From contig JABAQM010000001.1 in the NCBI GenBank assembly GCA_019187105.1, positions 2,882,734-2,946,733 of the forward strand: a stretch of DNA of 64,000 nucleotides. Reading direction: 5' to 3'. A program made the translations under genes and the position numbers. Each line of letters begins with the position of its first letter. Position 1 is the first letter of the stretch. Below, piece by piece: positions 1 to 64,000 of this stretch. The DNA is from Fimbriimonadaceae bacterium. Lineage in GTDB: Bacteria > Armatimonadota > Fimbriimonadia > Fimbriimonadales > Fimbriimonadaceae. Below the pieces are notes generated by a model. That model worked only from the letters and a program-made list of their open reading frames with translations, ran no database searches and was not told where the DNA came from.

Positions 1-2
1 CA

Positions 3-668
3 GTTGTGCTCCTCAGTGGTGGGTTGGATTCGGCAACCGTCCTGGCGATGGCGCGGGATTGCGGCTACGTGGTCCACACCCTGACAATCGCCTACGGGCA
101 GCGCCACCGCATCGAGCTGGAAGCGGCCGCGAGCGTAGCTGCCTCACTGGCTGCGGCCAGCCATGTGGTCGTCGGAGTGGATTTGGCACGAATAGGAGGT
201 TCTGCGCTTACGGACGACAACATCGCGGTTCCAAAGGACGCGCTGACGGAGGGTCAGATTCCGGCAACCTACGTGCCGGCAAGGAACACGATCATGCTGT
301 CCGTCGCTCTCGCCCATGCCGAAGTCGTCGGAGCGAATGACATCTTCATCGGGGTCAATGCCGTCGACTATTCGGGCTACCCCGATTGCCGTCCGGAGTT
401 CGTCGAGGCCTTCGAGCGCCTGGCGAATCTGGCAACGCGTGTGGGCGTCGAAGGGCATAGGCTACGAATCCACGCACCGCTCATCAACATGACCAAGTCC
501 GAAATTATCCGGGAAGGACTGCGTTTGGGGGTGGACTACGGCATGACCTGCAGCTGTTATGACCCGAGTGCCTCGGGGCGCCCATGCGGCCACTGCGATG
601 CATGCCTCATTCGATTGCGGGCATTTTCGGACCTTGGCATGACGGATCCGGCAATGGCGAATGTCTAA
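3..668 (+). CDS. queC: 7-cyano-7-deazaguanine synthase QueC (5' end cut by window)
   Basis: QueC converts 7-carboxy-7-deazaguanine plus ammonia and ATP to preQ0 in the cytosolic queuosine pathway. The PP-loop ATP motif SGGLDSAT sits at the very start, and the C-terminal zinc-binding cysteines are present in the order C-S-C...C-G-H-C-D-A-C near nt 550-605. The family normally has one to a few residues before VVLLSGG, and the frame is open to the window edge, so the true start lies upstream of base 1. A GTG at 6 is unlikely to be the start. The stop overlaps queE by 8 bases, so the two are translationally coupled parts of one operon. Confidence 0.95.
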
Positions 669-1365
669 GCTCCCGATCGCCGAAACCTTCGTGAGCGTCC
701 AAGGCGAGGGGTCGAGGATCGGCTCGCCGTCGCTCTTCATTCGCGTTGCGGGCTGCAACCTGCGTTGCACGTGGTGTGACACCCCTTATGCAAGCTGGAA
801 TCCGGAAGGAGACCTGCTGGAGATCGACCAATTGCTGGCCAAAGCTAGCGAGGCCACTTGCACCGACGTCGTGCTAACCGGAGGAGAGCCGATGATCTTT
901 GACGGGCTGGTGGAACTGACCGCTGGGCTCAAAGCTGCTGGAAAGCACATCACCATCGAAACCGCGGGAACCGTTTACCGGGACCTGACCTGCGACCTCA
1001 TGTCGATCAGCCCAAAACTGGCAAACAGCACCCCGCCAACGGACGTTCCTGGCCGATGGGCGGAGCGTCATGATGCGTTGAGGCTGCAACCGGATGTCCT
1101 ACAACGTCTGACCGAGCAATACGATCACCAACTGAAGTTCGTTGTACAGCCAGACAAGTCGCAGGAAGAGCTCCAAGAGATCGAATCGATCCTAGCCCAG
1201 CTACCCGCAGTGAATCGGGACAAAGTGTTTTTGATGCCGGAAGGTACGGATGCGGAACTGCTCCGGAGCAACCTCCGCGAGCTCGTGTCGATCTGCTTAA
1301 GACACGGATTTCGACTTGCTCCGCGCCTCCACATCGAGCTCTTCGGCAATCGTAGGGGCACCTAG
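661..1365 (+). CDS. queE: 7-carboxy-7-deazaguanine synthase QueE
   Basis: This radical SAM enzyme makes 7-carboxy-7-deazaguanine from 6-carboxy-tetrahydropterin, the step before QueC. The cluster motif C-N-L-R-C-T-W-C (Cx3CxxC) lies at about residues 32-39, followed by the GGEP SAM-binding motif (LTGGEPM). The substrate-side opening FVSVQGEG is typical. The 234-residue length suits the longer QueE type. The ATG overlaps the queC stop by 8 bases. QueD and the GTP cyclohydrolase are not in the window. Confidence 0.95.
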
Positions 1366-1374
1366 CAAGCCGGG

Positions 1375-1380
1375 TACGCT
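1375..1380 (+). promoter_or_regulatory. Putative -10 element, leaderless start
   Basis: TACGCT fits TANNNT and ends exactly 6 bases before the ATG at 1387. No Shine-Dalgarno sequence precedes that ATG. Part of a set described in the findings. Confidence 0.4.
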
Positions 1381-1386
1381 AACCCT

Positions 1387-1782
1387 ATGAGCCCCACCCA
1401 ACGAAATCGCATCTTGATGGCCGTATACGGTGTCTTTTTGATCGTGATGGGGCTGCTGGGGCTGGAGAGGAGTCCGGTTTCCTTCTATGCCGGTGGCGGC
1501 GCCGGCCTGATCGTCTTGATCTGTGCCGCTCTCGTGGCGTCGAAGCCCCGGATCGCCTACATTACTTGCGCGATCGTATGCTTGGCTGTATTCGGCCGCT
1601 TCCTGATGACATTCATCAGCTCTGGCAATGTCTATCCCCACCTGATTATCGTCATAGCCTCCTTCTTGACCATGGCGATTCTCATCGCGGGTCACTTCGA
1701 AGCCCAGAAGAATCCTCCCGTGGAGGAAAAGCTTCCTCGCGATAGCCGACCCGACGAAAAGGGTCCGCTTGTACTGGACTGA
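1387..1782 (+). CDS. Small integral membrane protein, unknown
   Basis: A 131-residue protein with about four hydrophobic segments: residues 9-25, 32-48, 55-75 and 80-100. A charged hydrophilic tail rich in E, K, R and D follows. I do not recognise a family. It lies 21 bases after queE on the same strand but has its own TANNNT box exactly 6 bases before the ATG, so it may be transcribed separately as a leaderless message. It converges on the thioredoxin-fold gene across a shared hairpin. Confidence 0.7.
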   Translation: MSPTQRNRILMAVYGVFLIVMGLLGLERSPVSFYAGGGAGLIVLICAALVASKPRIAYITCAIVCLAVFGRFLMTFISSGNVYPHLIIVIASFLTMAILIAGHFEAQKNPPVEEKLPRDSRPDEKGPLVLD

Positions 1783-1793
1783 GGCATAATAAA

Positions 1794-1816
1794 GGAGGCT
1801 CGCCATCCGAGCCTCC
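1794..1816 (-). terminator. Intrinsic terminator between convergent genes
   Basis: Nine-base-pair stem GGAGGCTCG / CGAGCCTCC with a 5-base loop. Read on the minus strand it is followed by TTTATTAT, so it mainly serves the thioredoxin-fold gene that ends at 1831. Confidence 0.65.
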
Positions 1817-1830
1817 CTTCCAATCGGGCG

Positions 1831-2925
1831 TTAGTTGCCGCCCTTTTTCTTCTTAAACATCTCCAGGCGATCCTTGATCTCCTTCTGAGTTGCTTCCGGC
1901 ACGTTTGCCGACAGTGCCTTCACGGCCTTTTCTTGCCACGAGATGGCCTTGTCTAGATCATTCTTGAGGAAGTAGGCATAGGCCAAGGTGTCCAAGCTGT
2001 AGGGATCCTTCTCCTTCTGGGCTTCGACTGACTGCTTCGCGATTTCAAGGGCGACGTCTACGTTCCGAGTCTTCCACTTGGCTTCCGGATCGACGATCAT
2101 CCAGGCGAGGTTGTTCAGCATCATGCCGTTGCCCTTCAAAGGGCCGGCCGCGAGCTTCTTCGCATAGTCGTACGCGCCGGCATCCTCGGCCTCCATCATC
2201 AAGTTAAACTTCAGGCCACCAAACTGGGCCTCCATGGTCGGGTGCTTGGCGATGATCGCATCGAGCTCCGTAACGGCCTCTTTGTGATTGCCGGCTTCCG
2301 CCAACGCCATGACCTTCTGCATGGCTTCTTCGAGGGCGCCCTCGTCCGCCTTCGCCTTATTCATCTTTTCGGCTTCGGCGGCAATGTCCCACTTCTTGTC
2401 GACGACTTTCGCGAGGACGTCGTCCAGACCTGACATCGGGTGGCCGATCCAGGCAATCTTGCCGTTCTGGTCAACGATAAAGGCGCTCGGAATGCCGTTC
2501 TCGCCGGCAGCTTTCATCCAAGTGTTGGCCATATGGGCGTCGACGCCGTCAATCGCCACGTTGTAGTCCATCTGACTACCCATCTCCTTGACGAAGTCCT
2601 CGACCTTCTTCACGTAGGCCGTATCCGTGCTGCCGGGTTCGGTTTCCCAAATGCTGACCCCGGTCACGTTCGCCTTTCCTTTGAACTTCTTGGCTACCTC
2701 GGTCAGGTGCGGTATGGACTGTTTGCAGGGTCCGCACCAGGTGGCCCAAAACTCGACGACGTATACCTGGCCCCTTTCAAATCCCTTGACTGGCTTGCCC
2801 TTTGCCCATTTCGCGACCTTGATGTCCGGGGCGGGGTCGCCAACCTTGAGAGTTTGGGCGGTTGCTCCTGCGGCAATCGCCAAGGCAAGTACGCCTATTG
2901 CCGCTGATTTAATCATGATTTTCAT
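1831..2925 (-). CDS. Secreted thioredoxin-fold (TlpA/AhpC-type) protein with TPR-like C-terminus
   Basis: A signal peptide (MKIMIKSAAIGVLALAIAAGATAQ) is followed by a TlpA/redoxin domain with the redox motif W-C-G-P-C (FWATWCGPCKQS) at about residues 60-66. It is thus a periplasmic or envelope disulfide oxidoreductase. The second half (from about residue 200) is helical, with alternating A/L/K patterns like tetratricopeptide repeats, and the protein ends in a lysine-rich tail. The ATG at 2925 was chosen over the upstream in-frame ATG at 2982 because the signal peptide begins there and AGGAAAA lies just upstream. Partner and substrate are unknown. Confidence 0.88.
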   Translation of the reverse strand: MKIMIKSAAIGVLALAIAAGATAQTLKVGDPAPDIKVAKWAKGKPVKGFERGQVYVVEFWATWCGPCKQSIPHLTEVAKKFKGKANVTGVSIWETEPGSTDTAYVKKVEDFVKEMGSQMDYNVAIDGVDAHMANTWMKAAGENGIPSAFIVDQNGKIAWIGHPMSGLDDVLAKVVDKKWDIAAEAEKMNKAKADEGALEEAMQKVMALAEAGNHKEAVTELDAIIAKHPTMEAQFGGLKFNLMMEAEDAGAYDYAKKLAAGPLKGNGMMLNNLAWMIVDPEAKWKTRNVDVALEIAKQSVEAQKEKDPYSLDTLAYAYFLKNDLDKAISWQEKAVKALSANVPEATQKEIKDRLEMFKKKKGGN

Positions 2926-3028
2926 AGCTGGTTTTCCTGGAAAATTGCAGCGCTGGGGGCGATGCTTAGAAACTCCCGTCAAGTCTACCGTTCCGGGTTG
3001 CTGAAGCTATCCCGTTCCATCATGCAAA

Positions 3029-3925
3029 ATGCAGTTCCGAGTGAAGAGACGTTCGCAAGCATTTGCGCTGCTGTACGTGGCGCCGGCGACACTGATTTAT
3101 GCAGTGTTTGTGGTCTGGCCATTGCTTCAATCGTTCGTCCTCTCGTTCTTTAGGTTCCGTGGCGTGTCCTCGCAGCGGACGTTCGTAGGCTTCGACAACT
3201 TTCGGCAACTGTGGTCGGACGCCGCATTCTGGCAGTCGCTTCGAAACAGCTTTTGGCTGTTCGTGATTGCGGGATCCGTGCTGTTGTCCGCTGGCGTCGC
3301 CCTCGCGCATGTGATGCAAGGGAAGGGCAGGCTAACGACCGCGATCCGAGGAATCTACCTGTTTCCCCAGGTGGTTTCAATGGTCGTCGTCGCCACGCTC
3401 TGGATGTTCCTCTACAAGCCCAACGACGGTTTGGTGGATTCCGGATTGAGGGCGGTAGGGGTGAAAGGCCCGGCCTTGGGCTGGCTCGGCGATCCAGCTC
3501 TTGCTCTGCCGGCGGTGGCGGTTGCCTTCATCTGGTACGCGCTCGGGTTCTACGTCATGCTCTTTTCCGCCGGCCTCAAGCAGATACCTGACGAGCTTAA
3601 CGAAGCGGCCGAACTGGATGGAGCGATCGGTTGGAGCAAGTTCTGGCGCCTTACCTGGCCGATGCTCTGGTCGGTCAAGCGGGTCGCGGTGGTCTACATT
3701 CTCACCAACGTCATCAATATTTTCGCGCTGGTCTTCCTTTTGACGCAGGGTGGTCCCGATCGCCGCACCGAGGTCATGCTGACCTACCTTTACGAACAGG
3801 CGTTCCGAAACTCCCAATTTGGGTACGCCACGGCAATGGCCGTGGTCAACTTCCTGGTCGCAATGGCCGTTAGCGGCCTGGTCCTCTGGTGGTTTCGTCG
3901 CAACCCGGAGGTCTCGCGCGCTTGA
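3029..3925 (+). CDS. Carbohydrate ABC transporter permease, MalF/UgpA type
   Basis: A 298-residue inner-membrane permease with six hydrophobic segments. The cytoplasmic EAA loop that docks the ATPase is at about residues 190-209 (L-N-E-A-A-E-L-D-G-A), typical of the CUT1 sugar family. It is followed, with a 4-base overlap, by the second permease. No substrate-binding protein or ATPase gene is nearby, so the substrate cannot be read from context. A shared MsmK/UgpC-type ATPase elsewhere is the usual solution in this family. Confidence 0.92.
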   Translation: MQFRVKRRSQAFALLYVAPATLIYAVFVVWPLLQSFVLSFFRFRGVSSQRTFVGFDNFRQLWSDAAFWQSLRNSFWLFVIAGSVLLSAGVALAHVMQGKGRLTTAIRGIYLFPQVVSMVVVATLWMFLYKPNDGLVDSGLRAVGVKGPALGWLGDPALALPAVAVAFIWYALGFYVMLFSAGLKQIPDELNEAAELDGAIGWSKFWRLTWPMLWSVKRVAVVYILTNVINIFALVFLLTQGGPDRRTEVMLTYLYEQAFRNSQFGYATAMAVVNFLVAMAVSGLVLWWFRRNPEVSRA

Positions 3926-4740
3926 GAAAAGCCATTCTGTCGATCGTGGTGGTTGCGTTTGGCCTCTCGATTCTCCTGCCGTTGGCTTGGGTGTTCCTGT
4001 CCTCGGTAAAGCCGGGCTCCGAGATATTTGCCAATCCATGGGCACCACCCGAGAAGTTGGTTTGGGAGAACTATTCCAGTGCGTGGAAAGAGGCAGGGAT
4101 TGGGCGCTACTTTGTCAACTCGCTCCTGGTAACGATAGGGACCCTGGCCATTCTCATACCAATCGGGGCGATGGCTGCCTACGCCTTTGCAAAGTTCAAA
4201 TTCTTTGGGTCCAAGTTCCTTTTTGGCACGTTTCTGGGAGGCTTGATGTTTCCCAACTTCCTGGTGATCGTCCCCTTGTTTTTCGTCGTGCGGAATCTAG
4301 GGCTTTTTGACACCAAAACTGGACTTATCTTGGTCTACGTGGCCTACTCGTTATCGTTTACGATTTTCGTGCTAACTGGGTTCTTTCAGAACCTGCCGAA
4401 CGAACTTGGCGAGGCGGCAATGATCGACGGCTGTGGCGAACATCGCGTCTTCTGGCGAATCATGTTGCCGCTCGCAAAGCCGGGGATCGTCGTGGTAGCC
4501 ATATTTAATGCGATCGGCCTCTGGAACGAGTATGGTTTGGCGCTCGTCCTCACCAGCGACGAAAGCAACCGCACGCTGCCGCTGGGTATTGCGAACCTGG
4601 TGATGACCCAGCATTACCAAAGCGACTGGGGAACCCTATTCGCCGGTCTGGTCATTGTCATGCTGCCGGTGATGATTGTTTACTGGTTCTTCCGCGATAA
4701 GATCCACGAAACCATGCTCGCGGGCGCCGTCAAGGGATAG
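3922..4740 (+). CDS. Carbohydrate ABC transporter permease, MalG/UgpE type
   Basis: Second half of the heterodimeric CUT1 permease. It has six hydrophobic segments and an EAA loop (L-G-E-A-A-M-I-D-G-C-G) in the second half. I place the start at TTG 3922, which overlaps the previous stop as TTGA and has a perfect GGAGG at 3907-3911 with a 10-base spacer. The in-frame GTG at 3889 would add 11 residues and has no Shine-Dalgarno. The end overlaps the convergent amidase gene by 11 bases. Confidence 0.92.
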   Translation: MRKAILSIVVVAFGLSILLPLAWVFLSSVKPGSEIFANPWAPPEKLVWENYSSAWKEAGIGRYFVNSLLVTIGTLAILIPIGAMAAYAFAKFKFFGSKFLFGTFLGGLMFPNFLVIVPLFFVVRNLGLFDTKTGLILVYVAYSLSFTIFVLTGFFQNLPNELGEAAMIDGCGEHRVFWRIMLPLAKPGIVVVAIFNAIGLWNEYGLALVLTSDESNRTLPLGIANLVMTQHYQSDWGTLFAGLVIVMLPVMIVYWFFRDKIHETMLAGAVKG

Positions 4741-6148
4741 GCCGCTTGAGGTGGTGGTCAGTCTCTCGCTGGAAGGTTCTGGCAAGCTGGTAACTGGTTC
4801 CCTCACCGTACGCGGGCCCAATGAACTGCCCACCTAGCGGGGCGCCATTCTCAAAGCCGATGGGGAGGGCCACGGTGGGCCAACCCAGTAGGTTGGCGGG
4901 TCCACCGTCTCCTCCCATATTCCGGAACGTCTCCGAGAACGGCTTGTCGATTGCCGGAGCGGCGTGATAGAAGACCGGGGTGAAGATGGCGTCGCATTTG
5001 TCCCAGATCGCGTTGGCTTTGAGGGCCTCAACCCGCAACCGCATGGCCCAAAGATAGTCGACCGCCTTGGTGTCGAGCGAAGCCGCGAATCCGGCCACTT
5101 GATTAATGTCCGCGAGATGCTTCAGGCGATCACTTCGGATGAAGTGCTCGTGGGCGCTGGCCCCTTCTGCATCGACGATGATGCCGACCGCCAGACCATA
5201 GGGCATGCTCGGATAGGACACGTCAACCGTTTCCCAGCCCAGTTTCTTGAAGACGGCAAGTGCATCTTGATAGGCTTTTTCGCATGCGCTTGCCTGGGCG
5301 CCCGAGAAATTCTCCTTCAGAAGGCCGATTCTCGGCTTCTTTGCGGCCATCCTGAGGTCGAGCCGCTCGGTCAACGTGCTCGGATCCTTCGGATCGTGAC
5401 CGGCAATGACCTTTAGCACCTCCGCACAATCCTCGGCTGATCGTCCGATTGGGCCAATCTTATCAAGGGTCCAGCACAGAGCCATTGCACCGTGGCGGGA
5501 GACCCTGCCGTAAGTTGCCCGGAAGCCGGTTGCCCCGTTGAAGGCACTGGGACACGTGATACTGCCGCTTGTTTCACTGCCAAGCGAGTACGGCACACAG
5601 CCAAGCGCCGTTGCCGAGCCCGAACCGCTGCTCGATCCGCCTGCCCATCGCTGTTTGTCCCAAGCACAAGCCGTCGCGCCAACGTCACTGGCATGAGCAA
5701 CATCATAGTTGCCACCACCGGCCAATTCGATCATCGCCAGCTTGGCGACGAGCACGCTACCTGCCTTTTGCAGTCGCTCCACTGCAGTTGCATCGTAGTC
5801 AAAAACCTGGTCGGCATGGCCGGGACTGCCCCATCTGGTCGGAATGCCCTTCGTAGCCAGCAGGTCTTTGACACCAAACGGAATGCCGTCCAAGGGTCCG
5901 AGCTTCTTGCCGGCCGACAATCGGGCATCAGCTGCCTTCGCTTGCTGGCGGGCCAGATCGGGCGTCAGCTGTATCGCAACCCGGTAGTCCTTGCCAACCG
6001 AGCCCAAACGCTGCATAAAGTGGTCCGTCAGTTCGGAGGAGGAGACTTCTCGGCGATCGAGCTTCGAACGTAGCTGGGCGATCGACGAATAGTGGAGGGC
6101 GTCACTCACGCCTTCCCCCCAGGCTTTGCAGGCCGGTAAACCGTACAA
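4730..6148 (-). CDS. Amidase, amidase-signature family (main body)
   Basis: Hydrolyses an amide bond. The amidase signature is intact: G-G-S-S-S-G-S-G-S-A-T around residues 165-180 with the Ser-cisSer-Lys triad (Lys in GVKDL, then GGSSSGSG, then the nucleophile in SETSGSI). The body resembles GatA-like amidases but has no GatB/C partner here. The coding frame from 6148 begins inside what should be the middle of an N-terminal region. The Tat signal and first ~95 residues are encoded just upstream in the other frame (6106-6396), joined across a run of six G on the coding strand. The intact gene was probably 4730-6396. Confidence 0.88.
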   Translation of the reverse strand: MYGLPACKAWGEGVSDALHYSSIAQLRSKLDRREVSSSELTDHFMQRLGSVGKDYRVAIQLTPDLARQQAKAADARLSAGKKLGPLDGIPFGVKDLLATKGIPTRWGSPGHADQVFDYDATAVERLQKAGSVLVAKLAMIELAGGGNYDVAHASDVGATACAWDKQRWAGGSSSGSGSATALGCVPYSLGSETSGSITCPSAFNGATGFRATYGRVSRHGAMALCWTLDKIGPIGRSAEDCAEVLKVIAGHDPKDPSTLTERLDLRMAAKKPRIGLLKENFSGAQASACEKAYQDALAVFKKLGWETVDVSYPSMPYGLAVGIIVDAEGASAHEHFIRSDRLKHLADINQVAGFAASLDTKAVDYLWAMRLRVEALKANAIWDKCDAIFTPVFYHAAPAIDKPFSETFRNMGGDGGPANLLGWPTVALPIGFENGAPLGGQFIGPAYGEGTSYQLARTFQRETDHHLKRPIP

Positions 6149-6396
6149 GGCTCGCTGTTTTCAGGAAGTTTGGTTCGTAGCCGAGCGGCGGAGGCGCCTT
6201 CGTTTCCCCGCACTTGACGCTTCATGATCTCCAAAGCCTGCCCATCCAGCGGTGTCGCCAGTAGCTTCTGGATTCGCTCGACCGTATTGGCCACATCGGG
6301 AGCCGATTGTGGTCGCTGAGATGGGAGCAAGTTGAGCCCCGCCACGCCTGCAGCGGAGGCCTTTAGAAAGTCCCGGCGAGAGCCCTTACCTGACAT
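6106..6396 (-). pseudogene. Tat-signal N-terminal part of the amidase, out of frame
   Basis: From ATG 6396 the product begins with a twin-arginine signal (S-R-R-D-F-L-K-A-S-A-A-G), so the amidase is exported folded. After a short helical linker it reaches P-C-T-V-Y-R-P and stops at 6106, 42 bases into the amidase frame. Adding one G to the G6 run at 6115-6120 would fuse it smoothly to the D-A-L-H-Y-S-S-I start of the amidase body. The cause could be a real frameshift mutation, a homopolymer sequencing error, or -1 slippage on the G run. A CAAACT box sits 7 bases before the ATG. Confidence 0.6.
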
Positions 6397-6559
6397 AAGA
6401 CCCAGTTTGCCTCGTATCAGGGCTCGTTCGCTGTGCAACCTGAAAGATGAGCTTGTAAGGTAAGGAGTCTAAGGCTCGGGGGTCTTCCGGTCTGGTTCGA
6501 GGAAGGGGCCCTTGACTTGTTTCAAGGGTGGCGAGTCTGCCATAATTCGACTTGCCGCT

Positions 6560-7909
6560 ATGAACGCTACGCCCTCCATTGCGCCTGCCCGAACCCCCTA
6601 CCCGGGGCCGATTTCCAGCCGGATGCTCAAGGAGATGGAAGGCTATGTCGTTGCCAAGAACCAACCGTTCGTTGTGGATTTGGCACGGTCGCAAGGCATG
6701 TACCTCGCTACTGTGGATGGGCAGCGGCTATTCGACTGGGCAGGTTATTACGGGAGCAAGCTCATTGGTCACAACCACCCCGGTCTCTATGAAGGGGACT
6801 ACCCTTGCCGCCTCCTGACGGCCGCAAACAACAAGACCGCCAATCCTGACTTTCTAACTCCCCAGTGCCTGGCCTATTATCGTCTCCTTCACGAAATTGG
6901 CCCCGAGTGCATGCGTAACCGGAATCTCGAGGTGTATACGGTTAACTCCGGTGCGGAAGCGGTCGAGAACATGATGAAGTACTTGGTCGCTCGGTTCAAC
7001 GGCCGGCGGCTGGCCGAAGGGAAGCCGATTACCAATCGCCGGTTTCTGTACTTCGACAAGGCATTCCACGGACGCACCGTCTTCGCGTTGGGCGTAACGC
7101 AGACCATCGACACGGTGGCAACCAAGGACTTCCACGGCCTGACGGTTGGCGGCAACATCAAACTGCCATTCCCATCCTTCGATAGCGATGCGCCCCACGC
7201 CGATAATCTTCGGAGCGCGCTGCGAGCACTGGAACAGGTGGAGTCAGCCCTTGCCCTCATGAGTGACGAGATCGTCGGCATCATCGTCGAGCCGATCCAG
7301 GGAGCCGGGGGGCACCGCGTCGCCTTGCCCGAGTTCTTTCGGGGCTTGTCGGAGTTGGCGCACCGGTATGGCGTTGATTTAGGATTCGATGAGGTTCAAA
7401 CGGGGGGCGGATCCACGGGAAAGATGTGGGCGGCGGACCAGTTCGATTTGCCCCATCCACCGGCAGCCATTGCGAGCGGCAAGAAGCTCGGAAATGGCGT
7501 CCTCTACATGGTCTCTCCGCTGGATGATATCGGCGTATTGGATTCCACGTGGGGCGGCAGCCTCGTGGACATGGTGCGTGTGGTGCGGGAAATGGAGATC
7601 GTGTTCGAAGAAAAGCTGATCGAACACGCCGTCACCAAAGGCGAACGACTGGCGGCAGGATTGAAGCGGGTCATAGCGAAGCACCTCATCGCCGGGAACG
7701 TCCGAGGGATGGGAATCTATCAAGGCTTCTCGCTCGACAGCCCGGCTAGAAAAGCCGAGCTCATTAGGATCGCTCGCGAGGAGTTCGATACCTTGCTCCT
7801 CGGCGCGGGAAACAGATCGATCAGAACCCGGCCGAACCTCTCAGTCACTGAGGCGGAGATCGATCGCTTCCTGGAAATTATCGACCTTTCCTTAGCCCGC
7901 GCCGCGTGA
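6560..7909 (+). CDS. lat: L-lysine 6-transaminase
   Basis: A class-III PLP aminotransferase that moves the epsilon amino group of lysine to 2-oxoglutarate. Visible are the PLP-binding region I-V-E-P-I-Q-G-A-G-G, F-D-E-V-Q-T-G-G-G, and the Schiff-base lysine in A-S-G-K-K-L-G-N-G. The D-S-T-W-G-G-S-L-V-D-M-V-R stretch and the ending A-G-N-R-S-I-R-T-R-P separate lysine 6-transaminases from ornithine or GABA transaminases. The ATG at 6560 was chosen because upstream codons have no family match. A CATAAT box at 6541-6546 gives a very short leader. No saccharopine or pipecolate gene lies nearby. Confidence 0.88.
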   Translation: MNATPSIAPARTPYPGPISSRMLKEMEGYVVAKNQPFVVDLARSQGMYLATVDGQRLFDWAGYYGSKLIGHNHPGLYEGDYPCRLLTAANNKTANPDFLTPQCLAYYRLLHEIGPECMRNRNLEVYTVNSGAEAVENMMKYLVARFNGRRLAEGKPITNRRFLYFDKAFHGRTVFALGVTQTIDTVATKDFHGLTVGGNIKLPFPSFDSDAPHADNLRSALRALEQVESALALMSDEIVGIIVEPIQGAGGHRVALPEFFRGLSELAHRYGVDLGFDEVQTGGGSTGKMWAADQFDLPHPPAAIASGKKLGNGVLYMVSPLDDIGVLDSTWGGSLVDMVRVVREMEIVFEEKLIEHAVTKGERLAAGLKRVIAKHLIAGNVRGMGIYQGFSLDSPARKAELIRIAREEFDTLLLGAGNRSIRTRPNLSVTEAEIDRFLEIIDLSLARAA

Positions 7910-7916
7910 ATCCTGG

Positions 7917-8192
7917 ATGGCAACAATCGACGTCCGGGTGACCCCACGCTCAAGCAGTAACCGGGTTCTCATCGATGAGAACGGACTCGTCAGGGTTTAC
8001 GTGGTAGCTCCTCCCGTCGATGGGCAAGCCAACCTTGCGGTCGAAGAGCTGGTGGCCAAGCGGCTGGGGATAAGCAAGTCTAGGGTCATTGTCAGCAAGG
8101 GCCAGGCGTCACGAAACAAGACCCTCTCCATCGATAGCTTAACGCTTCAAGAAGTGCTTGACCGCCTGGCCGATCAGGGCAAGCTTCTATAG
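7917..8192 (+). CDS. DUF167 (YggU-type) family protein
   Basis: A 91-residue small basic cytosolic protein of the YggU/DUF167 family. Diagnostic features are the opening V-R-V-T-P-R-S-S-S-N-R, the central V-V-A-P-P-V-D-G-Q-A-N-L-A-V and V-I-V-S-K-G-Q-A-S-R-N-K. The biochemical role of the family is unknown. It starts 7 bases after the transaminase stop, so it is probably co-transcribed. Confidence 0.88.
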   Translation: MATIDVRVTPRSSSNRVLIDENGLVRVYVVAPPVDGQANLAVEELVAKRLGISKSRVIVSKGQASRNKTLSIDSLTLQEVLDRLADQGKLL

Positions 8193-8378
8193 TCCCCGCA
8201 ATATTTCTCTTCTCCAGTCGCATTTATGCCCATGTATCGCCTGGATAACCTGAACACTTGCCGAGGCGCCGAAATTTCATATGCCAAGCCCAGAAAAACC
8301 TGTTGTATAAAAGTTGTTGGAGAGGGGTGTCGGTTCGCAAAAACGGGCATTCCATATCACATTTCGTAAGGAGTACAA

Positions 8379-9557
8379 ATGAATATTCGAGCCCTTTCGT
8401 GGGTGGCCCTGGCTGCATTTGGGGTGCCGGCCTCCGCTCAGCTTTCTTCGATCGGACACAGTGGAGGCCCAACGGCTCCTGAGTTCGTAGCGAACGAGGT
8501 TCTCGTCAAGTTCCGCGCCGGTCGCGAGGCGATCGGTCGCTTGGTTTCCACCTCTTTTGGTGGCCAAGTCGTCGAGGAGCTTGCCGATCTTAAGGTCCAT
8601 CGTATCCAGCTTGCAGAAGGTACTGGCGTCATGGAGGCCGTGGCGTTTCTGGGCAGCCGACCTGAGGTTGAGTTTGCCGAGCCGAATTACATCGCCAGAG
8701 CCAGTCTCACTCCCAACGACACGTACTATGCGGGCTACCAGTGGAACATGCCCAAGATCCAAGCGAATTTGGCCTGGGACTACACGCAAGGCTCATCCAA
8801 CGTTGTGATCGCCATTATCGATACCGGCGTTCAAAGCAATCATCCCGATCTTTCCGGAAAGGTGACCGCTGGCTACAACTATGTCAGCAACAACACGAAC
8901 GCCAACGATGACAACGGGCACGGCACGCACTGCGCTGGAATCGCCGCTGCCAAGACGAATAACGCGACCGGTGTTGCCGGCGTCGGCTTTAATTGCCGGA
9001 TCATGCCGGTGAAGGTCTTGAACAGTCAAGGTTCCGGAAGCTTTTCCGCTATTGCCAACGGCATTAATTTCGCCCGAACCAACGGCGCCAAAGTTCTCTC
9101 CCTGAGTCTCGGGGGAACCAGTGGCAGCAGCACGCTCAGCACGGCGATCACCAACGCTTGGAACAGCGGATGTGTTATCGTCGCGGCCGCTGGCAATAGT
9201 GGCAACACGACGCCAAACTATCCAGCCTATTACAGCAGCTGTATAGCCGTCGGTTCGACGACGAGCACCGATACCCGATCGAGCTTCAGCAACTATGGCG
9301 CGAGCTGGGTCGATGTCGCCGCTCCCGGCAGCAGCATCGCCAGCACCTATCGAAACAGCCAGTACGTCATCATGAGCGGCACCTCGATGTCGACTCCGCA
9401 TGTGGCCGGATTGGCAGGGCTTTTGTACAGCTACCTCGGCACAGGTACTTCGAATAGTACGATTCGATCCCGCATTGAAAACAACTGCGACAACGTGGGG
9501 ACGTGGGTCGCAAAGGGACGAATCAACTGTCGCCGGGCAATAACCAATGGACCCTAG
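8379..9557 (+). CDS. Secreted subtilisin-like serine protease (S8, thermitase/fervidolysin type)
   Basis: A signal peptide (MNIRALSWVALAAFGVPASAQ) and an I9/fervidolysin-like prodomain (V-A-N-E-V-L-V-K-F ... V-E-F-A-E-P-N-Y) precede the catalytic domain. The triad reads as Asp148 in I-I-D-T-G-V, His181 in N-G-H-G-T-H-C-A-G and Ser336 in G-T-S-M-S-T-P-H-V-A-G. The Asn oxyanion residue is in A-A-A-G-N-S-G. The 392-residue length is normal and no C-terminal anchor or extra domain is present. The ribosome site AAGGAG lies 8 bases before the ATG. Likely exported and self-activated for extracellular protein breakdown. A 187-base leader region precedes it. Confidence 0.94.
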   Translation: MNIRALSWVALAAFGVPASAQLSSIGHSGGPTAPEFVANEVLVKFRAGREAIGRLVSTSFGGQVVEELADLKVHRIQLAEGTGVMEAVAFLGSRPEVEFAEPNYIARASLTPNDTYYAGYQWNMPKIQANLAWDYTQGSSNVVIAIIDTGVQSNHPDLSGKVTAGYNYVSNNTNANDDNGHGTHCAGIAAAKTNNATGVAGVGFNCRIMPVKVLNSQGSGSFSAIANGINFARTNGAKVLSLSLGGTSGSSTLSTAITNAWNSGCVIVAAAGNSGNTTPNYPAYYSSCIAVGSTTSTDTRSSFSNYGASWVDVAAPGSSIASTYRNSQYVIMSGTSMSTPHVAGLAGLLYSYLGTGTSNSTIRSRIENNCDNVGTWVAKGRINCRRAITNGP

Positions 9558-9592
9558 TCTGATTGCCCAGGCTTAGGCGTTCCTTACTCGAG

Positions 9593-9618
9593 CCCCCGGC
9601 TGGTTCCGGGGGCATTTT
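9593..9618 (+). terminator. Intrinsic terminator after the first subtilase
   Basis: Stem GCCCCCGG / CCGGGGGC with a 6-base loop, followed by ATTTTG. Confidence 0.75.
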
Positions 9619-9643
9619 GCGTCTGAAGTAGTATGGAGGTCCG

Positions 9644-10315
9644 ATGGCGTTAGTACGAATCGAGCAGTCGTTCCGAACGCAATTGGAATGGCAGGATATT
9701 GAGGACCGGCTGTATGCCATCGCGGAGTGGCTCGGATATGAGCTGATCTACGAGGATCCGGACTATGTCTTTATGCGGGGCGACAACCGCACGTTCATGC
9801 CCTCGCTCTTGGCGATGCCGACCACCCTGACCGTCTCGATCGGCCGTGGAGATGGCCTCGAGTCGGATGTCTCCTTGAACCTGCTGATCGCCCCAGGAGC
9901 GGGCTCGTCGGTATCCCAAGGTGAAGCCGAACTTCTGCGCCAGGAATTGAATGAGGTGATCGGTTGGATTGAGCGGCTCGAGTCACCAACCATTGATCGG
10001 ACCGAACAGGTCGCCTGGGGGCATCGCCGGGACGTTCGATTGAGCGTCACAGCCGAGGTTTCGATTTGGGTGCTCAGTATCGTGGCCGCCTGGCTCTATG
10101 GATGGCAGATGGGAGTTCTCGTCCTGGTCGTGGTGTACTCCCTTGCTTGGTATTGGGATGGCCGAATGCGGCGTAAATACCCTGAGTTTCCGTTGACCAG
10201 ACCCGGACCGCATATGGGACTCTCGGCCAAGCTTCGCGAGCGTTATCATCTGGCCCGGGCTACCGAACTGCGAGAGTTGCAGGGTCGCCCGGTCTTCGAT
10301 GATGCCGAATTCTAG
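9644..10315 (+). CDS. Unknown membrane-associated protein
   Basis: A 223-residue protein. The first ~130 residues are soluble and acidic. A hydrophobic hairpin follows at about residues 140-170 (S-I-W-V-L-S-I-V-A-A-W-L-Y-G then V-L-V-L-V-V-V-Y-S-L-A-W-Y) and then a basic tail. No family recognised. GGAGGTCC stands 1 base before the ATG (GGAGGT, short spacing). Its TAG overlaps the stop of convergent serS in a shared CTAG. Confidence 0.7.
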   Translation: MALVRIEQSFRTQLEWQDIEDRLYAIAEWLGYELIYEDPDYVFMRGDNRTFMPSLLAMPTTLTVSIGRGDGLESDVSLNLLIAPGAGSSVSQGEAELLRQELNEVIGWIERLESPTIDRTEQVAWGHRRDVRLSVTAEVSIWVLSIVAAWLYGWQMGVLVLVVVYSLAWYWDGRMRRKYPEFPLTRPGPHMGLSAKLRERYHLARATELRELQGRPVFDDAEF

Positions 10316-11595
10316 AGTGTTCCGGCTTCGATTCGATCCGTACCCACATACTGCCGTAACGGACCAGGCACGTCGACGTATCCGTCTGGATGATAGTGCG
10401 TTTCAACGATTGCGCTGAATAGGCGAGGCGTCGCCAGTCCACTACCGTTCAAGATATGGACATGCTCTGGTTTGGCGCCCTGCTCCCGTCGGAAGCGTAT
10501 GTTCGCCCGCCTCGCTTGGTACGCCTCGAAATTCGTGCAGCTTGAAATCTCGAGGTACCGCCCGACTCCGGGGGACCAGACCTCCAGATCGTAGCATTTG
10601 CATCCCTTGTCACCCATGTCGCCCGCGCAAAGCAGGACGACACGGTAATGCAATCCAAGTGTCTGGAGGACCGACTCCGCATCTGCGGTGAGCTGCTCAA
10701 GTTCATCGTAACTCGACTCTGGGAGGGTGAACTTGACGAGTTCGATCTTGTCGAATTGGTGGATCCTTAACAGCCCGCGCGTGTCCTTTCCTGCGGAACC
10801 TGCTTCCTTTCTGAAGCACGCGGAATAGCCGGCGAGATTGATCGGCAGCTGCCAGGCCTCAAGGATCTCGTCGCGATAGAGATTGGTGACCGGTACCTCG
10901 GCGGTGGGAATCAGATATAAGCCGTCGTCCACCTTGTAAAGGTCCTCTTCGAACTTCGGCAAGTTGCCGGTTCCAACCAGGCTCGCCGTATTGACGATAT
11001 ACGGTGGAAAGACCTCGCGGTACCCGTTGTTTTGGGTCTGGTGGTCGATCATGAAGCTGATAAGCGCCCGCTGGAGGCGTGCTCCCCAGCCCGTGTAGAC
11101 AGGAAATCCGCTTCCGGCGATCTTGGCGCCCCGAGCAAGGTCGATCAGGCCGAGCTCTTCGCCGATTTCCCAATGCGGCTTGGCCTCCCACTCGAAGGTT
11201 GGTGGCTCGGCAAAAGTTCTCACGACGACGTTGTCTTCTGGATCAGCGCCGTCGGGAACCGATTCATGGGGAAGGTTGGGAAACTTAAGCTCGATCTCCG
11301 AGAGCGCGGCTTCCAAGTCACGCACCTGTTGCTCCAGGGCCTGAATCTGGGCTTTTAGTGCAGCAGTTTCTCCCTTCGCTGCTTCGGCTTCCTCGCGCTT
11401 GCCCTGCGCCATCAGATGACCAATCGTTTTGCTGATCGCATTGCTCCGGGCTAGCATTTCATCAAGAGCATGCTTTTGTGTTCGCCACTCGGCATCGATG
11501 CGGGTGAACTCGTCGATCGGTGCCTCGATCCCTTTTCGAAGGCATTGTTGTCGCACGAACTCGGGCTGTTCGCGAAGGAGCTGGCGGTCGAGCAT
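10312..11595 (-). CDS. serS: Seryl-tRNA synthetase
   Basis: A class II synthetase that charges tRNA-Ser. The N-terminal long antiparallel coiled coil that grips the tRNA long arm covers about residues 25-105. Class II motif 2 is F-R-K-E-A-G-S-A-G-K-D-T-R-G-L-L-R-I-H-Q-F, and motif 3 is N-G-S-G-L-A-T-P-R-L. The length of 427 residues is standard. The start is ATG 11595 (M-L-D-R-Q-L-L-R-E-Q-P), where the family begins; an in-frame upstream start would overlap ubiD. It follows ubiD by 17 bases, so they form one operon. Confidence 0.96.
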   Translation of the reverse strand: MLDRQLLREQPEFVRQQCLRKGIEAPIDEFTRIDAEWRTQKHALDEMLARSNAISKTIGHLMAQGKREEAEAAKGETAALKAQIQALEQQVRDLEAALSEIELKFPNLPHESVPDGADPEDNVVVRTFAEPPTFEWEAKPHWEIGEELGLIDLARGAKIAGSGFPVYTGWGARLQRALISFMIDHQTQNNGYREVFPPYIVNTASLVGTGNLPKFEEDLYKVDDGLYLIPTAEVPVTNLYRDEILEAWQLPINLAGYSACFRKEAGSAGKDTRGLLRIHQFDKIELVKFTLPESSYDELEQLTADAESVLQTLGLHYRVVLLCAGDMGDKGCKCYDLEVWSPGVGRYLEISSCTNFEAYQARRANIRFRREQGAKPEHVHILNGSGLATPRLFSAIVETHYHPDGYVDVPGPLRQYVGTDRIEAGTL

Positions 11596-11612
11596 GAGGC
11601 TACTTTGTACCC

Positions 11613-13157
11613 CTATAGACCGAGTTTGTCCCACAAGCCATCGATACGGGCCTTGACATCATCGGCCATCCGGATGAGCTTGGGATAGTCGCGAGAAAAG
11701 CCATTCTCTGCCGGCCACTTGTGGGTGCAATCGAAGCCGATCTTGCCCCCAAAACCCTCTTGAACCGCAGCGTGGTCCAATTGATCGACCGGGCCTTTGC
11801 TGAGCAAGTGGTCCCTTCCGGGGTCGCAGTTTGCGCCAAGCCGGAAGAGAACTTCGCCGAAATCCTGAACGTTGCAGTCTTCGTCGAAAACGAAGACCAT
11901 TTTGGTGAAGGCCAAGCCCCCGAGCCCCCAGATGGCATTCATGACCTTGTAGGCGTGGCCGGGGTACTTCTTCTTGATCGAAACGAAGGCGACATTATGA
12001 AAGCAGGATTCGACCGGAAGATTCATGTCCACGATTTCAGGGACTGTTAACTGGATAAGTGGGAGAAAGATGCGCTCAACTGCCTTGCCCATCCAACCAT
12101 CCTCCATCGGGGGAATACCGACGATGGTCGCTGGGTAGACCGGCTTCTGCCGCATCGTTACGCAGGTGACATGGAGAACCGGGAAATCTTCAGCGAGGGA
12201 GTAGTAGCCCGTATGATCTCCGAAGGGACCTTCCAGCCGACGTTCGGCGGGGTCGACGTAGCCCTCGATCACAATTTCCGCATCGGCGGGCACATGAATG
12301 TCGATCGTCTTGGCTTTCACGAGCTTGGCATTCTCGCGTCGTAAGAAACCGGCAAACAGCATCTCATCGATCCCGGGTGGGAGGGGGGAAATGGCCGAGA
12401 ACGTGTAAGCGGGATCCCCGCCGAGGGCCACTGCGACCTCGATGCGTTTTCCCTGGCTGCCTGCCGCCTCCATGTGCCGCATGCCAGTCTTGTGCATCTG
12501 CCAGTGCATGCCGCAAGTCTTCCGGTCGTACAGGATGACTCGGTACATCCCGACATTTCGCTTGCCGGTCTCAGGGTCATAGGTGAAGACGAGTGGCAGC
12601 GTGATATAAGGGCCGCCGTCCTCCGGCCAGCAGGTGAGGATTGGAAGGGTGGTGAGGTCCACGTCGTCGCCCTGCATGACGACCTCTTGGCAAACACCGC
12701 GCTCCACCGTCTTGGGTGGCGCTGATTTGACTTCCCCTAGCAGCCACGGAAGCTTCTTAAAGGCTTCGATGGGGCCCCTGGGAACCTCGGGCTTTAAGAG
12801 CGCTCGGAGCCGCTCAGCATGTTCCTCGAAGTCCTCGCAGGAAAGTGCCATCGACATGCGGCGCCTCGAGCCCATCGTATTGATGGCAACAGGCATGCTG
12901 TACCGAACGGATCCAGTGGGCCTGGCGCCCGGATCGATCGAAGGCTGGTTCATCACGGCACTGGTCGGATTTGGCGTCCCGAGCCGGTGGGGAGGCCCAA
13001 CCACATTCTCGAATAGAAGAGCGGGACCATCGGCCTTCATCACCCGGTCTGCGACCTCGGTGATCTCCAAATACGGGCTGATGGGTTCGGCTACCCGCTT
13101 CAACGCCCGCTTTTCTTCGAGTACCTGCAAGAAGTGCTGGAAATCACGATAAGCCAT
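11613..13157 (-). CDS. UbiD family prenylated-FMN decarboxylase
   Basis: UbiD-family enzymes decarboxylate aromatic or alpha,beta-unsaturated acids with prenylated FMN. Candidate roles here are menaquinone or ubiquinone biosynthesis. Hallmarks are M-A-Y-R-D-F-Q at the start, Y-R-V-I-L-Y-D-R-K-T-C-G-M-H-W with the Arg that binds the cofactor, and the catalytic-region motif L-E-G-P-F-G-D-H-T-G-Y-Y. The 514-residue length fits. The UbiX flavin prenyltransferase needed to make the cofactor is not in the window. ATG 13157 is preferred over ATG 13184 because homologues begin M-A-Y-R-D. Confidence 0.9.
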   Translation of the reverse strand: MAYRDFQHFLQVLEEKRALKRVAEPISPYLEITEVADRVMKADGPALLFENVVGPPHRLGTPNPTSAVMNQPSIDPGARPTGSVRYSMPVAINTMGSRRRMSMALSCEDFEEHAERLRALLKPEVPRGPIEAFKKLPWLLGEVKSAPPKTVERGVCQEVVMQGDDVDLTTLPILTCWPEDGGPYITLPLVFTYDPETGKRNVGMYRVILYDRKTCGMHWQMHKTGMRHMEAAGSQGKRIEVAVALGGDPAYTFSAISPLPPGIDEMLFAGFLRRENAKLVKAKTIDIHVPADAEIVIEGYVDPAERRLEGPFGDHTGYYSLAEDFPVLHVTCVTMRQKPVYPATIVGIPPMEDGWMGKAVERIFLPLIQLTVPEIVDMNLPVESCFHNVAFVSIKKKYPGHAYKVMNAIWGLGGLAFTKMVFVFDEDCNVQDFGEVLFRLGANCDPGRDHLLSKGPVDQLDHAAVQEGFGGKIGFDCTHKWPAENGFSRDYPKLIRMADDVKARIDGLWDKLGL

Positions 13158-13242
13158 GCTTCGCCAAGAGTCTACGTTTCCCATGGCCCTCCACGCTGAA
13201 GGCTGCCGGAGTCGGTAAGATTCTGAATGCCGGACTTCGTCG

Positions 13243-13839
13243 ATGGAAAAAAGGTACAGCCAAGTTCCCGATCGAAGGCTCGTTGAGCGTTGCCGATCCG
13301 GAGATCAGGATGCCTGGCATGCCTTGATCGACCGCTATCAGCGACTCGTCTATTCGGTCCCGCGACGCATGCGGCTTTCGGACGAAGATTGCGCCGACGT
13401 CTTCCAGTCGACCTGGCAAGCGCTAATCCAGTCTCTCGACCGGATCGAGTCGATCGAATCGCTTCCAAAGTGGCTGGCGGTCACGGCATCGCGCATCGCG
13501 TCACGCACGGTTCGCATTTCGGCTCGGACTGTCCAGGCTCCATCAGACGCCGGCTTGACGCTCGAGGAAGTTGTGGCCTCAGAGGAATCCTCGGCTGAAT
13601 CGAACGCCGTTGTCGCCGTGGAAGCTGAGCTGGTCCGGCAGTGTTTCCAGAGGCTTTCGACCGAGTGCCAGACATTGCTCGGCGAACTGATTGTCAAGGA
13701 CGATTCGAGCTATAAAGCCGCCACAGAGAAGCTCGGGATGCCCATGGGGGCGATTGGCCCGACCCGGCGCCGGTGCCTCGAGAAACTGAGAAAGCTGCTG
13801 ATCGAAAGCGGATTTTTTGACAGCAGTGTATCGGAATGA
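13243..13839 (+). CDS. ECF-like sigma-70 family sigma factor
   Basis: A 198-residue sigma factor. Region 2 covers about residues 10-90 (L-V-E-R-C-R-S-G-D-Q-D-A-W ... C-A-D-V-F-Q-S-T-W). Region 4 with its HTH covers about residues 130-185, although its recognition helix is degenerate (Y-K-A-A-T-E-K-L-G-M-P-M-G-A-I-G-P-T-R-R-R-C-L-E-K-L). It heads a string of four same-strand genes: a zinc-finger protein, a TPR-CHAT protease and a subtilase, with spacings of 24 bases and then overlaps. It probably autoregulates the operon, but I cannot identify its promoter. Confidence 0.88.
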   Translation: MEKRYSQVPDRRLVERCRSGDQDAWHALIDRYQRLVYSVPRRMRLSDEDCADVFQSTWQALIQSLDRIESIESLPKWLAVTASRIASRTVRISARTVQAPSDAGLTLEEVVASEESSAESNAVVAVEAELVRQCFQRLSTECQTLLGELIVKDDSSYKAATEKLGMPMGAIGPTRRRCLEKLRKLLIESGFFDSSVSE

Positions 13840-13863
13840 ATGTAGAGTCCTCTTAATACTGAA

Positions 13864-14415
13864 ATGGCTAAGACGTGCGCATCGATGGAGTCTGAGATCA
13901 TCGCGGTCGCCTTTGGCGCGGATGGTCCGGAAGTGGTACGGCACGCCGCGGCGTGTCCAAGATGTGGCCTTCTTATGTCCCAGTTTCGAAAAATCGCCGA
14001 CCGGCTTGCCGAACCCACCCACGATGCACCGGCGTCCTTGCTCAAGACGGTCAAGGCGATGGCGCTGCCAAAGGCCGTTCGACGGGCCCGCCTGTTGAGC
14101 TTGACCTTTGCCGGCTCCGGAGCGCGCTCGGCACAAGCCGATACGCTTGTTGCCGTCATCGACGCAGAAGGCTCGCAGGTGCAGCTCCTGTATCGGCAGT
14201 CCAAGGCTGGATGGGAAGTCCGGGGACGCCTTGAGAGTCCTGGCTGGACGATCGTGCGCGGAGGCAAGCGGGTTCGCCTGGATCGGGATGGCGGGTTCGT
14301 GCTGCGAACAAAGGGACTTAGCGAGACTGACTTTACGTTGCAGGGGCCTGCCGGTTCAGTGTTCGTGCCTGCTGCCGATGAGTGGACTGAGGATGACTCC
14401 CCAGGCTCTCGCTGA
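13864..14415 (+). CDS. Small zinc-finger protein, putative anti-sigma factor
   Basis: 183 residues. Near residue 27 it carries H-A-A-A-C-P-R-C-G, the HxxxCxxC zinc site of ZAS-type anti-sigma factors. No transmembrane segment is obvious, so it would be a cytosolic anti-sigma. The C-terminal ~90 residues are beta-rich (V-A-V-I-D-A-E-G-S-Q-V-Q-L-L-Y ... F-T-L-Q-G-P-A-G-S-V-F-V-P). This resembles the carboxypeptidase-regulatory-like or beta-sandwich tails next to sigma/CHAT genes, but I cannot name the fold. It lies 24 bases after the sigma gene and overlaps the CHAT gene by 23 bases. The anti-sigma role is inferred from the motif and position. Confidence 0.72.
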   Translation: MAKTCASMESEIIAVAFGADGPEVVRHAAACPRCGLLMSQFRKIADRLAEPTHDAPASLLKTVKAMALPKAVRRARLLSLTFAGSGARSAQADTLVAVIDAEGSQVQLLYRQSKAGWEVRGRLESPGWTIVRGGKRVRLDRDGGFVLRTKGLSETDFTLQGPAGSVFVPAADEWTEDDSPGSR

Positions 14416-17047
14416 GCGGATCGTTTCGGCGGAAACTCCCGACGAGGCTCTTGCAATCCTGAGATCGGAAGGTGTTGCCGGCATCTCCCAAGCCTACTTT
14501 CAGCAGGTTGCCAGCCTCCAGGGATCGAGCCCTGAAGCCGCTTCGCGTGCGGCGTCGCTGTGGCGCGCGGTCCGTGAAGGTGGAGACGAGCCGGCTTATG
14601 CATTGAGAGCGAAGGCGGTGGGCGAGCGGCTCCGCGGCCAGTGGGAAAGGAGTGCCAAGAGCTTTCTCGCGGCCGCGAGACTCGCTGACCGTGACGTGGA
14701 ACGCCTCACTTTCAAGATCGGCGCCGTTGATAGCCTCGCTCGGGCTGGACGGGTGCCGGAGGCACTTAAATTGGGGAAGTCGATTCGAAGGAGCTTGCTT
14801 GCGATGGGTGAGCCCGCCATGGCCGCGCGAGTCTCCCTCAATATTGGCAACGCTCTGCTGTGGCAGGATCGTCACAAGGAAGCCAGATTCTATCTGTCTG
14901 AGGCGATCGGTCCCCTTGGGCAAGGTGGCTTCATGGTAGAGGCCGCGTCTGCCCGCCTTGGGCTATCCACGTCGTACCTTTTTGCCGGCGACACGCGCGA
15001 GGCCCTGCAGGAAGCAGAGTCAGCGCGAAGCGAGTTCGAGCAACTGGGCATGTCGTTTCATGCCGCTATCGCCGACGTGAACATCGCGCATGCTCGAATT
15101 CTGCTCGGCGAACCGGATCAAGCCATCAATTTGCTTCTTGAAGCTGAGCCGAAACTCGCCGAATCTGTCGTTGACGGGGCGAATGTGCGCGAGTTTCTCG
15201 GTGACGCGTATGTCCGGCTGAACCTTTGGGAGGAAGCGGCAGAGAGTTTCACCCGCTCTCTGGAATGCCCGGGCCCGCTTCCAAAGGCCAATGTCGCAAA
15301 CTGCTACCTTGGCATCGGGATCGCCCGAGCGGCGTCCGGCGATCGAGCTACCGCGCTGAGGTGCCTGACTCGGGCGGGACGTCTCTACGAACAACTGGGT
15401 CTGTTCGCCTGGGCGTCATCTGTCTATTCGCAACGGGCCGAACTGGAGCGGCGGCGCGGTCGTTTTTCTGTCGCTGCGGCGCTTGCCAGTGAAGCTCTTG
15501 ACCTTTCGGACAGAGGCCGCTCGGCTTACCACCGCCTGGATGCTCTGATCGTTTCGGCTCGAACGGCGCTTGATGCCGGCCAAAATGCCCGGGAACTCAT
15601 TCGCTCGGCAAAGGAGCTTCAACGCCGAAACGCTTTTAGGGGCCACTTGTGGAAAGTGCAGTCTCTCGAGGCACTCGCCGCTCAAGGACCGGAGCGCCTT
15701 CGGCTCTTGCGTCGAGCGTATCGGTCGATTCTTCGGGACCGTGCCCGCACGACCTCGATCACGTCGCGAATGAGCTACCTTCGCGATAAGGAGGAGATTC
15801 TTCAGGAGTTCCTGCGCGTCTTGCTTCTCAATCCATCGGCGCCCAGCATTCGTGAGGCGATTCGGGTCGTTGCGAACACCCGTGCCGTTGCATTGCTCGA
15901 CGAGATTGCATCTGCCACCGCGATCCTCTCTGAACGGCAGCAAAAGGCTCTCTCCGACTTGCGGCTTGAACTTGCCGCGTCAGAACCCGAGACCATGATC
16001 GGCACTCCTTTCCGCGGCTCGGTGGCCAGCAAGATTGGTGCGGCCCAACTTCGCACTCGCTGGATCGAGACGGCCCGCAATATCGAATCGGCTGCAAGGT
16101 CGGTTCGCAAGGCACCTTCTGGCGGCTCGGTTGTCGTGGTTGAAGCCGGCAATCGATTCGTTGGCTTGCACGGGTCCGATGCAGTTCCTCTCGGGCTAAC
16201 GCCTGAGCAGCTGATGCGCGATCTGCCGTGGCTGGACTACGAGATTCTCGGTCCGGCAAAAGGCTCGCCCTCCGTCGCAACCTGCGCCTTAAACCGACTT
16301 GCCGCAGGGGCCCTGAAGAACTGGGACCCGAGATGGCCGTCCAACCTGTGCCTGACCGGCAGCTTGTGGAATCTCCCTTGGGCGTTTATGTTCGATGCGG
16401 CCTCGTTCGACGAGGAGCCCGTGTATTGCCTGCACCCGTCAGCTCAACTCCCAACGCAGTCGCTCACGGACCTCAAGAGGAAGCCCGCCGCTCTATGGAT
16501 CAGTCGTGAGCCAGGGATTGCCATGACGTCGGCCGAAGAAGCCTTCCTGAGAGCTCAGTTTCCACAGCTGCGCGTGATCGATAGCGCGCGCGAAGCGCGT
16601 CGCTCGCTGGATTCGGCAGATCTCGGCCTTCTCCATGTTGCTGCACATGCCAGGCACAACCCCGAGAATCAGATGTTTTCCCACGTTGAGTTCACCGACG
16701 GCAGAATCTACGCCACGGAGATCGCCCGAAGTGGGGTGCGGTGTGATCTCGCGGTTCTGTCGGCCTGTGAAACCGCAAAGATGTCCGCCCATCATGCCGC
16801 GGAGCCGACCGGGCTCGTCAGAGCCTTTCTTGCTCGAGGATGCCGTGCGGCGATCGGGAGCCAATGGCAGCTTGACGACGAAGCTGCCGCTGTGATGAGT
16901 GCGAGTTTTTACCAGGCCCTTTTGCAAGGTGCCGAGATCACTGAGAGTCTGCGGGGAGCCAGGCGAAAAGTTAAAGCTTGGAAGCCGCACGTATACTATT
17001 GGGGAGCCTTTGCGTTGTTCGCAGGCTATCCCCGGGAGAGGCCATGA
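14393..17047 (+). CDS. TPR-CHAT caspase-like protease
   Basis: An 884-residue cytosolic protein. About residues 1-560 are tetratricopeptide-type helical repeats (for example M-A-A-R-V-S-L-N-I-G-N-A-L-L and A-I-A-D-V-N-I-A-H-A-R). The C-terminal ~300 residues form a CHAT domain, a clan CD cysteine peptidase. The probable dyad is His752 in L-L-H-V-A-A-H-A and Cys792 in V-L-S-A-C-E-T, and the fold ends with the hallmark Y-Y-W-G-A-F-A-L-F. Both residues are present, so it is probably active. ATG 14393 has GAGGATG context and overlaps the zinc-finger gene; the long upstream open frame to 14108 is a shadow of that gene. It overlaps the next subtilase start by 4 bases (ATGA). Confidence 0.88.
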   Translation: MTPQALAERIVSAETPDEALAILRSEGVAGISQAYFQQVASLQGSSPEAASRAASLWRAVREGGDEPAYALRAKAVGERLRGQWERSAKSFLAAARLADRDVERLTFKIGAVDSLARAGRVPEALKLGKSIRRSLLAMGEPAMAARVSLNIGNALLWQDRHKEARFYLSEAIGPLGQGGFMVEAASARLGLSTSYLFAGDTREALQEAESARSEFEQLGMSFHAAIADVNIAHARILLGEPDQAINLLLEAEPKLAESVVDGANVREFLGDAYVRLNLWEEAAESFTRSLECPGPLPKANVANCYLGIGIARAASGDRATALRCLTRAGRLYEQLGLFAWASSVYSQRAELERRRGRFSVAAALASEALDLSDRGRSAYHRLDALIVSARTALDAGQNARELIRSAKELQRRNAFRGHLWKVQSLEALAAQGPERLRLLRRAYRSILRDRARTTSITSRMSYLRDKEEILQEFLRVLLLNPSAPSIREAIRVVANTRAVALLDEIASATAILSERQQKALSDLRLELAASEPETMIGTPFRGSVASKIGAAQLRTRWIETARNIESAARSVRKAPSGGSVVVVEAGNRFVGLHGSDAVPLGLTPEQLMRDLPWLDYEILGPAKGSPSVATCALNRLAAGALKNWDPRWPSNLCLTGSLWNLPWAFMFDAASFDEEPVYCLHPSAQLPTQSLTDLKRKPAALWISREPGIAMTSAEEAFLRAQFPQLRVIDSAREARRSLDSADLGLLHVAAHARHNPENQMFSHVEFTDGRIYATEIARSGVRCDLAVLSACETAKMSAHHAAEPTGLVRAFLARGCRAAIGSQWQLDDEAAAVMSASFYQALLQGAEITESLRGARRKVKAWKPHVYYWGAFALFAGYPRERP

Positions 17048-18273
17048 TGAAGTTCCGTTCCATTTGTTGTTCCTGTCTTCTGGCGGTGTCGGCTGCAGCA
17101 TTAGCCCAAATTTCATTCAGTCAACCCAAGACCCTACCCACCCCAAGGTTCATTTGCCGGCTCAAGGATGGCGCCGATGTGTTTCGCATCGCTCGTACCT
17201 ATCGGCTTTCATTGGTCGATCGAACTCAGAACGCGCCGTTTGCGCTTTTTCAGCCTAAGTTCACCGGAGACCACCATCCGGTCCAGGAACAAATGCGACT
17301 GGATCCAGAGATTCTGTGGGTCGAAGATGACGCCGTTATCGACACCCCCGAGGGACAAGCGGCCAAGGGAGGCACCATTGCCGCCGTCGGCGGAATAGAT
17401 GGCCTGTACGAAATGAACGATGGCTTCTTGAATCAGATCAATTGGAGCGAGGCTCTGGCCAACGCTGCGGGCCGCAATGTCACGGTTGCCGTGTTGGATA
17501 CGGGTCTGTCTCCCCATCAAGTGGAGCTCTGGACCAGGGTTGTGGTGTCAGCGAACTTTGTGGAGAAGGGCAGCCAAGCCTATGACCTTCCGTACGGAAC
17601 GGACTCCAATGCCAACGGCTTCCTGGACGAGGGCGCGGGTCACGGGACGATGGTTGCCGGCTTGCTTAGCATTCTCGCCCCCAGGGTCGACCTTGCGATC
17701 GCACGCATAGCCGACAGCGACGGGCACTCTTCCGCGTGGCTGGTTGTGAAGGGACTTGCGTTTGCGGTGAACTCCGGTGCGGAAGTTGCCAACATCAGCC
17801 TCGGGTCTATTCCACAGATCGTGGCGCTTTCTGACACCATGAATTGGTGTGAAGAGAAGAACCTTCTCGTCGTTGCTCCCGTGGGGAACGACGACGCTGA
17901 TCGAGCCCGGTACCCAGCCCGTATCGGCAAGGTGGTGGCCATCGCCGGGCTCTTGCCTGACGACACGAAAGCGCCTTTTAGCAACTGGGATGGCTCGACA
18001 GACTCTTGCGCCCCTGCTACGGGACTGGTCGGTCCCTGGTGGGATGACGAGTACTACGCCATTTGGTCCGGCACTTCCTTTGCCTCGCCAATGGCTGCAG
18101 CCGGGATTGCCAATGCCCTGCGCCGTACCACGCCAAAAGATGCCGGGGACCTGGAAGATGCCTTGCGAACCTCTGGCCAGAACATCAACCACCTGAACCT
18201 TCCCTACGCGGATCAGCTGGGAACCAAGTTGGACTTCGTTAATCTCGACCTTGCTATTCGGTCATTGAACTGA
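17044..18273 (+). CDS. Secreted subtilisin-like protease linked to the CHAT operon
   Basis: 409 residues. The signal peptide is M-M-K-F-R-S-I-C-C-S-C-L-L-A-V-S-A-A-A-L-A, followed by a short prodomain and an S8 domain. The triad is Asp152 in V-A-V-L-D-T-G-L, His200 in G-A-G-H-G-T-M-V-A-G and Ser345 in S-G-T-S-F-A-S-P-M-A. The oxyanion Asn is in V-A-P-V-G-N-D-D. The start at ATG 17044 overlaps the CHAT stop by 4 bases with GGGAGAGG upstream, so it is translationally coupled to the CHAT protease. An exported protease fixed to a cytosolic caspase-like protease and a sigma factor is unusual. It may be the output of the switch. Confidence 0.92.
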   Translation: MMKFRSICCSCLLAVSAAALAQISFSQPKTLPTPRFICRLKDGADVFRIARTYRLSLVDRTQNAPFALFQPKFTGDHHPVQEQMRLDPEILWVEDDAVIDTPEGQAAKGGTIAAVGGIDGLYEMNDGFLNQINWSEALANAAGRNVTVAVLDTGLSPHQVELWTRVVVSANFVEKGSQAYDLPYGTDSNANGFLDEGAGHGTMVAGLLSILAPRVDLAIARIADSDGHSSAWLVVKGLAFAVNSGAEVANISLGSIPQIVALSDTMNWCEEKNLLVVAPVGNDDADRARYPARIGKVVAIAGLLPDDTKAPFSNWDGSTDSCAPATGLVGPWWDDEYYAIWSGTSFASPMAAAGIANALRRTTPKDAGDLEDALRTSGQNINHLNLPYADQLGTKLDFVNLDLAIRSLN

Positions 18274-18386
18274 TTCGGGTTTTTGCCATAGAAGTTTATT
18301 TACATTTTCTAAGATCCGTGTATCGAACTCAGGTCTAGATTCTCCTTTACAGCAGACCCCCTTGAAATTGGGTGGTAAGGAGAAGA

Positions 18387-19976
18387 ATGAAAACCAGACC
18401 AACTTGCGCACACATTGCGCTTTCGATCGTGATGGCAACCGCCATCGTCGGTTCGGCAAAGGCCGATGTTCAGATGTCCGAGGCCGTTCTGCTTGGAACC
18501 GGACCCCAACCCTCTGGTGTAGCCGCTGGAGACTTCAATCGGGACGGGTTTGCAGACTTGGCGGTTACCGTCGATGCACCTGACCGGGTCCAGATCTATT
18601 TCGGAAACGGTACGGGCTACGGTGCGGCCGTAAACTACCAGGTAGGTTCCGGAGTCGGTGCAGGATCGATCATCGCCTCCGATGTTGATGGCGACCTTGA
18701 CGCCGACCTGCTCGTCGCGCTACAAAACTCGGCTTCGGTTCGGGTGCTTACCAACAATGGAGCCGGCGTGTTTGCGCTGGGGCAACTTGTCGCGACCGGC
18801 AGCAATCCCCGAAGTCTGGCACAAGGCAACTTCGGCGGTTCAGGCCTGAATGACTATGTATCGGTGAACCGCGACAGTAACTCGGTTACCGTGCTGATGA
18901 ACTCTGCCGGCACCCTATCCGCGGCATCGGTTGCGGTCGGAACCGACCCTAGAGCGGCTGCCATCGCGGACATTGACCGCGACGGTGACCTTGACTTGGC
19001 GGTAACGAACAGTGATGATCGCAACGTCCAGGTACTCCTCAACAACGGCGCTGGTACCTTTGTATCGGGCGGCACGTTTGGCGTTCACTTCGGTGAAAAG
19101 GCATCCGGAATTGCTGCTGGCGACCTTGACGGTGACAATGACGCCGATTTGATGGTTTCGTTCGATCGCAACGGCACCACCGGCATGCTGGGCGTGATGC
19201 TGAACAACGGCACCGGCGGCTACTCGAATGCAGGCAGCTTTCTCACGGGTGGTCAGAATCCGGACCAAATCGTTCTTGCCGACCTCGATGGCGATGGGCG
19301 ACTTGATGCCATTGTGAACAACCAGGACACTGGAACGGTTGCATTCCTTCCGGGGCTCGGTGGAGCAACCTTTGGGGCAGCGATTGTACGCAATTCCGGT
19401 GCGGATCCCACGGGCGTTACCGGTGCAGATCTCGATGGCGATGGCGATATCGACATTGCCGTTCCGAATCGTAGCTCCAACAACGTCGCTCTGTTCGAGA
19501 ACCTCGCTCCAGCTGCGTTCCAGTTCTTTGGACCGGGATCGTTCACGTTGGTTCGCGGTCGCCAGGTCTCCGGAGATCTCGGCTCGCTCCAGACCAGCGA
19601 TGACAGCAGTCTGGTCGTGTCGATCGGTCTCGTCCTGAACGGCGCCGAAGCCCCTGTGCAAGTGCGGCTGGACGGTACCGCTCCAACCGCAACTCCGAAC
19701 GAATTGCGATTCAAAATCGAATCCAAGGGATCGCTCACCGGAATCAGCCAGCAGGTCCAGCTGTTCAACTGGCAGACCAACGCTTATGAGACGCTCGACA
19801 CCCGCACAATCGGGACCCTTGACGGCATTGTCGAAGTCAGCGTTCCGACCAACGCAGCTCGATTCGTCCAGCAGGGAACCAACGCGGTTCGCGCCCTGGC
19901 CAAGTACAAGGTGAACTCGCCGAGCTTCTCAGCGTGGAGCATCTCGATTGACCTGGCTCAGTGGTCTTCGCGCTAA
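18387..19976 (+). CDS. Secreted FG-GAP/VCBS seven-bladed propeller protein with shared C-terminal module
   Basis: 529 residues. After a signal peptide (ending G-S-A-K-A-D-V-Q), residues ~30-375 hold seven FG-GAP-type repeats. Six carry the calcium-binding D-x-[DN]-x-D-G/x-x-x-D signature (for example D-F-N-R-D-G-F-A-D, D-L-D-G-D-G-D-I-D). The third (N-F-G-G-S-G-L-N-D) is degenerate. This matches a closed seven-bladed integrin-like propeller. Residues ~380-529 are a beta-rich module containing R-G-R-Q-V-S-G-D-L-G-S-L and L-D-T-R-T-I-G. That module recurs in the sugar dehydrogenase at 45125-46819. AAGGAGAAG precedes the ATG, and a terminator follows. Role probably adhesion or surface binding; no enzyme motif seen. 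Confidence 0.88.
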   Translation: MKTRPTCAHIALSIVMATAIVGSAKADVQMSEAVLLGTGPQPSGVAAGDFNRDGFADLAVTVDAPDRVQIYFGNGTGYGAAVNYQVGSGVGAGSIIASDVDGDLDADLLVALQNSASVRVLTNNGAGVFALGQLVATGSNPRSLAQGNFGGSGLNDYVSVNRDSNSVTVLMNSAGTLSAASVAVGTDPRAAAIADIDRDGDLDLAVTNSDDRNVQVLLNNGAGTFVSGGTFGVHFGEKASGIAAGDLDGDNDADLMVSFDRNGTTGMLGVMLNNGTGGYSNAGSFLTGGQNPDQIVLADLDGDGRLDAIVNNQDTGTVAFLPGLGGATFGAAIVRNSGADPTGVTGADLDGDGDIDIAVPNRSSNNVALFENLAPAAFQFFGPGSFTLVRGRQVSGDLGSLQTSDDSSLVVSIGLVLNGAEAPVQVRLDGTAPTATPNELRFKIESKGSLTGISQQVQLFNWQTNAYETLDTRTIGTLDGIVEVSVPTNAARFVQQGTNAVRALAKYKVNSPSFSAWSISIDLAQWSSR

Positions 19977-20010
19977 TCCCACATTCATAGCTTAGTCCCT
20001 CCTTTGGATC

Positions 20011-20042
20011 GCCCTTCCCTCACGGGAAGGGCTTTTTCTTTT
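20011..20042 (+). terminator. Strong intrinsic terminator after the FG-GAP gene
   Basis: Nine-base-pair stem GCCCTTCCC / GGGAAGGGC, loop TCAC, followed by TTTTTCTTTT. Confidence 0.9.
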
Positions 20043-20082
20043 GTTGGGAAGGTGCTAGGGTAGCGCGGCCCGTTTCAGATCG

Positions 20083-22527
20083 CTATCGCTTGGGTTTCGG
20101 CCAGTCCTTTGCCGGGCGCAAGCCAACCTTCAGCGTACTGAAGCCGTCGATCTCGAAATGCTCCACCCGAAGCTTGTGATCGCCGCCAAGCTTGACCTTC
20201 ACGGTGTACGTTGTAGGAACCTGCCACTTCCAGCTGTCGACGATCAGTTTGTCGTCGAGCCAGACCCGACACCCGTCGTCCGTGGTCACGTCGATGAAAT
20301 ACTCCCAGTCGAAAATCGTGAATCGGCCCTCCGCAACCGTTGCAAAATGATCGCTGCCGACACCTTGGGCGGGGGAGCCGCCCCAGGAATAGTCCAGTGA
20401 GGTCGTCTTTTCGGTCTTTACCGGACTTCCACCGATAACGGTGCGAAAGGCTTCAGGTTGACTCCGAGGTTCCTGGGTCTTGGGGGCATAGTTATACCAA
20501 GACACCGTCCAGTCGATCGGAGCTCTGAAGAGTCGATATTCGAAGCGGTAGGGCTTCCCTTTGGGAATCGTCTCTCCCATTGGCGTAACAAGCGTGTGGT
20601 CGCCGATGTAGTCGAGGCCGACGACGACATTCACGACCTGCCCGGGTGTCAAGCGCAAATCGAAGTGTCCGGGTATGCGGTCGTCATCGGCAAATAGCCG
20701 CTCAAATCCACGCCGTTCGCGCACGACCCACCTGCCAGGGGGGCCAAGTACCTCGAATCGGAGGAGGTCGGTATCTCCGGTCTTCTTTTGAACATCGTCG
20801 GGGGCGAGGCCCCGGGGCCAGATCTTCGGTGACTTGAAGTCATACGGTCCCCATTCGTCAACTAGAATGTACTTGCGGCCACGGGCTTGCCCGGGTTTAA
20901 GAAAGGGGTTGCGTCCGTTCGGCAAAGGCTTGGGCGCATAGTTCCACACCTGGCTGGGAACCGCCATGAGGTTTTGGCCCAGGGGGTCCCTTCCGAGCGA
21001 CAAGGATCCTGGGTTTGAACCGGGATAGGGGTTCCAATTGTGCACGAATCGGTCGTCGTACCGGTCGGGGTAGGGAAGGATCAGATTTCCACTGCCTTGC
21101 ATGATTCGAGGAAATCGGGCAGGTTGGCCCGTTCGGATCGTCGCATCGACCTTCGAATCAAACTTAACAGCCTTCAGCTCTTCCACGGCACGCGCCGTGC
21201 CGATTGCGGCAACATCGCCCCAGTCAAAGCCGGTTAGGGTTCCCTGGAGCCGGAGCAGAGGATCGCTGTGCATTACCGCATTGCCGAGAAACTTGAAATT
21301 GATAGTATCCCGAACCGATGCTACGGTCTGGCCAATACCAAAGAACAGGTTGCCAGAAACCTCAGAGTCCCGGCTCCGGGTGTCGCGGTTCTTCGGATAG
21401 CCCCAATTGGGATCTTGCGAAGGGTTCTGCCAGATCGACAGTGCCATGTTGTCGCGGAAGAACAGGTTGTTATAAAACTTGTTATCTTGCCCATGTTCCA
21501 GTGCGATGCCTTCGGCATTATAGGCAAACACATTGCCCAGTACCAGAGTGTCGTAGCTGTAGCCTCCCCAAATACCGTGCCAGCACTCCATGATCAAGTT
21601 GTTCACGAATTGGTTCCTGCTGAACGTGGCTTCGATACCATTCGTTGGCGCATGGCTCCAGTCGTTGCCATAGAGTAAGTTGTCGTTGCACCCGCCTTGG
21701 CCGGTATCCATGGTGGTTTGACCTGCCCAGAGGAAAAATCCATCGCCTCCGTGCGTCACCGAATTGTAGGCGAAGATGTTACGGTGGCTCTGTTCATAAA
21801 TTATAATGCCGGCTGAATCCTGCCCCCGGTTCCACCGTCCATGCGAATACCCTCTTACGCACCAGTCGATGTTGTTATGCATGATCCGGTTATCGCTGCT
21901 GTTGTACATCGCTAGGCCGCAGGCGCTCAGGAAGCTGAAGCTGTTATTCCAAACCAAGCCTCCGTCGCAATTGGTTAGCATGAGGCCGTTTTGGCCGCCC
22001 TCCACGGTGCATCCTTTGACTTCGAATTTATCGCAGTCTCGAAGATAAATGCCGGTGCCAAAGCGCATCCACTCGTCTTTCTCATTGCGGTGGTAGCTCA
22101 TCCAGTCTGCTTCGTCTTCCCGCTCGATCGTCGACCGTAGCCGCTGCTTCCAGCCGTAACCAAAGTCGCAGTTATAAAGCCGCAGGCCCTCGACATCCCG
22201 GGCGACCAAGCCGAATCGATACCCCCGTGTTCGGAGCCCCCTGATCGTAACGTTTTTGCCCGCAACGATGACCGCGGTGCCTTTCCTCTGATCGGGTGGG
22301 CTTGCGATCGGCGTGCCCTGTAGGCGAAGCCCGGTGCAGTCGACCACCAGGTTTTCGCCCCGGATCGTGATAACGCCAGACTTTCCGGCGTCGTCGGCGT
22401 TTGAGGGAGCGTAGTTGCCGCCCAGGATCCGGCAGGACCGGGTGATAGTTATGCCATTCTTGAACTGCACGGTGGGCAACTTGGCCTGACTGAGAACCGC
22501 AGGCAACGCGAAGGGCGCAAGCGTCAT
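20083..22527 (-). CDS. Secreted right-handed beta-helix protein with PA14-like domain
   Basis: 814 residues. A short signal peptide (M-T-L-A-P-F-A-L-P-A-V-L-S-Q-A) is followed by a parallel beta-helix over about residues 30-460. It shows NosD-like periodic N-N and G-N steps such as Y-N-S-S-D-N-R-I-M-H-N-N-I and Y-N-A-E-G-I-A-L-E-H. A linker follows. The last ~150 residues resemble a PA14 sugar-binding domain (D-W-E-Y-F-I-D-V-T-T-D-D-G-C-R-V-W-L-D-D-K-L-I-V-D-S-W). Likely an extracellular polysaccharide-binding or lyase-type protein; catalytic residues cannot be assigned. TAAAAT ends exactly 6 bases before the ATG and no ribosome site is seen. Confidence 0.86.
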   Translation of the reverse strand: MTLAPFALPAVLSQAKLPTVQFKNGITITRSCRILGGNYAPSNADDAGKSGVITIRGENLVVDCTGLRLQGTPIASPPDQRKGTAVIVAGKNVTIRGLRTRGYRFGLVARDVEGLRLYNCDFGYGWKQRLRSTIEREDEADWMSYHRNEKDEWMRFGTGIYLRDCDKFEVKGCTVEGGQNGLMLTNCDGGLVWNNSFSFLSACGLAMYNSSDNRIMHNNIDWCVRGYSHGRWNRGQDSAGIIIYEQSHRNIFAYNSVTHGGDGFFLWAGQTTMDTGQGGCNDNLLYGNDWSHAPTNGIEATFSRNQFVNNLIMECWHGIWGGYSYDTLVLGNVFAYNAEGIALEHGQDNKFYNNLFFRDNMALSIWQNPSQDPNWGYPKNRDTRSRDSEVSGNLFFGIGQTVASVRDTINFKFLGNAVMHSDPLLRLQGTLTGFDWGDVAAIGTARAVEELKAVKFDSKVDATIRTGQPARFPRIMQGSGNLILPYPDRYDDRFVHNWNPYPGSNPGSLSLGRDPLGQNLMAVPSQVWNYAPKPLPNGRNPFLKPGQARGRKYILVDEWGPYDFKSPKIWPRGLAPDDVQKKTGDTDLLRFEVLGPPGRWVVRERRGFERLFADDDRIPGHFDLRLTPGQVVNVVVGLDYIGDHTLVTPMGETIPKGKPYRFEYRLFRAPIDWTVSWYNYAPKTQEPRSQPEAFRTVIGGSPVKTEKTTSLDYSWGGSPAQGVGSDHFATVAEGRFTIFDWEYFIDVTTDDGCRVWLDDKLIVDSWKWQVPTTYTVKVKLGGDHKLRVEHFEIDGFSTLKVGLRPAKDWPKPKR

Positions 22528-22533
22528 GCTGCG

Positions 22534-22539
22534 ATTTTA
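22534..22539 (-). promoter_or_regulatory. Putative -10 element, leaderless start
   Basis: TAAAAT on the minus strand, 6 bases before the ATG at 22527. Confidence 0.45.
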
Positions 22540-22552
22540 GCCGGGAACGGCT

Positions 22553-23380
22553 TTAAGGGACGAACTCAGTCTCTGGCTTCCGGGCTTTGAAGGCCCTGAA
22601 GTCGCTGCTGCGGATGTTGTTCCAAGTCCGGACAGAGGCGCTGCCATCGACAAACACGTAGTGGCCCTTGTTACGATGGCCAGGGGTGGGCTTGCCGTTG
22701 TACCAGCTGGCGCAGCCCGGAGGTCCCTGATCGGCCGCCCCCTGTGCCGGCACGTTTCGCCCGGCGAGTTTGCACGTGTCGCAGTTGATGAAGCCGGAAC
22801 CCCAGATGCCGCCGACGTACTGGTCGTCCACGCTGATCGACCACTGTTCGACCCATGCCACGGTGTTGCTTGGCTGATCGAACTCCGAGTTCTTGCGTCC
22901 AGCCATGTCCCAGTTGCCAGGGCCCACTTTCTTGTAGACACCGGTATTGGTGTCCCTGCCGCCGGCCTCGACCGTGTTGATTTCACCCACGTAGGCGTAG
23001 CTGCGGTAGAGCGCCTTCTTTTTGTAGTTGCCGTCCCACCACGGGACGCTATCCACATGTTGCCGTTTGTTATTGTCGCTCGGGCATTTCCAGATCTGGT
23101 CGCTCTTCACGTATGGCATCAGCTGCATGTCGGGCGGCAGATAGTCCGTATTTCCGCCGTTGATCGGAGGCGTTCGCGCCGCCCACGCCGGCAAGACGTC
23201 GTTCGAGTCTCCCGCATACATCGCTGTTGCAACGCCCACCTGCCGCAGGTTGCTCAGACAGGTGGATTGCCGGGCCGACTCCTTGGCTTGGGCGAATACT
23301 GGGAACAAAATAGCAGCCAGAATGGCGATGATGGCGATGACCACCAACAGTTCAATAAGCGTGAACGCCCGGCTCTTCAT
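22553..23380 (-). CDS. Type II pseudopilin-like protein, DUF1559-type
   Basis: 275 residues. It begins with a class III signal [29 protein letters not shown]. Prepilin peptidase cuts before Phe and the Glu at mature position 5 is conserved. The [14 protein letters not shown] helix and a globular, Trp- and Gly-rich domain follow, ending in a W-x-N-I-R-x-x-D-F region. This architecture is strongly expanded in Armatimonadota and Planctomycetota; function unknown. It lies 25 bases upstream of the beta-helix gene, though that gene has its own -10. TATAGT stands 9 bases before the ATG. Confidence 0.9.
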
Positions 23381-23439
23381 CTGACCATCACTATATCACG
23401 GCCAACACCCAATTTCACCGTAACCGGCAAGCCTATCAG

Positions 23440-24252
23440 CTACAACCGTACCGCTTCTCGAACCATCGGACGGTTTTCGGCCATCTCTAGCCTCGCAGCC
23501 GGGATGTTTGGGTCGTGCTGAAACACGACAAGCCAGTCGTTCTCCACGGCCCGATTGATGAAGTCTGCCTTTTCTACCATCGCCGTTGCCGCACAGATGT
23601 CGTAGCCCATGACGTAGGGGATCGGCAAGTGGGCGGAAGTCGGAATCAGGTCGCTGGGGAAACAGATGGTTTGTCCGCCGGCTTCCAGGGTCAACCAATG
23701 CAGGCCCGCGGTGTGGCCATCGGCCCGATGTAGCCTCAATCCCGGCCAAATCTCATCCCCGTCGGACGTCAAGGTGAGATCAACTTGATCAAGCACGTCG
23801 AAGTTTTCGGCGAGATAGCTTGCCCGTTCCCGCAGATTTGGGTTGCGGGCATTGTCGAGATTCGCACCCGGAACGAAGTGGCGGGCAGCAGGGTAGCGGG
23901 GTCGCAGAGCCCCCGCCGGATCCCGAAACGAAAGGCCGCCTGCGTGGTCGAAATGCAGGTGGGTGATAACGACGTCGGTCACGCCATCCACAGCTGGAGG
24001 CATCCTTGGTTCGAATCCAAAAATCTCCTGCGATTTGGCATCCCACTTGTCGCCGCATCCGACGTCGACAAGTAGCTTTCGGTCGTTCCACTGCACGATC
24101 AGGGATCGAGCAACCATCTCGATACGGTTCTGTCCGTCTGGAGGCGCGACGCGGGACCAGAGCGGCTTCGGTACTGAGCCGAACATCGCCCCGCCGTCCA
24201 ATCGAAAGCTGCCATGAACATGGAGGCTTATGTCGTATGGACCGAGAACCAT
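23440..24252 (-). CDS. MBL-fold metallo-hydrolase
   Basis: 270 residues. The metal motif T-H-L-H-F-D-H-A-G-G (HxHxDH) lies at about residues 103-112, with a second histidine in R-A-D-G-H-T-A-G and a late histidine in F-Q-H-D-P-N. It is most like the AHL-lactonase/quinone-thioesterase type of the beta-lactamase fold. The substrate cannot be told from the sequence. No signal peptide, so cytosolic. It is divergent from the subtilase at 24357. Confidence 0.86.
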   Translation of the reverse strand: MVLGPYDISLHVHGSFRLDGGAMFGSVPKPLWSRVAPPDGQNRIEMVARSLIVQWNDRKLLVDVGCGDKWDAKSQEIFGFEPRMPPAVDGVTDVVITHLHFDHAGGLSFRDPAGALRPRYPAARHFVPGANLDNARNPNLRERASYLAENFDVLDQVDLTLTSDGDEIWPGLRLHRADGHTAGLHWLTLEAGGQTICFPSDLIPTSAHLPIPYVMGYDICAATAMVEKADFINRAVENDWLVVFQHDPNIPAARLEMAENRPMVREAVRL

Positions 24253-24356
24253 GGTCCTGCAGGATATCCCAGGGCATCGAATTCGTTAGGCGAAACGCTC
24301 CGAAGCTTGTAGAATGAACCCATTAGCCCCGGGGTTGGGGTGGAGGTGTTTTAAAG

Positions 24357-26975
24357 ATGAATTTGCTGCCATTGACGATGTGGTGGGTTGGGGTCGGCGT
24401 CGTGTCGCAGGACATCGAGATCGACCGTGTGGGACGAGAGACGACCCTTGGCTGGAACAAACGGGCTTTCTATCGCACCGAAGCAAGGGTCGATCGCCTT
24501 CGGACGATCCGCATTGGCAGCAGCATGGTCTTTCTTTGGGAGGAGACGGACAGAAGCGGCATCAACAAGCCTAGGTATGCGGTTTCTCTCGACGGCCAGA
24601 CGATTGACCGTGTCGCAACGTCCCAAGAACGCCTTTCCTTACGGTATGGGGAAATCGAGCCACTCACCCCGCCCCGGAACCTTCCGACAGGGTGGAAGGC
24701 GGCGCCCTCAAACGAAATGTACATTGTTCAATTCCACGGACAGCCGCTCGACGCGTTCACGGAAGCGGTAGCCCAGGCAGGTGGAACCGTCTTCAACTTT
24801 CTTCCCGAGACCGCTTACGTGTGCCGTTTGCCAGGAGAGGCTGTCAAGGCGGTCAGGGCCCTGCCCTTGGTGCGTGCCGTAGCCCGATTTGAGCCCGCCT
24901 ATCGAATCGATCCGCACCTTCTTTCGGCCTGGAGATCGGGATCGCTCGATACTAAGAAGTACATCATCCAAACGTGTGGCGACGATCCGGCACTGAAGCG
25001 CCACGCGGCGTTTGCTATCGGCCTCGTGGGAGGCCGAATCGAGGACTGTCCACCCGAAGGCACGTTGATGATCGTTGAGTTGACGCCCGCACAGTTACCG
25101 CTGGCAGTTGCCTGCAACGGGGTGCTTTGGGTGGACGAATGGTCGACCCCCGGTGTCGATATGAGCAATGTGAGAACCGTGAATGGCGGTCTCTTTCTTG
25201 AGAACAATACGCCGTACCGTGGGCAAGGCGTCAATGCCCACGTTATCGACACCGGCGTGCGTGCAACACACGACGCCATCGACACCCGGCTCACGGTGAG
25301 AAACAACTCCGGGGATACGAGTCACGGAACGTCGACCTCGGGCATCGTTACCGGCAACGGCGCCGGGACGTCGAGCGGAACGGGCATGCTGCCGCTGGGC
25401 AACCTGGCGTTTACGGTGATGGTTTCCAACTGGAGCACGGCCTCACGGCTGGCTTGGACGCAGAACACGGTGAACACCTACAACTGCGTCCTCGAATCCA
25501 ACAGCTGGGGAGACACGCTTACCGGCCAATATACGACGATCTCCTCCAGCCTGGACGAGATTATTTTCAAGACCGACCTTCTCATCTGCAATTCGATGAG
25601 CAACTGGGGCAACAACCAGCAAGTGCGTCCCCAAGCGTGGGCAAAGAACATCGTGGCCGTTGGCGCCGTAAACCACTTCAATAACGCAAACACCGCCGAT
25701 GACCGTTGGCAAGGAACCGGCAGCATTGGACCAGCGGCAGACGGTCGGATCAAACCTGAGCTGTGCTTCTGGTACGACAGCATCCAATGTCCGAGCAACT
25801 CAAGCGATACCAGTTACACGACGGGCTTCGGTGGAACCAGTGCCGCGACCCCGATCGTGGCCGGCTGTTTCGGCCTGTTCTTCCAGATGTGGGGCGACGG
25901 CGCGTTCTTCAACTCAAACCTTGGATCATCGGTGTTCGCGAATCGCTGCAAGTCGACCACGGCCAAAGCGTTTCTCATCAATACCGCCAACCCGTACAAC
26001 AATAACGGCGCGCTGCCTTTTGCGGACATTACGCGGTACGTCCAAGGGTGGGGGCTTCCAAACGTGCAAAACATCTTTGACCGAAGGGAAGCGATGTTTG
26101 TCGACAACGAGTCGACAGTTCTCACCAATCTCCAGACCGCACGTTATCAGATGATCGTCCTCGCTGGAACGCCGGAGCTTAGGGCCACGATGGCTTACAT
26201 GGATCCTTGGGCTGCGCCAAATTCCAATCCGACGCGCATCAATGACCTGAATCTCAAAGTGATAGCCCCCAACGGGGCCATCTACCACGGCAACAACGGG
26301 GCGACATCTTCTATCTGGACGGCTCCCGGCGGCGCACCCGATGGCAAGAACACGGTCGAGAACGTCTTCGTTAAAGCGCCCACTCCGGGCATCTGGACGA
26401 TCGAGGTCAACTGCGCCCTCCTGGCCCAGGATGCCCGCACGGAGACCAACGGCGTTAACGACGTCGACTTCGCGCTTGTCGTCAGCGGAGTCAAGGCGCA
26501 CGTTGCCGCTGATTCAATGTCAGCGATCAACGGCAATGTCACCGGTGGTGTGGCGGCAGATCTGGGTACCAGCAACAACAAGAAGGTCGAAATGGTTTCG
26601 ACATCGGGCGGCGTGGGATCGCCCGAAACGACACTCGAAGTGACTTCCAAACCATTCCCAAACATGCCGGTAAAGGCCAAATTGCGAGTTGAATCCAGCT
26701 CCGCCGATGCCGATGTGATCCTGCAAGTGGAAGCACTGAACCATAAGACCGATCAGTGGATCGTGATCGGAAACGGGCAGCCGATCAATGGCGCCGATTC
26801 GGTCCGTGTCATTGAGCTCGGTTCGACGGCCGGATTGCTCGATGGTAACCGGGTAATGACGGTGCGTTGCCGCTGGAAGCGCGAGGCCACCGGAGCGGAG
26901 ATCACGTCAGGCTGCGATCAGATTGTTTGGGACCTTACGCCGATAAAGCCGAATCTCGGGAGCCCCCAGCCCTAG
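24357..26975 (+). CDS. Large multidomain subtilisin-like protease
   Basis: 872 residues with an N-terminal export signal. A ~270-residue prodomain region (E-M-Y-I-V-Q-F-H-G) is followed by an S8 domain with Asp298 in A-H-V-I-D-T-G-V, His323 in T-S-H-G-T-S-T-S-G and Ser495 in G-G-T-S-A-A-T-P-I-V-A-G. A P-like or PPC jelly-roll follows at about residues 590-715 (T-P-G-I-W-T-I-E-V). The last ~150 residues resemble, weakly, the C-terminal module of two other secreted proteins in this window. The domain order is like proprotein convertase or kexin-type bacterial S8 enzymes. GGAGG lies about 12 bases before the ATG. Confidence 0.92.
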   Translation: MNLLPLTMWWVGVGVVSQDIEIDRVGRETTLGWNKRAFYRTEARVDRLRTIRIGSSMVFLWEETDRSGINKPRYAVSLDGQTIDRVATSQERLSLRYGEIEPLTPPRNLPTGWKAAPSNEMYIVQFHGQPLDAFTEAVAQAGGTVFNFLPETAYVCRLPGEAVKAVRALPLVRAVARFEPAYRIDPHLLSAWRSGSLDTKKYIIQTCGDDPALKRHAAFAIGLVGGRIEDCPPEGTLMIVELTPAQLPLAVACNGVLWVDEWSTPGVDMSNVRTVNGGLFLENNTPYRGQGVNAHVIDTGVRATHDAIDTRLTVRNNSGDTSHGTSTSGIVTGNGAGTSSGTGMLPLGNLAFTVMVSNWSTASRLAWTQNTVNTYNCVLESNSWGDTLTGQYTTISSSLDEIIFKTDLLICNSMSNWGNNQQVRPQAWAKNIVAVGAVNHFNNANTADDRWQGTGSIGPAADGRIKPELCFWYDSIQCPSNSSDTSYTTGFGGTSAATPIVAGCFGLFFQMWGDGAFFNSNLGSSVFANRCKSTTAKAFLINTANPYNNNGALPFADITRYVQGWGLPNVQNIFDRREAMFVDNESTVLTNLQTARYQMIVLAGTPELRATMAYMDPWAAPNSNPTRINDLNLKVIAPNGAIYHGNNGATSSIWTAPGGAPDGKNTVENVFVKAPTPGIWTIEVNCALLAQDARTETNGVNDVDFALVVSGVKAHVAADSMSAINGNVTGGVAADLGTSNNKKVEMVSTSGGVGSPETTLEVTSKPFPNMPVKAKLRVESSSADADVILQVEALNHKTDQWIVIGNGQPINGADSVRVIELGSTAGLLDGNRVMTVRCRWKREATGAEITSGCDQIVWDLTPIKPNLGSPQP

Positions 26976-27003
26976 CGCTGGATGTGCGCAGGGCTGGGGT
27001 TTC
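26964..27003 (+). terminator. Terminator overlapping the subtilase stop
   Basis: Ten-base-pair stem CCCCAGCCCT / AGGGCTGGGG with a 16-base loop, followed by TTTCT. The stem includes the stop codon of the large subtilase. Confidence 0.65.
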
Positions 27004-27029
27004 TATGGAAGCCTGCCGAAAATGCCGGT

Positions 27030-27566
27030 ATGGCAGCCCCTGCCCTCACGCCCGTTCGGCTGAACCTTGGATGTGGATCCGACATTCGCCAGGAGTGGAT
27101 CAACGTTGACCTGCATCCCTCAGATCCCAGAGTCGTTCAGGCCTCGTTTCCCAGCCTCCCGTTCGGCGACGACTTTGCCGACGAGATTGTCCTAAGCCAC
27201 GTCCTGGAGCATTTCGGCTACCGGGACGGATTGACCCTGTGCCATGAGATTTACCGGGTCCTAAAGCCTGGTGGCCATGCCCTGATCGAGGTGCCCGATA
27301 TCGCCTGGTGTATGGCCCAGTTTCTTGGTGCACCAGAGATGGGTGACTATACGGATCCTGCCGGCGATTACTCGACGCACCACAAGTGGGGTCTCTTTGC
27401 CCAGGGCATTTGGGGGGACCAGCACCACGATGGCCTGTTCCATAAGTGGGGATTCACCGCCCATCGGCTCTTGGCTCAACTCGGGCATGTGGGCTTTCGG
27501 CCCGTGGAGGTGCGCTTCGTGTTCTCGCACGGGGTGCAGTGTCTATCGGCCGCTTGCTCCAAATAA
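27030..27566 (+). CDS. SAM-dependent methyltransferase, class I (Methyltransf_11-like)
   Basis: 178 residues. Motif I is L-N-L-G-C-G-S-D-I-R and the acidic loop is I-N-V-D-L-H-P. D-E-I-V-L-S-H-V-L-E-H-F and R-V-L-K-P-G-G-H-A-L-I-E-V-P-D are typical of this family. H-H-K-W-G-F resembles type-11 enzymes that act on glycans or lipids, but the substrate is unknown. ATG 27030 is chosen because the upstream open frame runs through the terminator hairpin. Confidence 0.88.
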   Translation: MAAPALTPVRLNLGCGSDIRQEWINVDLHPSDPRVVQASFPSLPFGDDFADEIVLSHVLEHFGYRDGLTLCHEIYRVLKPGGHALIEVPDIAWCMAQFLGAPEMGDYTDPAGDYSTHHKWGLFAQGIWGDQHHDGLFHKWGFTAHRLLAQLGHVGFRPVEVRFVFSHGVQCLSAACSK

Positions 27567-27748
27567 AACGGAGAAGCCCGACTGCGGATAAAACAGCCGG
27601 GCCCGAAACGAGAATTGAACGACAGGATTCTGACGCACACGTTTGACCATGGCTTGGCTCATAGCCAGCTTTTGATGGATTTCCAATGGGCTTATGGCCG
27701 CCGCACCAGCCAGGCCGGGCAACCGAATCGATGGAGGACCGTATTACT

Positions 27749-29131
27749 GTGAAAGTGCTTCAACGCGTTGGCGCAACCATTGTCTTGCTTCTATCGGTAA
27801 GGCTTGTTTCGGCCGACAGGGTCGACGACATCGTCTCGGCCACGATGAAGGAGGCTCAAATTCCCGGGCTGTCGGTGATTGTCACCAGGCAAGGAAAGGT
27901 GATCAAACATAAGGCCTATGGCATGGCCAATCTCGAAGTGGATGCCGCTGCCTCTACCGACTCGGTGTTTGAAATCGGGTCGGTTACCAAGCAGTTCACT
28001 TCCGTCCTTGTGATGCAAGAAGTGGAGAAGGGCGCCCTCAAGCTGGATGAATCGATCGCCTCGGTGGTGCCCGAATTGCCTGAGGGTTGGAAGGCCGTAA
28101 CGCTACGGCAGTGCCTGACCCATACCGGCGGCTTGCCGGAGTACCTGGCCCTGGGAATCAGCCTCCGTTCCGACTATGGGCGTGCCGAACTCATCGAGAA
28201 GGTCGGTAAACGACCCCTCGACTTCGAACCTGGTTTGACCTGGTCCTATTCGAATACGGGCTACTTCCTCGCGGGAATGGCCTTGGAAGAGGTCACCGGC
28301 AAGGAGTGGAAGGAGCTCGTCCAAAGCCGCATCTTTGATGTGCTCGGCATGAAGCGGTCGTTCATACAGTCGCCGTTCAAGGTCGTGAAGGGTCGAGCAT
28401 CGGGATATACCGGCCAGCAGCAGAAGCTCAATAGTGAGACTCTTCGTTATGCAACCGCCTATTCCGCCGGCGCCATCTTATCGACGACGGGCGACTTGGC
28501 GAAGTGGGATGCAGCCCAAGGGTCGAGCGTGCTCTTGAGCGCGGCGAGCTGGCGCGAACTCTGGACTCCCATCAAACTAAATAGCGGCCGCCCATACCCT
28601 TATGGACTTGGCTGGGCGGTGGAGGAACGCCAAGGCCAGCGGTGCTACTCCCACGGCGGCAACACCTTTGGATTCTCGTCGATGATCACCAAGCTGCCCG
28701 AGCACGGACTTTCCGTCATCGCCCTCGCCAACGCTGCTGGCCAGGATCTCAGCGCGCTTACCTGGGAGGTCGCCAAGTCCTTCCTGCCATCCAAAACCCT
28801 CCAGGTCCGACCGGCAAAGCCCATTGAGATCGACAGATTCCGACTTTCCGCCATCCAGTCGGGCATTGAGGCGATCTGCGACAGCAAACCCACGTCAGCC
28901 GCCTTGGATCCAGAGATCACAGCAATGATGAAAACCTCACGCGGACGCGCAGGAGGACCGCTTATGAGGATTGCGCTGGGCCGAATCGTGAGGATCGTAG
29001 CCTATAGCCAGCGTCCGGAAGGCAAGGACACGTGGTACGAGATCGATGTCGTCGCAGAGAAGGAAACGCTGCCGGCGAAGGTTCTGATTGGCAGCGATAA
29101 CCGGTTGGTCCGGTTCGACGTCGGAGGCTAG
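27749..29131 (+). CDS. Serine hydrolase, beta-lactamase class C / DD-peptidase-like
   Basis: A 460-residue exported hydrolase. The motifs are S-V-T-K (SxxK nucleophile), Y-S-N (in S-Y-S-N-T-G-Y) and S-H-G-G-N-T-F-G in place of KTG, as in esterase or penicillin-binding-like members. Two starts are possible. GTG 27749 has GGAGG at 27733-27737 and begins a clean signal peptide (V-K-V-L-Q-R-V-G-A-T-I-V-L-L-L-S); I prefer it. ATG 27731 has no ribosome site. The ~100-residue C-terminal extension has no clear family. Substrate unknown. Confidence 0.88.
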   Translation: MKVLQRVGATIVLLLSVRLVSADRVDDIVSATMKEAQIPGLSVIVTRQGKVIKHKAYGMANLEVDAAASTDSVFEIGSVTKQFTSVLVMQEVEKGALKLDESIASVVPELPEGWKAVTLRQCLTHTGGLPEYLALGISLRSDYGRAELIEKVGKRPLDFEPGLTWSYSNTGYFLAGMALEEVTGKEWKELVQSRIFDVLGMKRSFIQSPFKVVKGRASGYTGQQQKLNSETLRYATAYSAGAILSTTGDLAKWDAAQGSSVLLSAASWRELWTPIKLNSGRPYPYGLGWAVEERQGQRCYSHGGNTFGFSSMITKLPEHGLSVIALANAAGQDLSALTWEVAKSFLPSKTLQVRPAKPIEIDRFRLSAIQSGIEAICDSKPTSAALDPEITAMMKTSRGRAGGPLMRIALGRIVRIVAYSQRPEGKDTWYEIDVVAEKETLPAKVLIGSDNRLVRFDVGG

Positions 29132-29138
29132 CCCAAGG

Positions 29139-29144
29139 TAACTT
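29139..29144 (+). promoter_or_regulatory. Putative -10 element, leaderless start
   Basis: TAACTT ends 6 bases before the ATG at 29151. Confidence 0.35.
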
Positions 29145-29150
29145 GAGCCC

Positions 29151-29699
29151 ATGTTGGGCCTTCGTGTGGCTTGGTGCCTCGCCATGGTGCCGGTGCTTCT
29201 CGCCTGCGGGCACGACCGGGTCAAAATCGAGGATCTGGCTGACACGATCGAGATCCAATCTGGGCCGGACGCGGAAAGCAAGAATCTCGCCAAGAAGCTG
29301 GAAGACTCGCTCATGGGCGAGCTAAAGGCAACCCACGCGACCGAGCAGGTCGTCCTCCAAGAGCCATCGCAGTTGGATGAGCTCTCCCATCGCCTCAAGC
29401 AGAGCCAAAGTGAAGTGGTTGTCGTCGTGGGACTTCAGCCGAAATTCCGTGGAGAGGTGAGCAACGCGATCAACGTGGCCGTTAGGCGTCTCGACGAACA
29501 GGGCACCAAAGTTTTCACGGTTCTTGCCGATCTTCCCGAAACCAGGCGGCGCGCCTATTTTGGCTTTGAGCCAGGGAGTAAAGACCGCGACATTGACGCG
29601 CTGGCCGATCTTGCGGCGAGGCAGATCGTCGGATCCCACGTACACAAGCGACAGATTGCTACCTTTCAGATTCTGCGGCCGTCTGACCGGGAAGGATAG
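29151..29699 (+). CDS. Putative lipoprotein, unknown
   Basis: 182 residues. It has a lipoprotein signal with the lipobox L-L-A-C (V-P-V-L-L-A-C-G) near residue 20. The mature part is charged with a beta-strand-like V-V-V-V-V-G-L segment. No recognised family. It is followed 11 bases later by the next unknown gene, so they may work together. Confidence 0.7.
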   Translation: MLGLRVAWCLAMVPVLLACGHDRVKIEDLADTIEIQSGPDAESKNLAKKLEDSLMGELKATHATEQVVLQEPSQLDELSHRLKQSQSEVVVVVGLQPKFRGEVSNAINVAVRRLDEQGTKVFTVLADLPETRRRAYFGFEPGSKDRDIDALADLAARQIVGSHVHKRQIATFQILRPSDREG

Positions 29700-29710
29700 G
29701 TGAGTCAGAC

Positions 29711-30601
29711 ATGAGCCGAAAACCGACACTAAAGAGCATTTGGCCTTTCGGTAGGCCGAAAAACCCCGGCTTTGGGATCGACCGGTGCTACTACATGCTC
29801 GTGTATTCCACCCATCCCGTCCTTCCTCCCATCGTCGCCCTCGTGAACCCGAAGGGCGATGGTGGCGCCGTACCAGGGTTTGGCGTGCCTCTTGATAAGG
29901 GTCGTGACAAGGAAGAGCTTGGACGGCCCATGACTCGTGGCAACTACGCGGTTAGCTCTCTCGATCAAAAGACGGTCCTCCGGATGATGGTCATGCCGAA
30001 GGAAGAAACCGGTGCGGATCCAACTCGCATTCTCGATTCCCCGCTCTCGGCGAACTGGGATGAAGAGGTCGTCAACCGGATTCGTGCAACCTGGAACATC
30101 CTGCAATTCACCTTCGAAAGCCACGATGCGATGGTCTATCCGGCACTCGACTTTCTCCAGTCGATCCTGATCCGTGCCGCGAGTCTTACCGACGGCATTA
30201 TCGCGGATCCTCTCATGCATGCCTGCTACCTTTCCGAGCAGGCGCTCGCATCCGATCGGATCCGACCCGTCGATGCTCGCGAGCACGTTGGCGTCCACGC
30301 CGCCGTCCCGACAATGACCACCGCCGGGCTCGTCAAATTCGGGTCACCAGAGTTTCGAATGACCGGCCTGACGCAGGAGGACCTGGAGACGGCGAGTATC
30401 TTCCTGCTCAGCGTTGCGCAGGGTTATCTCGGTGGCGCCAAGTTCCAAATCGGCGACCTTCTAGGCTCCCCCAGCGCTCCGCTGATCATTACGGAAGTTC
30501 CAGCCGTGGTAGGCATTCCCGTGATGCCTCAGTTCGAACTGCTTCCGAAAAACCACGAGACGATTCAACAGTGCCTAGCGGCTTGGTCAGAGGGGAAGTA
30601 G
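29711..30601 (+). CDS. Unknown protein, possibly DUF4261-like
   Basis: A 296-residue soluble protein without signal peptide. The centre reads H-D-A-M-V-Y-P-A-L-D-F-L-Q-S-I-L and I-I-A-D-P-L-M-H-A-C-Y, and there is H-V-G-V-H-A-A-V-P near residue 195. It reminded me of DUF4261-type proteins, but I cannot confirm that. It shares a short gap with the lipoprotein gene and overlaps the convergent M24 peptidase by 15 bases. Confidence 0.65.
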   Translation: MSRKPTLKSIWPFGRPKNPGFGIDRCYYMLVYSTHPVLPPIVALVNPKGDGGAVPGFGVPLDKGRDKEELGRPMTRGNYAVSSLDQKTVLRMMVMPKEETGADPTRILDSPLSANWDEEVVNRIRATWNILQFTFESHDAMVYPALDFLQSILIRAASLTDGIIADPLMHACYLSEQALASDRIRPVDAREHVGVHAAVPTMTTAGLVKFGSPEFRMTGLTQEDLETASIFLLSVAQGYLGGAKFQIGDLLGSPSAPLIITEVPAVVGIPVMPQFELLPKNHETIQQCLAAWSEGK

Positions 30602-31774
30602 CCACATCTCTTCCTGAGGAACCGACAGCCACTCGCATCCATCGGATGTGACCACCACCATGTCCTCCAAGCCCAGATAGCCCCTGCCCTCAAGGGTCAC
30701 TCCGAGCTCCAGCGTAAACACCATGCCCGGTTCGATGGAGAGGGTTGGGCTTCTGCCGTATCGATCCCATAGCGGCCCGAGCAGGGCCCCACCGTCGTGA
30801 GCCGAGCGACCAACCTGGTGCCCTAGCGCATGCAGGTACTCGGGATATCCCTGGCTTACCAGGAACTCCCTTGCCGCGGCGTCCACTTGCCAGCCCTCTC
30901 TCCCGGGTTTGAGGGTTTGGTACCCGGCCATGATCGCACCTTTTACGGCCCGGAATGCAGCGTCGACGTCTTCGGGTACTTCATCCCCCACGTACCACGA
31001 ACGCTGAAGGTCGGAGGAATAGTCTTCTACCAAAACGCCGAGGTCCACGTGAAAGACGTGCCCAGGTTGAATCGAGATCGTGGAAGATGGGATACCGTGA
31101 CCGATCATCGACTCTGGTCCAGAGTTGACGATCGGATCGCCCTCGGGATCCCAAGACCATCCGAGCCCCCTTTCCCTCATCATTCGATGGACTTGGTCGA
31201 AGATGTGCCGCTCGGTAACGCCTACTCTGGCGATGCCGGCGATGTCCTCAAACAGCCGGTCAGTCGCCTCGATCGCCTTCTGCATCCGAGCGATTTCCGA
31301 GGGCGTCTTTATTGCCCGAAGCGCACATACGGTGGATTCCGCGCTGACTAAGGAGTTGGCAAAGCGAGTGCCCGCAAGGACCTCGTTGAGATGCAGCCAC
31401 ATTCCGTGGGACAGGCCATCGGCTTTGTCATCGTCCACGGAGTAGTTGAGGCCGATCTTTCCATTGGGTGGCACGCATGCTTCCAGTGCGGCAAGGAGGC
31501 CGTCGCGGATGCCTTGAACGTACGGAACCACCTCGTCCCAGTCACCCGAAGCGATGAGTGGATCGGCGTCGTAGTTGCCGACTACCGCGATTCTCTTTCC
31601 GGTAGCGGTAACGATCAGGGCTGACGCCCAGGTGAGACCCCCATCCAGGATCAGTGGCAATACGGGATCTCCGCCGGCAGCCGTCTCGCGCACAAACGTC
31701 ATCCAGACATCGACGCCCGATCGGTCCAAGAGTCGAACGGCTTGCAGGAGTTTTTCTCGGGTCAGGCTGCTCAT
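30587..31774 (-). CDS. M24 family metallopeptidase (Xaa-Pro/creatinase type)
   Basis: 395 residues. The creatinase N-terminal domain covers about residues 1-150 and the pita-bread domain follows. The five metal ligands can be traced: Asp in H-V-D-L-G-V, Asp in Y-S-S-D-L-Q, His in A-L-G-H-Q-V-G, Glu in T-L-E-L-G-V and Glu in L-E-D-M-V-V. Likely a cytosolic Xaa-Pro dipeptidase-like peptidase. TAGAAC ends exactly 6 bases before the ATG; no ribosome site. Confidence 0.9.
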   Translation of the reverse strand: MSSLTREKLLQAVRLLDRSGVDVWMTFVRETAAGGDPVLPLILDGGLTWASALIVTATGKRIAVVGNYDADPLIASGDWDEVVPYVQGIRDGLLAALEACVPPNGKIGLNYSVDDDKADGLSHGMWLHLNEVLAGTRFANSLVSAESTVCALRAIKTPSEIARMQKAIEATDRLFEDIAGIARVGVTERHIFDQVHRMMRERGLGWSWDPEGDPIVNSGPESMIGHGIPSSTISIQPGHVFHVDLGVLVEDYSSDLQRSWYVGDEVPEDVDAAFRAVKGAIMAGYQTLKPGREGWQVDAAAREFLVSQGYPEYLHALGHQVGRSAHDGGALLGPLWDRYGRSPTLSIEPGMVFTLELGVTLEGRGYLGLEDMVVVTSDGCEWLSVPQEEMWLLPL

Positions 31775-31780
31775 GGTGCA

Positions 31781-31786
31781 GTTCTA
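31781..31786 (-). promoter_or_regulatory. Putative -10 element, leaderless start
   Basis: TAGAAC on the minus strand, 6 bases before the ATG at 31774. Confidence 0.35.
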
Positions 31787-31828
31787 CCGCCTTGGATCGG
31801 GCAAGTAACGTGCAGTATCATGACGCGT

Positions 31829-32077
31829 ATGAGCTTGCCTGGGGCGGACGCAACCAGATTTGCCACCGTCGCCATGCGTATGGCGGCGATCAATGGGACC
31901 TATGCGGCCCTAGGGCAGCTCACGGCAGCGTGCCTTTGGGCAGCGGTTCCGGTCGCCATCATCTTCTGGACCAAGTGGTGGTGGATGGCCGGGCTGTGGG
32001 GATTCGCCACCGCGATCGGCGCCTTGGCCATGGTCCGCCGACGGCATGCCGACGCACAGTCGATGCCCTTCACGTGA
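31829..32077 (+). CDS. Small two-helix membrane protein, part 1 of a possibly TGA-split gene
   Basis: 82 residues from ATG 31829. It has two hydrophobic segments (A-A-C-L-W-A-A-V-P-V-A-I-I-F-W and W-W-M-A-G-L-W-G-F-A-T-A-I-G). TATCAT ends 7 bases before the ATG. The frame ends at TGA 32075-32077 but remains open beyond it for another 113 codons that look like real membrane protein (next entry). No family recognised. Confidence 0.6.
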   Translation: MSLPGADATRFATVAMRMAAINGTYAALGQLTAACLWAAVPVAIIFWTKWWWMAGLWGFATAIGALAMVRRRHADAQSMPFT

Positions 32078-32419
32078 GGTGGCGGCGATTGCGACGAGGA
32101 CGTCGCTGACGAGACCGATTACACCGGGGATGAGACGGAGGAAGATACAGCGGAGGGCGCCGACCTGGACGGTATCGACTGGGACCGGCTGCACCGTCGG
32201 TTCTGGGCCTTTCATGCTTTAAGCTCGGCCCTGTCTGCGGTGACCACGCTGGTCTTGTCCCTGTGCGTGATGGCTTCCTGGGTGGCTATGTTTGGCCTTC
32301 TCTATCCTCTGATGGGGGTGGCTGCCATCATCTTTCCCGTAGCCCATATCGCCCTTCTCTTCCTGGGTCCGGAATACGAAGGATTCATGCGATCCAAAGC
32401 GAGCGGCAATGCGGTCTGA
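32078..32419 (+). pseudogene. Membrane protein continuation after an in-frame TGA, no own start codon
   Basis: In the same frame as the preceding gene, the codons after the TGA give an acidic linker rich in D and E. This is followed by D-W-D-R-L-H-R-R-F-W-A-F-H and two strong hydrophobic segments, ending K-A-S-G-N-A-V. No ATG, GTG or TTG occurs before the first helix, so it cannot start alone in the normal way. Its stop is overlapped by the next gene, as is normal inside an operon. The likeliest readings are a nonsense mutation, a sequencing change, or stop-codon readthrough. Confidence 0.55.
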
Positions 32420-32642
32420 TCGGTGGTTCTGGATACTCGGCATCCTGTTTGGAGCGGCCGGAATCTACGTGGGGGTGCGATGGTTCTTCGACGAGCAATG
32501 GCTCAGCTTCGCAAGGCCGGGCTACCGTGCCCGAGCGGCGGCAGGCAGCCTGACTGTTATCATGCTCGCTCTGCTGTTCTTCAGCATTCGGAATCTCATC
32601 CAGACATTTAGGGAGCCGAAGTACCCCGACCGTCCCTACTGA
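32409..32642 (+). CDS. Small two-helix membrane protein
   Basis: 77 residues. Two hydrophobic segments (F-W-I-L-G-I-L-F-G-A-A-G-I and V-I-M-L-A-L-L-F-F-S-I) are separated by an aromatic loop. The ATG overlaps the previous reading frame by 11 bases. Family unknown. It probably belongs with the two membrane reading frames before it. Confidence 0.6.
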   Translation: MRSDRWFWILGILFGAAGIYVGVRWFFDEQWLSFARPGYRARAAAGSLTVIMLALLFFSIRNLIQTFREPKYPDRPY

Positions 32643-32666
32643 GACACAGGCTCGAAGCGGCCTGAC

Positions 32667-33779
32667 TTACTTTTTGAGGTAGACCGCCACCCCCTGGAGC
32701 AGGTAGCTGAAGGTCGATCCCTTGAGCTTCGAAAAGTCGTCGGTATTGAACTGCACGGCCACCGCCAACTTGAGATCGGGGAAGTACGCCATATCGCTCA
32801 GGTAGCCGGGGAACCATCCGCTATGACCAAAGGAGGGTCCATGTTCAGTCGTTCGAATCTGGACCGCGCAGCCATACTTCTGGTTCCCACCCAGGTTGCT
32901 GGGCACGCCATCGACAATCTCCTTCAGAGCCAGCATCGACGTCGCCTTTCCACCGTACAGTGCCTTCGCCCACTGGGCCAGCGCAGTCGGGGTATTGGCA
33001 AAGCCACCGCCCCACCCTTCGAACTGCGGGTTGAGGACGTTCTTGCCGTCGATCACCGTGGGCCCGGTGAACCAGAACGGGGGTAAAGGCTTCGAGTGGC
33101 CGGGGATCTGACCGCTGACGCGCAGCTCGCGACTCGGCACCGTCCCCTCCAGCTTCAGCGGTTTGAGGTACCGCCTCGTCACGGCGTCATAGCCATCCTC
33201 GCCGAACAGCTTTTTAAAGGCCAAGCCAAGAACCAGGTAGTTGCTGTCGGCATAGCTGAACTTCTCTCCCGCCGGGAAGAGCGGCTTGTCGCCGTGCAGG
33301 TAGGCGAGCAGGTCTTCCGGTTTCCGGGCGCCCACCGGGTCCTTTTTCATGCTGTCCACCGCAGCCTGGTGCTGGAAATACTCGCTGAGTCCGGATTGGT
33401 GCCGCAGCAGGTGGCGGTACGTGAAGGTCGTGGCGTTGGGGAGCTTGTCATACCATGCCTGGCCGCCAAGGTCGTCGGCTGCCTTGCGGTCCAGGCTGAT
33501 GCCTTTCTCCAGCGCAGCTTCCACAAAGGCCGCAGCAAAGTACGTCTTGCCGATGCTCCCCGAGAGCAGCCGGTCTGTCGGCATCAGCTTCTCTGGCTTT
33601 CCGACCTCTCGTACACCGGCGCAAGCGGTGCTAACTTTGCCGTCGCCGTCGATGATGGCAACGCTCGCCCCAGGGAAGCCGCCTTCCTGGTGCCTCGATG
33701 CCAGCCAGTTTGTGAGCTTGTCCTGCAGCGTGGGGCTGGGTTGACTCAGAACGAGGGCGAGTCCAATCGCGGAAAGCAT
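32667..33779 (-). CDS. Serine hydrolase, beta-lactamase class C-like
   Basis: 370 residues with a short signal peptide (M-L-S-A-I-G-L-A-L-V-L-S-Q-P-S). The nucleophile motif is G-S-I-G-K (SxxK). Y-A-D-S-N-Y stands where YxN is usual, and G-H-S-G replaces KTG near the end (S-F-G-H-S-G-W-F-P-G). It is unrelated in detail to the hydrolase at 27749 apart from the fold. TAACTT lies 5 bases before the ATG. It is divergent from the oxidoreductase at 33835. Confidence 0.87.
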   Translation of the reverse strand: MLSAIGLALVLSQPSPTLQDKLTNWLASRHQEGGFPGASVAIIDGDGKVSTACAGVREVGKPEKLMPTDRLLSGSIGKTYFAAAFVEAALEKGISLDRKAADDLGGQAWYDKLPNATTFTYRHLLRHQSGLSEYFQHQAAVDSMKKDPVGARKPEDLLAYLHGDKPLFPAGEKFSYADSNYLVLGLAFKKLFGEDGYDAVTRRYLKPLKLEGTVPSRELRVSGQIPGHSKPLPPFWFTGPTVIDGKNVLNPQFEGWGGGFANTPTALAQWAKALYGGKATSMLALKEIVDGVPSNLGGNQKYGCAVQIRTTEHGPSFGHSGWFPGYLSDMAYFPDLKLAVAVQFNTDDFSKLKGSTFSYLLQGVAVYLKK

Positions 33780-33822
33780 GCTTCAAGTTACCGTCGGCTG
33801 CACACCGTTCGTCACCCTCGAC

Positions 33823-33828
33823 TAAAAT
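33823..33828 (+). promoter_or_regulatory. Putative -10 element, leaderless start
   Basis: TAAAAT ends 6 bases before the ATG at 33835. Confidence 0.5.
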
Positions 33829-33834
33829 TCCGGG

Positions 33835-34809
33835 ATGCGCGTTCTTGCCTTCGTTGGCTGCGGCCACATCCACACGCCGGGTTTCGTCGAGGCGATCAAA
33901 CAGCGAGGGACACCCGTCAAGGCCGTGGCCGATTGGGATCCGGATAGGGCGACCGCGACTGCCGAAGCCTTGGGTGCGGTGGTAGCCGAGCCGGATGCGA
34001 TTCGCGACGACCCGGATATTGGTGGGGTGGTCGTGACCTCCCATACCGTCGACCATCGCGCCATCGTCGACCACCTGGCGCCGAGTGGCAAGGCGCTCTT
34101 TGTCGAAAAGCCGATCGGGATGAGCGGGGAAGATGCCTTGGCCATCGCCGCCACCCTGGAACGCCACGGCAACGTGTTCCAGACGGGATACCGCATGCGA
34201 GGTGAGGCCAATGCCCAGACTGCCAAGCACCTGGTTGATTCCGGTGCGCTTGGGCAGATCACGCGCGCCCGCGCCGCCGTCTGCCACCATGGCGCGCTCG
34301 ATGGCTGGTTCGATGACCGCTGGCGGTGGATGGCCGACCTGTCTCAAGCCGGGGTCGGTGCGTTCGGCGATCTCGGCACTCACGGCCTCGACATCCTGAT
34401 GTGGCTATTTGGGCCGGTTGAGTCGGTTACGGCGGCGCTCGCCAACGGCACCGCCCGCTATCCCGACTGCGACGAGCTTGGCGAGGGAATCTTGCGCTTC
34501 CGCTCGGGCGTGGTCGCGACGCTCGCCGCGTCATGGGACGACTGGGCCAATCCGCTGCGGCTGGAGATCACCGGCACCGAGGGGCACCTCTCGTGGTTCG
34601 ACGGGAAGCTCACCCTGAAGCTCCGCGGGGCCGACCCAGTTACCCCAGAGCTCCAGCCGGCCAAGTCGGCGGGGTTCGACGCGTTTCTGGACTGGGCTGA
34701 GGGGAAGGATGCCGACCTCTTATCGCCGGTCGAGGCCGCCTCGCGCTGCGTGGCGATGCACGCAATGTATACGTCAGCCCGGAATGGGAAGTGGAAGGAG
34801 ATTGGGTAA
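33835..34809 (+). CDS. Gfo/Idh/MocA family NAD(P)-dependent oxidoreductase
   Basis: 324 residues. The Rossmann start is F-V-G-C-G-H-I-H-T-P, with V-E-K-P-I-G-M as the conserved EKP catalytic-lysine motif near residue 95. The second domain includes F-G-D-L-G-T-H-G-L-D-I-L with its histidine. The family oxidises or reduces sugars and inositols; the substrate is unknown. The gene is monocistronic as far as visible, and leaderless by the TAAAAT spacing. Confidence 0.92.
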   Translation: MRVLAFVGCGHIHTPGFVEAIKQRGTPVKAVADWDPDRATATAEALGAVVAEPDAIRDDPDIGGVVVTSHTVDHRAIVDHLAPSGKALFVEKPIGMSGEDALAIAATLERHGNVFQTGYRMRGEANAQTAKHLVDSGALGQITRARAAVCHHGALDGWFDDRWRWMADLSQAGVGAFGDLGTHGLDILMWLFGPVESVTAALANGTARYPDCDELGEGILRFRSGVVATLAASWDDWANPLRLEITGTEGHLSWFDGKLTLKLRGADPVTPELQPAKSAGFDAFLDWAEGKDADLLSPVEAASRCVAMHAMYTSARNGKWKEIG

Positions 34810-34815
34810 CCGGGG

Positions 34816-34975
34816 TTCGGGGCTCGGGGTTCGGGTTTCGGTCCAGAGTTTGAGTGTCGGTTAGGAAAATCTCAGCGGTCCCCGTTCCTCGCGGTTCGGG
34901 TCTCGGGATGGATCAATGACTGTCTCAGGTTGGTCAGCATCATGCCCACCCCGACCCCCGAATCCCGAACCCCGA
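34816..34975. repeat. GGGGTTCGGG-type simple repeats beside the pseudopilin gene
   Basis: GGGGTTCGGGGCTCGGGG and related words are found from 34812 to 34845. The complementary form (CCCGACCCCCGAATCCCG) is at about 34952-34975. A further CCCCGAACCCCG sits on the other side of the gene at about 35719-35732. They leave no coding potential and can pair across the gene. Confidence 0.5.
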
Positions 34976-35677
34976 CTAGTAATTCACCCAGCGAGCCATC
35001 ACCTGACTGGTGGCAACGAACTTCACATGTCCATCGACATATGGCCAGTTGCCGCCGCGAATGTGAGCGTTCTTGCCCTGACCCGTGCCGCGCGTGTCGC
35101 CGGAAACGTGGTTGTTCCCCCATTCGCTATAGGCATGGTAGGTATCGGGACAGGTGTTGTTCTGCCCCGGCGGAGGGGGACAGTTTTGGCTCGGGATCGG
35201 CCGTACCCCCGTCCACCGGGTGCGGTACGCCCATTCGGCAAAGGTCGTGCTCTCGGCGTGAAACTCAATAGCGGAAAGGTTCTTGCCGACCGCGTGGCCG
35301 TTATACCAATAGTTGCTGTCCGAGCGGCCCGCGACGTCCGAGATTTTCGCGCTCGGGCATTGCCAAACGGCCGCATTCTTCACATAAGGCATCGTCGAAT
35401 TGATCCAAACCGAGAACGTCGAGTCGGCATAGTTGCCGACATCGCAGACGTTAGGGTCGCAGGTTCGCTGCAAGGGGAAGCGGTCATCGCTATCCTGGGC
35501 ATACATCAGCAGCGCCATCGCGATCTGGCGCATGTTCGAACCGCAAGCCCTCCGCTTTGCCGCTTCCTTCGCTCGGCCAAAAACCGGGAACAGAATGGCG
35601 GCCAGGACTGCAATGATGGCGATCACGACCAGCAGCTCGATCAACGTGAACCCAAGATATGCCTTGTTCCGCCGCAT
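34976..35677 (-). CDS. Type II pseudopilin-like protein, DUF1559-type
   Basis: 233 residues. It begins with a class III signal ([26 protein letters not shown]) and then [16 protein letters not shown]. The D-S-D-D-R-F-P linker and a Gly/Asn-rich C-domain ending in V-D-G-H-V-K-F follow. It is a paralogue of the protein at 22553-23380. TACAAT ends 8 bases before the ATG and no ribosome site is seen. GC-rich CCCCGAACCCCG-type repeats lie on both sides. Confidence 0.88.
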
Positions 35678-35733
35678 GCAACTGCATTGTATCCATCCGG
35701 TTAAGCGGCTCGGCGCCCCAACCCCGAACCCCG

Positions 35734-35739
35734 TATAGT
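35734..35739 (+). promoter_or_regulatory. Putative -10 element, leaderless start
   Basis: TATAGT ends 6 bases before the ATG at 35746. Confidence 0.5.
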
Positions 35740-35745
35740 AGAGCC

Positions 35746-36300
35746 ATGAAGCGACTCGCGTTGCTCGCCTTCATTCCGCTCACGCTAGCCGCCGTCCAGG
35801 ACGATGGCGAACTCCAGCGAACAGCCAAGCTCAAGGCGATCGAGGACTGGCTCGGCAAGTGGAAGATCGAGCTCGAGCTAACCGACGGCCCACCCGAGAT
35901 CAAGGGCCTCACGATCCAGGGCGAGCTGAACGTCAAATGGGACCTCGACCATACCGCGCTGCGGTTCGAGGGCTGGGGCAAGGCCGATCCCAAGTTTGTG
36001 CGCGGCGAAGCCAAGCGGGTGGAGTTCTCCGGTTGGCTCACGTACAACCACGTCGGCGTCTACGAGGAGCGCGGCTATTCGGCGACGTTCGCGTGGAGCT
36101 CGGATGCGAGGCTGCTGCTCGCCAGGGGCGAGTTCAAGGGCAAGGATCTGCTGATGGAGCTATCCACCCACCCGAGCAGCAATGTCAAGCTGCAAGCGCA
36201 TGTGGTCGGCAAGCATCCTCGCCGCGTTATCGTCCGGCTCGCCGGCCCCCAAGGCGCAAAGCGCGAGGAATGGTTGCGGATCACCCTCCGCAGGCCCTGA
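35746..36300 (+). CDS. Secreted protein of unknown function
   Basis: 184 residues with a signal peptide ([17 protein letters not shown]). The mature part looks beta-barrel-like (W-K-I-E-L-E-L ... L-R-F-E-G-W-G-K-A), similar in feel to DUF1579-like lipocalin-type proteins, but I cannot assign it. The start at 35746 is fixed by the signal peptide and the TATAGT-N6 spacing. It converges on the LuxR-type gene. Confidence 0.65.
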
Positions 36301-36315
36301 CTCCCCGCCAGAGAA

Positions 36316-36936
36316 TCAGGCGGCGACGTGATTCATGATGCCGATGCATCCCATGATCTCTTGGGATTCGTCCCGGAGCGGCATCGCCCGCAGCATCATG
36401 TTCTTGAACTCGTCTTCCAGGCGCATCACCGTCTCTTCGCCTTCAAGCGCGGCAAGGTGGGCGGCGATGGGCGGGTGATTCCGGTCGGTGGATTTGAAGA
36501 TTTCGTAAACCGTCTTGCCGACTTCCCAGGTCACGCCACAGTGGACGGTTGGCAGCTCGCCATTGGCCAAGAGATACAGCGTCAGGTCTCGGTCGGCGGC
36601 CCATACCGCCGATTTGATTTGGTCGAGTGCCAGCCGCAGCAGGGCGATCGACGCTTGGAGTTCGACCAGCGTTTGCTCGCGGGCTGCCAAGATCTCCACG
36701 ATGCCGTCTTTGTCAGAATTGGCCTCGCGAAGCGAGACTTCCGCGCGCTCTTTGATGACTTTGGCGACAGAATCGGTCCGTCCCGATCCGCCCACCTTGA
36801 GCCGAATGCGAAGCCAATATGTGTTGACCGTACCGAGGCTGAGACCCAATCGCGCGGCTATGCCATCGTTTGTCAGCCCGTCTATCGCCAATTCGACGAT
36901 TTCAGCTTCGCGCGGCGACAGATGGTAGGTACTCAA
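36316..36936 (-). CDS. LuxR-type HTH regulator with C-terminal PAS domain
   Basis: 206 residues. The LuxR/NarL HTH is at the very N-terminus (L-S-P-R-E-A-E-I-V-E-L-A ... I-A-A-R-L-G-L-S-L-G-T-V-N-T-Y-W). A helical linker over about residues 60-105 and a PAS domain (I-K-S-A-V-W-A-A-D-R-D-L ... V-Y-E-I-F-K) follow. The reversed order, with the DNA-binding domain first, is uncommon. The start is uncertain. TTG 36936 has AGGGG 7 bases upstream; TTG 36981 would add 15 residues. The ligand of the PAS domain is unknown. Confidence 0.8.
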   Translation of the reverse strand: MSTYHLSPREAEIVELAIDGLTNDGIAARLGLSLGTVNTYWLRIRLKVGGSGRTDSVAKVIKERAEVSLREANSDKDGIVEILAAREQTLVELQASIALLRLALDQIKSAVWAADRDLTLYLLANGELPTVHCGVTWEVGKTVYEIFKSTDRNHPPIAAHLAALEGEETVMRLEDEFKNMMLRAMPLRDESQEIMGCIGIMNHVAA

Positions 36937-36981
36937 TTGGGTGCCCCTAAAGGTTATGAACGACGGATCCTGGCTTAACAA

Positions 36982-37221
36982 ACTGCGGCGTATCCTGCTA
37001 CACTTTACTCAACCTTCTAATGCTGCAATCCCGGGGGTTTGGCCCGGGCATTCAGTCGTTTGTCTGGGCTAACGCAGCTATTGTCGCTTTCGGACAATAG
37101 TCCAAGAGGAGAATAGGGGTTTGGGCGGTTTTAGGTTCGAAACCGCGCCAATTGCGGATTGGCGAGGTTGGCCCTGTCCGGGCTTAAATGTCAGCCATTT
37201 GATGGACAGGAATATCCCGAC
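36982..37221. other. Intergenic stretch without a gene
   Basis: No convincing open reading frame. It contains a perfect 8-bp inverted repeat CTATTGTC / GACAATAG at 37078-37100 and a GCGGTTT / AAACCGC hairpin near 37125-37146. Confidence 0.5.
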
Positions 37222-37250
37222 TTGGAAGGTTCGCGGGGTCCTGGTATAAC
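37222..37250 (+). promoter_or_regulatory. Sigma-70-type promoter
   Basis: TTGGAA (37222-37227), a 17-base spacer, then TATAAC (37245-37250). It is placed directly before the structured region that ends in a terminator. Confidence 0.55.
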
Positions 37251-37256
37251 TACCTT

Positions 37257-37422
37257 GCCGACATCGCCCCACATGATGTCGGTAGCAGAGGGCACAGGGG
37301 GATTTGTGAGTTTTTCCCTGCTGGGCCTAATGCTCATTCAATACCCCACATCAGCTGACGGCCCTTCTCTCGACCAAGGGCCATTCGGTCCCGGCTGCCC
37401 CTATGCCGGGACCACTTTTTTA
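37257..37422 (+). ncRNA. Candidate structured non-coding RNA
   Basis: About 165 bases between a consensus promoter and an intrinsic terminator. Hairpins are visible: CCGACATC / GATGTCGG (37258-37282), CAGGG / CCCTG around 37296-37320, GGCCCTT / AAGGGCC (about 37360-37383) and the terminator. No coding frame is convincing. It does not match the conserved cores of tmRNA, RNase P RNA, SRP RNA or the common riboswitches that I know. No gene follows for 900 bases, so it is not an obvious leader. Confidence 0.45.
37387..37422 (+). terminator. Intrinsic terminator of the candidate RNA
   Basis: Nine-base-pair stem GGTCCCGGC / GCCGGGACC with a 9-base loop, followed by ACTTTTTTAT. Confidence 0.85.
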
Positions 37423-37760
37423 TCGGCTTACTGCGATAAAGATTCCAGATTCATATAGTTCATTTACCATCTCGCTAAGGTTTGTCTCATTTTAGATGGA
37501 CAGGATTAAGGCGACTGGTCGAATTGCTATGGCTTTGGTACGATGACTGAACCGTTCGGGAAGCGGATCCCCGTTCGGAAACCGATTCTCCGGCTGGGCC
37601 CGGATGGATCAGAGACATTGGCATCCTTTGAGGTTGGAGCCCCGACATCCCAAACACTTGGGCTCCATTTGGGTCGGTCGGCGCTTGCGCCCCGGCCCAA
37701 TTTTTTGCCCGTCCACCGGCGGCGTTGGTCTTCGAGCAAGGGAATTGGGCTTAAGCCGGC
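37423..37760. other. Intergenic stretch without a supported gene
   Basis: Two overlapping open frames of about 80 codons exist on opposite strands (37543-37785 and 37527-37781). Neither has a ribosome site, a -10 box at leaderless distance or a recognisable domain. I treat both as chance. Confidence 0.5.
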
Positions 37761-37942
37761 ATCCGACCCCCACCCGTCCACCTAGCCCCGCAAGCGGTCC
37801 CACAGGACGGACTCCCCCTAAGCTCAGGGGGAGAAGGATCCATCAAAGGCGGTGCCCTATCTCACGTGTGAAGGCAGCTGGCCGTTCTTCCCCTAGGAGA
37901 GGGGAAGTCCCCGCCGCGTAGCGTGCGGGGTAGGGGTCGGAT
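37761..37942. repeat. MITE-like palindromic element
   Basis: About 182 bases with imperfect terminal inverted repeats: ATCCGACCCCCACCCG on the left, and the reverse complement of ATCCGACCCCTACCCC on the right, 14 of 16 matching. Internal palindromes include CTCCCCCTAAGCTCAGGGGG and CTTCCCCTAGGAGAGGGGAA. It has no coding capacity. This is like the non-autonomous intergenic elements seen in many high-GC genomes. Confidence 0.55.
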
Positions 37943-38055
37943 CATGGATTTATGGCTGGGACTAAACCGCCACTCTCCCAATCGCCACCACCGCCGTCGC
38001 ACGGCCAGAAGAGGCTTCCACGAAGGAATCGCCGCCGCATAGGTCGGAGTTCAGA

Positions 38056-38139
38056 ATTGCGAAGAAAGCTGCCTAGAATATTGGTATCTGTTATGTAGGG
38101 CCATCGGGGCGACCTTCGCAAGAGGGTCGCCCCCTCCTT
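38056..38139 (+). repeat. Repeat family copy 1 (left flank of the cassette)
   Basis: Contains TGCCTAGAATATTGGTATCT, then TGTTATGTAGGGCC and a terminator-like hairpin GGGGCGACC / GGTCGCCCC followed by CCTCCTTTTTT. It is nearly identical to copy 2 at 40753, in the same orientation, 2697 bases away. Confidence 0.8.
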
Positions 38140-38207
38140 TTTTGAGGTCGGCGTGGGTCGGAGCAGCGGCACGCCTGGAATCCCAGTTATCCGTGATTTT
38201 CCCCAAG

Positions 38208-38223
38208 TGTGATCAACATCACA
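38208..38223 (+). promoter_or_regulatory. Perfect CRP/FNR-family operator
   Basis: TGTGATCAACATCACA is an exact match to the palindromic consensus TGTGA-N6-TCACA. It is upstream of the two-gene cassette that starts near 38347. Confidence 0.6.
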
Positions 38224-38346
38224 GGTGATCGATTTAGCACGTTACTAATCTGAACTTGCCGGGGGGTGCGCATTGTTGCGGAGGGGTCCTTGTTCCTGTG
38301 GACCGGCATGGCAATCGCGCTTGGCCTTGCCTGGCAAGGAGGAATG

Positions 38347-39324
38347 ATGGAACGTTCGGCAAGGTCGCCAAGCGACCGAAGGGATACAGCACGTGTCTCT
38401 CCGTGGCGATTCGTAGCGTTGGGGGTCGTGTCGGTAGCCACTGCCCAGTGTGGTGGTTCTATCGACGAGGAAGAGGAGTTCTTTACCCGCACATTCAGAG
38501 GTAGGGCCTTCGCGACCGTTATCGTCGAAGGGCTACGGGCGACTGCGGAAGCACAGATAACCGCCACCAACCCGAAGAGGGCGATGGACGGGAGGCTGTT
38601 TGTCATGGATCTCGGCGATTACACCTTGGAGCGCGCCGCGCTCTATGGGGAGCAGCAAGCCGTCCTCGGACCCGGAGGCGAACAATCGGTGCCTCTGTTT
38701 GTCCTCTATCGACGCGATCCAAAGGCAGCTCCTCCGACATTTCCAATGGCATTCACGCTGTCCCCAAGCAACCTCGTTGCGCTTCCAGAGGAGGGCATCG
38801 TCGATGCCGAGACCTTCTATCTTGCCCTGGCCAGCGGAAAGGTCGACCTGGTCCTTGAACTATCGAAAGCTGGCAGCGAGGAGATCACCACGATTCGCGG
38901 CGGCGTGGGCGGCGTATCGGGAGGTGGCTGCACCAAGTTCGATGCCGAGGGGGAGGATCCCAACACATACACACGAATCACGCTCGAAGGAGCTGATAAC
39001 CAGTACTCGTTAAGGTCTGTCGTGCGGCTAGGCAAGCTGCCCCTGGATCACCTCGTCGACTCCGTGACGATTCAAACAGAGGATGGCCAGACGGTCATCA
39101 CGGTTTATGCGCGTGTAAGAGATGGTGCGATTCAAAATGGCATTTTCGCCGACCGGATAGAAGAGCAGGAGCTTATTGGCCGCCGTACCTTTGACGACCT
39201 CTTCGAGCAGATAAATCTCGGGAAATCGACCTACAAAATCACTCTTATCGACAAAGAGGGCAAGCGAGTGCCGACAAGCGGACCCATCGTCAGGCTCAAG
39301 GCCGGAGTGAATCCATGTCAGTAG
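38347..39324 (+). CDS. Unknown secreted or lipid-anchored protein, cassette gene 1
   Basis: 325 residues from ATG 38347; GTG 38266 in frame would add 27. AAGGAGGA directly precedes tandem ATGs (38344 and 38347). I take the second for its better spacing. The hydrophobic segment W-R-F-V-A-L-G-V-V-S-V-A-T-A-Q-C-G-G, then D-E-E-E-E, looks like an export signal with Cys at a lipobox-like position (an imperfect one). The mature part is beta-rich with Gly clusters (G-G-V-G-G-V-S-G-G-G). No family recognised. The next gene follows after 19 bases. Codon use seems more A/T-tolerant than in the neighbours, by eye only. Confidence 0.65.
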   Translation: MERSARSPSDRRDTARVSPWRFVALGVVSVATAQCGGSIDEEEEFFTRTFRGRAFATVIVEGLRATAEAQITATNPKRAMDGRLFVMDLGDYTLERAALYGEQQAVLGPGGEQSVPLFVLYRRDPKAAPPTFPMAFTLSPSNLVALPEEGIVDAETFYLALASGKVDLVLELSKAGSEEITTIRGGVGGVSGGGCTKFDAEGEDPNTYTRITLEGADNQYSLRSVVRLGKLPLDHLVDSVTIQTEDGQTVITVYARVRDGAIQNGIFADRIEEQELIGRRTFDDLFEQINLGKSTYKITLIDKEGKRVPTSGPIVRLKAGVNPCQ

Positions 39325-39343
39325 GACTGGGAGGACTACCTTT

Positions 39344-40660
39344 ATGAAACTTTCACAACACCGTAATCTCGTAATCGCTGCATTCTGCGCGACATTGTGC
39401 AGCGCTACAACCATTCAAGCCAACGAAGCGCACAAGCAGGACACACCCGTGCGGATGATGAACGTCGACGCACGTTGGGGGATCGTCGAGTTCAATGTCA
39501 AAAAAGGGACGTTTTCTGGCCGCCTTTCTGGTGAGGTGGTCGGTGCCAAATCGGTTCGTGGCGCGGCAAAGGCGCCCGTCGAGCTGATGATCAGAGACTT
39601 CAATCCAATGACTGAGTTGGTGGCAGTGGACCTTGAGCCGCTGGACGACAAAATCTCGGTAATTGCTGCAAATGTGAATGGCGCATTTGCTGCGAAGTTA
39701 AGCGATCCGCCGGGGGCCGCCAACCTGATTCCCAAAGACATGGAGAACGACCAAGCCGCTGCTGAATACATGGTGGCTGTTATGGGACTGGATAGTGCTA
39801 ACCGCGCGGCCCTGAGTTTGCTGGCAAAGAAGGACGCCGGCATTGACGAGGTTGCCAAGGCCGTTGGCGCGGCGAAGATCGCTTACACGGAAGTCGAGGG
39901 GGCATTCAAGAAGCTACTTGTGGCCATTGCAGCGTCCCAGAAGCTACGAGTGCATCTCGTGGAAGTGAATGAGAAGTACTCCGGTAGTATGCCCAAATAC
40001 GCAGCCGAACTGGATGCCTTAGACCGTGCTCTTCGCGGGAACAAAACTAACGTAGTTATTCAGACGCAGATTCCGGCTGGTGGTGCGGCTCTTCGCATCA
40101 GAATCTATGACAAGCTACCCACAGATCCGCCAGATCCAGAGAAGCTCGGAGTGCCGAGGACGTATCGGCTTCCTTTGGTAGCGAAGAAGGGTAATTCGAT
40201 TATCCAGTTCCAAGCGGGCTTGGGGATCGCCTATGCTTCCGTGGACAACCGGACCTTTACAGCTGAGCAGCAGCTCTTTCCGGACGGTACTCCAGTGCTG
40301 AGGGATGGTCGTAGCGTATACCGCGTTCGCACGGATAGAGACGACAAGCTTAACTTTCCGGTTATAGGCTATGTTCACTTTCGCTTCGGAGACGGCATCT
40401 GGCTTGGCAATGACTTTGCCCTTACCGTCGGCACTGAACTGGTCGGAAGTGATCCATTCAAGAGTTTCGTCGTCGGATTGTCGTACTTTCCTGCAGGTTT
40501 CAACGATATCGTGCTAACCGTAGGTGTCATCGTCCGTCAGCGTCCGACGCTCGCTCCGGGGCTGGATATTGGCAGCGAGATCTTCACCTCAACAGTTCCT
40601 ACTCGCAATCGCTTCACCTCTGGCTTGTTTGTTGGCGTCAGCTATCGAATTGGCGGATGA
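39344..40660 (+). CDS. Unknown outer-membrane-like protein, cassette gene 2
   Basis: 438 residues. The signal peptide ends T-T-I-Q-A-N-E. The middle is helical (about residues 125-230, rich in A, K, E). The last ~170 residues alternate like beta-barrel strands (F-Q-A-G-L-G-I-A-Y, V-G-L-S-Y-F-P-A-G-F, L-F-V-G-V-S-Y-R-I-G-G), so it may be an outer-membrane protein. No family recognised. GGGAGGA lies ~11 bases before the ATG. It is probably co-transcribed with cassette gene 1 under the CRP-type site. Confidence 0.68.
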   Translation: MKLSQHRNLVIAAFCATLCSATTIQANEAHKQDTPVRMMNVDARWGIVEFNVKKGTFSGRLSGEVVGAKSVRGAAKAPVELMIRDFNPMTELVAVDLEPLDDKISVIAANVNGAFAAKLSDPPGAANLIPKDMENDQAAAEYMVAVMGLDSANRAALSLLAKKDAGIDEVAKAVGAAKIAYTEVEGAFKKLLVAIAASQKLRVHLVEVNEKYSGSMPKYAAELDALDRALRGNKTNVVIQTQIPAGGAALRIRIYDKLPTDPPDPEKLGVPRTYRLPLVAKKGNSIIQFQAGLGIAYASVDNRTFTAEQQLFPDGTPVLRDGRSVYRVRTDRDDKLNFPVIGYVHFRFGDGIWLGNDFALTVGTELVGSDPFKSFVVGLSYFPAGFNDIVLTVGVIVRQRPTLAPGLDIGSEIFTSTVPTRNRFTSGLFVGVSYRIGG

Positions 40661-40752
40661 CCCATAAACCCTTCGCCGGCCTCTTCGTGAAGACGCCGAC
40701 CGGGCAGGCGTCCGAGTTCCGTCCGCTGCCAGTTTCGCAGGTCAGCCTCGCG

Positions 40753-40835
40753 ATTGCGAAGAAAGCTGCCTAGAATATTAGTATCTGTTATGTAGGGCCA
40801 TCGGGGCGACCTTCGCAAGAGGGTCGCCCCCTCCA
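40753..40835 (+). repeat. Repeat family copy 2 (right flank of the cassette)
   Basis: Matches copy 1 almost base for base from ATTGCGAAGAAAGCTGCC to the hairpin, with one mismatch (TTAGTATC against TTGGTATC), then diverges after CCTCC. Same orientation as copy 1. Confidence 0.8.
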
Positions 40836-40860
40836 TTTTGCGGCTTTGTAGCCCATGGTA

Positions 40861-41003
40861 GCCCGGAACCGCGACGGTCAGGAAGCGGCCTCTAGAGTTC
40901 CGGGAAAACAGCCGAGAATAGAAGCATCTGTGATATAGGGCATGATGGGCGGCCTTCGCGAGAGGGTCGCCCTCTCCTTTTTAGGTCTTCGTATCCCAAG
41001 GTC
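40861..41003 (+). repeat. Tandem repeat unit A (contains repeat copy 3)
   Basis: First of two 143-base tandem units. It opens GCCCGGAACCGCGACGGTCA and carries AGAATAGAAGCATCTGTGAT, then ATAGGGCAT and a GGGCGGCC...GGGTCGCCC hairpin with CTCCTTTTT. The 3' part is a diverged version of copies 1 and 2. Confidence 0.7.
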
Positions 41004-41125
41004 GCCCGGAATCGCGATGGTCAGGGAGCGGCCTCCAGAGTTCCGGGAAAACAGCCGAGAATACAAGCATCAGTGATATAGGGCATAACGGGCGGCTCTC
41101 GCGAGAGGGTCGCCCGCTCCTTTTT
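41004..41125 (+). repeat. Tandem repeat unit B (contains repeat copy 4)
   Basis: Second tandem unit. It opens GCCCGGAATCGCGATGGTCA and differs from unit A at scattered positions. The hairpin is GGGCGGCTCTCGCGAGAGGG, continuing TCGCCCGCTCCTTTTT. Confidence 0.7.
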
Positions 41126-41149
41126 AGGGCCGACGAAGCCGCCCCGACG

Positions 41150-43282
41150 TCAACGTGCCGCTGCGATGGGAAGCGGGCTTCGCACGGTGAGCACGGCGAT
41201 GCCGCGGCTCTTGCAGGACATCCACAGCTCATAGCCGCCGGGGATCGATTTGACTTCCATATCCGCCACCTGGGTGTGGGGTAGGCCGCCCCATTGCGGC
41301 ACGCCGTCGATCGGGCCAGGGAAGACGCCGACATTGACGCCATCGAACCAGCACAGCCCGCCATCGAAGTACTGCCAGGTGTCGGTGTAGACCATCCACA
41401 CCTTGCCATCCGGCGAATAGCCGAGCGGGAAGACGTACTTTCCGGGAATTGGCCAGCCGGCCTCGTGCCGGTACATGGTGTAGGTCCCCGTGTTGGCATC
41501 CATGCGGATCAGGCCGCCGCCGGAACCGCCTGCACCGAGCATCACCGTGCAGCCCGCCCAGGCGATGCCGTTCCGCCCAACCGCGAGTCCGGTGAAGACG
41601 TCGCTCTGTGAAGTGAGCTCGTGGAAGTCGTCGATCGTGCGTGAGAACCGGTAAGCGCCGTCGGTGCGGACGACTTCGTGCAGCGTCTGCGCCCAAATGG
41701 TCCCGGGTCGGTCAGGGTCCAGGCTCGCTTTGGTTCCCCAGGAGACGATCGGCACCTCGTTCCAGGTCGTGCCGGTTCGCACCGCGAGGTAGTAATACTC
41801 GCCCAGCGCCCAGAGCCGGCCCTGCGAGTCCTCGAGCGTGCTGACGATCGAGCTGCGGGGGACGTTGAGGTTGGTCCAGGTCGTGCCGTTGAACTCGTGG
41901 AGGCCGTTGAACATGGGGTTCACCACCAGGTTGCCGTTCGCTCGTACTCCGACGGAGGCGCTGTTGTCGGTGGGAAACGGCCAGTCTTGGCCAAGGCCGT
42001 AGTGGTAGTCGTTGAACCCGATCCATCGCTTGCCGTCGAACTGCACCATCCCGCCGTATCCCGAGCCGGCATTGGCGGTTGCGATGATGCCGCCGAGCGG
42101 ATTCAGGGCGAGATCGTTGGTGAAGCTGTCGAATTGGCTGGTATTCGTAATGCGGTAACGCTGCCACAGGCCGGTCTGAACGTCACGCTTGGCCGCGCCG
42201 CCGATGCCGCAGACCCACACGTTGCCGTTGTCGTCGACGTCGACGTCCATGGTATTGGCGCCCGGACGCCACTGGCCGAGGCTCGACCAGGTTGTGCCGT
42301 TGAACTTCCAAACACCGCCGGCCTGATCGGCACAGAGCGCCTGGAGCGGCCCAAGTGCCCGGAAGGCGCTGATTTCACCGACCGGAGGCGCAGCGACGCC
42401 AACCCAGGATCCATCCGGGCGCCGGCAGTCCAAGCGCACGTCGAAGCCATTGGCGAGGACGCGAAACACCCAGAAGTTCCCCGCAGAGTCGACGCAGTGG
42501 CTGCCGGGCAGGTTGCGCGGATTCCCATTCGTGGACTGGAAGGTCGTCCACGTTTTCGTGACACTGTCGTAGCGCGACGTCAGGCTAATGTTGCCCTGGC
42601 CCGACCCCGCCCATAGGTAATAGGCGCCGCCCGGCCGGGGCTGCACGGCGAGCATCTCGCCCCAGCTTGAACCCAAAAAGGTCCATTGATCGGTTGCGGG
42701 ATCGTACCGGCTCAGGCCGCCACCGCCCCATACGGTGGAGTAGCCGCTTGCCCAGATGTAACCATCGGGCGACATCTCGATGTTCGTCATCCACCCGCCG
42801 GGGAGATTCGAGTTGGCGCCGTCATAACGCTTGAGCGATTGCACTCCCACCGCTGGGTTGAACCTGAGGACACCGGTCCCGGTCCCCATCCACAGACGGC
42901 CCGAGGCGTCTTGTTCGATATCGCGGACTCGGGTGCAGCCCGTATCGTTGGGGTGCCCAATCTCGCGGTAGTCCACGTTGGACACATTCACCCATCGATT
43001 TTCAGCCTGAACAAACTTGGCCAAGCCTCCTTCCTCGAACGAGGGATCGTAGCCGCCAATCCACGGGTCGCCGTTCGGTGCGATCCAGAGGCCGTCGCAG
43101 AAATCGCCCTGGATGCCGGTGTTGCCGGGCCTGTAGTAGCGCCAGGTGGCCTTGATGGGACGGCTCGACCTGCCGGTGTGGATACCGAAGTCCACCAGAT
43201 CGGTAAGATGGGACGCCGATACTGGCGCCAAGCTTGCTAGCAGAAATCCGCCCATCATTCCGATGGACATCGACGGTTTCAT
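41150..43282 (-). CDS. Secreted beta-propeller protein (two-component-regulator propeller type)
   Basis: 710 residues with a signal peptide ending P-V-S-A-S. The rest is many repeats of the type G-R-L-W-M-G-T-G-x-G-V-L-R-F, G-Y-I-W-A-S-G and G-N-V-W-V-C-G-I-G-G-A-A-K. These match the Reg_prop periplasmic sensor propeller, but here without any histidine kinase or HTH domain. It is thus a free secreted propeller. TGGAGGTCTTAA precedes the ATG. The 3' side abuts the tandem repeats. Confidence 0.86.
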   Translation of the reverse strand: MKPSMSIGMMGGFLLASLAPVSASHLTDLVDFGIHTGRSSRPIKATWRYYRPGNTGIQGDFCDGLWIAPNGDPWIGGYDPSFEEGGLAKFVQAENRWVNVSNVDYREIGHPNDTGCTRVRDIEQDASGRLWMGTGTGVLRFNPAVGVQSLKRYDGANSNLPGGWMTNIEMSPDGYIWASGYSTVWGGGGLSRYDPATDQWTFLGSSWGEMLAVQPRPGGAYYLWAGSGQGNISLTSRYDSVTKTWTTFQSTNGNPRNLPGSHCVDSAGNFWVFRVLANGFDVRLDCRRPDGSWVGVAAPPVGEISAFRALGPLQALCADQAGGVWKFNGTTWSSLGQWRPGANTMDVDVDDNGNVWVCGIGGAAKRDVQTGLWQRYRITNTSQFDSFTNDLALNPLGGIIATANAGSGYGGMVQFDGKRWIGFNDYHYGLGQDWPFPTDNSASVGVRANGNLVVNPMFNGLHEFNGTTWTNLNVPRSSIVSTLEDSQGRLWALGEYYYLAVRTGTTWNEVPIVSWGTKASLDPDRPGTIWAQTLHEVVRTDGAYRFSRTIDDFHELTSQSDVFTGLAVGRNGIAWAGCTVMLGAGGSGGGLIRMDANTGTYTMYRHEAGWPIPGKYVFPLGYSPDGKVWMVYTDTWQYFDGGLCWFDGVNVGVFPGPIDGVPQWGGLPHTQVADMEVKSIPGGYELWMSCKSRGIAVLTVRSPLPIAAAR

Positions 43283-43477
43283 TTAAGACCTCCAACTAAT
43301 GGAGCGACCGCGAGGGAACCTGATACGCCCCCTTCATTCTACGGCCCGAGCCTAGGGTCGAACGTTATTGCAACCGTCCCGATTTATGGGGACAAGGATC
43401 GTCGGATCGGTCTGGATGGGAATCGGGTGAGGAGGGATATTAGCGGAACCGACAATTCGAACAGGTTCAAACCCTCC

Positions 43478-45094
43478 ATGATGGATTCGCCATTTGCCCG
43501 CGTGGCGCTGTGGACGGCGCCGGACGATCCTTGGGCCCGCTTCGAGCGTGATGCGATCCATCACGCCGGACTCTTGGTCGAGGAACTGGCTCCAGTGGGA
43601 TGGCACGAGCTTGAGGGCTTCGACGCCTTGATCCTGGCGGGAAAGGGTGTTCTGAACGCTGAGCAAGCTGCGGCGGCGATGCAATTTGCGCAACGTGGCC
43701 CGATCATCGCGAGCGGCTGCCATTGGGGCATCGGTTCGACGCTGGGAATTCGCCCTGATCCGAATCTGACACTGGCGCGGTCCGAGCTCGAGCTGGACGG
43801 CCGCCGCATTCGGTTCTTTGGCGGCTCTGCATGCTGGTCGGCGGGCGCCGAAGTCCTCAGCCTCACGGGAACCGGACACGTGGCGAGGGCTCGGCATGGC
43901 AGGGCAACGTTCTTTGCCCCTCGGGTTGGCGAGACGATAGGCCGCATGCTGCTGGGTCGAAGCGTGGAAGCGACCGCCATCTGCCCCAACGATCGCAGCG
44001 CAGAATTCTTTCGCAGCACCCTGCATGCCGAAGACGGCGCGCTTTTGGATTTCGAGACCGATCGACACAACGGCCATTTCGGCATCGCCCACGGGGATTC
44101 AATCCGGACCGCGTGGATCACGACGATTCTGGAAGCTTTGAAGGAAACCGGGAAGTCGCCGGTGTTGGCCTGGCACTGGCCGGACAATGCCGAAGCAGTC
44201 GCGTCGGTCGCTATCCAGTGCCGGGAATGCAGCGCCATCAACGTCGAGAAAGCTCAGCGTCTGCTGGCCATGCTCGGCAGTCAGGCGACGTTCCTGGTCG
44301 CACCGCCTGGCTATCCGCTCGACATTTATCGCCAGTTGAAACGGTCCGGGCACGAGGTCGGACTGTTGTTTTTGGCCGATGACGGATCGACCTGGACAGA
44401 GGAACGCTTCAAAGTACAGCACTTGGCGATCAGCCGCACCGCCTCGATCCCGCACTTGGTGTCCGCTCGCCCCGCCGACTCGCGCTGGTGGAGGCTAGAC
44501 CGCTTCTATCGCATGGTCGAGGTCGCGGGAACACGCCTATCGCTGGGCAAGGGCGGCATCCAATCCGGCACCTCCGGATTCCTCTTCGGCACCTGTCACC
44601 CTACCACCGCCTATGGACCGGTCGTGGAGCTGCCGCAGATCGTCTTCAGGCCGGGAGCGGCCACATCGGACTTCGCGCTGGAACCGCTGCTTGACGAAGT
44701 CGTGCGGCAGTACGGCTGCTACTCGATGGTTTTTGAGACCACCGACATGCAGGTGCCGGTCGTCTCGGACAGCATCCGCCACGCCATGACCATCGCCCAT
44801 CAGCGTCGCCTGCCGATGCTCGCTCCGGACACGATCTACCGATTTGAGAAGGCGCGGCGCAGCTTGGAGTGGTCGCGCGAAGGTGGCCGCCTGATCGTCG
44901 GTTCGGCGAGCGACCTCGAAGGCTTGACGCTGCTTTTTGCCGAAGGCATCGATCTGACCCTGGACCATCGGGAGGCAAACACAAAGGGTGTCAAGCGCTA
45001 CGGACAGAGCTTCCAGGCACTAACGCTGAACTTCGCCGCAAAGGCCACCCATGAGATTGGTTTGACGCCGGTCGGCGGTAAGAAAGCGGCTTAA
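43478..45094 (+). CDS. Degenerate polysaccharide-deacetylase-like protein
   Basis: 538 residues. The first ~220 residues resemble a glutamine-amidotransferase-like fold (F-D-A-L-I-L-A-G-K-G-V-L; G-P-I-I-A-S-G-C-H-W-G-I-G-S). After about residue 230 a NodB-like pattern appears (L-L-A-M-L-G-S-Q-A-T-F-L-V ... L-K-R-S-G-H-E-V-G-L-L-F). The usual metal-binding DD and the His after GHEVG are missing, so it is probably not an active deacetylase. Two adjacent ATGs (43478, 43481) are possible. Related two-domain proteins act around glycan or peptidoglycan metabolism; the role here is unknown. Confidence 0.72.
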   Translation: MMDSPFARVALWTAPDDPWARFERDAIHHAGLLVEELAPVGWHELEGFDALILAGKGVLNAEQAAAAMQFAQRGPIIASGCHWGIGSTLGIRPDPNLTLARSELELDGRRIRFFGGSACWSAGAEVLSLTGTGHVARARHGRATFFAPRVGETIGRMLLGRSVEATAICPNDRSAEFFRSTLHAEDGALLDFETDRHNGHFGIAHGDSIRTAWITTILEALKETGKSPVLAWHWPDNAEAVASVAIQCRECSAINVEKAQRLLAMLGSQATFLVAPPGYPLDIYRQLKRSGHEVGLLFLADDGSTWTEERFKVQHLAISRTASIPHLVSARPADSRWWRLDRFYRMVEVAGTRLSLGKGGIQSGTSGFLFGTCHPTTAYGPVVELPQIVFRPGAATSDFALEPLLDEVVRQYGCYSMVFETTDMQVPVVSDSIRHAMTIAHQRRLPMLAPDTIYRFEKARRSLEWSREGGRLIVGSASDLEGLTLLFAEGIDLTLDHREANTKGVKRYGQSFQALTLNFAAKATHEIGLTPVGGKKAA

Positions 45095-45112
45095 GGCTAA
45101 GCCTGCCTGTCG

Positions 45113-45118
45113 TAAACT
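45113..45118 (+). promoter_or_regulatory. Putative -10 element, leaderless start
   Basis: TAAACT ends 6 bases before the ATG at 45125. Confidence 0.35.
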
Positions 45119-45124
45119 GGATTG

Positions 45125-46819
45125 ATGCGCTTGGCGATGCTTTGCCTGGTTGGTTTGTCGGCGGTTCCGGCTCGTGCGCAGTCCATCTCCCTGCCGGGCT
45201 ATTTCGTGGAGGAGTATGCGCCGGGCTCGAGCGCTCCGAATGCGTTCGAGTTCATCAGTCCCACCGAGTTCTATATCCTTGAGAAGAACAGCGGCCACGT
45301 GAATTATTTCCGCAACCGGACGTTCAACAAGGTTGCCCTTAATTTGGCGGTGGCCAATCAAACGGAACGCGGTCTGTTGGGCATTGCAAAAGACCCGAAC
45401 TTCGCCACCAACAGCTTCATTTACCTCTTCTATTCGGCGGCGACAACCGATGGGGGCGCATGGATCGAGAACCGGGTGCAGCGCTGCACGATGATGGCGA
45501 ACAAGGACCTCGTCCTGGGGCCGATCCTGTTTACGATCCCGAACGACCCTCTCCAGAATAACGGCCCGAATCACGACGGCGGGTACATCCGGATCGGTCC
45601 TGACGGAAAGCTGTATATCCAAACGGGCGATCTGAACCGGGGTCAGTTTGCCAACCCGCGGATCGAGATGAATACCAGCACGTCGGCCGTCGCGGGATGC
45701 GGCGGGCTCTATCGGATAAACCTCGACGGCTCCATCCCGGCCGACAACCCGTTCATTTCGCACAGCGATCCGAAGATCCAGGCGCTATGGGCTTATGGAA
45801 TACGCAACGCCTATGGCATGGACTGGGATCCGTTAACTGGAAAACTCTGGTTTAGCGAGAATGGTCCGAACGGCTATGACGAGTTGAACATCGCCGAACG
45901 CGGGATGAACAGCGGGTGGGTGAAGATTATGGGGCCGGACAGCCGGAGTTTCAAATATGGCGAGAACGGAAACACCGATTGGAATGCCGGTCAGCTCACC
46001 ATCCTCCCTGGATCGCAGTATCGCGACCCGGAATTCAGCTGGCTAAGCGTAATCGCGCCGACCGGCGTGGTTTTCCCTTACACCCTGAAGGTCTACCCGG
46101 CTGAGCGCCAGACCCTTTGGGTGGGCGACTTTATCAACGGTGCGGTTTACCGCTTTCCCCTTACAGCATTTCGCGACGGCATCGCCTATATGCCGGGAAC
46201 CGAGGATCGGGTCGCCGATAACTTGACCGAGAGGAACCAGTATCGCATCGCGACGGGCTTTGCGGAAACGATCGACATGCGGATCGGGCCAGAAGGCTAC
46301 ATCTACATTTCAAGCGAGTTCCTAAGTCGCGTGTTTCGCATTCGCCCCTTGGACGAAGAGTGCGGCCCATCGGCCATGACGGTCTCCCGAGGTCGTCAAC
46401 TCGGAGGTTCGCTGGGTTCGCTCAGTTTTTCCGACGAGAGCAAACTCCTGGTGGGTCAAGGGGTCTCGATCGTGCCTCCAGGAACGGATCCGACCACCGA
46501 AGTTGAGTTCATCACGACTTCACCAGACACCACGCCGACCGGGCTTCGAGTTTTTCTTGAGACTTCGGTAGCCCGAGCCAATGCGGAGCAATCGTTGGCC
46601 TTGTACGACTTCGTTGGCAACGACTGGGAGACGATTGACACGCGGACGATCGGAAGCAGCGACACCTTTCTCGAGGCTTCCGCCCCTGGAGATGTGACGC
46701 GGTTTGTTCGGGCAGTGGACGCGGCGATCAAGTGGCGTCTTCGTTACCGCACCGTGGGCGGCCAGAATGGTCGGTACCAAGTATCGCTGGACCAATCCAC
46801 GGTCAGCGTCAAGCTCTAG
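45125..46819 (+). CDS. Secreted PQQ-type sugar dehydrogenase (glucose/sorbosone dehydrogenase family)
   Basis: 564 residues with a signal peptide ending A-R-A-Q. The YliI/GSDH six-bladed propeller covers about residues 25-405. Conserved pieces are [34 protein letters not shown] and [13 protein letters not shown]. The family oxidises sugars with PQQ outside the cytoplasm. Residues ~412-564 form the same C-terminal module as in the FG-GAP protein ([22 protein letters not shown]). The start at 45125 is supported by the signal peptide and the -10 spacing. It overlaps the next convergent gene by 4 bases. Confidence 0.9.
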
Positions 46820-49320
46820 ACTTGGGCTGTCTGGAGCTCTGCGATGCGATGGGCATAGTCGCTCACCAACCGGCGGCTGTCGGTCTCGGAATCGGATTCG
46901 GCGTATACATGGAAAACCGGTTCAAGCGCATCGGGCAACACCAATACCCATGAGCCGTTCTCGAAAATCTTGATGCCGTCCAGCAACTCCACACGGTCGC
47001 CGTTCCGCTGCTCCTCGGAGAGAATGCGCATGACCGTTCCTTTCGCCTCCCACGGACATCGAACCTGTTCGTAGGCAACGGGGAAGTCGGGGATCTCGCC
47101 TGCTACCTCGCTGAGGAGCAGGCCGGTCTGCTGCAGCATCGTTATCAACCTGGCCAGTGAAAACATGGCATCGAAACCTGGATGCATGTCGGGGAAGATG
47201 AAGGCGCCGTGCTCATCGCCGGCGAACTTAACCCGCTCGCTCGACGCGAAGTTCATCAGAGATCTGACGCCGCTCCGCGTCCGCATCACCGAGGCTCCGC
47301 TCTTGAGCAGCAAGTCCTCCAGCCGCTGCGGTGCGGTAACGCCGATTGCAATGGTCGGGTTCTCTTCAGTCTTCGCAATCAGCAGGCCCATCATGGCCAG
47401 CAGCGAGTTACCATCGACCACGTGCCCCTTGTTGTCGATGATCGTGAGCCGCTCGCCTTCCTCTGTAAACAGCACACCCATGTCGTGGCCGAGACTGCCG
47501 ACGATTTGCTGGAGGTTATCGACATGCTTTCCAACCTCCTCCTCGCTTCTGGGAGCCAGGCGGGCGTCATTGTAGGCGTTGATGCCGATCGTATCGACGC
47601 CGAGCTGGGCGAGCATGGCCGGCAGGATTGCGCTGATGCCGCTGTATCCGTAGTCGCACACGATCCGAAGCCGCTTGCCTGATGCCTGACTGGGCAGGTG
47701 GTGGAAGAAGTCTGCTTGGTAACCCTCGACGGCTCGCGACCCATATTCGAGCACGCCAAGCTCATCGGAATCGGCCCGAACAAAGTCCTCGCGGAAAAAG
47801 GCCGATTCAACTTTGCGCTCATGGCCACGGGTTAGATACGCGCCATTGGAATCGAGAAACTCGACCAACGTGACGCGCCGGTTGCCGGGCAGCTTGCGGA
47901 CGTTTATCGCAGCCGCCCCACCACCTGTACGCATGAAGTGGCGAGCGATCGGCAGGGGTGTCGACCGAAGGTCGATCACGTCACAGCCCACTGAAAGCAG
48001 GCTGGCGATAATCGCACGCTTGATCATTCGGCTAGAGCGGGTGCTATCCCGACTCGTCACGACGCGGGCGTGGTTCGGGAGGGTCGAGCCGAACGCCGAA
48101 CCCAGTCTGCAGGCGAAGTCAGGGGTGATCTCTATGTTGCTAAGACCGGCCACACCCAGTTCGCGAAATAGAGAGCCGCGCCACTTGTTGCCCCATACCA
48201 GCGACATCGTCACCGTCGAGCCACGCTCGATGATCTTGTCGGGCCACAGCTTGATGCGTGGGCGGATGGTGCAGCCTACATCGATGAGGCACCGGTCGCC
48301 AATTACCGCGTCTTCGTTGACGACGGTGTCCTTCTTGATGGTGACTTTGCTGCAGACGATAGCGGAATGAATTCCCACGCTGTTACCAATGTAGGTGCCA
48401 TCCCAAATGACGGATCGCTCGACCGTGGCGGCCTCTTCAACGGCAACGTTGTCGCCGAGAACGGTGTAGGGCCCGACCCTGGCGCCGCGCTTGATTCGGC
48501 AATGTCGGCCGATTGCCAAGGGCGGCACGAGATCCACTTCATCATCAATCGTTGTGTCGGGCATGGCCCAGATGCCCGGCCTGATCTGGTCCCCCAGAGC
48601 AGTCAGCGTAGTCTTTCCGGAGAGGATGTGCTCCTGGGCCTCACGATACTGGCTCAAGGTACCGACGTCACACCAGTAGCCGTCCATGACGTAGCCGTAC
48701 AGGGATTTTCCTTCGCGAAGGAGCTGGGGAAAGATGTCCTGGCTCCAGTCGTAGGCCCGCCCCTGTTCCATGAGGTCGAAGATCTCGGGTTCCAGGATGT
48801 AGATCCCGGTATTGACGGTATCGCTAAAGACTTCCGACCAGCTCGGCTTTTCAAGAAAGCGCTCGACCTTGCCGTCTTCAGCCGTGATGACGACGCCAAA
48901 CTCAAGTGGATTGGGCACGCGATAGAGCACCAGGGTGGCGAGACTGCCCTTGTCCTTGTGGTACTGGATTGCGGCGGTGAGATCGCAATCGGTTAGCGCG
49001 TCACCGCTGATGATGAGGAAAGTCCCATCTCGTAAGGCATCCTCGGCCTTCTTTACGCTTCCTGCGGTACCGAGGGGCGTGTCCTCAATGCTGTAAGCCA
49101 TTTGAATGCCGAACTCCTCGCCATCGTCAAAATAACTCTGGATTTCGTCAGCCAGGTAGTGGAGCGTCGAGACGATTTCGGTGATGCCGTGTCGCTTCAG
49201 TAGCTCCACGATGTGTTCCATGATCGGCTTGCCGCAAACAGGAACGAGGGGTTTGGGAACATTCGCGGTAATGGGCCGGAGCCGAGAACCTTCGCCGCCA
49301 GCCATGACCACCGCTTTCAT
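46816..49320 (-). CDS. Nucleotidyltransferase / phosphomannomutase fusion
   Basis: 834 residues in three parts. An N-terminal nucleotidyltransferase ([16 protein letters not shown]) covers ~1-235. A left-handed beta-helix follows to ~370. A phosphohexomutase-like domain covers ~385-820, with phosphoserine-loop sequence [11 protein letters not shown]. The mutase metal loop DGDGDR is replaced by E-E-G-E-R (L-F-T-E-E-G-E-R-L), so mutase activity is doubtful. Such fusions are annotated as mannose-1-phosphate guanylyltransferase and are probably used for cell-surface glycan precursors. Confidence 0.88.
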
Positions 49321-49383
49321 GGCAGGAGTCTATCTGAAGCACATCCGGCAAACCTATCGGCGGTGTCAAAACGGCGACGGTCG

Positions 49384-49764
49384 CTATCGATCTTTAGCCT
49401 GGGACGGACTGACGCCAAACACGCGACGATATTCACGCGCAAAGCTGGGTGGGCTCGAAAACCCTAGGTTCTCGCAGACGCGCTTCGGAGATTGGCCAGT
49501 TCGAAGCATCGCATCCGCCTTTTTTAGCCGAAGCTGCTTGTGGTACTTGGCCGGCGATAATCCGTAGGCGGAGGTGAAGATTCGCTGCAGGTGGTAGGGC
49601 GAGACACCGGCGATCGCAGCCAACTCTCTGAGCGTCCAGCGATGATCCGGCTGCGTATCCATCCACGCTCGAAGCCGGTCAGCAATCAAAACTAAGTCGG
49701 CGCGTGTATTCCATCGTGCGGAAGACACGCGCCGCATTCCAAGGGCGTAGGGACAGGGTCCCAT
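49384..49764 (-). CDS. AraC-type HTH transcriptional regulator, short
   Basis: 126 residues, mostly one AraC DNA-binding domain with two HTHs (L-R-E-L-A-A-I-A-G-V-S-P-Y-H-L-Q-R-I-F and V-C-E-N-L-G-F-S-S-P-P-S-F-A-R-E-Y-R-R-V-F-G). No ligand or Ada cysteine domain is present, so it resembles Ada-C/SoxS-like stand-alone forms. It begins 6 bases after the RpoD-like gene stops and is likely co-transcribed. Confidence 0.85.
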   Translation of the reverse strand: MGPCPYALGMRRVSSARWNTRADLVLIADRLRAWMDTQPDHRWTLRELAAIAGVSPYHLQRIFTSAYGLSPAKYHKQLRLKKADAMLRTGQSPKRVCENLGFSSPPSFAREYRRVFGVSPSQAKDR

Positions 49765-49770
49765 CGGGGA

Positions 49771-50805
49771 TTAATTGGGTGAAGGCGTGATGGAGAAGCC
49801 CTGCAGAGTCAGCTCCTGGCCGATATGCCGCAGCTTCTTCATCGCACGAAGCTCGATCTGTCGCACCCGTTCGCGGGTTACGTTCAGAGCCGAGCCAACT
49901 TCTTCCAGCGTCCTTGCACGTCCGTCGTCCAAGCCAAACCGAAGGCGGACAACGTCACGCTCCCGGCTGGTTAAGCGTCCCAAGATGCCATCGATTTCCT
50001 CGCGCCGAATCAGCAGGGAAGTGACATCCCCCGGATTCGGCATATTGTTCGACGGAATAAAGTCGCCGATCGCGCTGTTGTCTTTCTCGCCAACCGGCGT
50101 TTCCAGGGACAGAGGCTCGACAGCCACTCGCATCATCTCTTGGACACGCTCGACCGACATCTCGACCTTCGCGGCAACCTCTTCCGGCGTCGGCTCGCGG
50201 TGCTTTTCCTGCTGGAGCTGGTTCGCCGTCTTCATCACCTTGTTGATCAACTCGGCGACGTAGACCGGAATCCGAATGGTCCGTCCCTGGTTGATGATCG
50301 CGCGAGCGATCGCGCGACGAATCCACCAGGTTGCGTATGTCGAGAACCGGAAACCCTTCCGCCAGTCAAACTTTTCAACCGCTCGGATCAGACCGAGGTT
50401 GCCTTCCTGGATAAGGTCGGCGAGAGGAATGCCGCGAGCATTGTATTTCTTGGCGATGGAGACCACGAGCCGGAGGTTCGACTCGATGAGCTGACGCTTG
50501 GCTTCCATGTCGCCCGCCTGAACACGCTTGGCGAGCTCTTCTTCTTGACCTGGGGTAAGCAGGTGGGCGCGCCGAGTTTGGCGCATCCACATCTCAAGTT
50601 CTTCCGAATTGTCGCTCTGGGGCGTTTCTGTTGATGTTTCCTCCTCTTCTTCGTCGAGAAGTTCGAGAAGGTCTTCATCACCCGGTTCTGCCGACGGGTC
50701 GTCGTGCAGACCTGGAATCGGTTCGAACATGGCTTGCCGTGCAGGGTTCCGCACGGTAATCGCTTTGCCGCGTCGAGGTTGTGTCATTAATCCGTTTTCT
50801 GGCAT
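49771..50805 (-). CDS. rpoD: RpoD-type primary-like sigma factor
   Basis: 344 residues. A short acidic N-terminus ([12 protein letters not shown]) replaces long region 1.1. Region 2 includes [25 protein letters not shown] and [13 protein letters not shown]. Region 3 begins [12 protein letters not shown]. Region 4 has [12 protein letters not shown] and T-R-E-R-V-R-Q-I-E. It is probably a housekeeping or close group 2 sigma; the window cannot tell which. Start 50805 is the longest; ATG at residue 7 is possible. Confidence 0.88.
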
Positions 50806-51007
50806 CCCGTTAATCTAATTCCCTTCAATTCACGTCCGTTTGGTCGACTGATGAATCCCATCGCCGGTGAAGGGTTCCTATTGACCGTCTCTGTTGTTCG
50901 CCCGCTTTTGTATCTATGGCTGCGGGCCGTCCTTGCGTTGCGAATCTTATTCAAAAAGTAACACGACTTCTCAAGATTGTCAAGACAAAATTTCCTAGCC
51001 TTTTCGT
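50806..51007. other. Leader of the sigma gene, no gene seen
   Basis: AT-richer intergenic stretch before the sigma factor. It holds the putative promoter listed next. No small open frame with a ribosome site was found. Confidence 0.5.
50955..50983 (-). promoter_or_regulatory. Putative sigma-70 promoter of the RpoD-like gene
   Basis: On the minus strand, TTGACA (50978-50983), a 17-base spacer and TACTTT (50955-50960). The leader to the ATG at 50805 would be about 145 bases. Confidence 0.4.
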
Positions 51008-51008
51008 G

Positions 51009-51043
51009 CAAAAACACCCGCTGGGACGCGCCCAGCAGGTGTT
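51009..51043 (-). terminator. Terminator of the VanZ operon
   Basis: On the minus strand, stem AACACCTGCTGGG / CCCAGCGGGTGTT with a 5-base loop (one mismatch), followed by TTTGC. It lies after the VanZ gene stop. Confidence 0.75.
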
Positions 51044-51119
51044 GCGTCGAAAAGTATGACGCATTTTTGATCGCGTTTGTTACGATTCGAGCCTGCAATT
51101 TATAGCTTCCCTAATAATT

Positions 51120-51866
51120 TCAACGGCTCGTCGCGCGATTTTGGTGCCGGTACCAGAGTAAAAGCGCAAAAGCGACACCCATCAGGTCAAGAACGACGTC
51201 GACGAACGTGCCGGTCCGGTTAGGCGTCTGGTTCTGCCTGAGTTCGTCGAATGCGGCATGCGCGAGCGTCCAAAAGGTTGCGAAGGCCATCGTGCGACGT
51301 ATGTCGAATGTCAACCGGGAGCCGATCGCAGCGGCGAGCAACGCCATGATCCCGTAGAACGCGAAGTGCACCGCCTTGCGAACCACGACCGTAGCGATCA
51401 ATGCGCTGCCTTCGCTCATGCCCATGGTGTCGCGGAAGAACTCAACCATCCATCCCGGTGACCCTGCCTCGCCGCTGAGGCGGGAGATGATCAGGCCCAA
51501 GGCGAGCAAGAGAGCGGCAATGACTACGGTTGAGCGACCCTGGCGGTAGCACCATTGAACGAGAACGTAACTGCCGACCGTGCCGAGAATAAGCGCCCCG
51601 TGGTCGATCGGGTTGAGAGGACGTGGCCCGGGTGCTTGCCAGGATAGGGCAAACACGGACGCGTACCAGGCCGCGCATCCGATTCCCAAGAGATTCCCGC
51701 CCACGCTCAGTACGGCAATCAACAGGCCGGCACATAGTGCGGCAAAGCCAAGTGTAAACCGCCCAGCTTCCAAGAGTCGCCAGGAGATGATGAGCCACGG
51801 CCCAAACAGAAGGATCGTGGTGAGCTGTCGAACGGATCGGCTACCTACCCCAGAGTCCAAGGGCAT
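51120..51866 (-). CDS. VanZ family membrane protein
   Basis: 248 residues with about seven hydrophobic segments. The VanZ signature is in the second half: R-K-A-V-H-F-A-F-Y-G, then F-D-E-L-R-Q, then G-T-F-V-D-V-V-L-D-L-M-G. VanZ family members influence low-level glycopeptide resistance or envelope properties in Gram-positives; elsewhere the role is unknown. ATG 51866 overlaps the S9 peptidase stop by 26 bases, so it is the last gene of the operon. Confidence 0.85.
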   Translation of the reverse strand: MPLDSGVGSRSVRQLTTILLFGPWLIISWRLLEAGRFTLGFAALCAGLLIAVLSVGGNLLGIGCAAWYASVFALSWQAPGPRPLNPIDHGALILGTVGSYVLVQWCYRQGRSTVVIAALLLALGLIISRLSGEAGSPGWMVEFFRDTMGMSEGSALIATVVVRKAVHFAFYGIMALLAAAIGSRLTFDIRRTMAFATFWTLAHAAFDELRQNQTPNRTGTFVDVVLDLMGVAFALLLWYRHQNRATSR

Positions 51867-53946
51867 CGAAGAAAAATTCGTACATTCGGGCTTCCGGTAT
51901 CCCCGAGTGGCCCCAATCCGGGCCAACTTGCAGGTCGTAGCTCTTGCCGGCGCGCATCAGTGCTTGAACCATCATGTAGGTGTTTGCGGGGTGGACATTA
52001 TTGTCTGCAGTGCCGTAAAAGAGCATCAATCGACCCTTGAGTTGTTTGACATAGGTCATGGCATTACCTTTCTCATAGCCATCTGGATTGCCCTGCGGCG
52101 TCCACATGTATCGCTCCGTGTAAATGGTGTCGTAGTTCCTCCAGTCGGTTACGGGCGAACTGGCGCAAGCCGCCTGGAACACGTCCGGATAGCGCACAAG
52201 CGCCATGACAGAACTGTAGCCCCCGTAGCTCGTTCCTTGGATGCAGACCTTGGTCGCGTCGACGTAGGGTCGTTTACGCAGTTCCATGATCGCCGCCGCC
52301 TGGTCGTCAACCTCGGTTTGACCCAGCTTTAGATAGCCGCTATCCTTGAAGGCTCTTCCGCGCCCACCCGTAATCCTTCCGTCTACCCAGACCTTGAGGA
52401 TCCCTAATTCCGTGTCCGGATCGGGGGTTCGAAAGGTCGCTGCATCGGTACCGGATTCGGGTCCTCCATAGACGTCCACGAAGACCGGATACTTCCGAGA
52501 AGGATCGAAATCGCTGGGTTTGCTTAGGAAACCGTAGCAGGTCGTCTTGCCGTCGGCCGCCAGGAACGTAAAGTGCTCGACTTTCTGAAGCTTTAGGGCA
52601 GTGAACTTAGAGATATCGGACTGGGCGAGCCGTCCCACGGGAGTCCCATCCAGCTTCCGAACTTCGCTTGCCGGCGGTGTATCAGCGTCCTGCGCGATGT
52701 CGATGAAGTGCAAGTTATCTGGCGATAAGTTGACTTCATGGTGGAGACCGGGATCGGTGTGGCGTTGGTCTCCAGTTCCGTCCAACTTGCAGCTGTGAAG
52801 CTGTAGATGGTAAGGATTCGACCCACTTCTTGCACGGTAGAAAAGTCGCTCGTTAACCAGGTCTATCCGAAGAATTCCTGAAACTTCGAAGGGGTGTTTC
52901 GTGATTTCCTTTCGCGTTCCGGTAGCAATATCGACAAGGTCATAGTTATAGAACCCGTTCTTCTCGGTGTTCAGGATCATCTTTCCCTTGTACTTGGTCG
53001 CTTTGTCGATATTGGGATCGCTGTCGAGAAGCCACATAGCGGGATGGTTATCGACCCAACCGTTCGGGTTGCTTTCACGAATGATGACGCGTGTCTTTCC
53101 GGTGCTTGGGTTCGCAGCACAGAACTCAACGATGTTCTGGCGCCGGTTTGTGCGGTGGTACCAAAGCTCCTTGCCATCTGGAGAGAACCGAATGGAATAA
53201 ACATAGTGACCGACCTCTTCGTCGAAGGGGCGGCCCTCCCGTACGTCGATCCGGTTCAAGGACTTGGAGGAAAAGTCGTACACGTAGAGATCAACGGTCG
53301 GGTTCGGAGTTCCCGCTTTCGGATAGGCTTCCACGTCCAGGGTGTCTTGCACCTTGGTAACGTTCATCGCCAGGTAATAGTCCTTGACCATGCTGTCGTC
53401 GAACCGATAGAGCCACAGCTTGGTGCCATCCGGACTCCATCCCATGGCTTCGACCTGGTTCAGCTCTTCGCCATACACCCAGCTTGCCGATCCAAATTTA
53501 ACTCGCTTGGCGGCATCACCTTCCGTCGTCAGTTGTGTTTCGTTCTTGCCATCAGCGTCGGAAATCCACACATTGCCGTCACGGTAAAACGCTCGTTGCT
53601 TGCCGTCGGTAGTGAACGTCTCGGTGAACTGCCGTCCGCGTTCCGGTCGTCGTCGGCGGCTGTTCGGGTTCGGAGGCGCCGTGGGCCGGGCAGGGACTTC
53701 ACCGGTGAAGGGCGTGATCTTCCCATTGGCGGTATCGAAGGCGACCCGCTCGCCGTCCTTTTGGAAGACGAAGAGCTTTCCGGACGCGGTCCAGGTGCCC
53801 TGCACCGTGCCACGCTGGACGGAACCGGCAATTTCACCTCGCAAGCGCTGCCACCGCTCGTATCGTGGATGCTGCGGGAGGCGATCCTGGGCAAGGCAGG
53901 CTCCAGCAATCGCCAACGCCAGCAGACCGAATCGACGGATAGACAT
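51841..53946 (-). CDS. Prolyl oligopeptidase family (S9, DPP IV-like) serine peptidase
   Basis: 701 residues, exported by a signal peptide (M-S-I-R-R-F-G-L-L-A-L-A-I-A-G-A-C-L-A-Q). The N-terminal propeller is followed by an alpha/beta-hydrolase domain. The nucleophile is in G-T-S-Y-G-G-Y-S, Asp in Y-G-T-A-D-N-N-V-H and His in G-H-S-G-I-P. The motif order and Y-G-G-P-E-S place it with S9B/S9C. TAAAAC ends 7 bases before the ATG, although it also lies 10 bases after the MscS gene, so it may have its own extra promoter. Confidence 0.93.
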   Translation of the reverse strand: MSIRRFGLLALAIAGACLAQDRLPQHPRYERWQRLRGEIAGSVQRGTVQGTWTASGKLFVFQKDGERVAFDTANGKITPFTGEVPARPTAPPNPNSRRRRPERGRQFTETFTTDGKQRAFYRDGNVWISDADGKNETQLTTEGDAAKRVKFGSASWVYGEELNQVEAMGWSPDGTKLWLYRFDDSMVKDYYLAMNVTKVQDTLDVEAYPKAGTPNPTVDLYVYDFSSKSLNRIDVREGRPFDEEVGHYVYSIRFSPDGKELWYHRTNRRQNIVEFCAANPSTGKTRVIIRESNPNGWVDNHPAMWLLDSDPNIDKATKYKGKMILNTEKNGFYNYDLVDIATGTRKEITKHPFEVSGILRIDLVNERLFYRARSGSNPYHLQLHSCKLDGTGDQRHTDPGLHHEVNLSPDNLHFIDIAQDADTPPASEVRKLDGTPVGRLAQSDISKFTALKLQKVEHFTFLAADGKTTCYGFLSKPSDFDPSRKYPVFVDVYGGPESGTDAATFRTPDPDTELGILKVWVDGRITGGRGRAFKDSGYLKLGQTEVDDQAAAIMELRKRPYVDATKVCIQGTSYGGYSSVMALVRYPDVFQAACASSPVTDWRNYDTIYTERYMWTPQGNPDGYEKGNAMTYVKQLKGRLMLFYGTADNNVHPANTYMMVQALMRAGKSYDLQVGPDWGHSGIPEARMYEFFFDALGLWGR

Positions 53947-53956
53947 GGAGGCGGTT

Positions 53957-54997
53957 TTACCCGCGAGCCGAGCGAGGAAAGCTGCTGATTAGCTCGACCC
54001 CGTAATTTGCCGCCAAATTCATCGCCCGGAGGAGCGCAGCTTCGCGCGCCCTCAATTCCGCATTCCCATCATCTATGTCGAAGTAAATGGTGAGCTGCAC
54101 AACGGCTCCGACGTCGCTGATATCAAAAAGGGCGACGTTCGACTTGTCCGAAACCACTGAAGGCCAAGTCGGGATCTCTTCGCGCAACGCCGCGGTCCAC
54201 TTTTCGATGGCTTCTGGAGCCGTGGCCGGGTCACATACCATTCGGCTTTGAAGCCGCCGGAAGCGCCTCTGCCCCCAGTTCTCTACGGACGCCTTGATCA
54301 AGTTGCTGTTGGGAAGCGTGACGAGGGAGTCGTCGAAGGTCCGTATCCTTGTGCTGCGCAAGTTGATCTCTTCCACCACGCCATTGGCCCCTTCGATCGT
54401 TACCCAGTCGCCGATTGCAAACGGCATGTCGAACAGAACCGTGATCGACCCAAATATGTTCTCGACACTGTCCTTGGCTGCCAAAGCGAAGAGCAGACCG
54501 CCGAGCCCGAGGCCGGCAACAAGCCCCGTAACGTTGACGTCGCAGTAGCTGAGCAGCACGACGATCGTGATGACAACGACGGTTGCCCGCCCGAACTTTT
54601 TGGCGAACGGAATCACCAAGTTGGTTGCCCGCTTGCTTTCCGTGATCTTTCTGTGCCGGACCAAGTCGCACACCAACTCCCAGATGGCCACGATTAACCA
54701 GCTGGATGCAACAACGTTGGCGATCAGCAGGCTGATGTCGATAGCTCTCTCCACCGGTTGCGGGAACTCGTAGCCGGCATTGCTCGCCAGCAGCGACCAA
54801 GTCATGCCGCTGACGAACGAACTCCACCGGATCTGGGTCCGAGTTGAGTGGTCGACCTCGGTTTCGCCCAGCCGGAAAATCAGGCGGCCAATCCCGAAAA
54901 ACAGGGCGCGAAACAGCGTGCCGGCCAGGATCGCAATCACCAGGGATCGCAGGAGCTCCCACCAATCATGGGAACTTAGACCAAGGAAAGCGATCAT
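53957..54997 (-). CDS. MscS-type mechanosensitive ion channel
   Basis: 346 residues with about five membrane segments. The MscS pore helix is A-G-L-G-L-G-G-L-L-F-A-L-A-A-K-D-S-V-E-N. The beta domain follows (F-A-I-G-D-W-V-T-I-E-G-A-N-G-V-V-E-E-I-N-L-R-S-T-R-I). It opens under membrane tension to release solutes in osmotic down-shock. The ATG overlaps the DUF554 stop by 4 bases (ATGA). Confidence 0.92.
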   Translation of the reverse strand: MIAFLGLSSHDWWELLRSLVIAILAGTLFRALFFGIGRLIFRLGETEVDHSTRTQIRWSSFVSGMTWSLLASNAGYEFPQPVERAIDISLLIANVVASSWLIVAIWELVCDLVRHRKITESKRATNLVIPFAKKFGRATVVVITIVVLLSYCDVNVTGLVAGLGLGGLLFALAAKDSVENIFGSITVLFDMPFAIGDWVTIEGANGVVEEINLRSTRIRTFDDSLVTLPNSNLIKASVENWGQRRFRRLQSRMVCDPATAPEAIEKWTAALREEIPTWPSVVSDKSNVALFDISDVGAVVQLTIYFDIDDGNAELRAREAALLRAMNLAANYGVELISSFPRSARG

Positions 54998-55728
54998 GAA
55001 CTGGCCTTAGCCTCCCGACGTTCGAATCGAGTGAAAGCCCAGGCAATGATTGGGGCTAACGCCAGGGCGGGAAGAAACACCTCGGTCGGAATCTTCTTGA
55101 TATTCGCAAGACCGAATCCGACGGCCAAAAGGATAGGGCCACCGGCGCCCGACATTTCGGCCAAAAGGCGGGGATCATCGGCAAGAAACTTTAGACGACC
55201 GGCCGCCAGAGTGATGCCTCCCTGGACCACCAGAACCACCACGGCCGTCACCAGCAAGGCAACCCCATCCGGACCCAGAGCGGCTGCGAAAAACAAGGCG
55301 ACGATTCCATCCATGGTCGACTTCAGGGCCAAGAGTTCAATCTTATTCTCCAGGGCATCTTGGATGCATCCCATCACCGTCATCGGGCCGACGCAATACA
55401 GCACCGAAGTGGTGATGAGAGCCTCGTTGAATCTACTGCCACCACCAACCTGCTGACGCGCCCACTCCGCAAAGTGGGCCAGGGCTACCGAAATTCCCAT
55501 CAGATGGCCAAGGGCGCCGCCGAGCCCCACCGCGATGGCCACGATCAGAACGTTCGTCGACAGCAGGAACATGCGAATGCCCATTCCGATCGTAACGAGG
55601 CCAAGCCCGGTCAGAGCGACCTCCTGGGCTGAAGCAGGGATGAAACGCCCGACCACCAAGCCAACGACCGCACCAAGCAGCACGGTAGCCGTGTTCAGAA
55701 GCGTGCCGCGGCACGGAAGGCGCCTCAA
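54994..55728 (-). CDS. DUF554 family membrane protein
   Basis: 244 residues. DUF554 members begin G-T-L-x-N-T-A-T-V-L-L-G, seen here near residue 9, then about six to seven hydrophobic segments. A conserved C-T-D/Q-Q-like region (G-P-M-T-V-M-G-C-I-Q-D-A-L) fits the family. I start it at TTG 55728, which overlaps the previous stop as TTGA. The longer frame to 55767 would run back into the preceding gene. Confidence 0.85.
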   Translation of the reverse strand: MRRLPCRGTLLNTATVLLGAVVGLVVGRFIPASAQEVALTGLGLVTIGMGIRMFLLSTNVLIVAIAVGLGGALGHLMGISVALAHFAEWARQQVGGGSRFNEALITTSVLYCVGPMTVMGCIQDALENKIELLALKSTMDGIVALFFAAALGPDGVALLVTAVVVLVVQGGITLAAGRLKFLADDPRLLAEMSGAGGPILLAVGFGLANIKKIPTEVFLPALALAPIIAWAFTRFERREAKASS

Positions 55729-56402
55729 CCTAGATGCTTGCCGAAGAAAGCAACGACCTTGCCCCACGCGTCGTCCGCTGCCCTTTGGTCGTAAACCGCC
55801 GGCCGATCATCGTTGAAGAAGGCATGGGTCGTACCGGGATACGTGTGGAACTCATGGGACTTGCCAAGTTCCGTCAAGCGCTGCGAAAGGTTGCTGACAA
55901 TGGTGGCATTCGTAAAATCGTCGTTCTCGGCGAAGATCCCAAGCACGGGGCCCGAGACATTCTCGAACGGCGGATTGACGTTGGGGTGGATGCCGTAAAA
56001 ATTCGCACAAGCTCCAATCTGCGGATTGGTCGCTGCCGCAAGAAGGGCGAGCTGTCCACCCATGCAGAAGCCGATGACCCCGACTTTGTCGCCCCTTGTG
56101 GATGGATCGGCGAGCAGCCGGGCGACGGCGCCGCGAAGGATCTTCTCGGCCTCGCCAATATTGAGCGCCATCATGAGCTTGCCGGCGGTATCGGGCTCTT
56201 CTGCGATTTGGCCGTGGTAAAAGTCGGGAGCTAATGCGGTGAAGCCAGCCGCGGCGAAGCGATCGGCTACGTTCTTGATGTGGTCGACGAGTCCCCACCA
56301 TTCCTGAATGACGATCACCCCGGGACCCCCACCTTCCGCCTTCGAAAGGTAGCCCTGGAATGGTCTGCCATTGCCATCGAACTCGATCATCTCGCCGCGC
56401 AT
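55725..56402 (-). CDS. Dienelactone hydrolase family protein
   Basis: 225 residues, an alpha/beta hydrolase without signal peptide. The nucleophile is Cys in G-F-C-M-G-G, Asp is in F-A-E-N-D-D-F and His in G-T-T-H-A-F-F, so the DLH triad is intact. It opens with the family string G-V-I-V-I-Q-E-W-W-G. CAAAAT ends 7 bases before ATG 56402. It is the first gene of a five-gene operon running to 51120. Confidence 0.9.
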   Translation of the reverse strand: MRGEMIEFDGNGRPFQGYLSKAEGGGPGVIVIQEWWGLVDHIKNVADRFAAAGFTALAPDFYHGQIAEEPDTAGKLMMALNIGEAEKILRGAVARLLADPSTRGDKVGVIGFCMGGQLALLAAATNPQIGACANFYGIHPNVNPPFENVSGPVLGIFAENDDFTNATIVSNLSQRLTELGKSHEFHTYPGTTHAFFNDDRPAVYDQRAADDAWGKVVAFFGKHLG

Positions 56403-56409
56403 GACCCCA

Positions 56410-56415
56410 ATTTTG
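56410..56415 (-). promoter_or_regulatory. Putative -10 element, leaderless start
   Basis: CAAAAT on the minus strand, 7 bases before the ATG at 56402. Confidence 0.3.
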
Positions 56416-56491
56416 CCCCAGAATCTCGCTACGGGTCGTTTCAAGACGGGCCGACTGAATAGGTGATGAGGGTATATTCAGTGTCCCACCT

Positions 56492-56567
56492 GGCGTCGTA
56501 CCCAAGTGGTTAAGGGAAGGGTCTGCAAAACCCTCATTCGGCGGTTCGAATCCGCCCGACGCCTCCA
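56492..56567 (+). tRNA. tRNA-Cys (anticodon GCA)
   Basis: A 7-bp acceptor stem pairs GGCGTCG with CGACGCC. The discriminator is T (U73), the known identity element for Cys, and CCA is encoded. The anticodon loop reads C-T-G-C-A-A-A with GCA, and the T-arm has GGTTCGAATCC. Cloverleaf arms can all be paired by hand. It lies alone between the hydrolase operon and kbl. Confidence 0.95.
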
Positions 56568-56575
56568 GAACCCTC

Positions 56576-57778
56576 CTAGGCGGTTACTGCGCCAAGCTCA
56601 TCGCGAACCTTTACGAAGGCCTTGAGGGCAAATTCCAAGTCTTCCTGCGAGTGTGCAGCGGTGGGCATCGTTCGCAGTCGGGCTTTGCCTCTGGCAACGG
56701 TCGGATAGACGATCGCCAAGGCGTAAACACCTGCATCGAAGAGCCGTCGCTCCATTTCCTGGGCGGCCGCCTCGTCACCCACGTAAACCGGCGTGATAGG
56801 CGTTTCACTTCCCATCGTGTCGAATCCGGCTTCATGCAGTGACTGCTTCCACCATCGCGTGTTGTCCCACAGCCGCTGCATCGGTTCGGGATCCGTCTCC
56901 ATCACGTCGAGTGCGGCGATCAGAGCGGCAGCGACGACGGGAGGATGGGCCGTCGAGAACAGGTACGGCCGACCGCGGTTAATGAGCCAGTCCTTGAGCA
57001 GAGCCGACCCGGCAATGTAACCGCCGACGACCCCAAGGGCCTTGCTAAGGGTGCCAAGCTGGATGTCGACCCGGCCATAGAGGTCGAAATGCGAAGTGGA
57101 TCCTGCGCCGTTCTTGCCAAGGACCCCGCTCGCATGGGCGTCATCCACCATCACAAAAGCGTTGTGACGCTCAGCGAGCTCGACGATTTGCGGCAGTGGC
57201 GCGATGTCACCATCCATGCTGAAGACTCCATCGGTAATGATCATTCGTTTGCCGAAGCTTTGCGTCTTCGTCAGGATGTCTTCAAGGTGGCCCATGTCCT
57301 TGTGGCCGTAAACAAAGCCTTCCGATTTCTTGTACCGCGCGGGGCTCAAACGGACGCCGTCGATGATGCTGGCGTGGTTCAGTTCGTCGCTGATGACCAC
57401 GTCCTGGTCGGTCAGCACGGCCGGAATGCAGCCAGAGTTTGCGGTGAAACCACTGGTGAAGACGAGGACCGCCTCAACATGCTTGAATTTCGCCAGCCGA
57501 TCCTCCAGTTCCTGGTGGACGCTCATCGTGCCGCCGATCCAGCGAACGGCACCGGCACCGACTCCCCACTTCTCGATCGCGGCCAGCGCTGCCTGTCGAA
57601 CCTTCGGGTGGTTAGCCAGGCCGAGATAGTTGTTGCTGCTGAGATTAACGACCTCGCGACCGTTCATACGGACTCGGCCCGCCGCAGGGGTCTCCAGAAT
57701 CTTGGGCACCTTATAGAGGTGCTGGTCCTTCAGGGTCTGAATCTGCTCCCCAAGCCACTGCTGCAATCCCGCATTCAT
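56576..57778 (-). CDS. kbl: Glycine C-acetyltransferase (2-amino-3-ketobutyrate CoA ligase) / alpha-oxoamine synthase
   Basis: A 400-residue PLP enzyme of the alpha-oxoamine synthase family, which makes or splits 2-amino-3-ketobutyrate with CoA and glycine in threonine breakdown. It has S-S-N-N-Y-L-G-L-A, the E-L-N-H-A-S-I-I-D-G stretch, V-D-D-A-H-A-S-G-V-L-G and the PLP lysine in T-L-S-K-A-L-G-V-V-G-G. The close alternatives BioF and HemA are less likely because of the M-N-A-G-L-Q-Q-W-L and D-G-V-F-S-M-D-G-D pattern. No threonine dehydrogenase neighbour. CATAAT ends 7 bases before ATG 57778. Confidence 0.88.
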   Translation of the reverse strand: MNAGLQQWLGEQIQTLKDQHLYKVPKILETPAAGRVRMNGREVVNLSSNNYLGLANHPKVRQAALAAIEKWGVGAGAVRWIGGTMSVHQELEDRLAKFKHVEAVLVFTSGFTANSGCIPAVLTDQDVVISDELNHASIIDGVRLSPARYKKSEGFVYGHKDMGHLEDILTKTQSFGKRMIITDGVFSMDGDIAPLPQIVELAERHNAFVMVDDAHASGVLGKNGAGSTSHFDLYGRVDIQLGTLSKALGVVGGYIAGSALLKDWLINRGRPYLFSTAHPPVVAAALIAALDVMETDPEPMQRLWDNTRWWKQSLHEAGFDTMGSETPITPVYVGDEAAAQEMERRLFDAGVYALAIVYPTVARGKARLRTMPTAAHSQEDLEFALKAFVKVRDELGAVTA

Positions 57779-57785
57779 AGCTCTG

Positions 57786-57791
57786 ATTATG
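57786..57791 (-). promoter_or_regulatory. Putative -10 element, leaderless start
   Basis: CATAAT on the minus strand, 7 bases before the ATG at 57778. Confidence 0.4.
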
Positions 57792-57918
57792 GTGTGAGTC
57801 TCCGTGCACGGACCATCATCGGGACTTGCTTCGAGCGTGCCGGGCGAAGGCATCCCGGTAGACTTAACATATCCTCCACGAAACCACCCTGATCGCGACA
57901 CTGGCAGCAGGGCTTGGC

Positions 57919-59595
57919 TTGGCATTCCTCTTTGGGCTTCTGGCCGTCAAGCTCAGATTGCCAATCATTGTCGGCTATTTGGCGGCAGGAATAGCCATTG
58001 GCCCGTTCACTCCTGGCTTCGTTGCCGATCAGGGGATCGCCTCCCAGCTTGCCGAGATTGGCGTCAGTCTTCTCATGTTCGGGGTGGGCCTGCACTTTTC
58101 AGTGCGTGACCTCCTTGCCGTGCGTCGAATCGCCTTGCCGGGCGCCATCGGACAGGTGATCGTGGCGACCCTGCTCGGTGCGGTACTGGGACGATTTTGG
58201 GGGTGGGACTGGATCGCAAGCCTGGTTTTCGGACTCTCACTATCCGTGGCCAGCACGGTCGTGCTGTTGCGGGGGCTGGATGAACGCAATCAGCTCGATA
58301 CGGCCGATGGGCGAATCGCAGTCGGATGGCTGATCGTCGAGGACATCGTCACCGTCGTGGCTCTCGTCGCTTTGCCTGCGCTGGCAATATCAGGAACATC
58401 GAATATCCAAATCGGGGGGCTCCTCTCCTCGTTGTTCTGGACCCTCCTTCAGGTTGGCGTGTTCGTCGCCTTCATGCTGATCGTCGGCCAAAAAGTGATA
58501 CCTCTGCTCCTTGGCAGAGTAGCGAGGACCGGGCTTCGCGAGCTCTTCACCCTTGGCGTCCTCGCACTGGCGCTCGTCATCGCCTTCGGGTCCGCAACGC
58601 TGTTCGGCGTATCGCCTGCTCTTGGAGCATTCTTCGCCGGCATCGTGATCGGACAATCCAAGCTCTCTCACCGGGCGAGTGCCGAGACCCTTCCCTTGCA
58701 GGAGATTTTCTCTGTCCTGTTCTTCGTCGCCGTCGGCATGCTCTTCAATCCCCGAATCTTGCTCGACGAGCCCCTCCGCGTCCTTGCGGCGCTGGTTACG
58801 ATCATGGTGGGGAAGTCGCTCGCCGCCGCGATCATCGTGCTGGCCTTTCGCTATCCCGTGGGTACCGCGCTCATGGTTTCCGCGAGCCTTGCCCAGGTCG
58901 GTGAGTTTTCCTACATCCTGATTAACCTGGGAATCCACCTTAAGCTCGTGCCCTTCGACGCGCTAAACGTCATCGTGGCAGCCTCGATTCTCTCGATCGG
59001 GTTGAACCCTATCGTGTTTCGAACCATCGACCCGATCGACCGCTGGCTTCGCAAACGGCCACGCCTGCTCGCTCTGCTGGAACGACCCTCCATCGAGCCT
59101 GGCCTGCAAGTCCCCGACAAAGCCGAGCCAGGGCTTTCCGACCATGCGGTCATCGTGGGCTATGGCCGGGTCGGCGAAGCGGTTGGACGTGCCCTATCCA
59201 TGGTTGGCGAGCGATTTGCCGTGATCGAGCTGGATGCCGACCGGATCGAGGCATTAACGGCGGCGGGTATCCCGGCCGTCTTCGGCGATGCCTCCCGAAG
59301 CTTGATCTTGGCCCAAGCCGGTACGGCCAATGCTCGCATGGTCATTGTCGCGACGCCGGACACATCGGACACGCTGGAAATAGCCCGGGAAGCCCGTGAA
59401 CTGAACCCAGAAATCAGGGTCCTCGCTCGAACCCACCAGTACGACGACATCGAGCTTTTCCATGATGAGGGCATCGACAGGGTGGTAATGGGCGAGCAGG
59501 AACTTGCCCTTCAGCTCGGTCGCTATGCCTTGGCTGCTCTCAACTTTCCTGCCGCGAAGATCGATCAGATCATCGAAGAGCTTCGCCAAGAATAG
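57919..59595 (+). CDS. Cation:proton antiporter of the CPA2/KefB type with RCK domain
   Basis: At least 558 residues with about 12 membrane segments and a C-terminal TrkA-N/RCK domain (V-I-V-G-Y-G-R-V-G-E-A-V-G ... V-I-E-L-D-A-D-R). It is similar in plan to YbaL-type proteins and likely works in K+/H+ or Na+/H+ exchange. The start is unclear. TTG 57919 falls inside the first helix. In-frame sequence continues back to an in-frame TAA at 57865 and reads H-E-T-T-L-I-A-T-L-A-A-G-L, which fits the family, but it has no ATG, GTG or TTG. A rare ATC or CTG start is possible. Confidence 0.82.
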   Translation: MAFLFGLLAVKLRLPIIVGYLAAGIAIGPFTPGFVADQGIASQLAEIGVSLLMFGVGLHFSVRDLLAVRRIALPGAIGQVIVATLLGAVLGRFWGWDWIASLVFGLSLSVASTVVLLRGLDERNQLDTADGRIAVGWLIVEDIVTVVALVALPALAISGTSNIQIGGLLSSLFWTLLQVGVFVAFMLIVGQKVIPLLLGRVARTGLRELFTLGVLALALVIAFGSATLFGVSPALGAFFAGIVIGQSKLSHRASAETLPLQEIFSVLFFVAVGMLFNPRILLDEPLRVLAALVTIMVGKSLAAAIIVLAFRYPVGTALMVSASLAQVGEFSYILINLGIHLKLVPFDALNVIVAASILSIGLNPIVFRTIDPIDRWLRKRPRLLALLERPSIEPGLQVPDKAEPGLSDHAVIVGYGRVGEAVGRALSMVGERFAVIELDADRIEALTAAGIPAVFGDASRSLILAQAGTANARMVIVATPDTSDTLEIAREARELNPEIRVLARTHQYDDIELFHDEGIDRVVMGEQELALQLGRYALAALNFPAAKIDQIIEELRQE

Positions 59596-59624
59596 GGAAG
59601 TATGCGTACTTTCGAAGAATCGAA

Positions 59625-59630
59625 TATAGT
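59625..59630 (+). promoter_or_regulatory. Putative -10 element, leaderless start
   Basis: TATAGT ends 6 bases before the ATG at 59637. Confidence 0.55.
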
Positions 59631-59636
59631 TAGTTC

Positions 59637-60008
59637 ATGAAGCAGTCCGGCAGCGCCGCGCCTTCCGGTGCGGCAGCCGCGGCCCAGGCGGACGCCCTGC
59701 GAAAGTTCAAGGCCAACGTGTTTCGGGTGCTCGCCCATCCAACCCGAATCCATATTGTCGAGTGCCTGAGGGATGGTGAACTCACGGTTGGGGCGATCCT
59801 GGAACAGGTCCCGGTCGAAGCCGCCAACGCGTCCCAGCACCTCTCGGTGCTGCGTTCGATGGGACTCGTTACCAACCGCAAAGAGGGCAACCAGGTCTAT
59901 TACTCGCTGCGCGATCCGCTTCTGATCGAGGTGCTCGACATCATGAAACGCTATTTCCGTACCCATCTGGAAGAAGCAATGGAGATGCTAAAGGGTGTCG
60001 AAGAGTAG
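59637..60008 (+). CDS. ArsR/SmtB family HTH regulator
   Basis: 123 residues. The winged helix has F-R-V-L-A-H-P-T-R-I-H-I-V-E-C-L and A-A-N-A-S-Q-H-L-S-V-L-R-S-M-G-L-V-T-N-R-K-E-G-N-Q-V-Y-Y. No cysteine lies in the classical metal site except one in V-E-C-L, so the inducer may not be a heavy metal. It overlaps the SulP gene start by 14 bases, so regulator and transporter are coupled and it probably controls the pair. Confidence 0.9.
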   Translation: MKQSGSAAPSGAAAAAQADALRKFKANVFRVLAHPTRIHIVECLRDGELTVGAILEQVPVEAANASQHLSVLRSMGLVTNRKEGNQVYYSLRDPLLIEVLDIMKRYFRTHLEEAMEMLKGVEE

Positions 60009-61686
60009 CGTGGCTGCGGCATGGCTGACCCGGGAGGACGCGCTGGTACCGAAATCCGTACTTGCGCTGAGAAGTTACAGCCTGCAGAAATTTGGGTCAG
60101 ACCTTGTCGCCGGTCTTACGGTGGGTCTCGTCGCGTTCCCGTTGGCCATGGCCTTCGCCATTTCATCGGGGGTGCAACCGCAAGCCGGATTGTATTGCGC
60201 GATCGTTGCCGGTTTCATTATCTCGGCACTTGGCGGTTCAATGACCCAAATCGGGGGACCGACCGGCGCGTTCGTTGTCGTGGTGTCCGGGATCGTCGGC
60301 AAGCATGGACTCGACGGATTGTTCATGTGCACCTTGATGGCGGGCGTACTGCTGATGCTGCTCGGTATCTCGCGGCTCGGCACGGCCGTGAAATATATTC
60401 CGCGACCGGTCGTCATCGGCTTCACGAATGGCATCGCGGTCCTGATCGCGAGCACCCAGGTCAAGGACTTCTTTGGGCTGCAGATCGATAAGGTGCCGGG
60501 TGAGTTTGTGCCACGGATCCAGTCGCTGGCCCAAGGTTGGCACACGCTTTCAATTCAGACAACCGCGGTTTCCCTGAGCATGTTGTTGGTCATCATGCTG
60601 ATGGCGAAGTTCGTCAGGCGGGTGCCAGGGGCTATTGTCGTGCTCGTGCTGGGAACTGCATTGGTCTGGGGCCTCGGTTTGCCTCTGGAGACCGTAGGGA
60701 ATAGGTTTGGGGACCTCCCCAGTTCCCTCCCGGTTTTGCAGATTCCTCAGTTTCGCCCCGAGTTGATCCTTCCTCTTTTGTCGCCAGCTCTTACGGTAAC
60801 CATGCTGGGTGCCATCGAATCGCTGCTGTCTGCTGTCGTCGCCGATCGGATGACCGGGGATCGCCATAACCCCAATATCGAGCTGGTCGCTCAGGGAGTG
60901 GCGAACGTCGTTTCGCCCATGGTTGGCGGGTTGCCCGCCACCGGCGCCATCGCACGAACGGCAACCAATATCCGGTCAGGTGCCAGGTCTCCGGTCGCAG
61001 GAATGGTCCACGCGGTCACACTCCTGGCGATCGTGGTCTTCGCGGCGCCGCTGGCCGGACATATCCCGCTTGCGATTCTTGCCTCGATCCTCCTCTTTGT
61101 CGCCTACAACATGGGCGAATGGTCGGAGGTTGGCGAGATTCTTAAACTCTCAAGGGCTGATATCGCCGTCTGGCTGATTACGTTTGTCCTAACGGTCTTT
61201 GCCGACCTGACGGTTGCGGTAGAGGCCGGCATGATCCTGGCTGCCCTTCTTTATATCCAGAAGGTGACCTCCACCACCACCGTTTCTCGCGTTACTCAGG
61301 AGTACATCGAGCAAGGGATACCGCACAGCCTGCAGGCCAACGAATTGCCCGAAGGCGTGGCCGTTTATCGCATTCACGGACCGTTCCTGTTCGGATCGTC
61401 CGACAAGCTCAGTTTGATCGAACAGGAGTTCGATTCTTTACCGAAGATCGTCATGCTGCGGCTCCGCAACATGAACGCGATCGATGCGACAGGTCTGCAC
61501 GCACTCGAAAGCCTGGCCGATCGTCTGCACGCCTCCGGTCGGCATTTGATCGTATGCGGGATGCAGCAGCAGCCCGCCCGACTCATGGAACGCGCAGAAT
61601 TCCACCGCCATCTGGGTGATGAGAACATTTGTCCGACCCTGGCGGAAGCTATCGCTCGAGCCCGGGTTCTGCTCTTGTCGACGTGA
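59995..61686 (+). CDS. SulP family inorganic anion transporter with STAS domain
   Basis: 563 residues, with 10-12 hydrophobic segments in the family pattern (D-L-V-A-G-L-T-V-G-L-V-A-F-P-L-A-M-A-F-A). The characteristic L-P-A-T-G-A-I-A-R-T-A-T-N is near the middle. A STAS domain occupies about residues 440-555. Members carry sulfate or bicarbonate; which one is not shown. GTG 59995 is taken as the start because it overlaps the regulator; GTG 60010 is also possible. Confidence 0.9.
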   Translation: MSKSSVAAAWLTREDALVPKSVLALRSYSLQKFGSDLVAGLTVGLVAFPLAMAFAISSGVQPQAGLYCAIVAGFIISALGGSMTQIGGPTGAFVVVVSGIVGKHGLDGLFMCTLMAGVLLMLLGISRLGTAVKYIPRPVVIGFTNGIAVLIASTQVKDFFGLQIDKVPGEFVPRIQSLAQGWHTLSIQTTAVSLSMLLVIMLMAKFVRRVPGAIVVLVLGTALVWGLGLPLETVGNRFGDLPSSLPVLQIPQFRPELILPLLSPALTVTMLGAIESLLSAVVADRMTGDRHNPNIELVAQGVANVVSPMVGGLPATGAIARTATNIRSGARSPVAGMVHAVTLLAIVVFAAPLAGHIPLAILASILLFVAYNMGEWSEVGEILKLSRADIAVWLITFVLTVFADLTVAVEAGMILAALLYIQKVTSTTTVSRVTQEYIEQGIPHSLQANELPEGVAVYRIHGPFLFGSSDKLSLIEQEFDSLPKIVMLRLRNMNAIDATGLHALESLADRLHASGRHLIVCGMQQQPARLMERAEFHRHLGDENICPTLAEAIARARVLLLST

Positions 61687-61907
61687 AGCGAACTCCCGGT
61701 GCCACTTTGCGGGCCGCAATATTGGCTATGGCTACCCCCTTCCGAACGATTGAACAGTGTGCCTACACGTCGCACTCTGGCAAGCGGCAGTTCGTTTGGA
61801 TGCCTCCACTGGAACCGGACTTTGGCGAAGGGTCATTTTGTGAGGGCGATTGCGGCGGACCGTCGCTTCAATGGTCCGTCAGGGTCCGGTATTAAAGACG
61901 AGGCTCC
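61687..61907. other. Intergenic stretch between SulP and the HTH regulator
   Basis: No supported gene. It has small inverted words (CAATGG / CCATTG) near 61870 and no terminator that I can fold with confidence. Confidence 0.4.
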
Positions 61908-63083
61908 TTACCGCAGTCCCCGGATCAAGGGTGAACCCAGACCCGTAACGGCTTCTGTCCTGGCGCAGTGCTGTAGGGCCTCCCGATAAACCTCTGCAGA
62001 CCCGCAGGAATGGGCGCGATCGGCCAGCGCCACATTGGCAAGATAGCAGTGGAGCTGGCTGGGTGCCTGGTCTCGGAGCCTTGCCAGGCGCTCGAGGATC
62101 GACGACGATGGCGGTTCAAGCAAGAGGCGGCTGAGCTCGGTCTGGAACAGCAGAGTTGGATCGCGGCGGGTCGCATATTCCTCGACCTGGTCAAGCAGGC
62201 CCAGAGCCAATTCCAGCTCGCCGGAATAGGTCGCTGCTCGGATGACGTTTAACATGGCGACCGAATACCCTTCGTCGTGAGGAAGAGACCGTGCCAGACT
62301 CCGCAGTCGGCCATAATCGACAACCTGTCCCTGCCGAGCCCGGACGATCGCGAGCGATGTCACCGCCCGAACCAAGTTTGGCTCGACTTGGAAGGATCTG
62401 GGAAAGGATGGTCGCAAGGTGGACCAGTTCTCGGAAAGCCCTTCGTGGTCCCCCATAAGCATAAGACCGTGAACGATGCTTCCCGCCGCTTTCGGGTCGG
62501 GGCCTCCTTGTCTGGCCAGCCTATCCAGGGCGAGGTAGGTTGCGACGGGCCCGCGGCCGGTCTCGTCCAGGAAGAGAGGCACCAGATCCTGGCAGTCCTG
62601 AGGGTCATCCAGCTGCTCCGGAGCGGTCGACAACGCGGCGACTTCAACCTGTGTGACCCGTAGGGCGGCCGCAACCAGGCTGAGCTCAACCGCTGAGGGC
62701 AGCCGGGCGCCGGTCTCATACCGATGTAGTGAGGCCGTGCTGATTCCCGTGGTAAGGGCCAGTTCGGCCAAGGTCAATCCGAGGCGCCTCCGCCTCGCCC
62801 GCAAGAGCCGCAGTGCCGCCCTGCCCTGCCTCCGCGCAGTTTCTTCCCGGCTTCCCGTTGGGACACGCCCTTCCAAGATCAGGGCGCGGTACGGCGAATC
62901 CATTGGCTCGTAGTAAGCATCCAGGATGGCAAGAAGCTCCGACCGGTGGGGAAGACCTCGGCCGGCTTCCCATCGCTTGAGCGTCGCCGGGGAAATGCCG
63001 ATGAGTTTGGCGGAGCGAGCTACCGAGAGCCGTTGTGCCTTCCGAGCCGCGCGGAGGGCCAAGCCGTAGTCGGCCGTATCCAC
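61908..63083 (-). CDS. Regulator with two XRE-type HTH domains and a helical C-terminus
   Basis: 391 residues from GTG 63083. HTH 1 is R-A-A-R-K-A-Q-R-L-S-V-A-R-S-A-K-L-I-G-I-S-P-A-T. HTH 2 begins R-R-R-R-L-G-L-T-L-A-E-L-A-L-T-T-G-I-S. The remaining ~230 residues are helical like TPRs, similar in plan to XRE-TPR transcription regulators. GTG 63083 is preferred over 63158. TATAAT ends exactly 6 bases upstream, which fits the leaderless pattern, whereas the longer start would contain that promoter in its coding part. The gene is divergent from the PEP-CTERM gene. Confidence 0.82.
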   Translation of the reverse strand: MDTADYGLALRAARKAQRLSVARSAKLIGISPATLKRWEAGRGLPHRSELLAILDAYYEPMDSPYRALILEGRVPTGSREETARRQGRAALRLLRARRRRLGLTLAELALTTGISTASLHRYETGARLPSAVELSLVAAALRVTQVEVAALSTAPEQLDDPQDCQDLVPLFLDETGRGPVATYLALDRLARQGGPDPKAAGSIVHGLMLMGDHEGLSENWSTLRPSFPRSFQVEPNLVRAVTSLAIVRARQGQVVDYGRLRSLARSLPHDEGYSVAMLNVIRAATYSGELELALGLLDQVEEYATRRDPTLLFQTELSRLLLEPPSSSILERLARLRDQAPSQLHCYLANVALADRAHSCGSAEVYREALQHCARTEAVTGLGSPLIRGLR

Positions 63084-63089
63084 CCACCC

Positions 63090-63095
63090 ATTATA
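63090..63095 (-). promoter_or_regulatory. Consensus -10 element, leaderless start
   Basis: TATAAT on the minus strand, 6 bases before GTG 63083. Confidence 0.6.
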
Positions 63096-63206
63096 GGGTC
63101 GCAAATTTGGTGTTTCCGCAAAGTGAGCCAATTTCCGGGCAAATCCGCCGCCTGCCAATCCACTCAGCCATCACGGCTCGCACAGAGCCAACGAATGGAG
63201 AAAACA

Positions 63207-63926
63207 ATGTCAAACACAATCAACACCAGTCTTCGCACGGCCCTCGTGGCTCTCATCGCCACCGTCACCATTTCGGCGAACGCCCAAGTGCTTAACGGCA
63301 GCTTCGAAACCGGCGGCGACCCCTATGGCGGCAATCTCAACGTGTTCGTGGCGGGAACACCCTCGCCGTGGTACGCCACGGCCTACACGCCCGACCTCTA
63401 TGACAATTCGGGCTCGCTGGGCGGATGGGGCCTTGGGGGCATTCCGACTTATAACAACATGTTCGCCGGTATGGTTGCCGCCGACGGCAGTCGTTTCATC
63501 GGCTTTGCTGCCGGCGTCTTTAACGGGTCGCCGATTTCGGAGTCGTTCAAGCAGACGATGGGCCCCTTGGTCGGTGGACAATCCTACACGCTCAACGTGC
63601 AGATGGCGGTCGATGATCTCGGCAAGGCGGCCGGCTTCGGCGGGCCTTACACTGGCCGCGGCATTATCGACGTACTTATAAACGGCTCCTATGTTGGGAG
63701 CCTTGCGGCGAATACTGCGAGCCTGACCTGGGAGTCGCGCAGTGTCTCGTTCGTCGCGCCCACTGCCTCGAGTTGGGACATTGAATTCGTAGCCTCGATG
63801 GGCCAAGTTCCCGGCTCGCCGAGCTACATGGCCCTCGACGACATCTCGATCGTCCCCGAACCCGCATCGCTCCTTGCCGTTGGAGCAGGTTTGGCATGCC
63901 TGGGAGGTCGCCGCCGTAAGCGCTGA
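63207..63926 (+). CDS. PEP-CTERM secreted protein
   Basis: 239 residues with a signal peptide ending S-A-N-A-Q, then a beta-sandwich-like domain (V-L-N-G-S-F-E-T-G-G), suggestive of a DUF642/carbohydrate-binding-type fold. The end is the sorting signal V-P-E-P-A-S-L-L-A-V-G-A-G-L-A-C-L-G-G-R-R-R-K-R, which exosortase handles. ATG 63207 has GGAG 6 bases upstream; ATG 63195 in frame is an alternative. PEP-CTERM proteins are typical of biofilm-matrix and exopolysaccharide contexts. No exosortase gene lies in the window. Confidence 0.88.
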   Translation: MSNTINTSLRTALVALIATVTISANAQVLNGSFETGGDPYGGNLNVFVAGTPSPWYATAYTPDLYDNSGSLGGWGLGGIPTYNNMFAGMVAADGSRFIGFAAGVFNGSPISESFKQTMGPLVGGQSYTLNVQMAVDDLGKAAGFGGPYTGRGIIDVLINGSYVGSLAANTASLTWESRSVSFVAPTASSWDIEFVASMGQVPGSPSYMALDDISIVPEPASLLAVGAGLACLGGRRRKR

Positions 63927-63946
63927 AGCACGGCTCGAGTCGAATG

Positions 63947-63978
63947 GCCCCCTGTTCCGGCATCGCCGGAGCGGGGGC
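63947..63978 (+). terminator. Hairpin after the PEP-CTERM gene
   Basis: GCCCCCTGTTCCGG / CCGGAGCGGGGGC pairs with a 5-base loop and an imperfect middle. There is no T-tract, so termination is uncertain. Confidence 0.4.
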
Positions 63979-64000
63979 ACAACTCGTCGGGTAGGTTCCG

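Follow-up and report, generated by a model that had tools for sequence, protein, structure and literature searches.

A candidate proteolytic transcription switch encoded by genes for an ECF σ factor, a two-domain small protein and a TPR-CHAT protease

A gene set found in several bacterial phyla may encode a transcription switch that works by proteolysis. Its core of three genes specifies an ECF σ factor, a probable anti-σ factor and a caspase-like TPR-CHAT protease, and an S8 subtilase gene is commonly attached to it. From sequence comparisons and structure predictions, we assign a probability of about 0.6 to the full course of events proposed below for this system. The set was analyzed in a window (the whole stretch of DNA under study) of 64,000 nt from Fimbriimonadaceae bacterium (GCA_019187105.1, JABAQM010000001.1), and all coordinates are those of the window.

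The locus and the conservation of its gene set

The genes of the locus, and the sites within them that are discussed below, are as follows.

13243-13839, + strand: ECF σ factor gene (198 aa; Sigma70_r2, TIGR02937)
13864-14415, + strand: gene for the small, probable anti-σ protein (zinc-finger; 183 aa; ZAS-like helical domain at about residues 1-66, beta domain at about 72-172)
13942-13965, + strand: HxxxCxxC site of the small protein, H27/C31/C34 (direct reading)
14119-14130, + strand: predicted CHAT cut site of the small protein, G86-A87-R88|S89 (invariance of the Arg; low-pLDDT loop)
14393-17047, + strand: gene for the TPR-CHAT caspase-like protease (884 aa; Pfam CHAT, TPR)
16646-16648, + strand: codon of CHAT catalytic H752 (kept in 80/80 loci)
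16766-16768, + strand: codon of CHAT catalytic C792 (kept in 80/80 loci)
16877-16879, + strand: codon of CHAT D829 (79/79 ungapped loci; common to separases in alignments, not to Csx29)
17044-18273, + strand: S8 subtilase gene (409 aa; Pfam Peptidase_S8; signal-type N-terminus and upstream propeptide-like region)

The four genes lie on one strand, with a gap of 24 bases between the σ and small-protein genes, an overlap of 23 bases between the small-protein and CHAT genes and an overlap of 4 bases (ATGA) between the CHAT and S8 genes, which reproduces to the base the arrangement described in an earlier sequence-only reading of this DNA. The HxxxCxxC site, the His752/Cys792 pair of the CHAT protein and the intact S8 triad (D152/H200/S345, together with N282) reported in that reading were likewise found. 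Upstream, on the opposite strand, are genes that were assigned by reading their translations to a seryl-tRNA synthetase and a UbiD-like decarboxylase, and the gene downstream of the operon encodes an FG-GAP repeat protein. Elsewhere in the window, 22553-23380 encodes a protein that resembles pseudopilins of type II secretion and has a prepilin motif at its N-terminus.

Assignment of the first gene product as a σ factor is based on matches to Pfam Sigma70_r2 (5e-08) and TIGR02937 (1.2e-17 over residues 23-186) that include both the σ2 and σ4 regions, and on profile matches to SigW, SigH and RpoE in the PDB; the window σ scores 269 bits, versus 73 for the next σ of this genome. A common promoter upstream of the σ genes was considered and set aside: a weak dyad, AGAG-N18-(TG)ATAC, was seen in 8 of 26 loci from Armatimonadota, L041 and L173 among them (maximum of 5 in shuffles), and may be a housekeeping extended -10 element.

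The four-gene neighbourhood noted in the sequence-only reading is conserved in related genomes. When 61 genomes were searched with the CHAT protein, 12 full-length relatives, at 30-39% identity, and a truncated one were recovered. Ten of the orthologous loci found in this way are untruncated; in these and in the window, 11 in all, σ, small protein, CHAT and S8 are encoded in the same order. Among the orthologs of the order, identity to the window proteins is 32-48% for σ, 28-36% for CHAT, 32-48% for S8 and 15-30% for the small protein, and the CHAT His/Cys pair and S8 triad are invariant. A scan of bacterial genomes from six named phyla that used S8 only returned 80 loci; profiles of the three partner families then placed all three near the subtilase in 52 of these, and many of the remaining loci end at contig ends. 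Related sets occur in Armatimonadota, Planctomycetota, Acidobacteriota, Actinomycetota, Zixibacteria and Eisenbacteria, with a gene order that differs between phyla and with some loci that lack S8 or CHAT. At L033 and L034, the σ gene lies directly behind a transketolase-like gene (with a 4-base overlap in L033).

None of 20 lower-scoring S8 genes of the same phylum has a CHAT or small-protein gene within ~6 kb, and none of 16 loci of other CHAT proteins from related genomes has an S8 gene or a confident small-protein gene, the nearest approach at the latter being two sub-threshold matches to the small-protein profile (24 and 28 bits) and four weak, divergent σ matches. Because the set is kept in 11 of 11 orthologous loci and is missing from these control S8 and CHAT loci, its conservation is not a matter of chance.

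Since the first scan began with S8, the test was run again with the small protein as its starting point. Three phyla, sampled at 149 genomes each, yielded 37 small-protein loci, with an adjoining σ gene in 34, CHAT in 30, S8 in 24 and all of these in 21; therefore, the constant core consists of σ, small protein and CHAT. Only 6, 10 and 11 of the 149 genomes in the respective samples encode this protein; broad as its range is, the module is thus sparsely distributed. Seven copies of the small protein (L260, L266, L267, L269-L271 and L273), most of them with their own σ and CHAT genes, are carried by a single genome, G722, from the Acidobacteriota sample. In addition, the distances in the four protein trees of 80 complete loci correlate with one another (Mantel r 0.64-0.85, with 0 of 300 shuffles as high); agreement is strongest between small protein and CHAT (r 0.85), and shared species history contributes to these values.

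The small protein and its invariant arginine

The product of the second gene is probably an anti-σ factor, as judged from comparisons of its sequence. No Pfam family is found in the window protein, and its relatives have sub-threshold matches to zf-HC2 at the N-terminus and to CarboxypepD_reg at the C-terminus; the small proteins of all the phyla listed above form one family. A profile of the N-terminal half recalls 12 other proteins in three genomes, and 10 of these 12 are encoded directly behind a σ gene on the same strand, which favours an anti-σ-type domain in this half. An AF2 model of the protein (pLDDT 88.3) has four helices followed by a beta domain, with no membrane segment. Foldseek gave no confident match to this model; the best rows of a second look at its fold are Ig-like beta domains with Z scores of about 5, so that these fold searches place the beta domain weakly and bear little on the helical half.

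The zinc site is not a constant feature of this family. Of 80 loci, 35 keep its ligands, which are absent in Actinomycetota and have been lost in 6 of the 13 orthologs of the order. Sensing of zinc or of redox state (the latter named for ZAS anti-σ factors in the sequence-only reading) by way of HxxxCxxC is therefore not how the family works in general. Along with the zinc site, the anti-σ helices are missing in Actinomycetota, where the N-terminal helices are shortened, and in some Armatimonadota, so σ binding in these proteins must use another part.

The absence of the zinc site and anti-σ helices from Actinomycetota loci would also fit a system in which CHAT or the subtilase degrades σ itself, and so keeps it inactive, with no true anti-σ factor; such proteolytic control has been proposed for ECF54 σ factors, which have similar neighbours (PMC8999054, section 3.3). 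We regard this explanation as unlikely, however, on account of a small protein that is encoded in nearly all module loci, has an N-terminal half akin to anti-σ domains, contains the invariant arginine described below and has a tree that fits best with that of CHAT, not that of σ.

The most conserved residue of the small protein is R88. In an alignment of 134 small proteins, which form 86 clusters at 40% identity, an equivalent of R88 was present in 133, and the sole exception is a marginal match outside the module; an earlier set gave 97 of 97, and the mean pairwise identity of those first 97 sequences is 19%. The next best columns of the alignment reach 93%, and among module proteins this Arg is never replaced, even by lysine. 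This positional test depends on the alignment, and its outcome did not change when the sequences were aligned without a profile. The surrounding motif is G-[AV]-R-[GS], with G or A two residues before the Arg, V or A immediately before it and G or S after it. In the model, strands 76-83 and 94-101 flank R88, which falls in a block (residues 81-90) whose mean pLDDT of 66 is the lowest in the protein except for the C-terminal tail. An invariant Arg in a flexible loop of small residues, encoded beside the gene for a clan CD protease, has the look of a protease site. R88 could also be a structural or docking residue, and a few Zixibacteria members have a proline after the Arg (GVRPA), which is unusual for cleavage and speaks against a cut at exactly this position in those proteins.

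The protease, the proposed switch and its outputs

The third gene product is recognized by Pfam as a CHAT protein (1.9e-25) with TPR repeats (TPR_12, 6.6e-10). The closest solved structure to its AF2 model (pLDDT 85.7) is that of Csx29 (8eey; Z 25.5, rmsd 10.1 over 503), to which the CHAT domain is also similar in sequence (E 2.6e-11), and other neighbours of this fold include separases (Z about 22), DdvA (8rot; Z 17.8 over 595 residues) and gingipain R (Z about 17). The segment from the catalytic Cys to D829, an Asp at +37, aligns without gaps to separases, and Csx29 lacks this Asp. By analogy with separases, D829 might be the Asp of an S1 pocket that binds a P1 Arg, an assignment that was set aside; it is retained as a common feature only. 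Separases and gingipain R cut after arginine, and to our knowledge Csx29 is not a precedent for Arg specificity. Because these related proteases cleave after arginine, a basic P1 residue is plausible for the CHAT protein as well.

The strict invariance of R88 would fit a fixed contact as well as a cut. For example, the small protein might inhibit or dock on CHAT, with R88 as a pseudo-substrate or anchor, and σ might be freed by a conformational change, as the proline that follows the Arg in a few members could be taken to indicate. This arrangement seems improbable to us, since the His and Cys of CHAT are kept in 80 of 80 loci, which needs a substrate, and since Csx29, the nearest solved fold, cuts its anti-σ partner.

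The reading that we prefer is one in which the small protein is the substrate. In a resting cell, this two-domain protein would hold σ. CHAT would be activated by a signal, for which the TPR repeats, the beta domain or a partner might be the sensor, and would then cut the small protein after R88, in the loop where the beta domain begins. The resulting fragments would release σ or undergo degradation, and freed σ would be predicted to transcribe its own operon plus nearby genes for secreted proteins, including the subtilase. The latter would act outside the cytoplasm in diderms and inside it in Actinomycetota, where it has no signal peptide. What was observed is the conservation of the gene set, the intact catalytic residues, the kinships in anti-σ domain and CHAT fold and the invariant Arg; σ binding, cleavage, the cleavage site, release and the regulon are what we infer. 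The suggestion in the sequence-only reading that CHAT could cut the zinc-finger protein and free σ gains support from the anti-σ kinship of the small protein, its invariant Arg and the predicted Csx29- and separase-like fold of the protease; two lesser points of that reading, zinc or redox control and a fixed secreted output, do not hold generally.

The S8 protein of the window matches Pfam Peptidase_S8 (4.6e-24), and its catalytic residues are highly conserved (H200, N282 and S345 in 80/80, D152 in 77/77). A signal-type N-terminus is found here and in most diderm loci, but in 0 of 14 Actinomycetota loci, so this subtilase is not always secreted; with S8 in 24 of 37 small-protein loci, it is not a fixed part of the module either. 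We read the subtilase as the commonest output and as an optional one. Outside the module, at 8379-9557 of the window, is a gene for another S8 subtilase, whose prodomain is of the fervidolysin type and which scores 123 bits, versus 571 for the module S8.

Genes for secreted proteins recur around the module. FG-GAP repeat secreted proteins, a possible σ target, are encoded next to it in the window (18387-19976) and at two other loci (L040:4110-5681 and L124:3895-5151). A family of small secreted proteins (~126 aa where not extended) adjoins it in six loci (L038:5714-6094, L042:2438-2818, L039, L172, L174 and L183), with a gene that is divergent from σ where this was checked (L038 and L042). The modules without S8 at L270 and L271 adjoin genes for TadE/TadG-like pilus and surface proteins.

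These surroundings also bear on a possible role of the locus in defence or cell death, in which CHAT and the subtilase would act as toxic effectors and σ and the small protein would do no more than regulate their expression. CHAT and subtilase domains are found in known defence systems, PADLOC returned a subtilase match, though a generic one (1.6e-06) and nothing beyond it, and DdvA, a TPR-CHAT anti-σ factor, belongs with DdvS, the controller of a defence island in Myxococcus. A defence role is nevertheless very unlikely in our judgment: the genes around the module are ordinary ones for housekeeping functions or secreted proteins, no defence genes were seen to recur among them, and S8 has a signal peptide in most diderm loci.

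Comparison with known systems

A published description of a similar neighbourhood is that of ECF54 σ factors, which were listed in a 2022 review as neighboured by a carboxypeptidase, a subtilase and a CHAT protein, and without an anti-σ factor (PMC8999054). The Actinomycetota loci, which carry genes for S8, σ, a CarboxypepD_reg-like small protein and CHAT, resemble ECF54 by described neighbourhood; in the window, CHAT and the subtilase are recognized by Pfam, and the CarboxypepD_reg match is sub-threshold and found in relatives, not in the window protein itself. Because the Actinomycetota loci fit this published description, the neighbourhood as such is not new, and the view that the set had gone undescribed has to be modified to that extent. 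In the open literature that was searched, we did not find the 'carboxypeptidase' treated as an anti-σ family, the invariant Arg, the spread to other phyla or the optional nature of the subtilase. The ECF54 'carboxypeptidase' is probably a member of this anti-σ family, with a non-enzymatic beta domain and, in other phyla, a ZAS domain.

Like ZAS anti-σ factors (RsiW, ChrR and RshA), the small protein of the window has a helical domain with HxxxCxxC and is the product of a gene that directly follows that of an ECF σ, and its profile matches RsiW (5wuq_C, E 0.0016 in the PDB). Unlike these proteins, it has an optional zinc site, a beta domain with an invariant Arg and a protease gene next door. 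The CHAT protein shares its fold and the gapless match from Cys to Asp +37 with separases and clan CD Arg proteases, and differs from them in its TPR arm, its place in a bacterial operon and an Arg specificity that is at most predicted.

A link between anti-σ factors and CHAT proteins is also known from Myxococcus xanthus, where DdvS controls a CBASS/CRISPR island and DdvA is reported to be a transmembrane anti-σ factor that carries TPR-CHAT (8rot). On this account, the two functions are fused elsewhere in nature. The window system differs from DdvS/DdvA in having separate soluble genes, a small protein without a membrane segment and, in addition, a subtilase.

Bacterial CHAT proteases are widespread, and few have a known substrate; the system described here offers a candidate substrate, a cut site predicted to one residue, a partner and an output, and would turn a little-studied σ group into a concrete signalling pathway. 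If this reading is true, switching of transcription by caspase-like proteolysis of an anti-σ factor is a general mechanism, not one peculiar to CRISPR, which would bear on the origin of CRISPR-associated proteases.

In type III-E CRISPR systems, Csx29 cuts Csx30, an inhibitor of CASP-σ, and σ is thereby relieved. Like CASP/Craspase, the window has a TPR-CHAT protease, with Csx29 as its nearest fold, encoded together with an ECF-type σ and a probable inhibitor. Here, however, no Cas7-11 (gRAMP) gene is recognized among the ORFs neighbouring the operon, an S8 subtilase is added, D829 is common to separases and not to Csx29, and the small protein, 183 aa with ZAS and beta domains, has no detected similarity to Csx30, which it did not match in sequence or fold searches of the PDB. 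The module would thus work like the type III-E switch without being a member of type III-E, and looks like a CRISPR-free relative of it. We consider it an even bet that these loci represent a widespread, CRISPR-independent, caspase-gated σ switch with a two-domain anti-σ factor that is cut at an invariant Arg, with the type III-E switch and DdvA as particular forms of this general mechanism and the ECF54 'carboxypeptidase' as a misread substrate.
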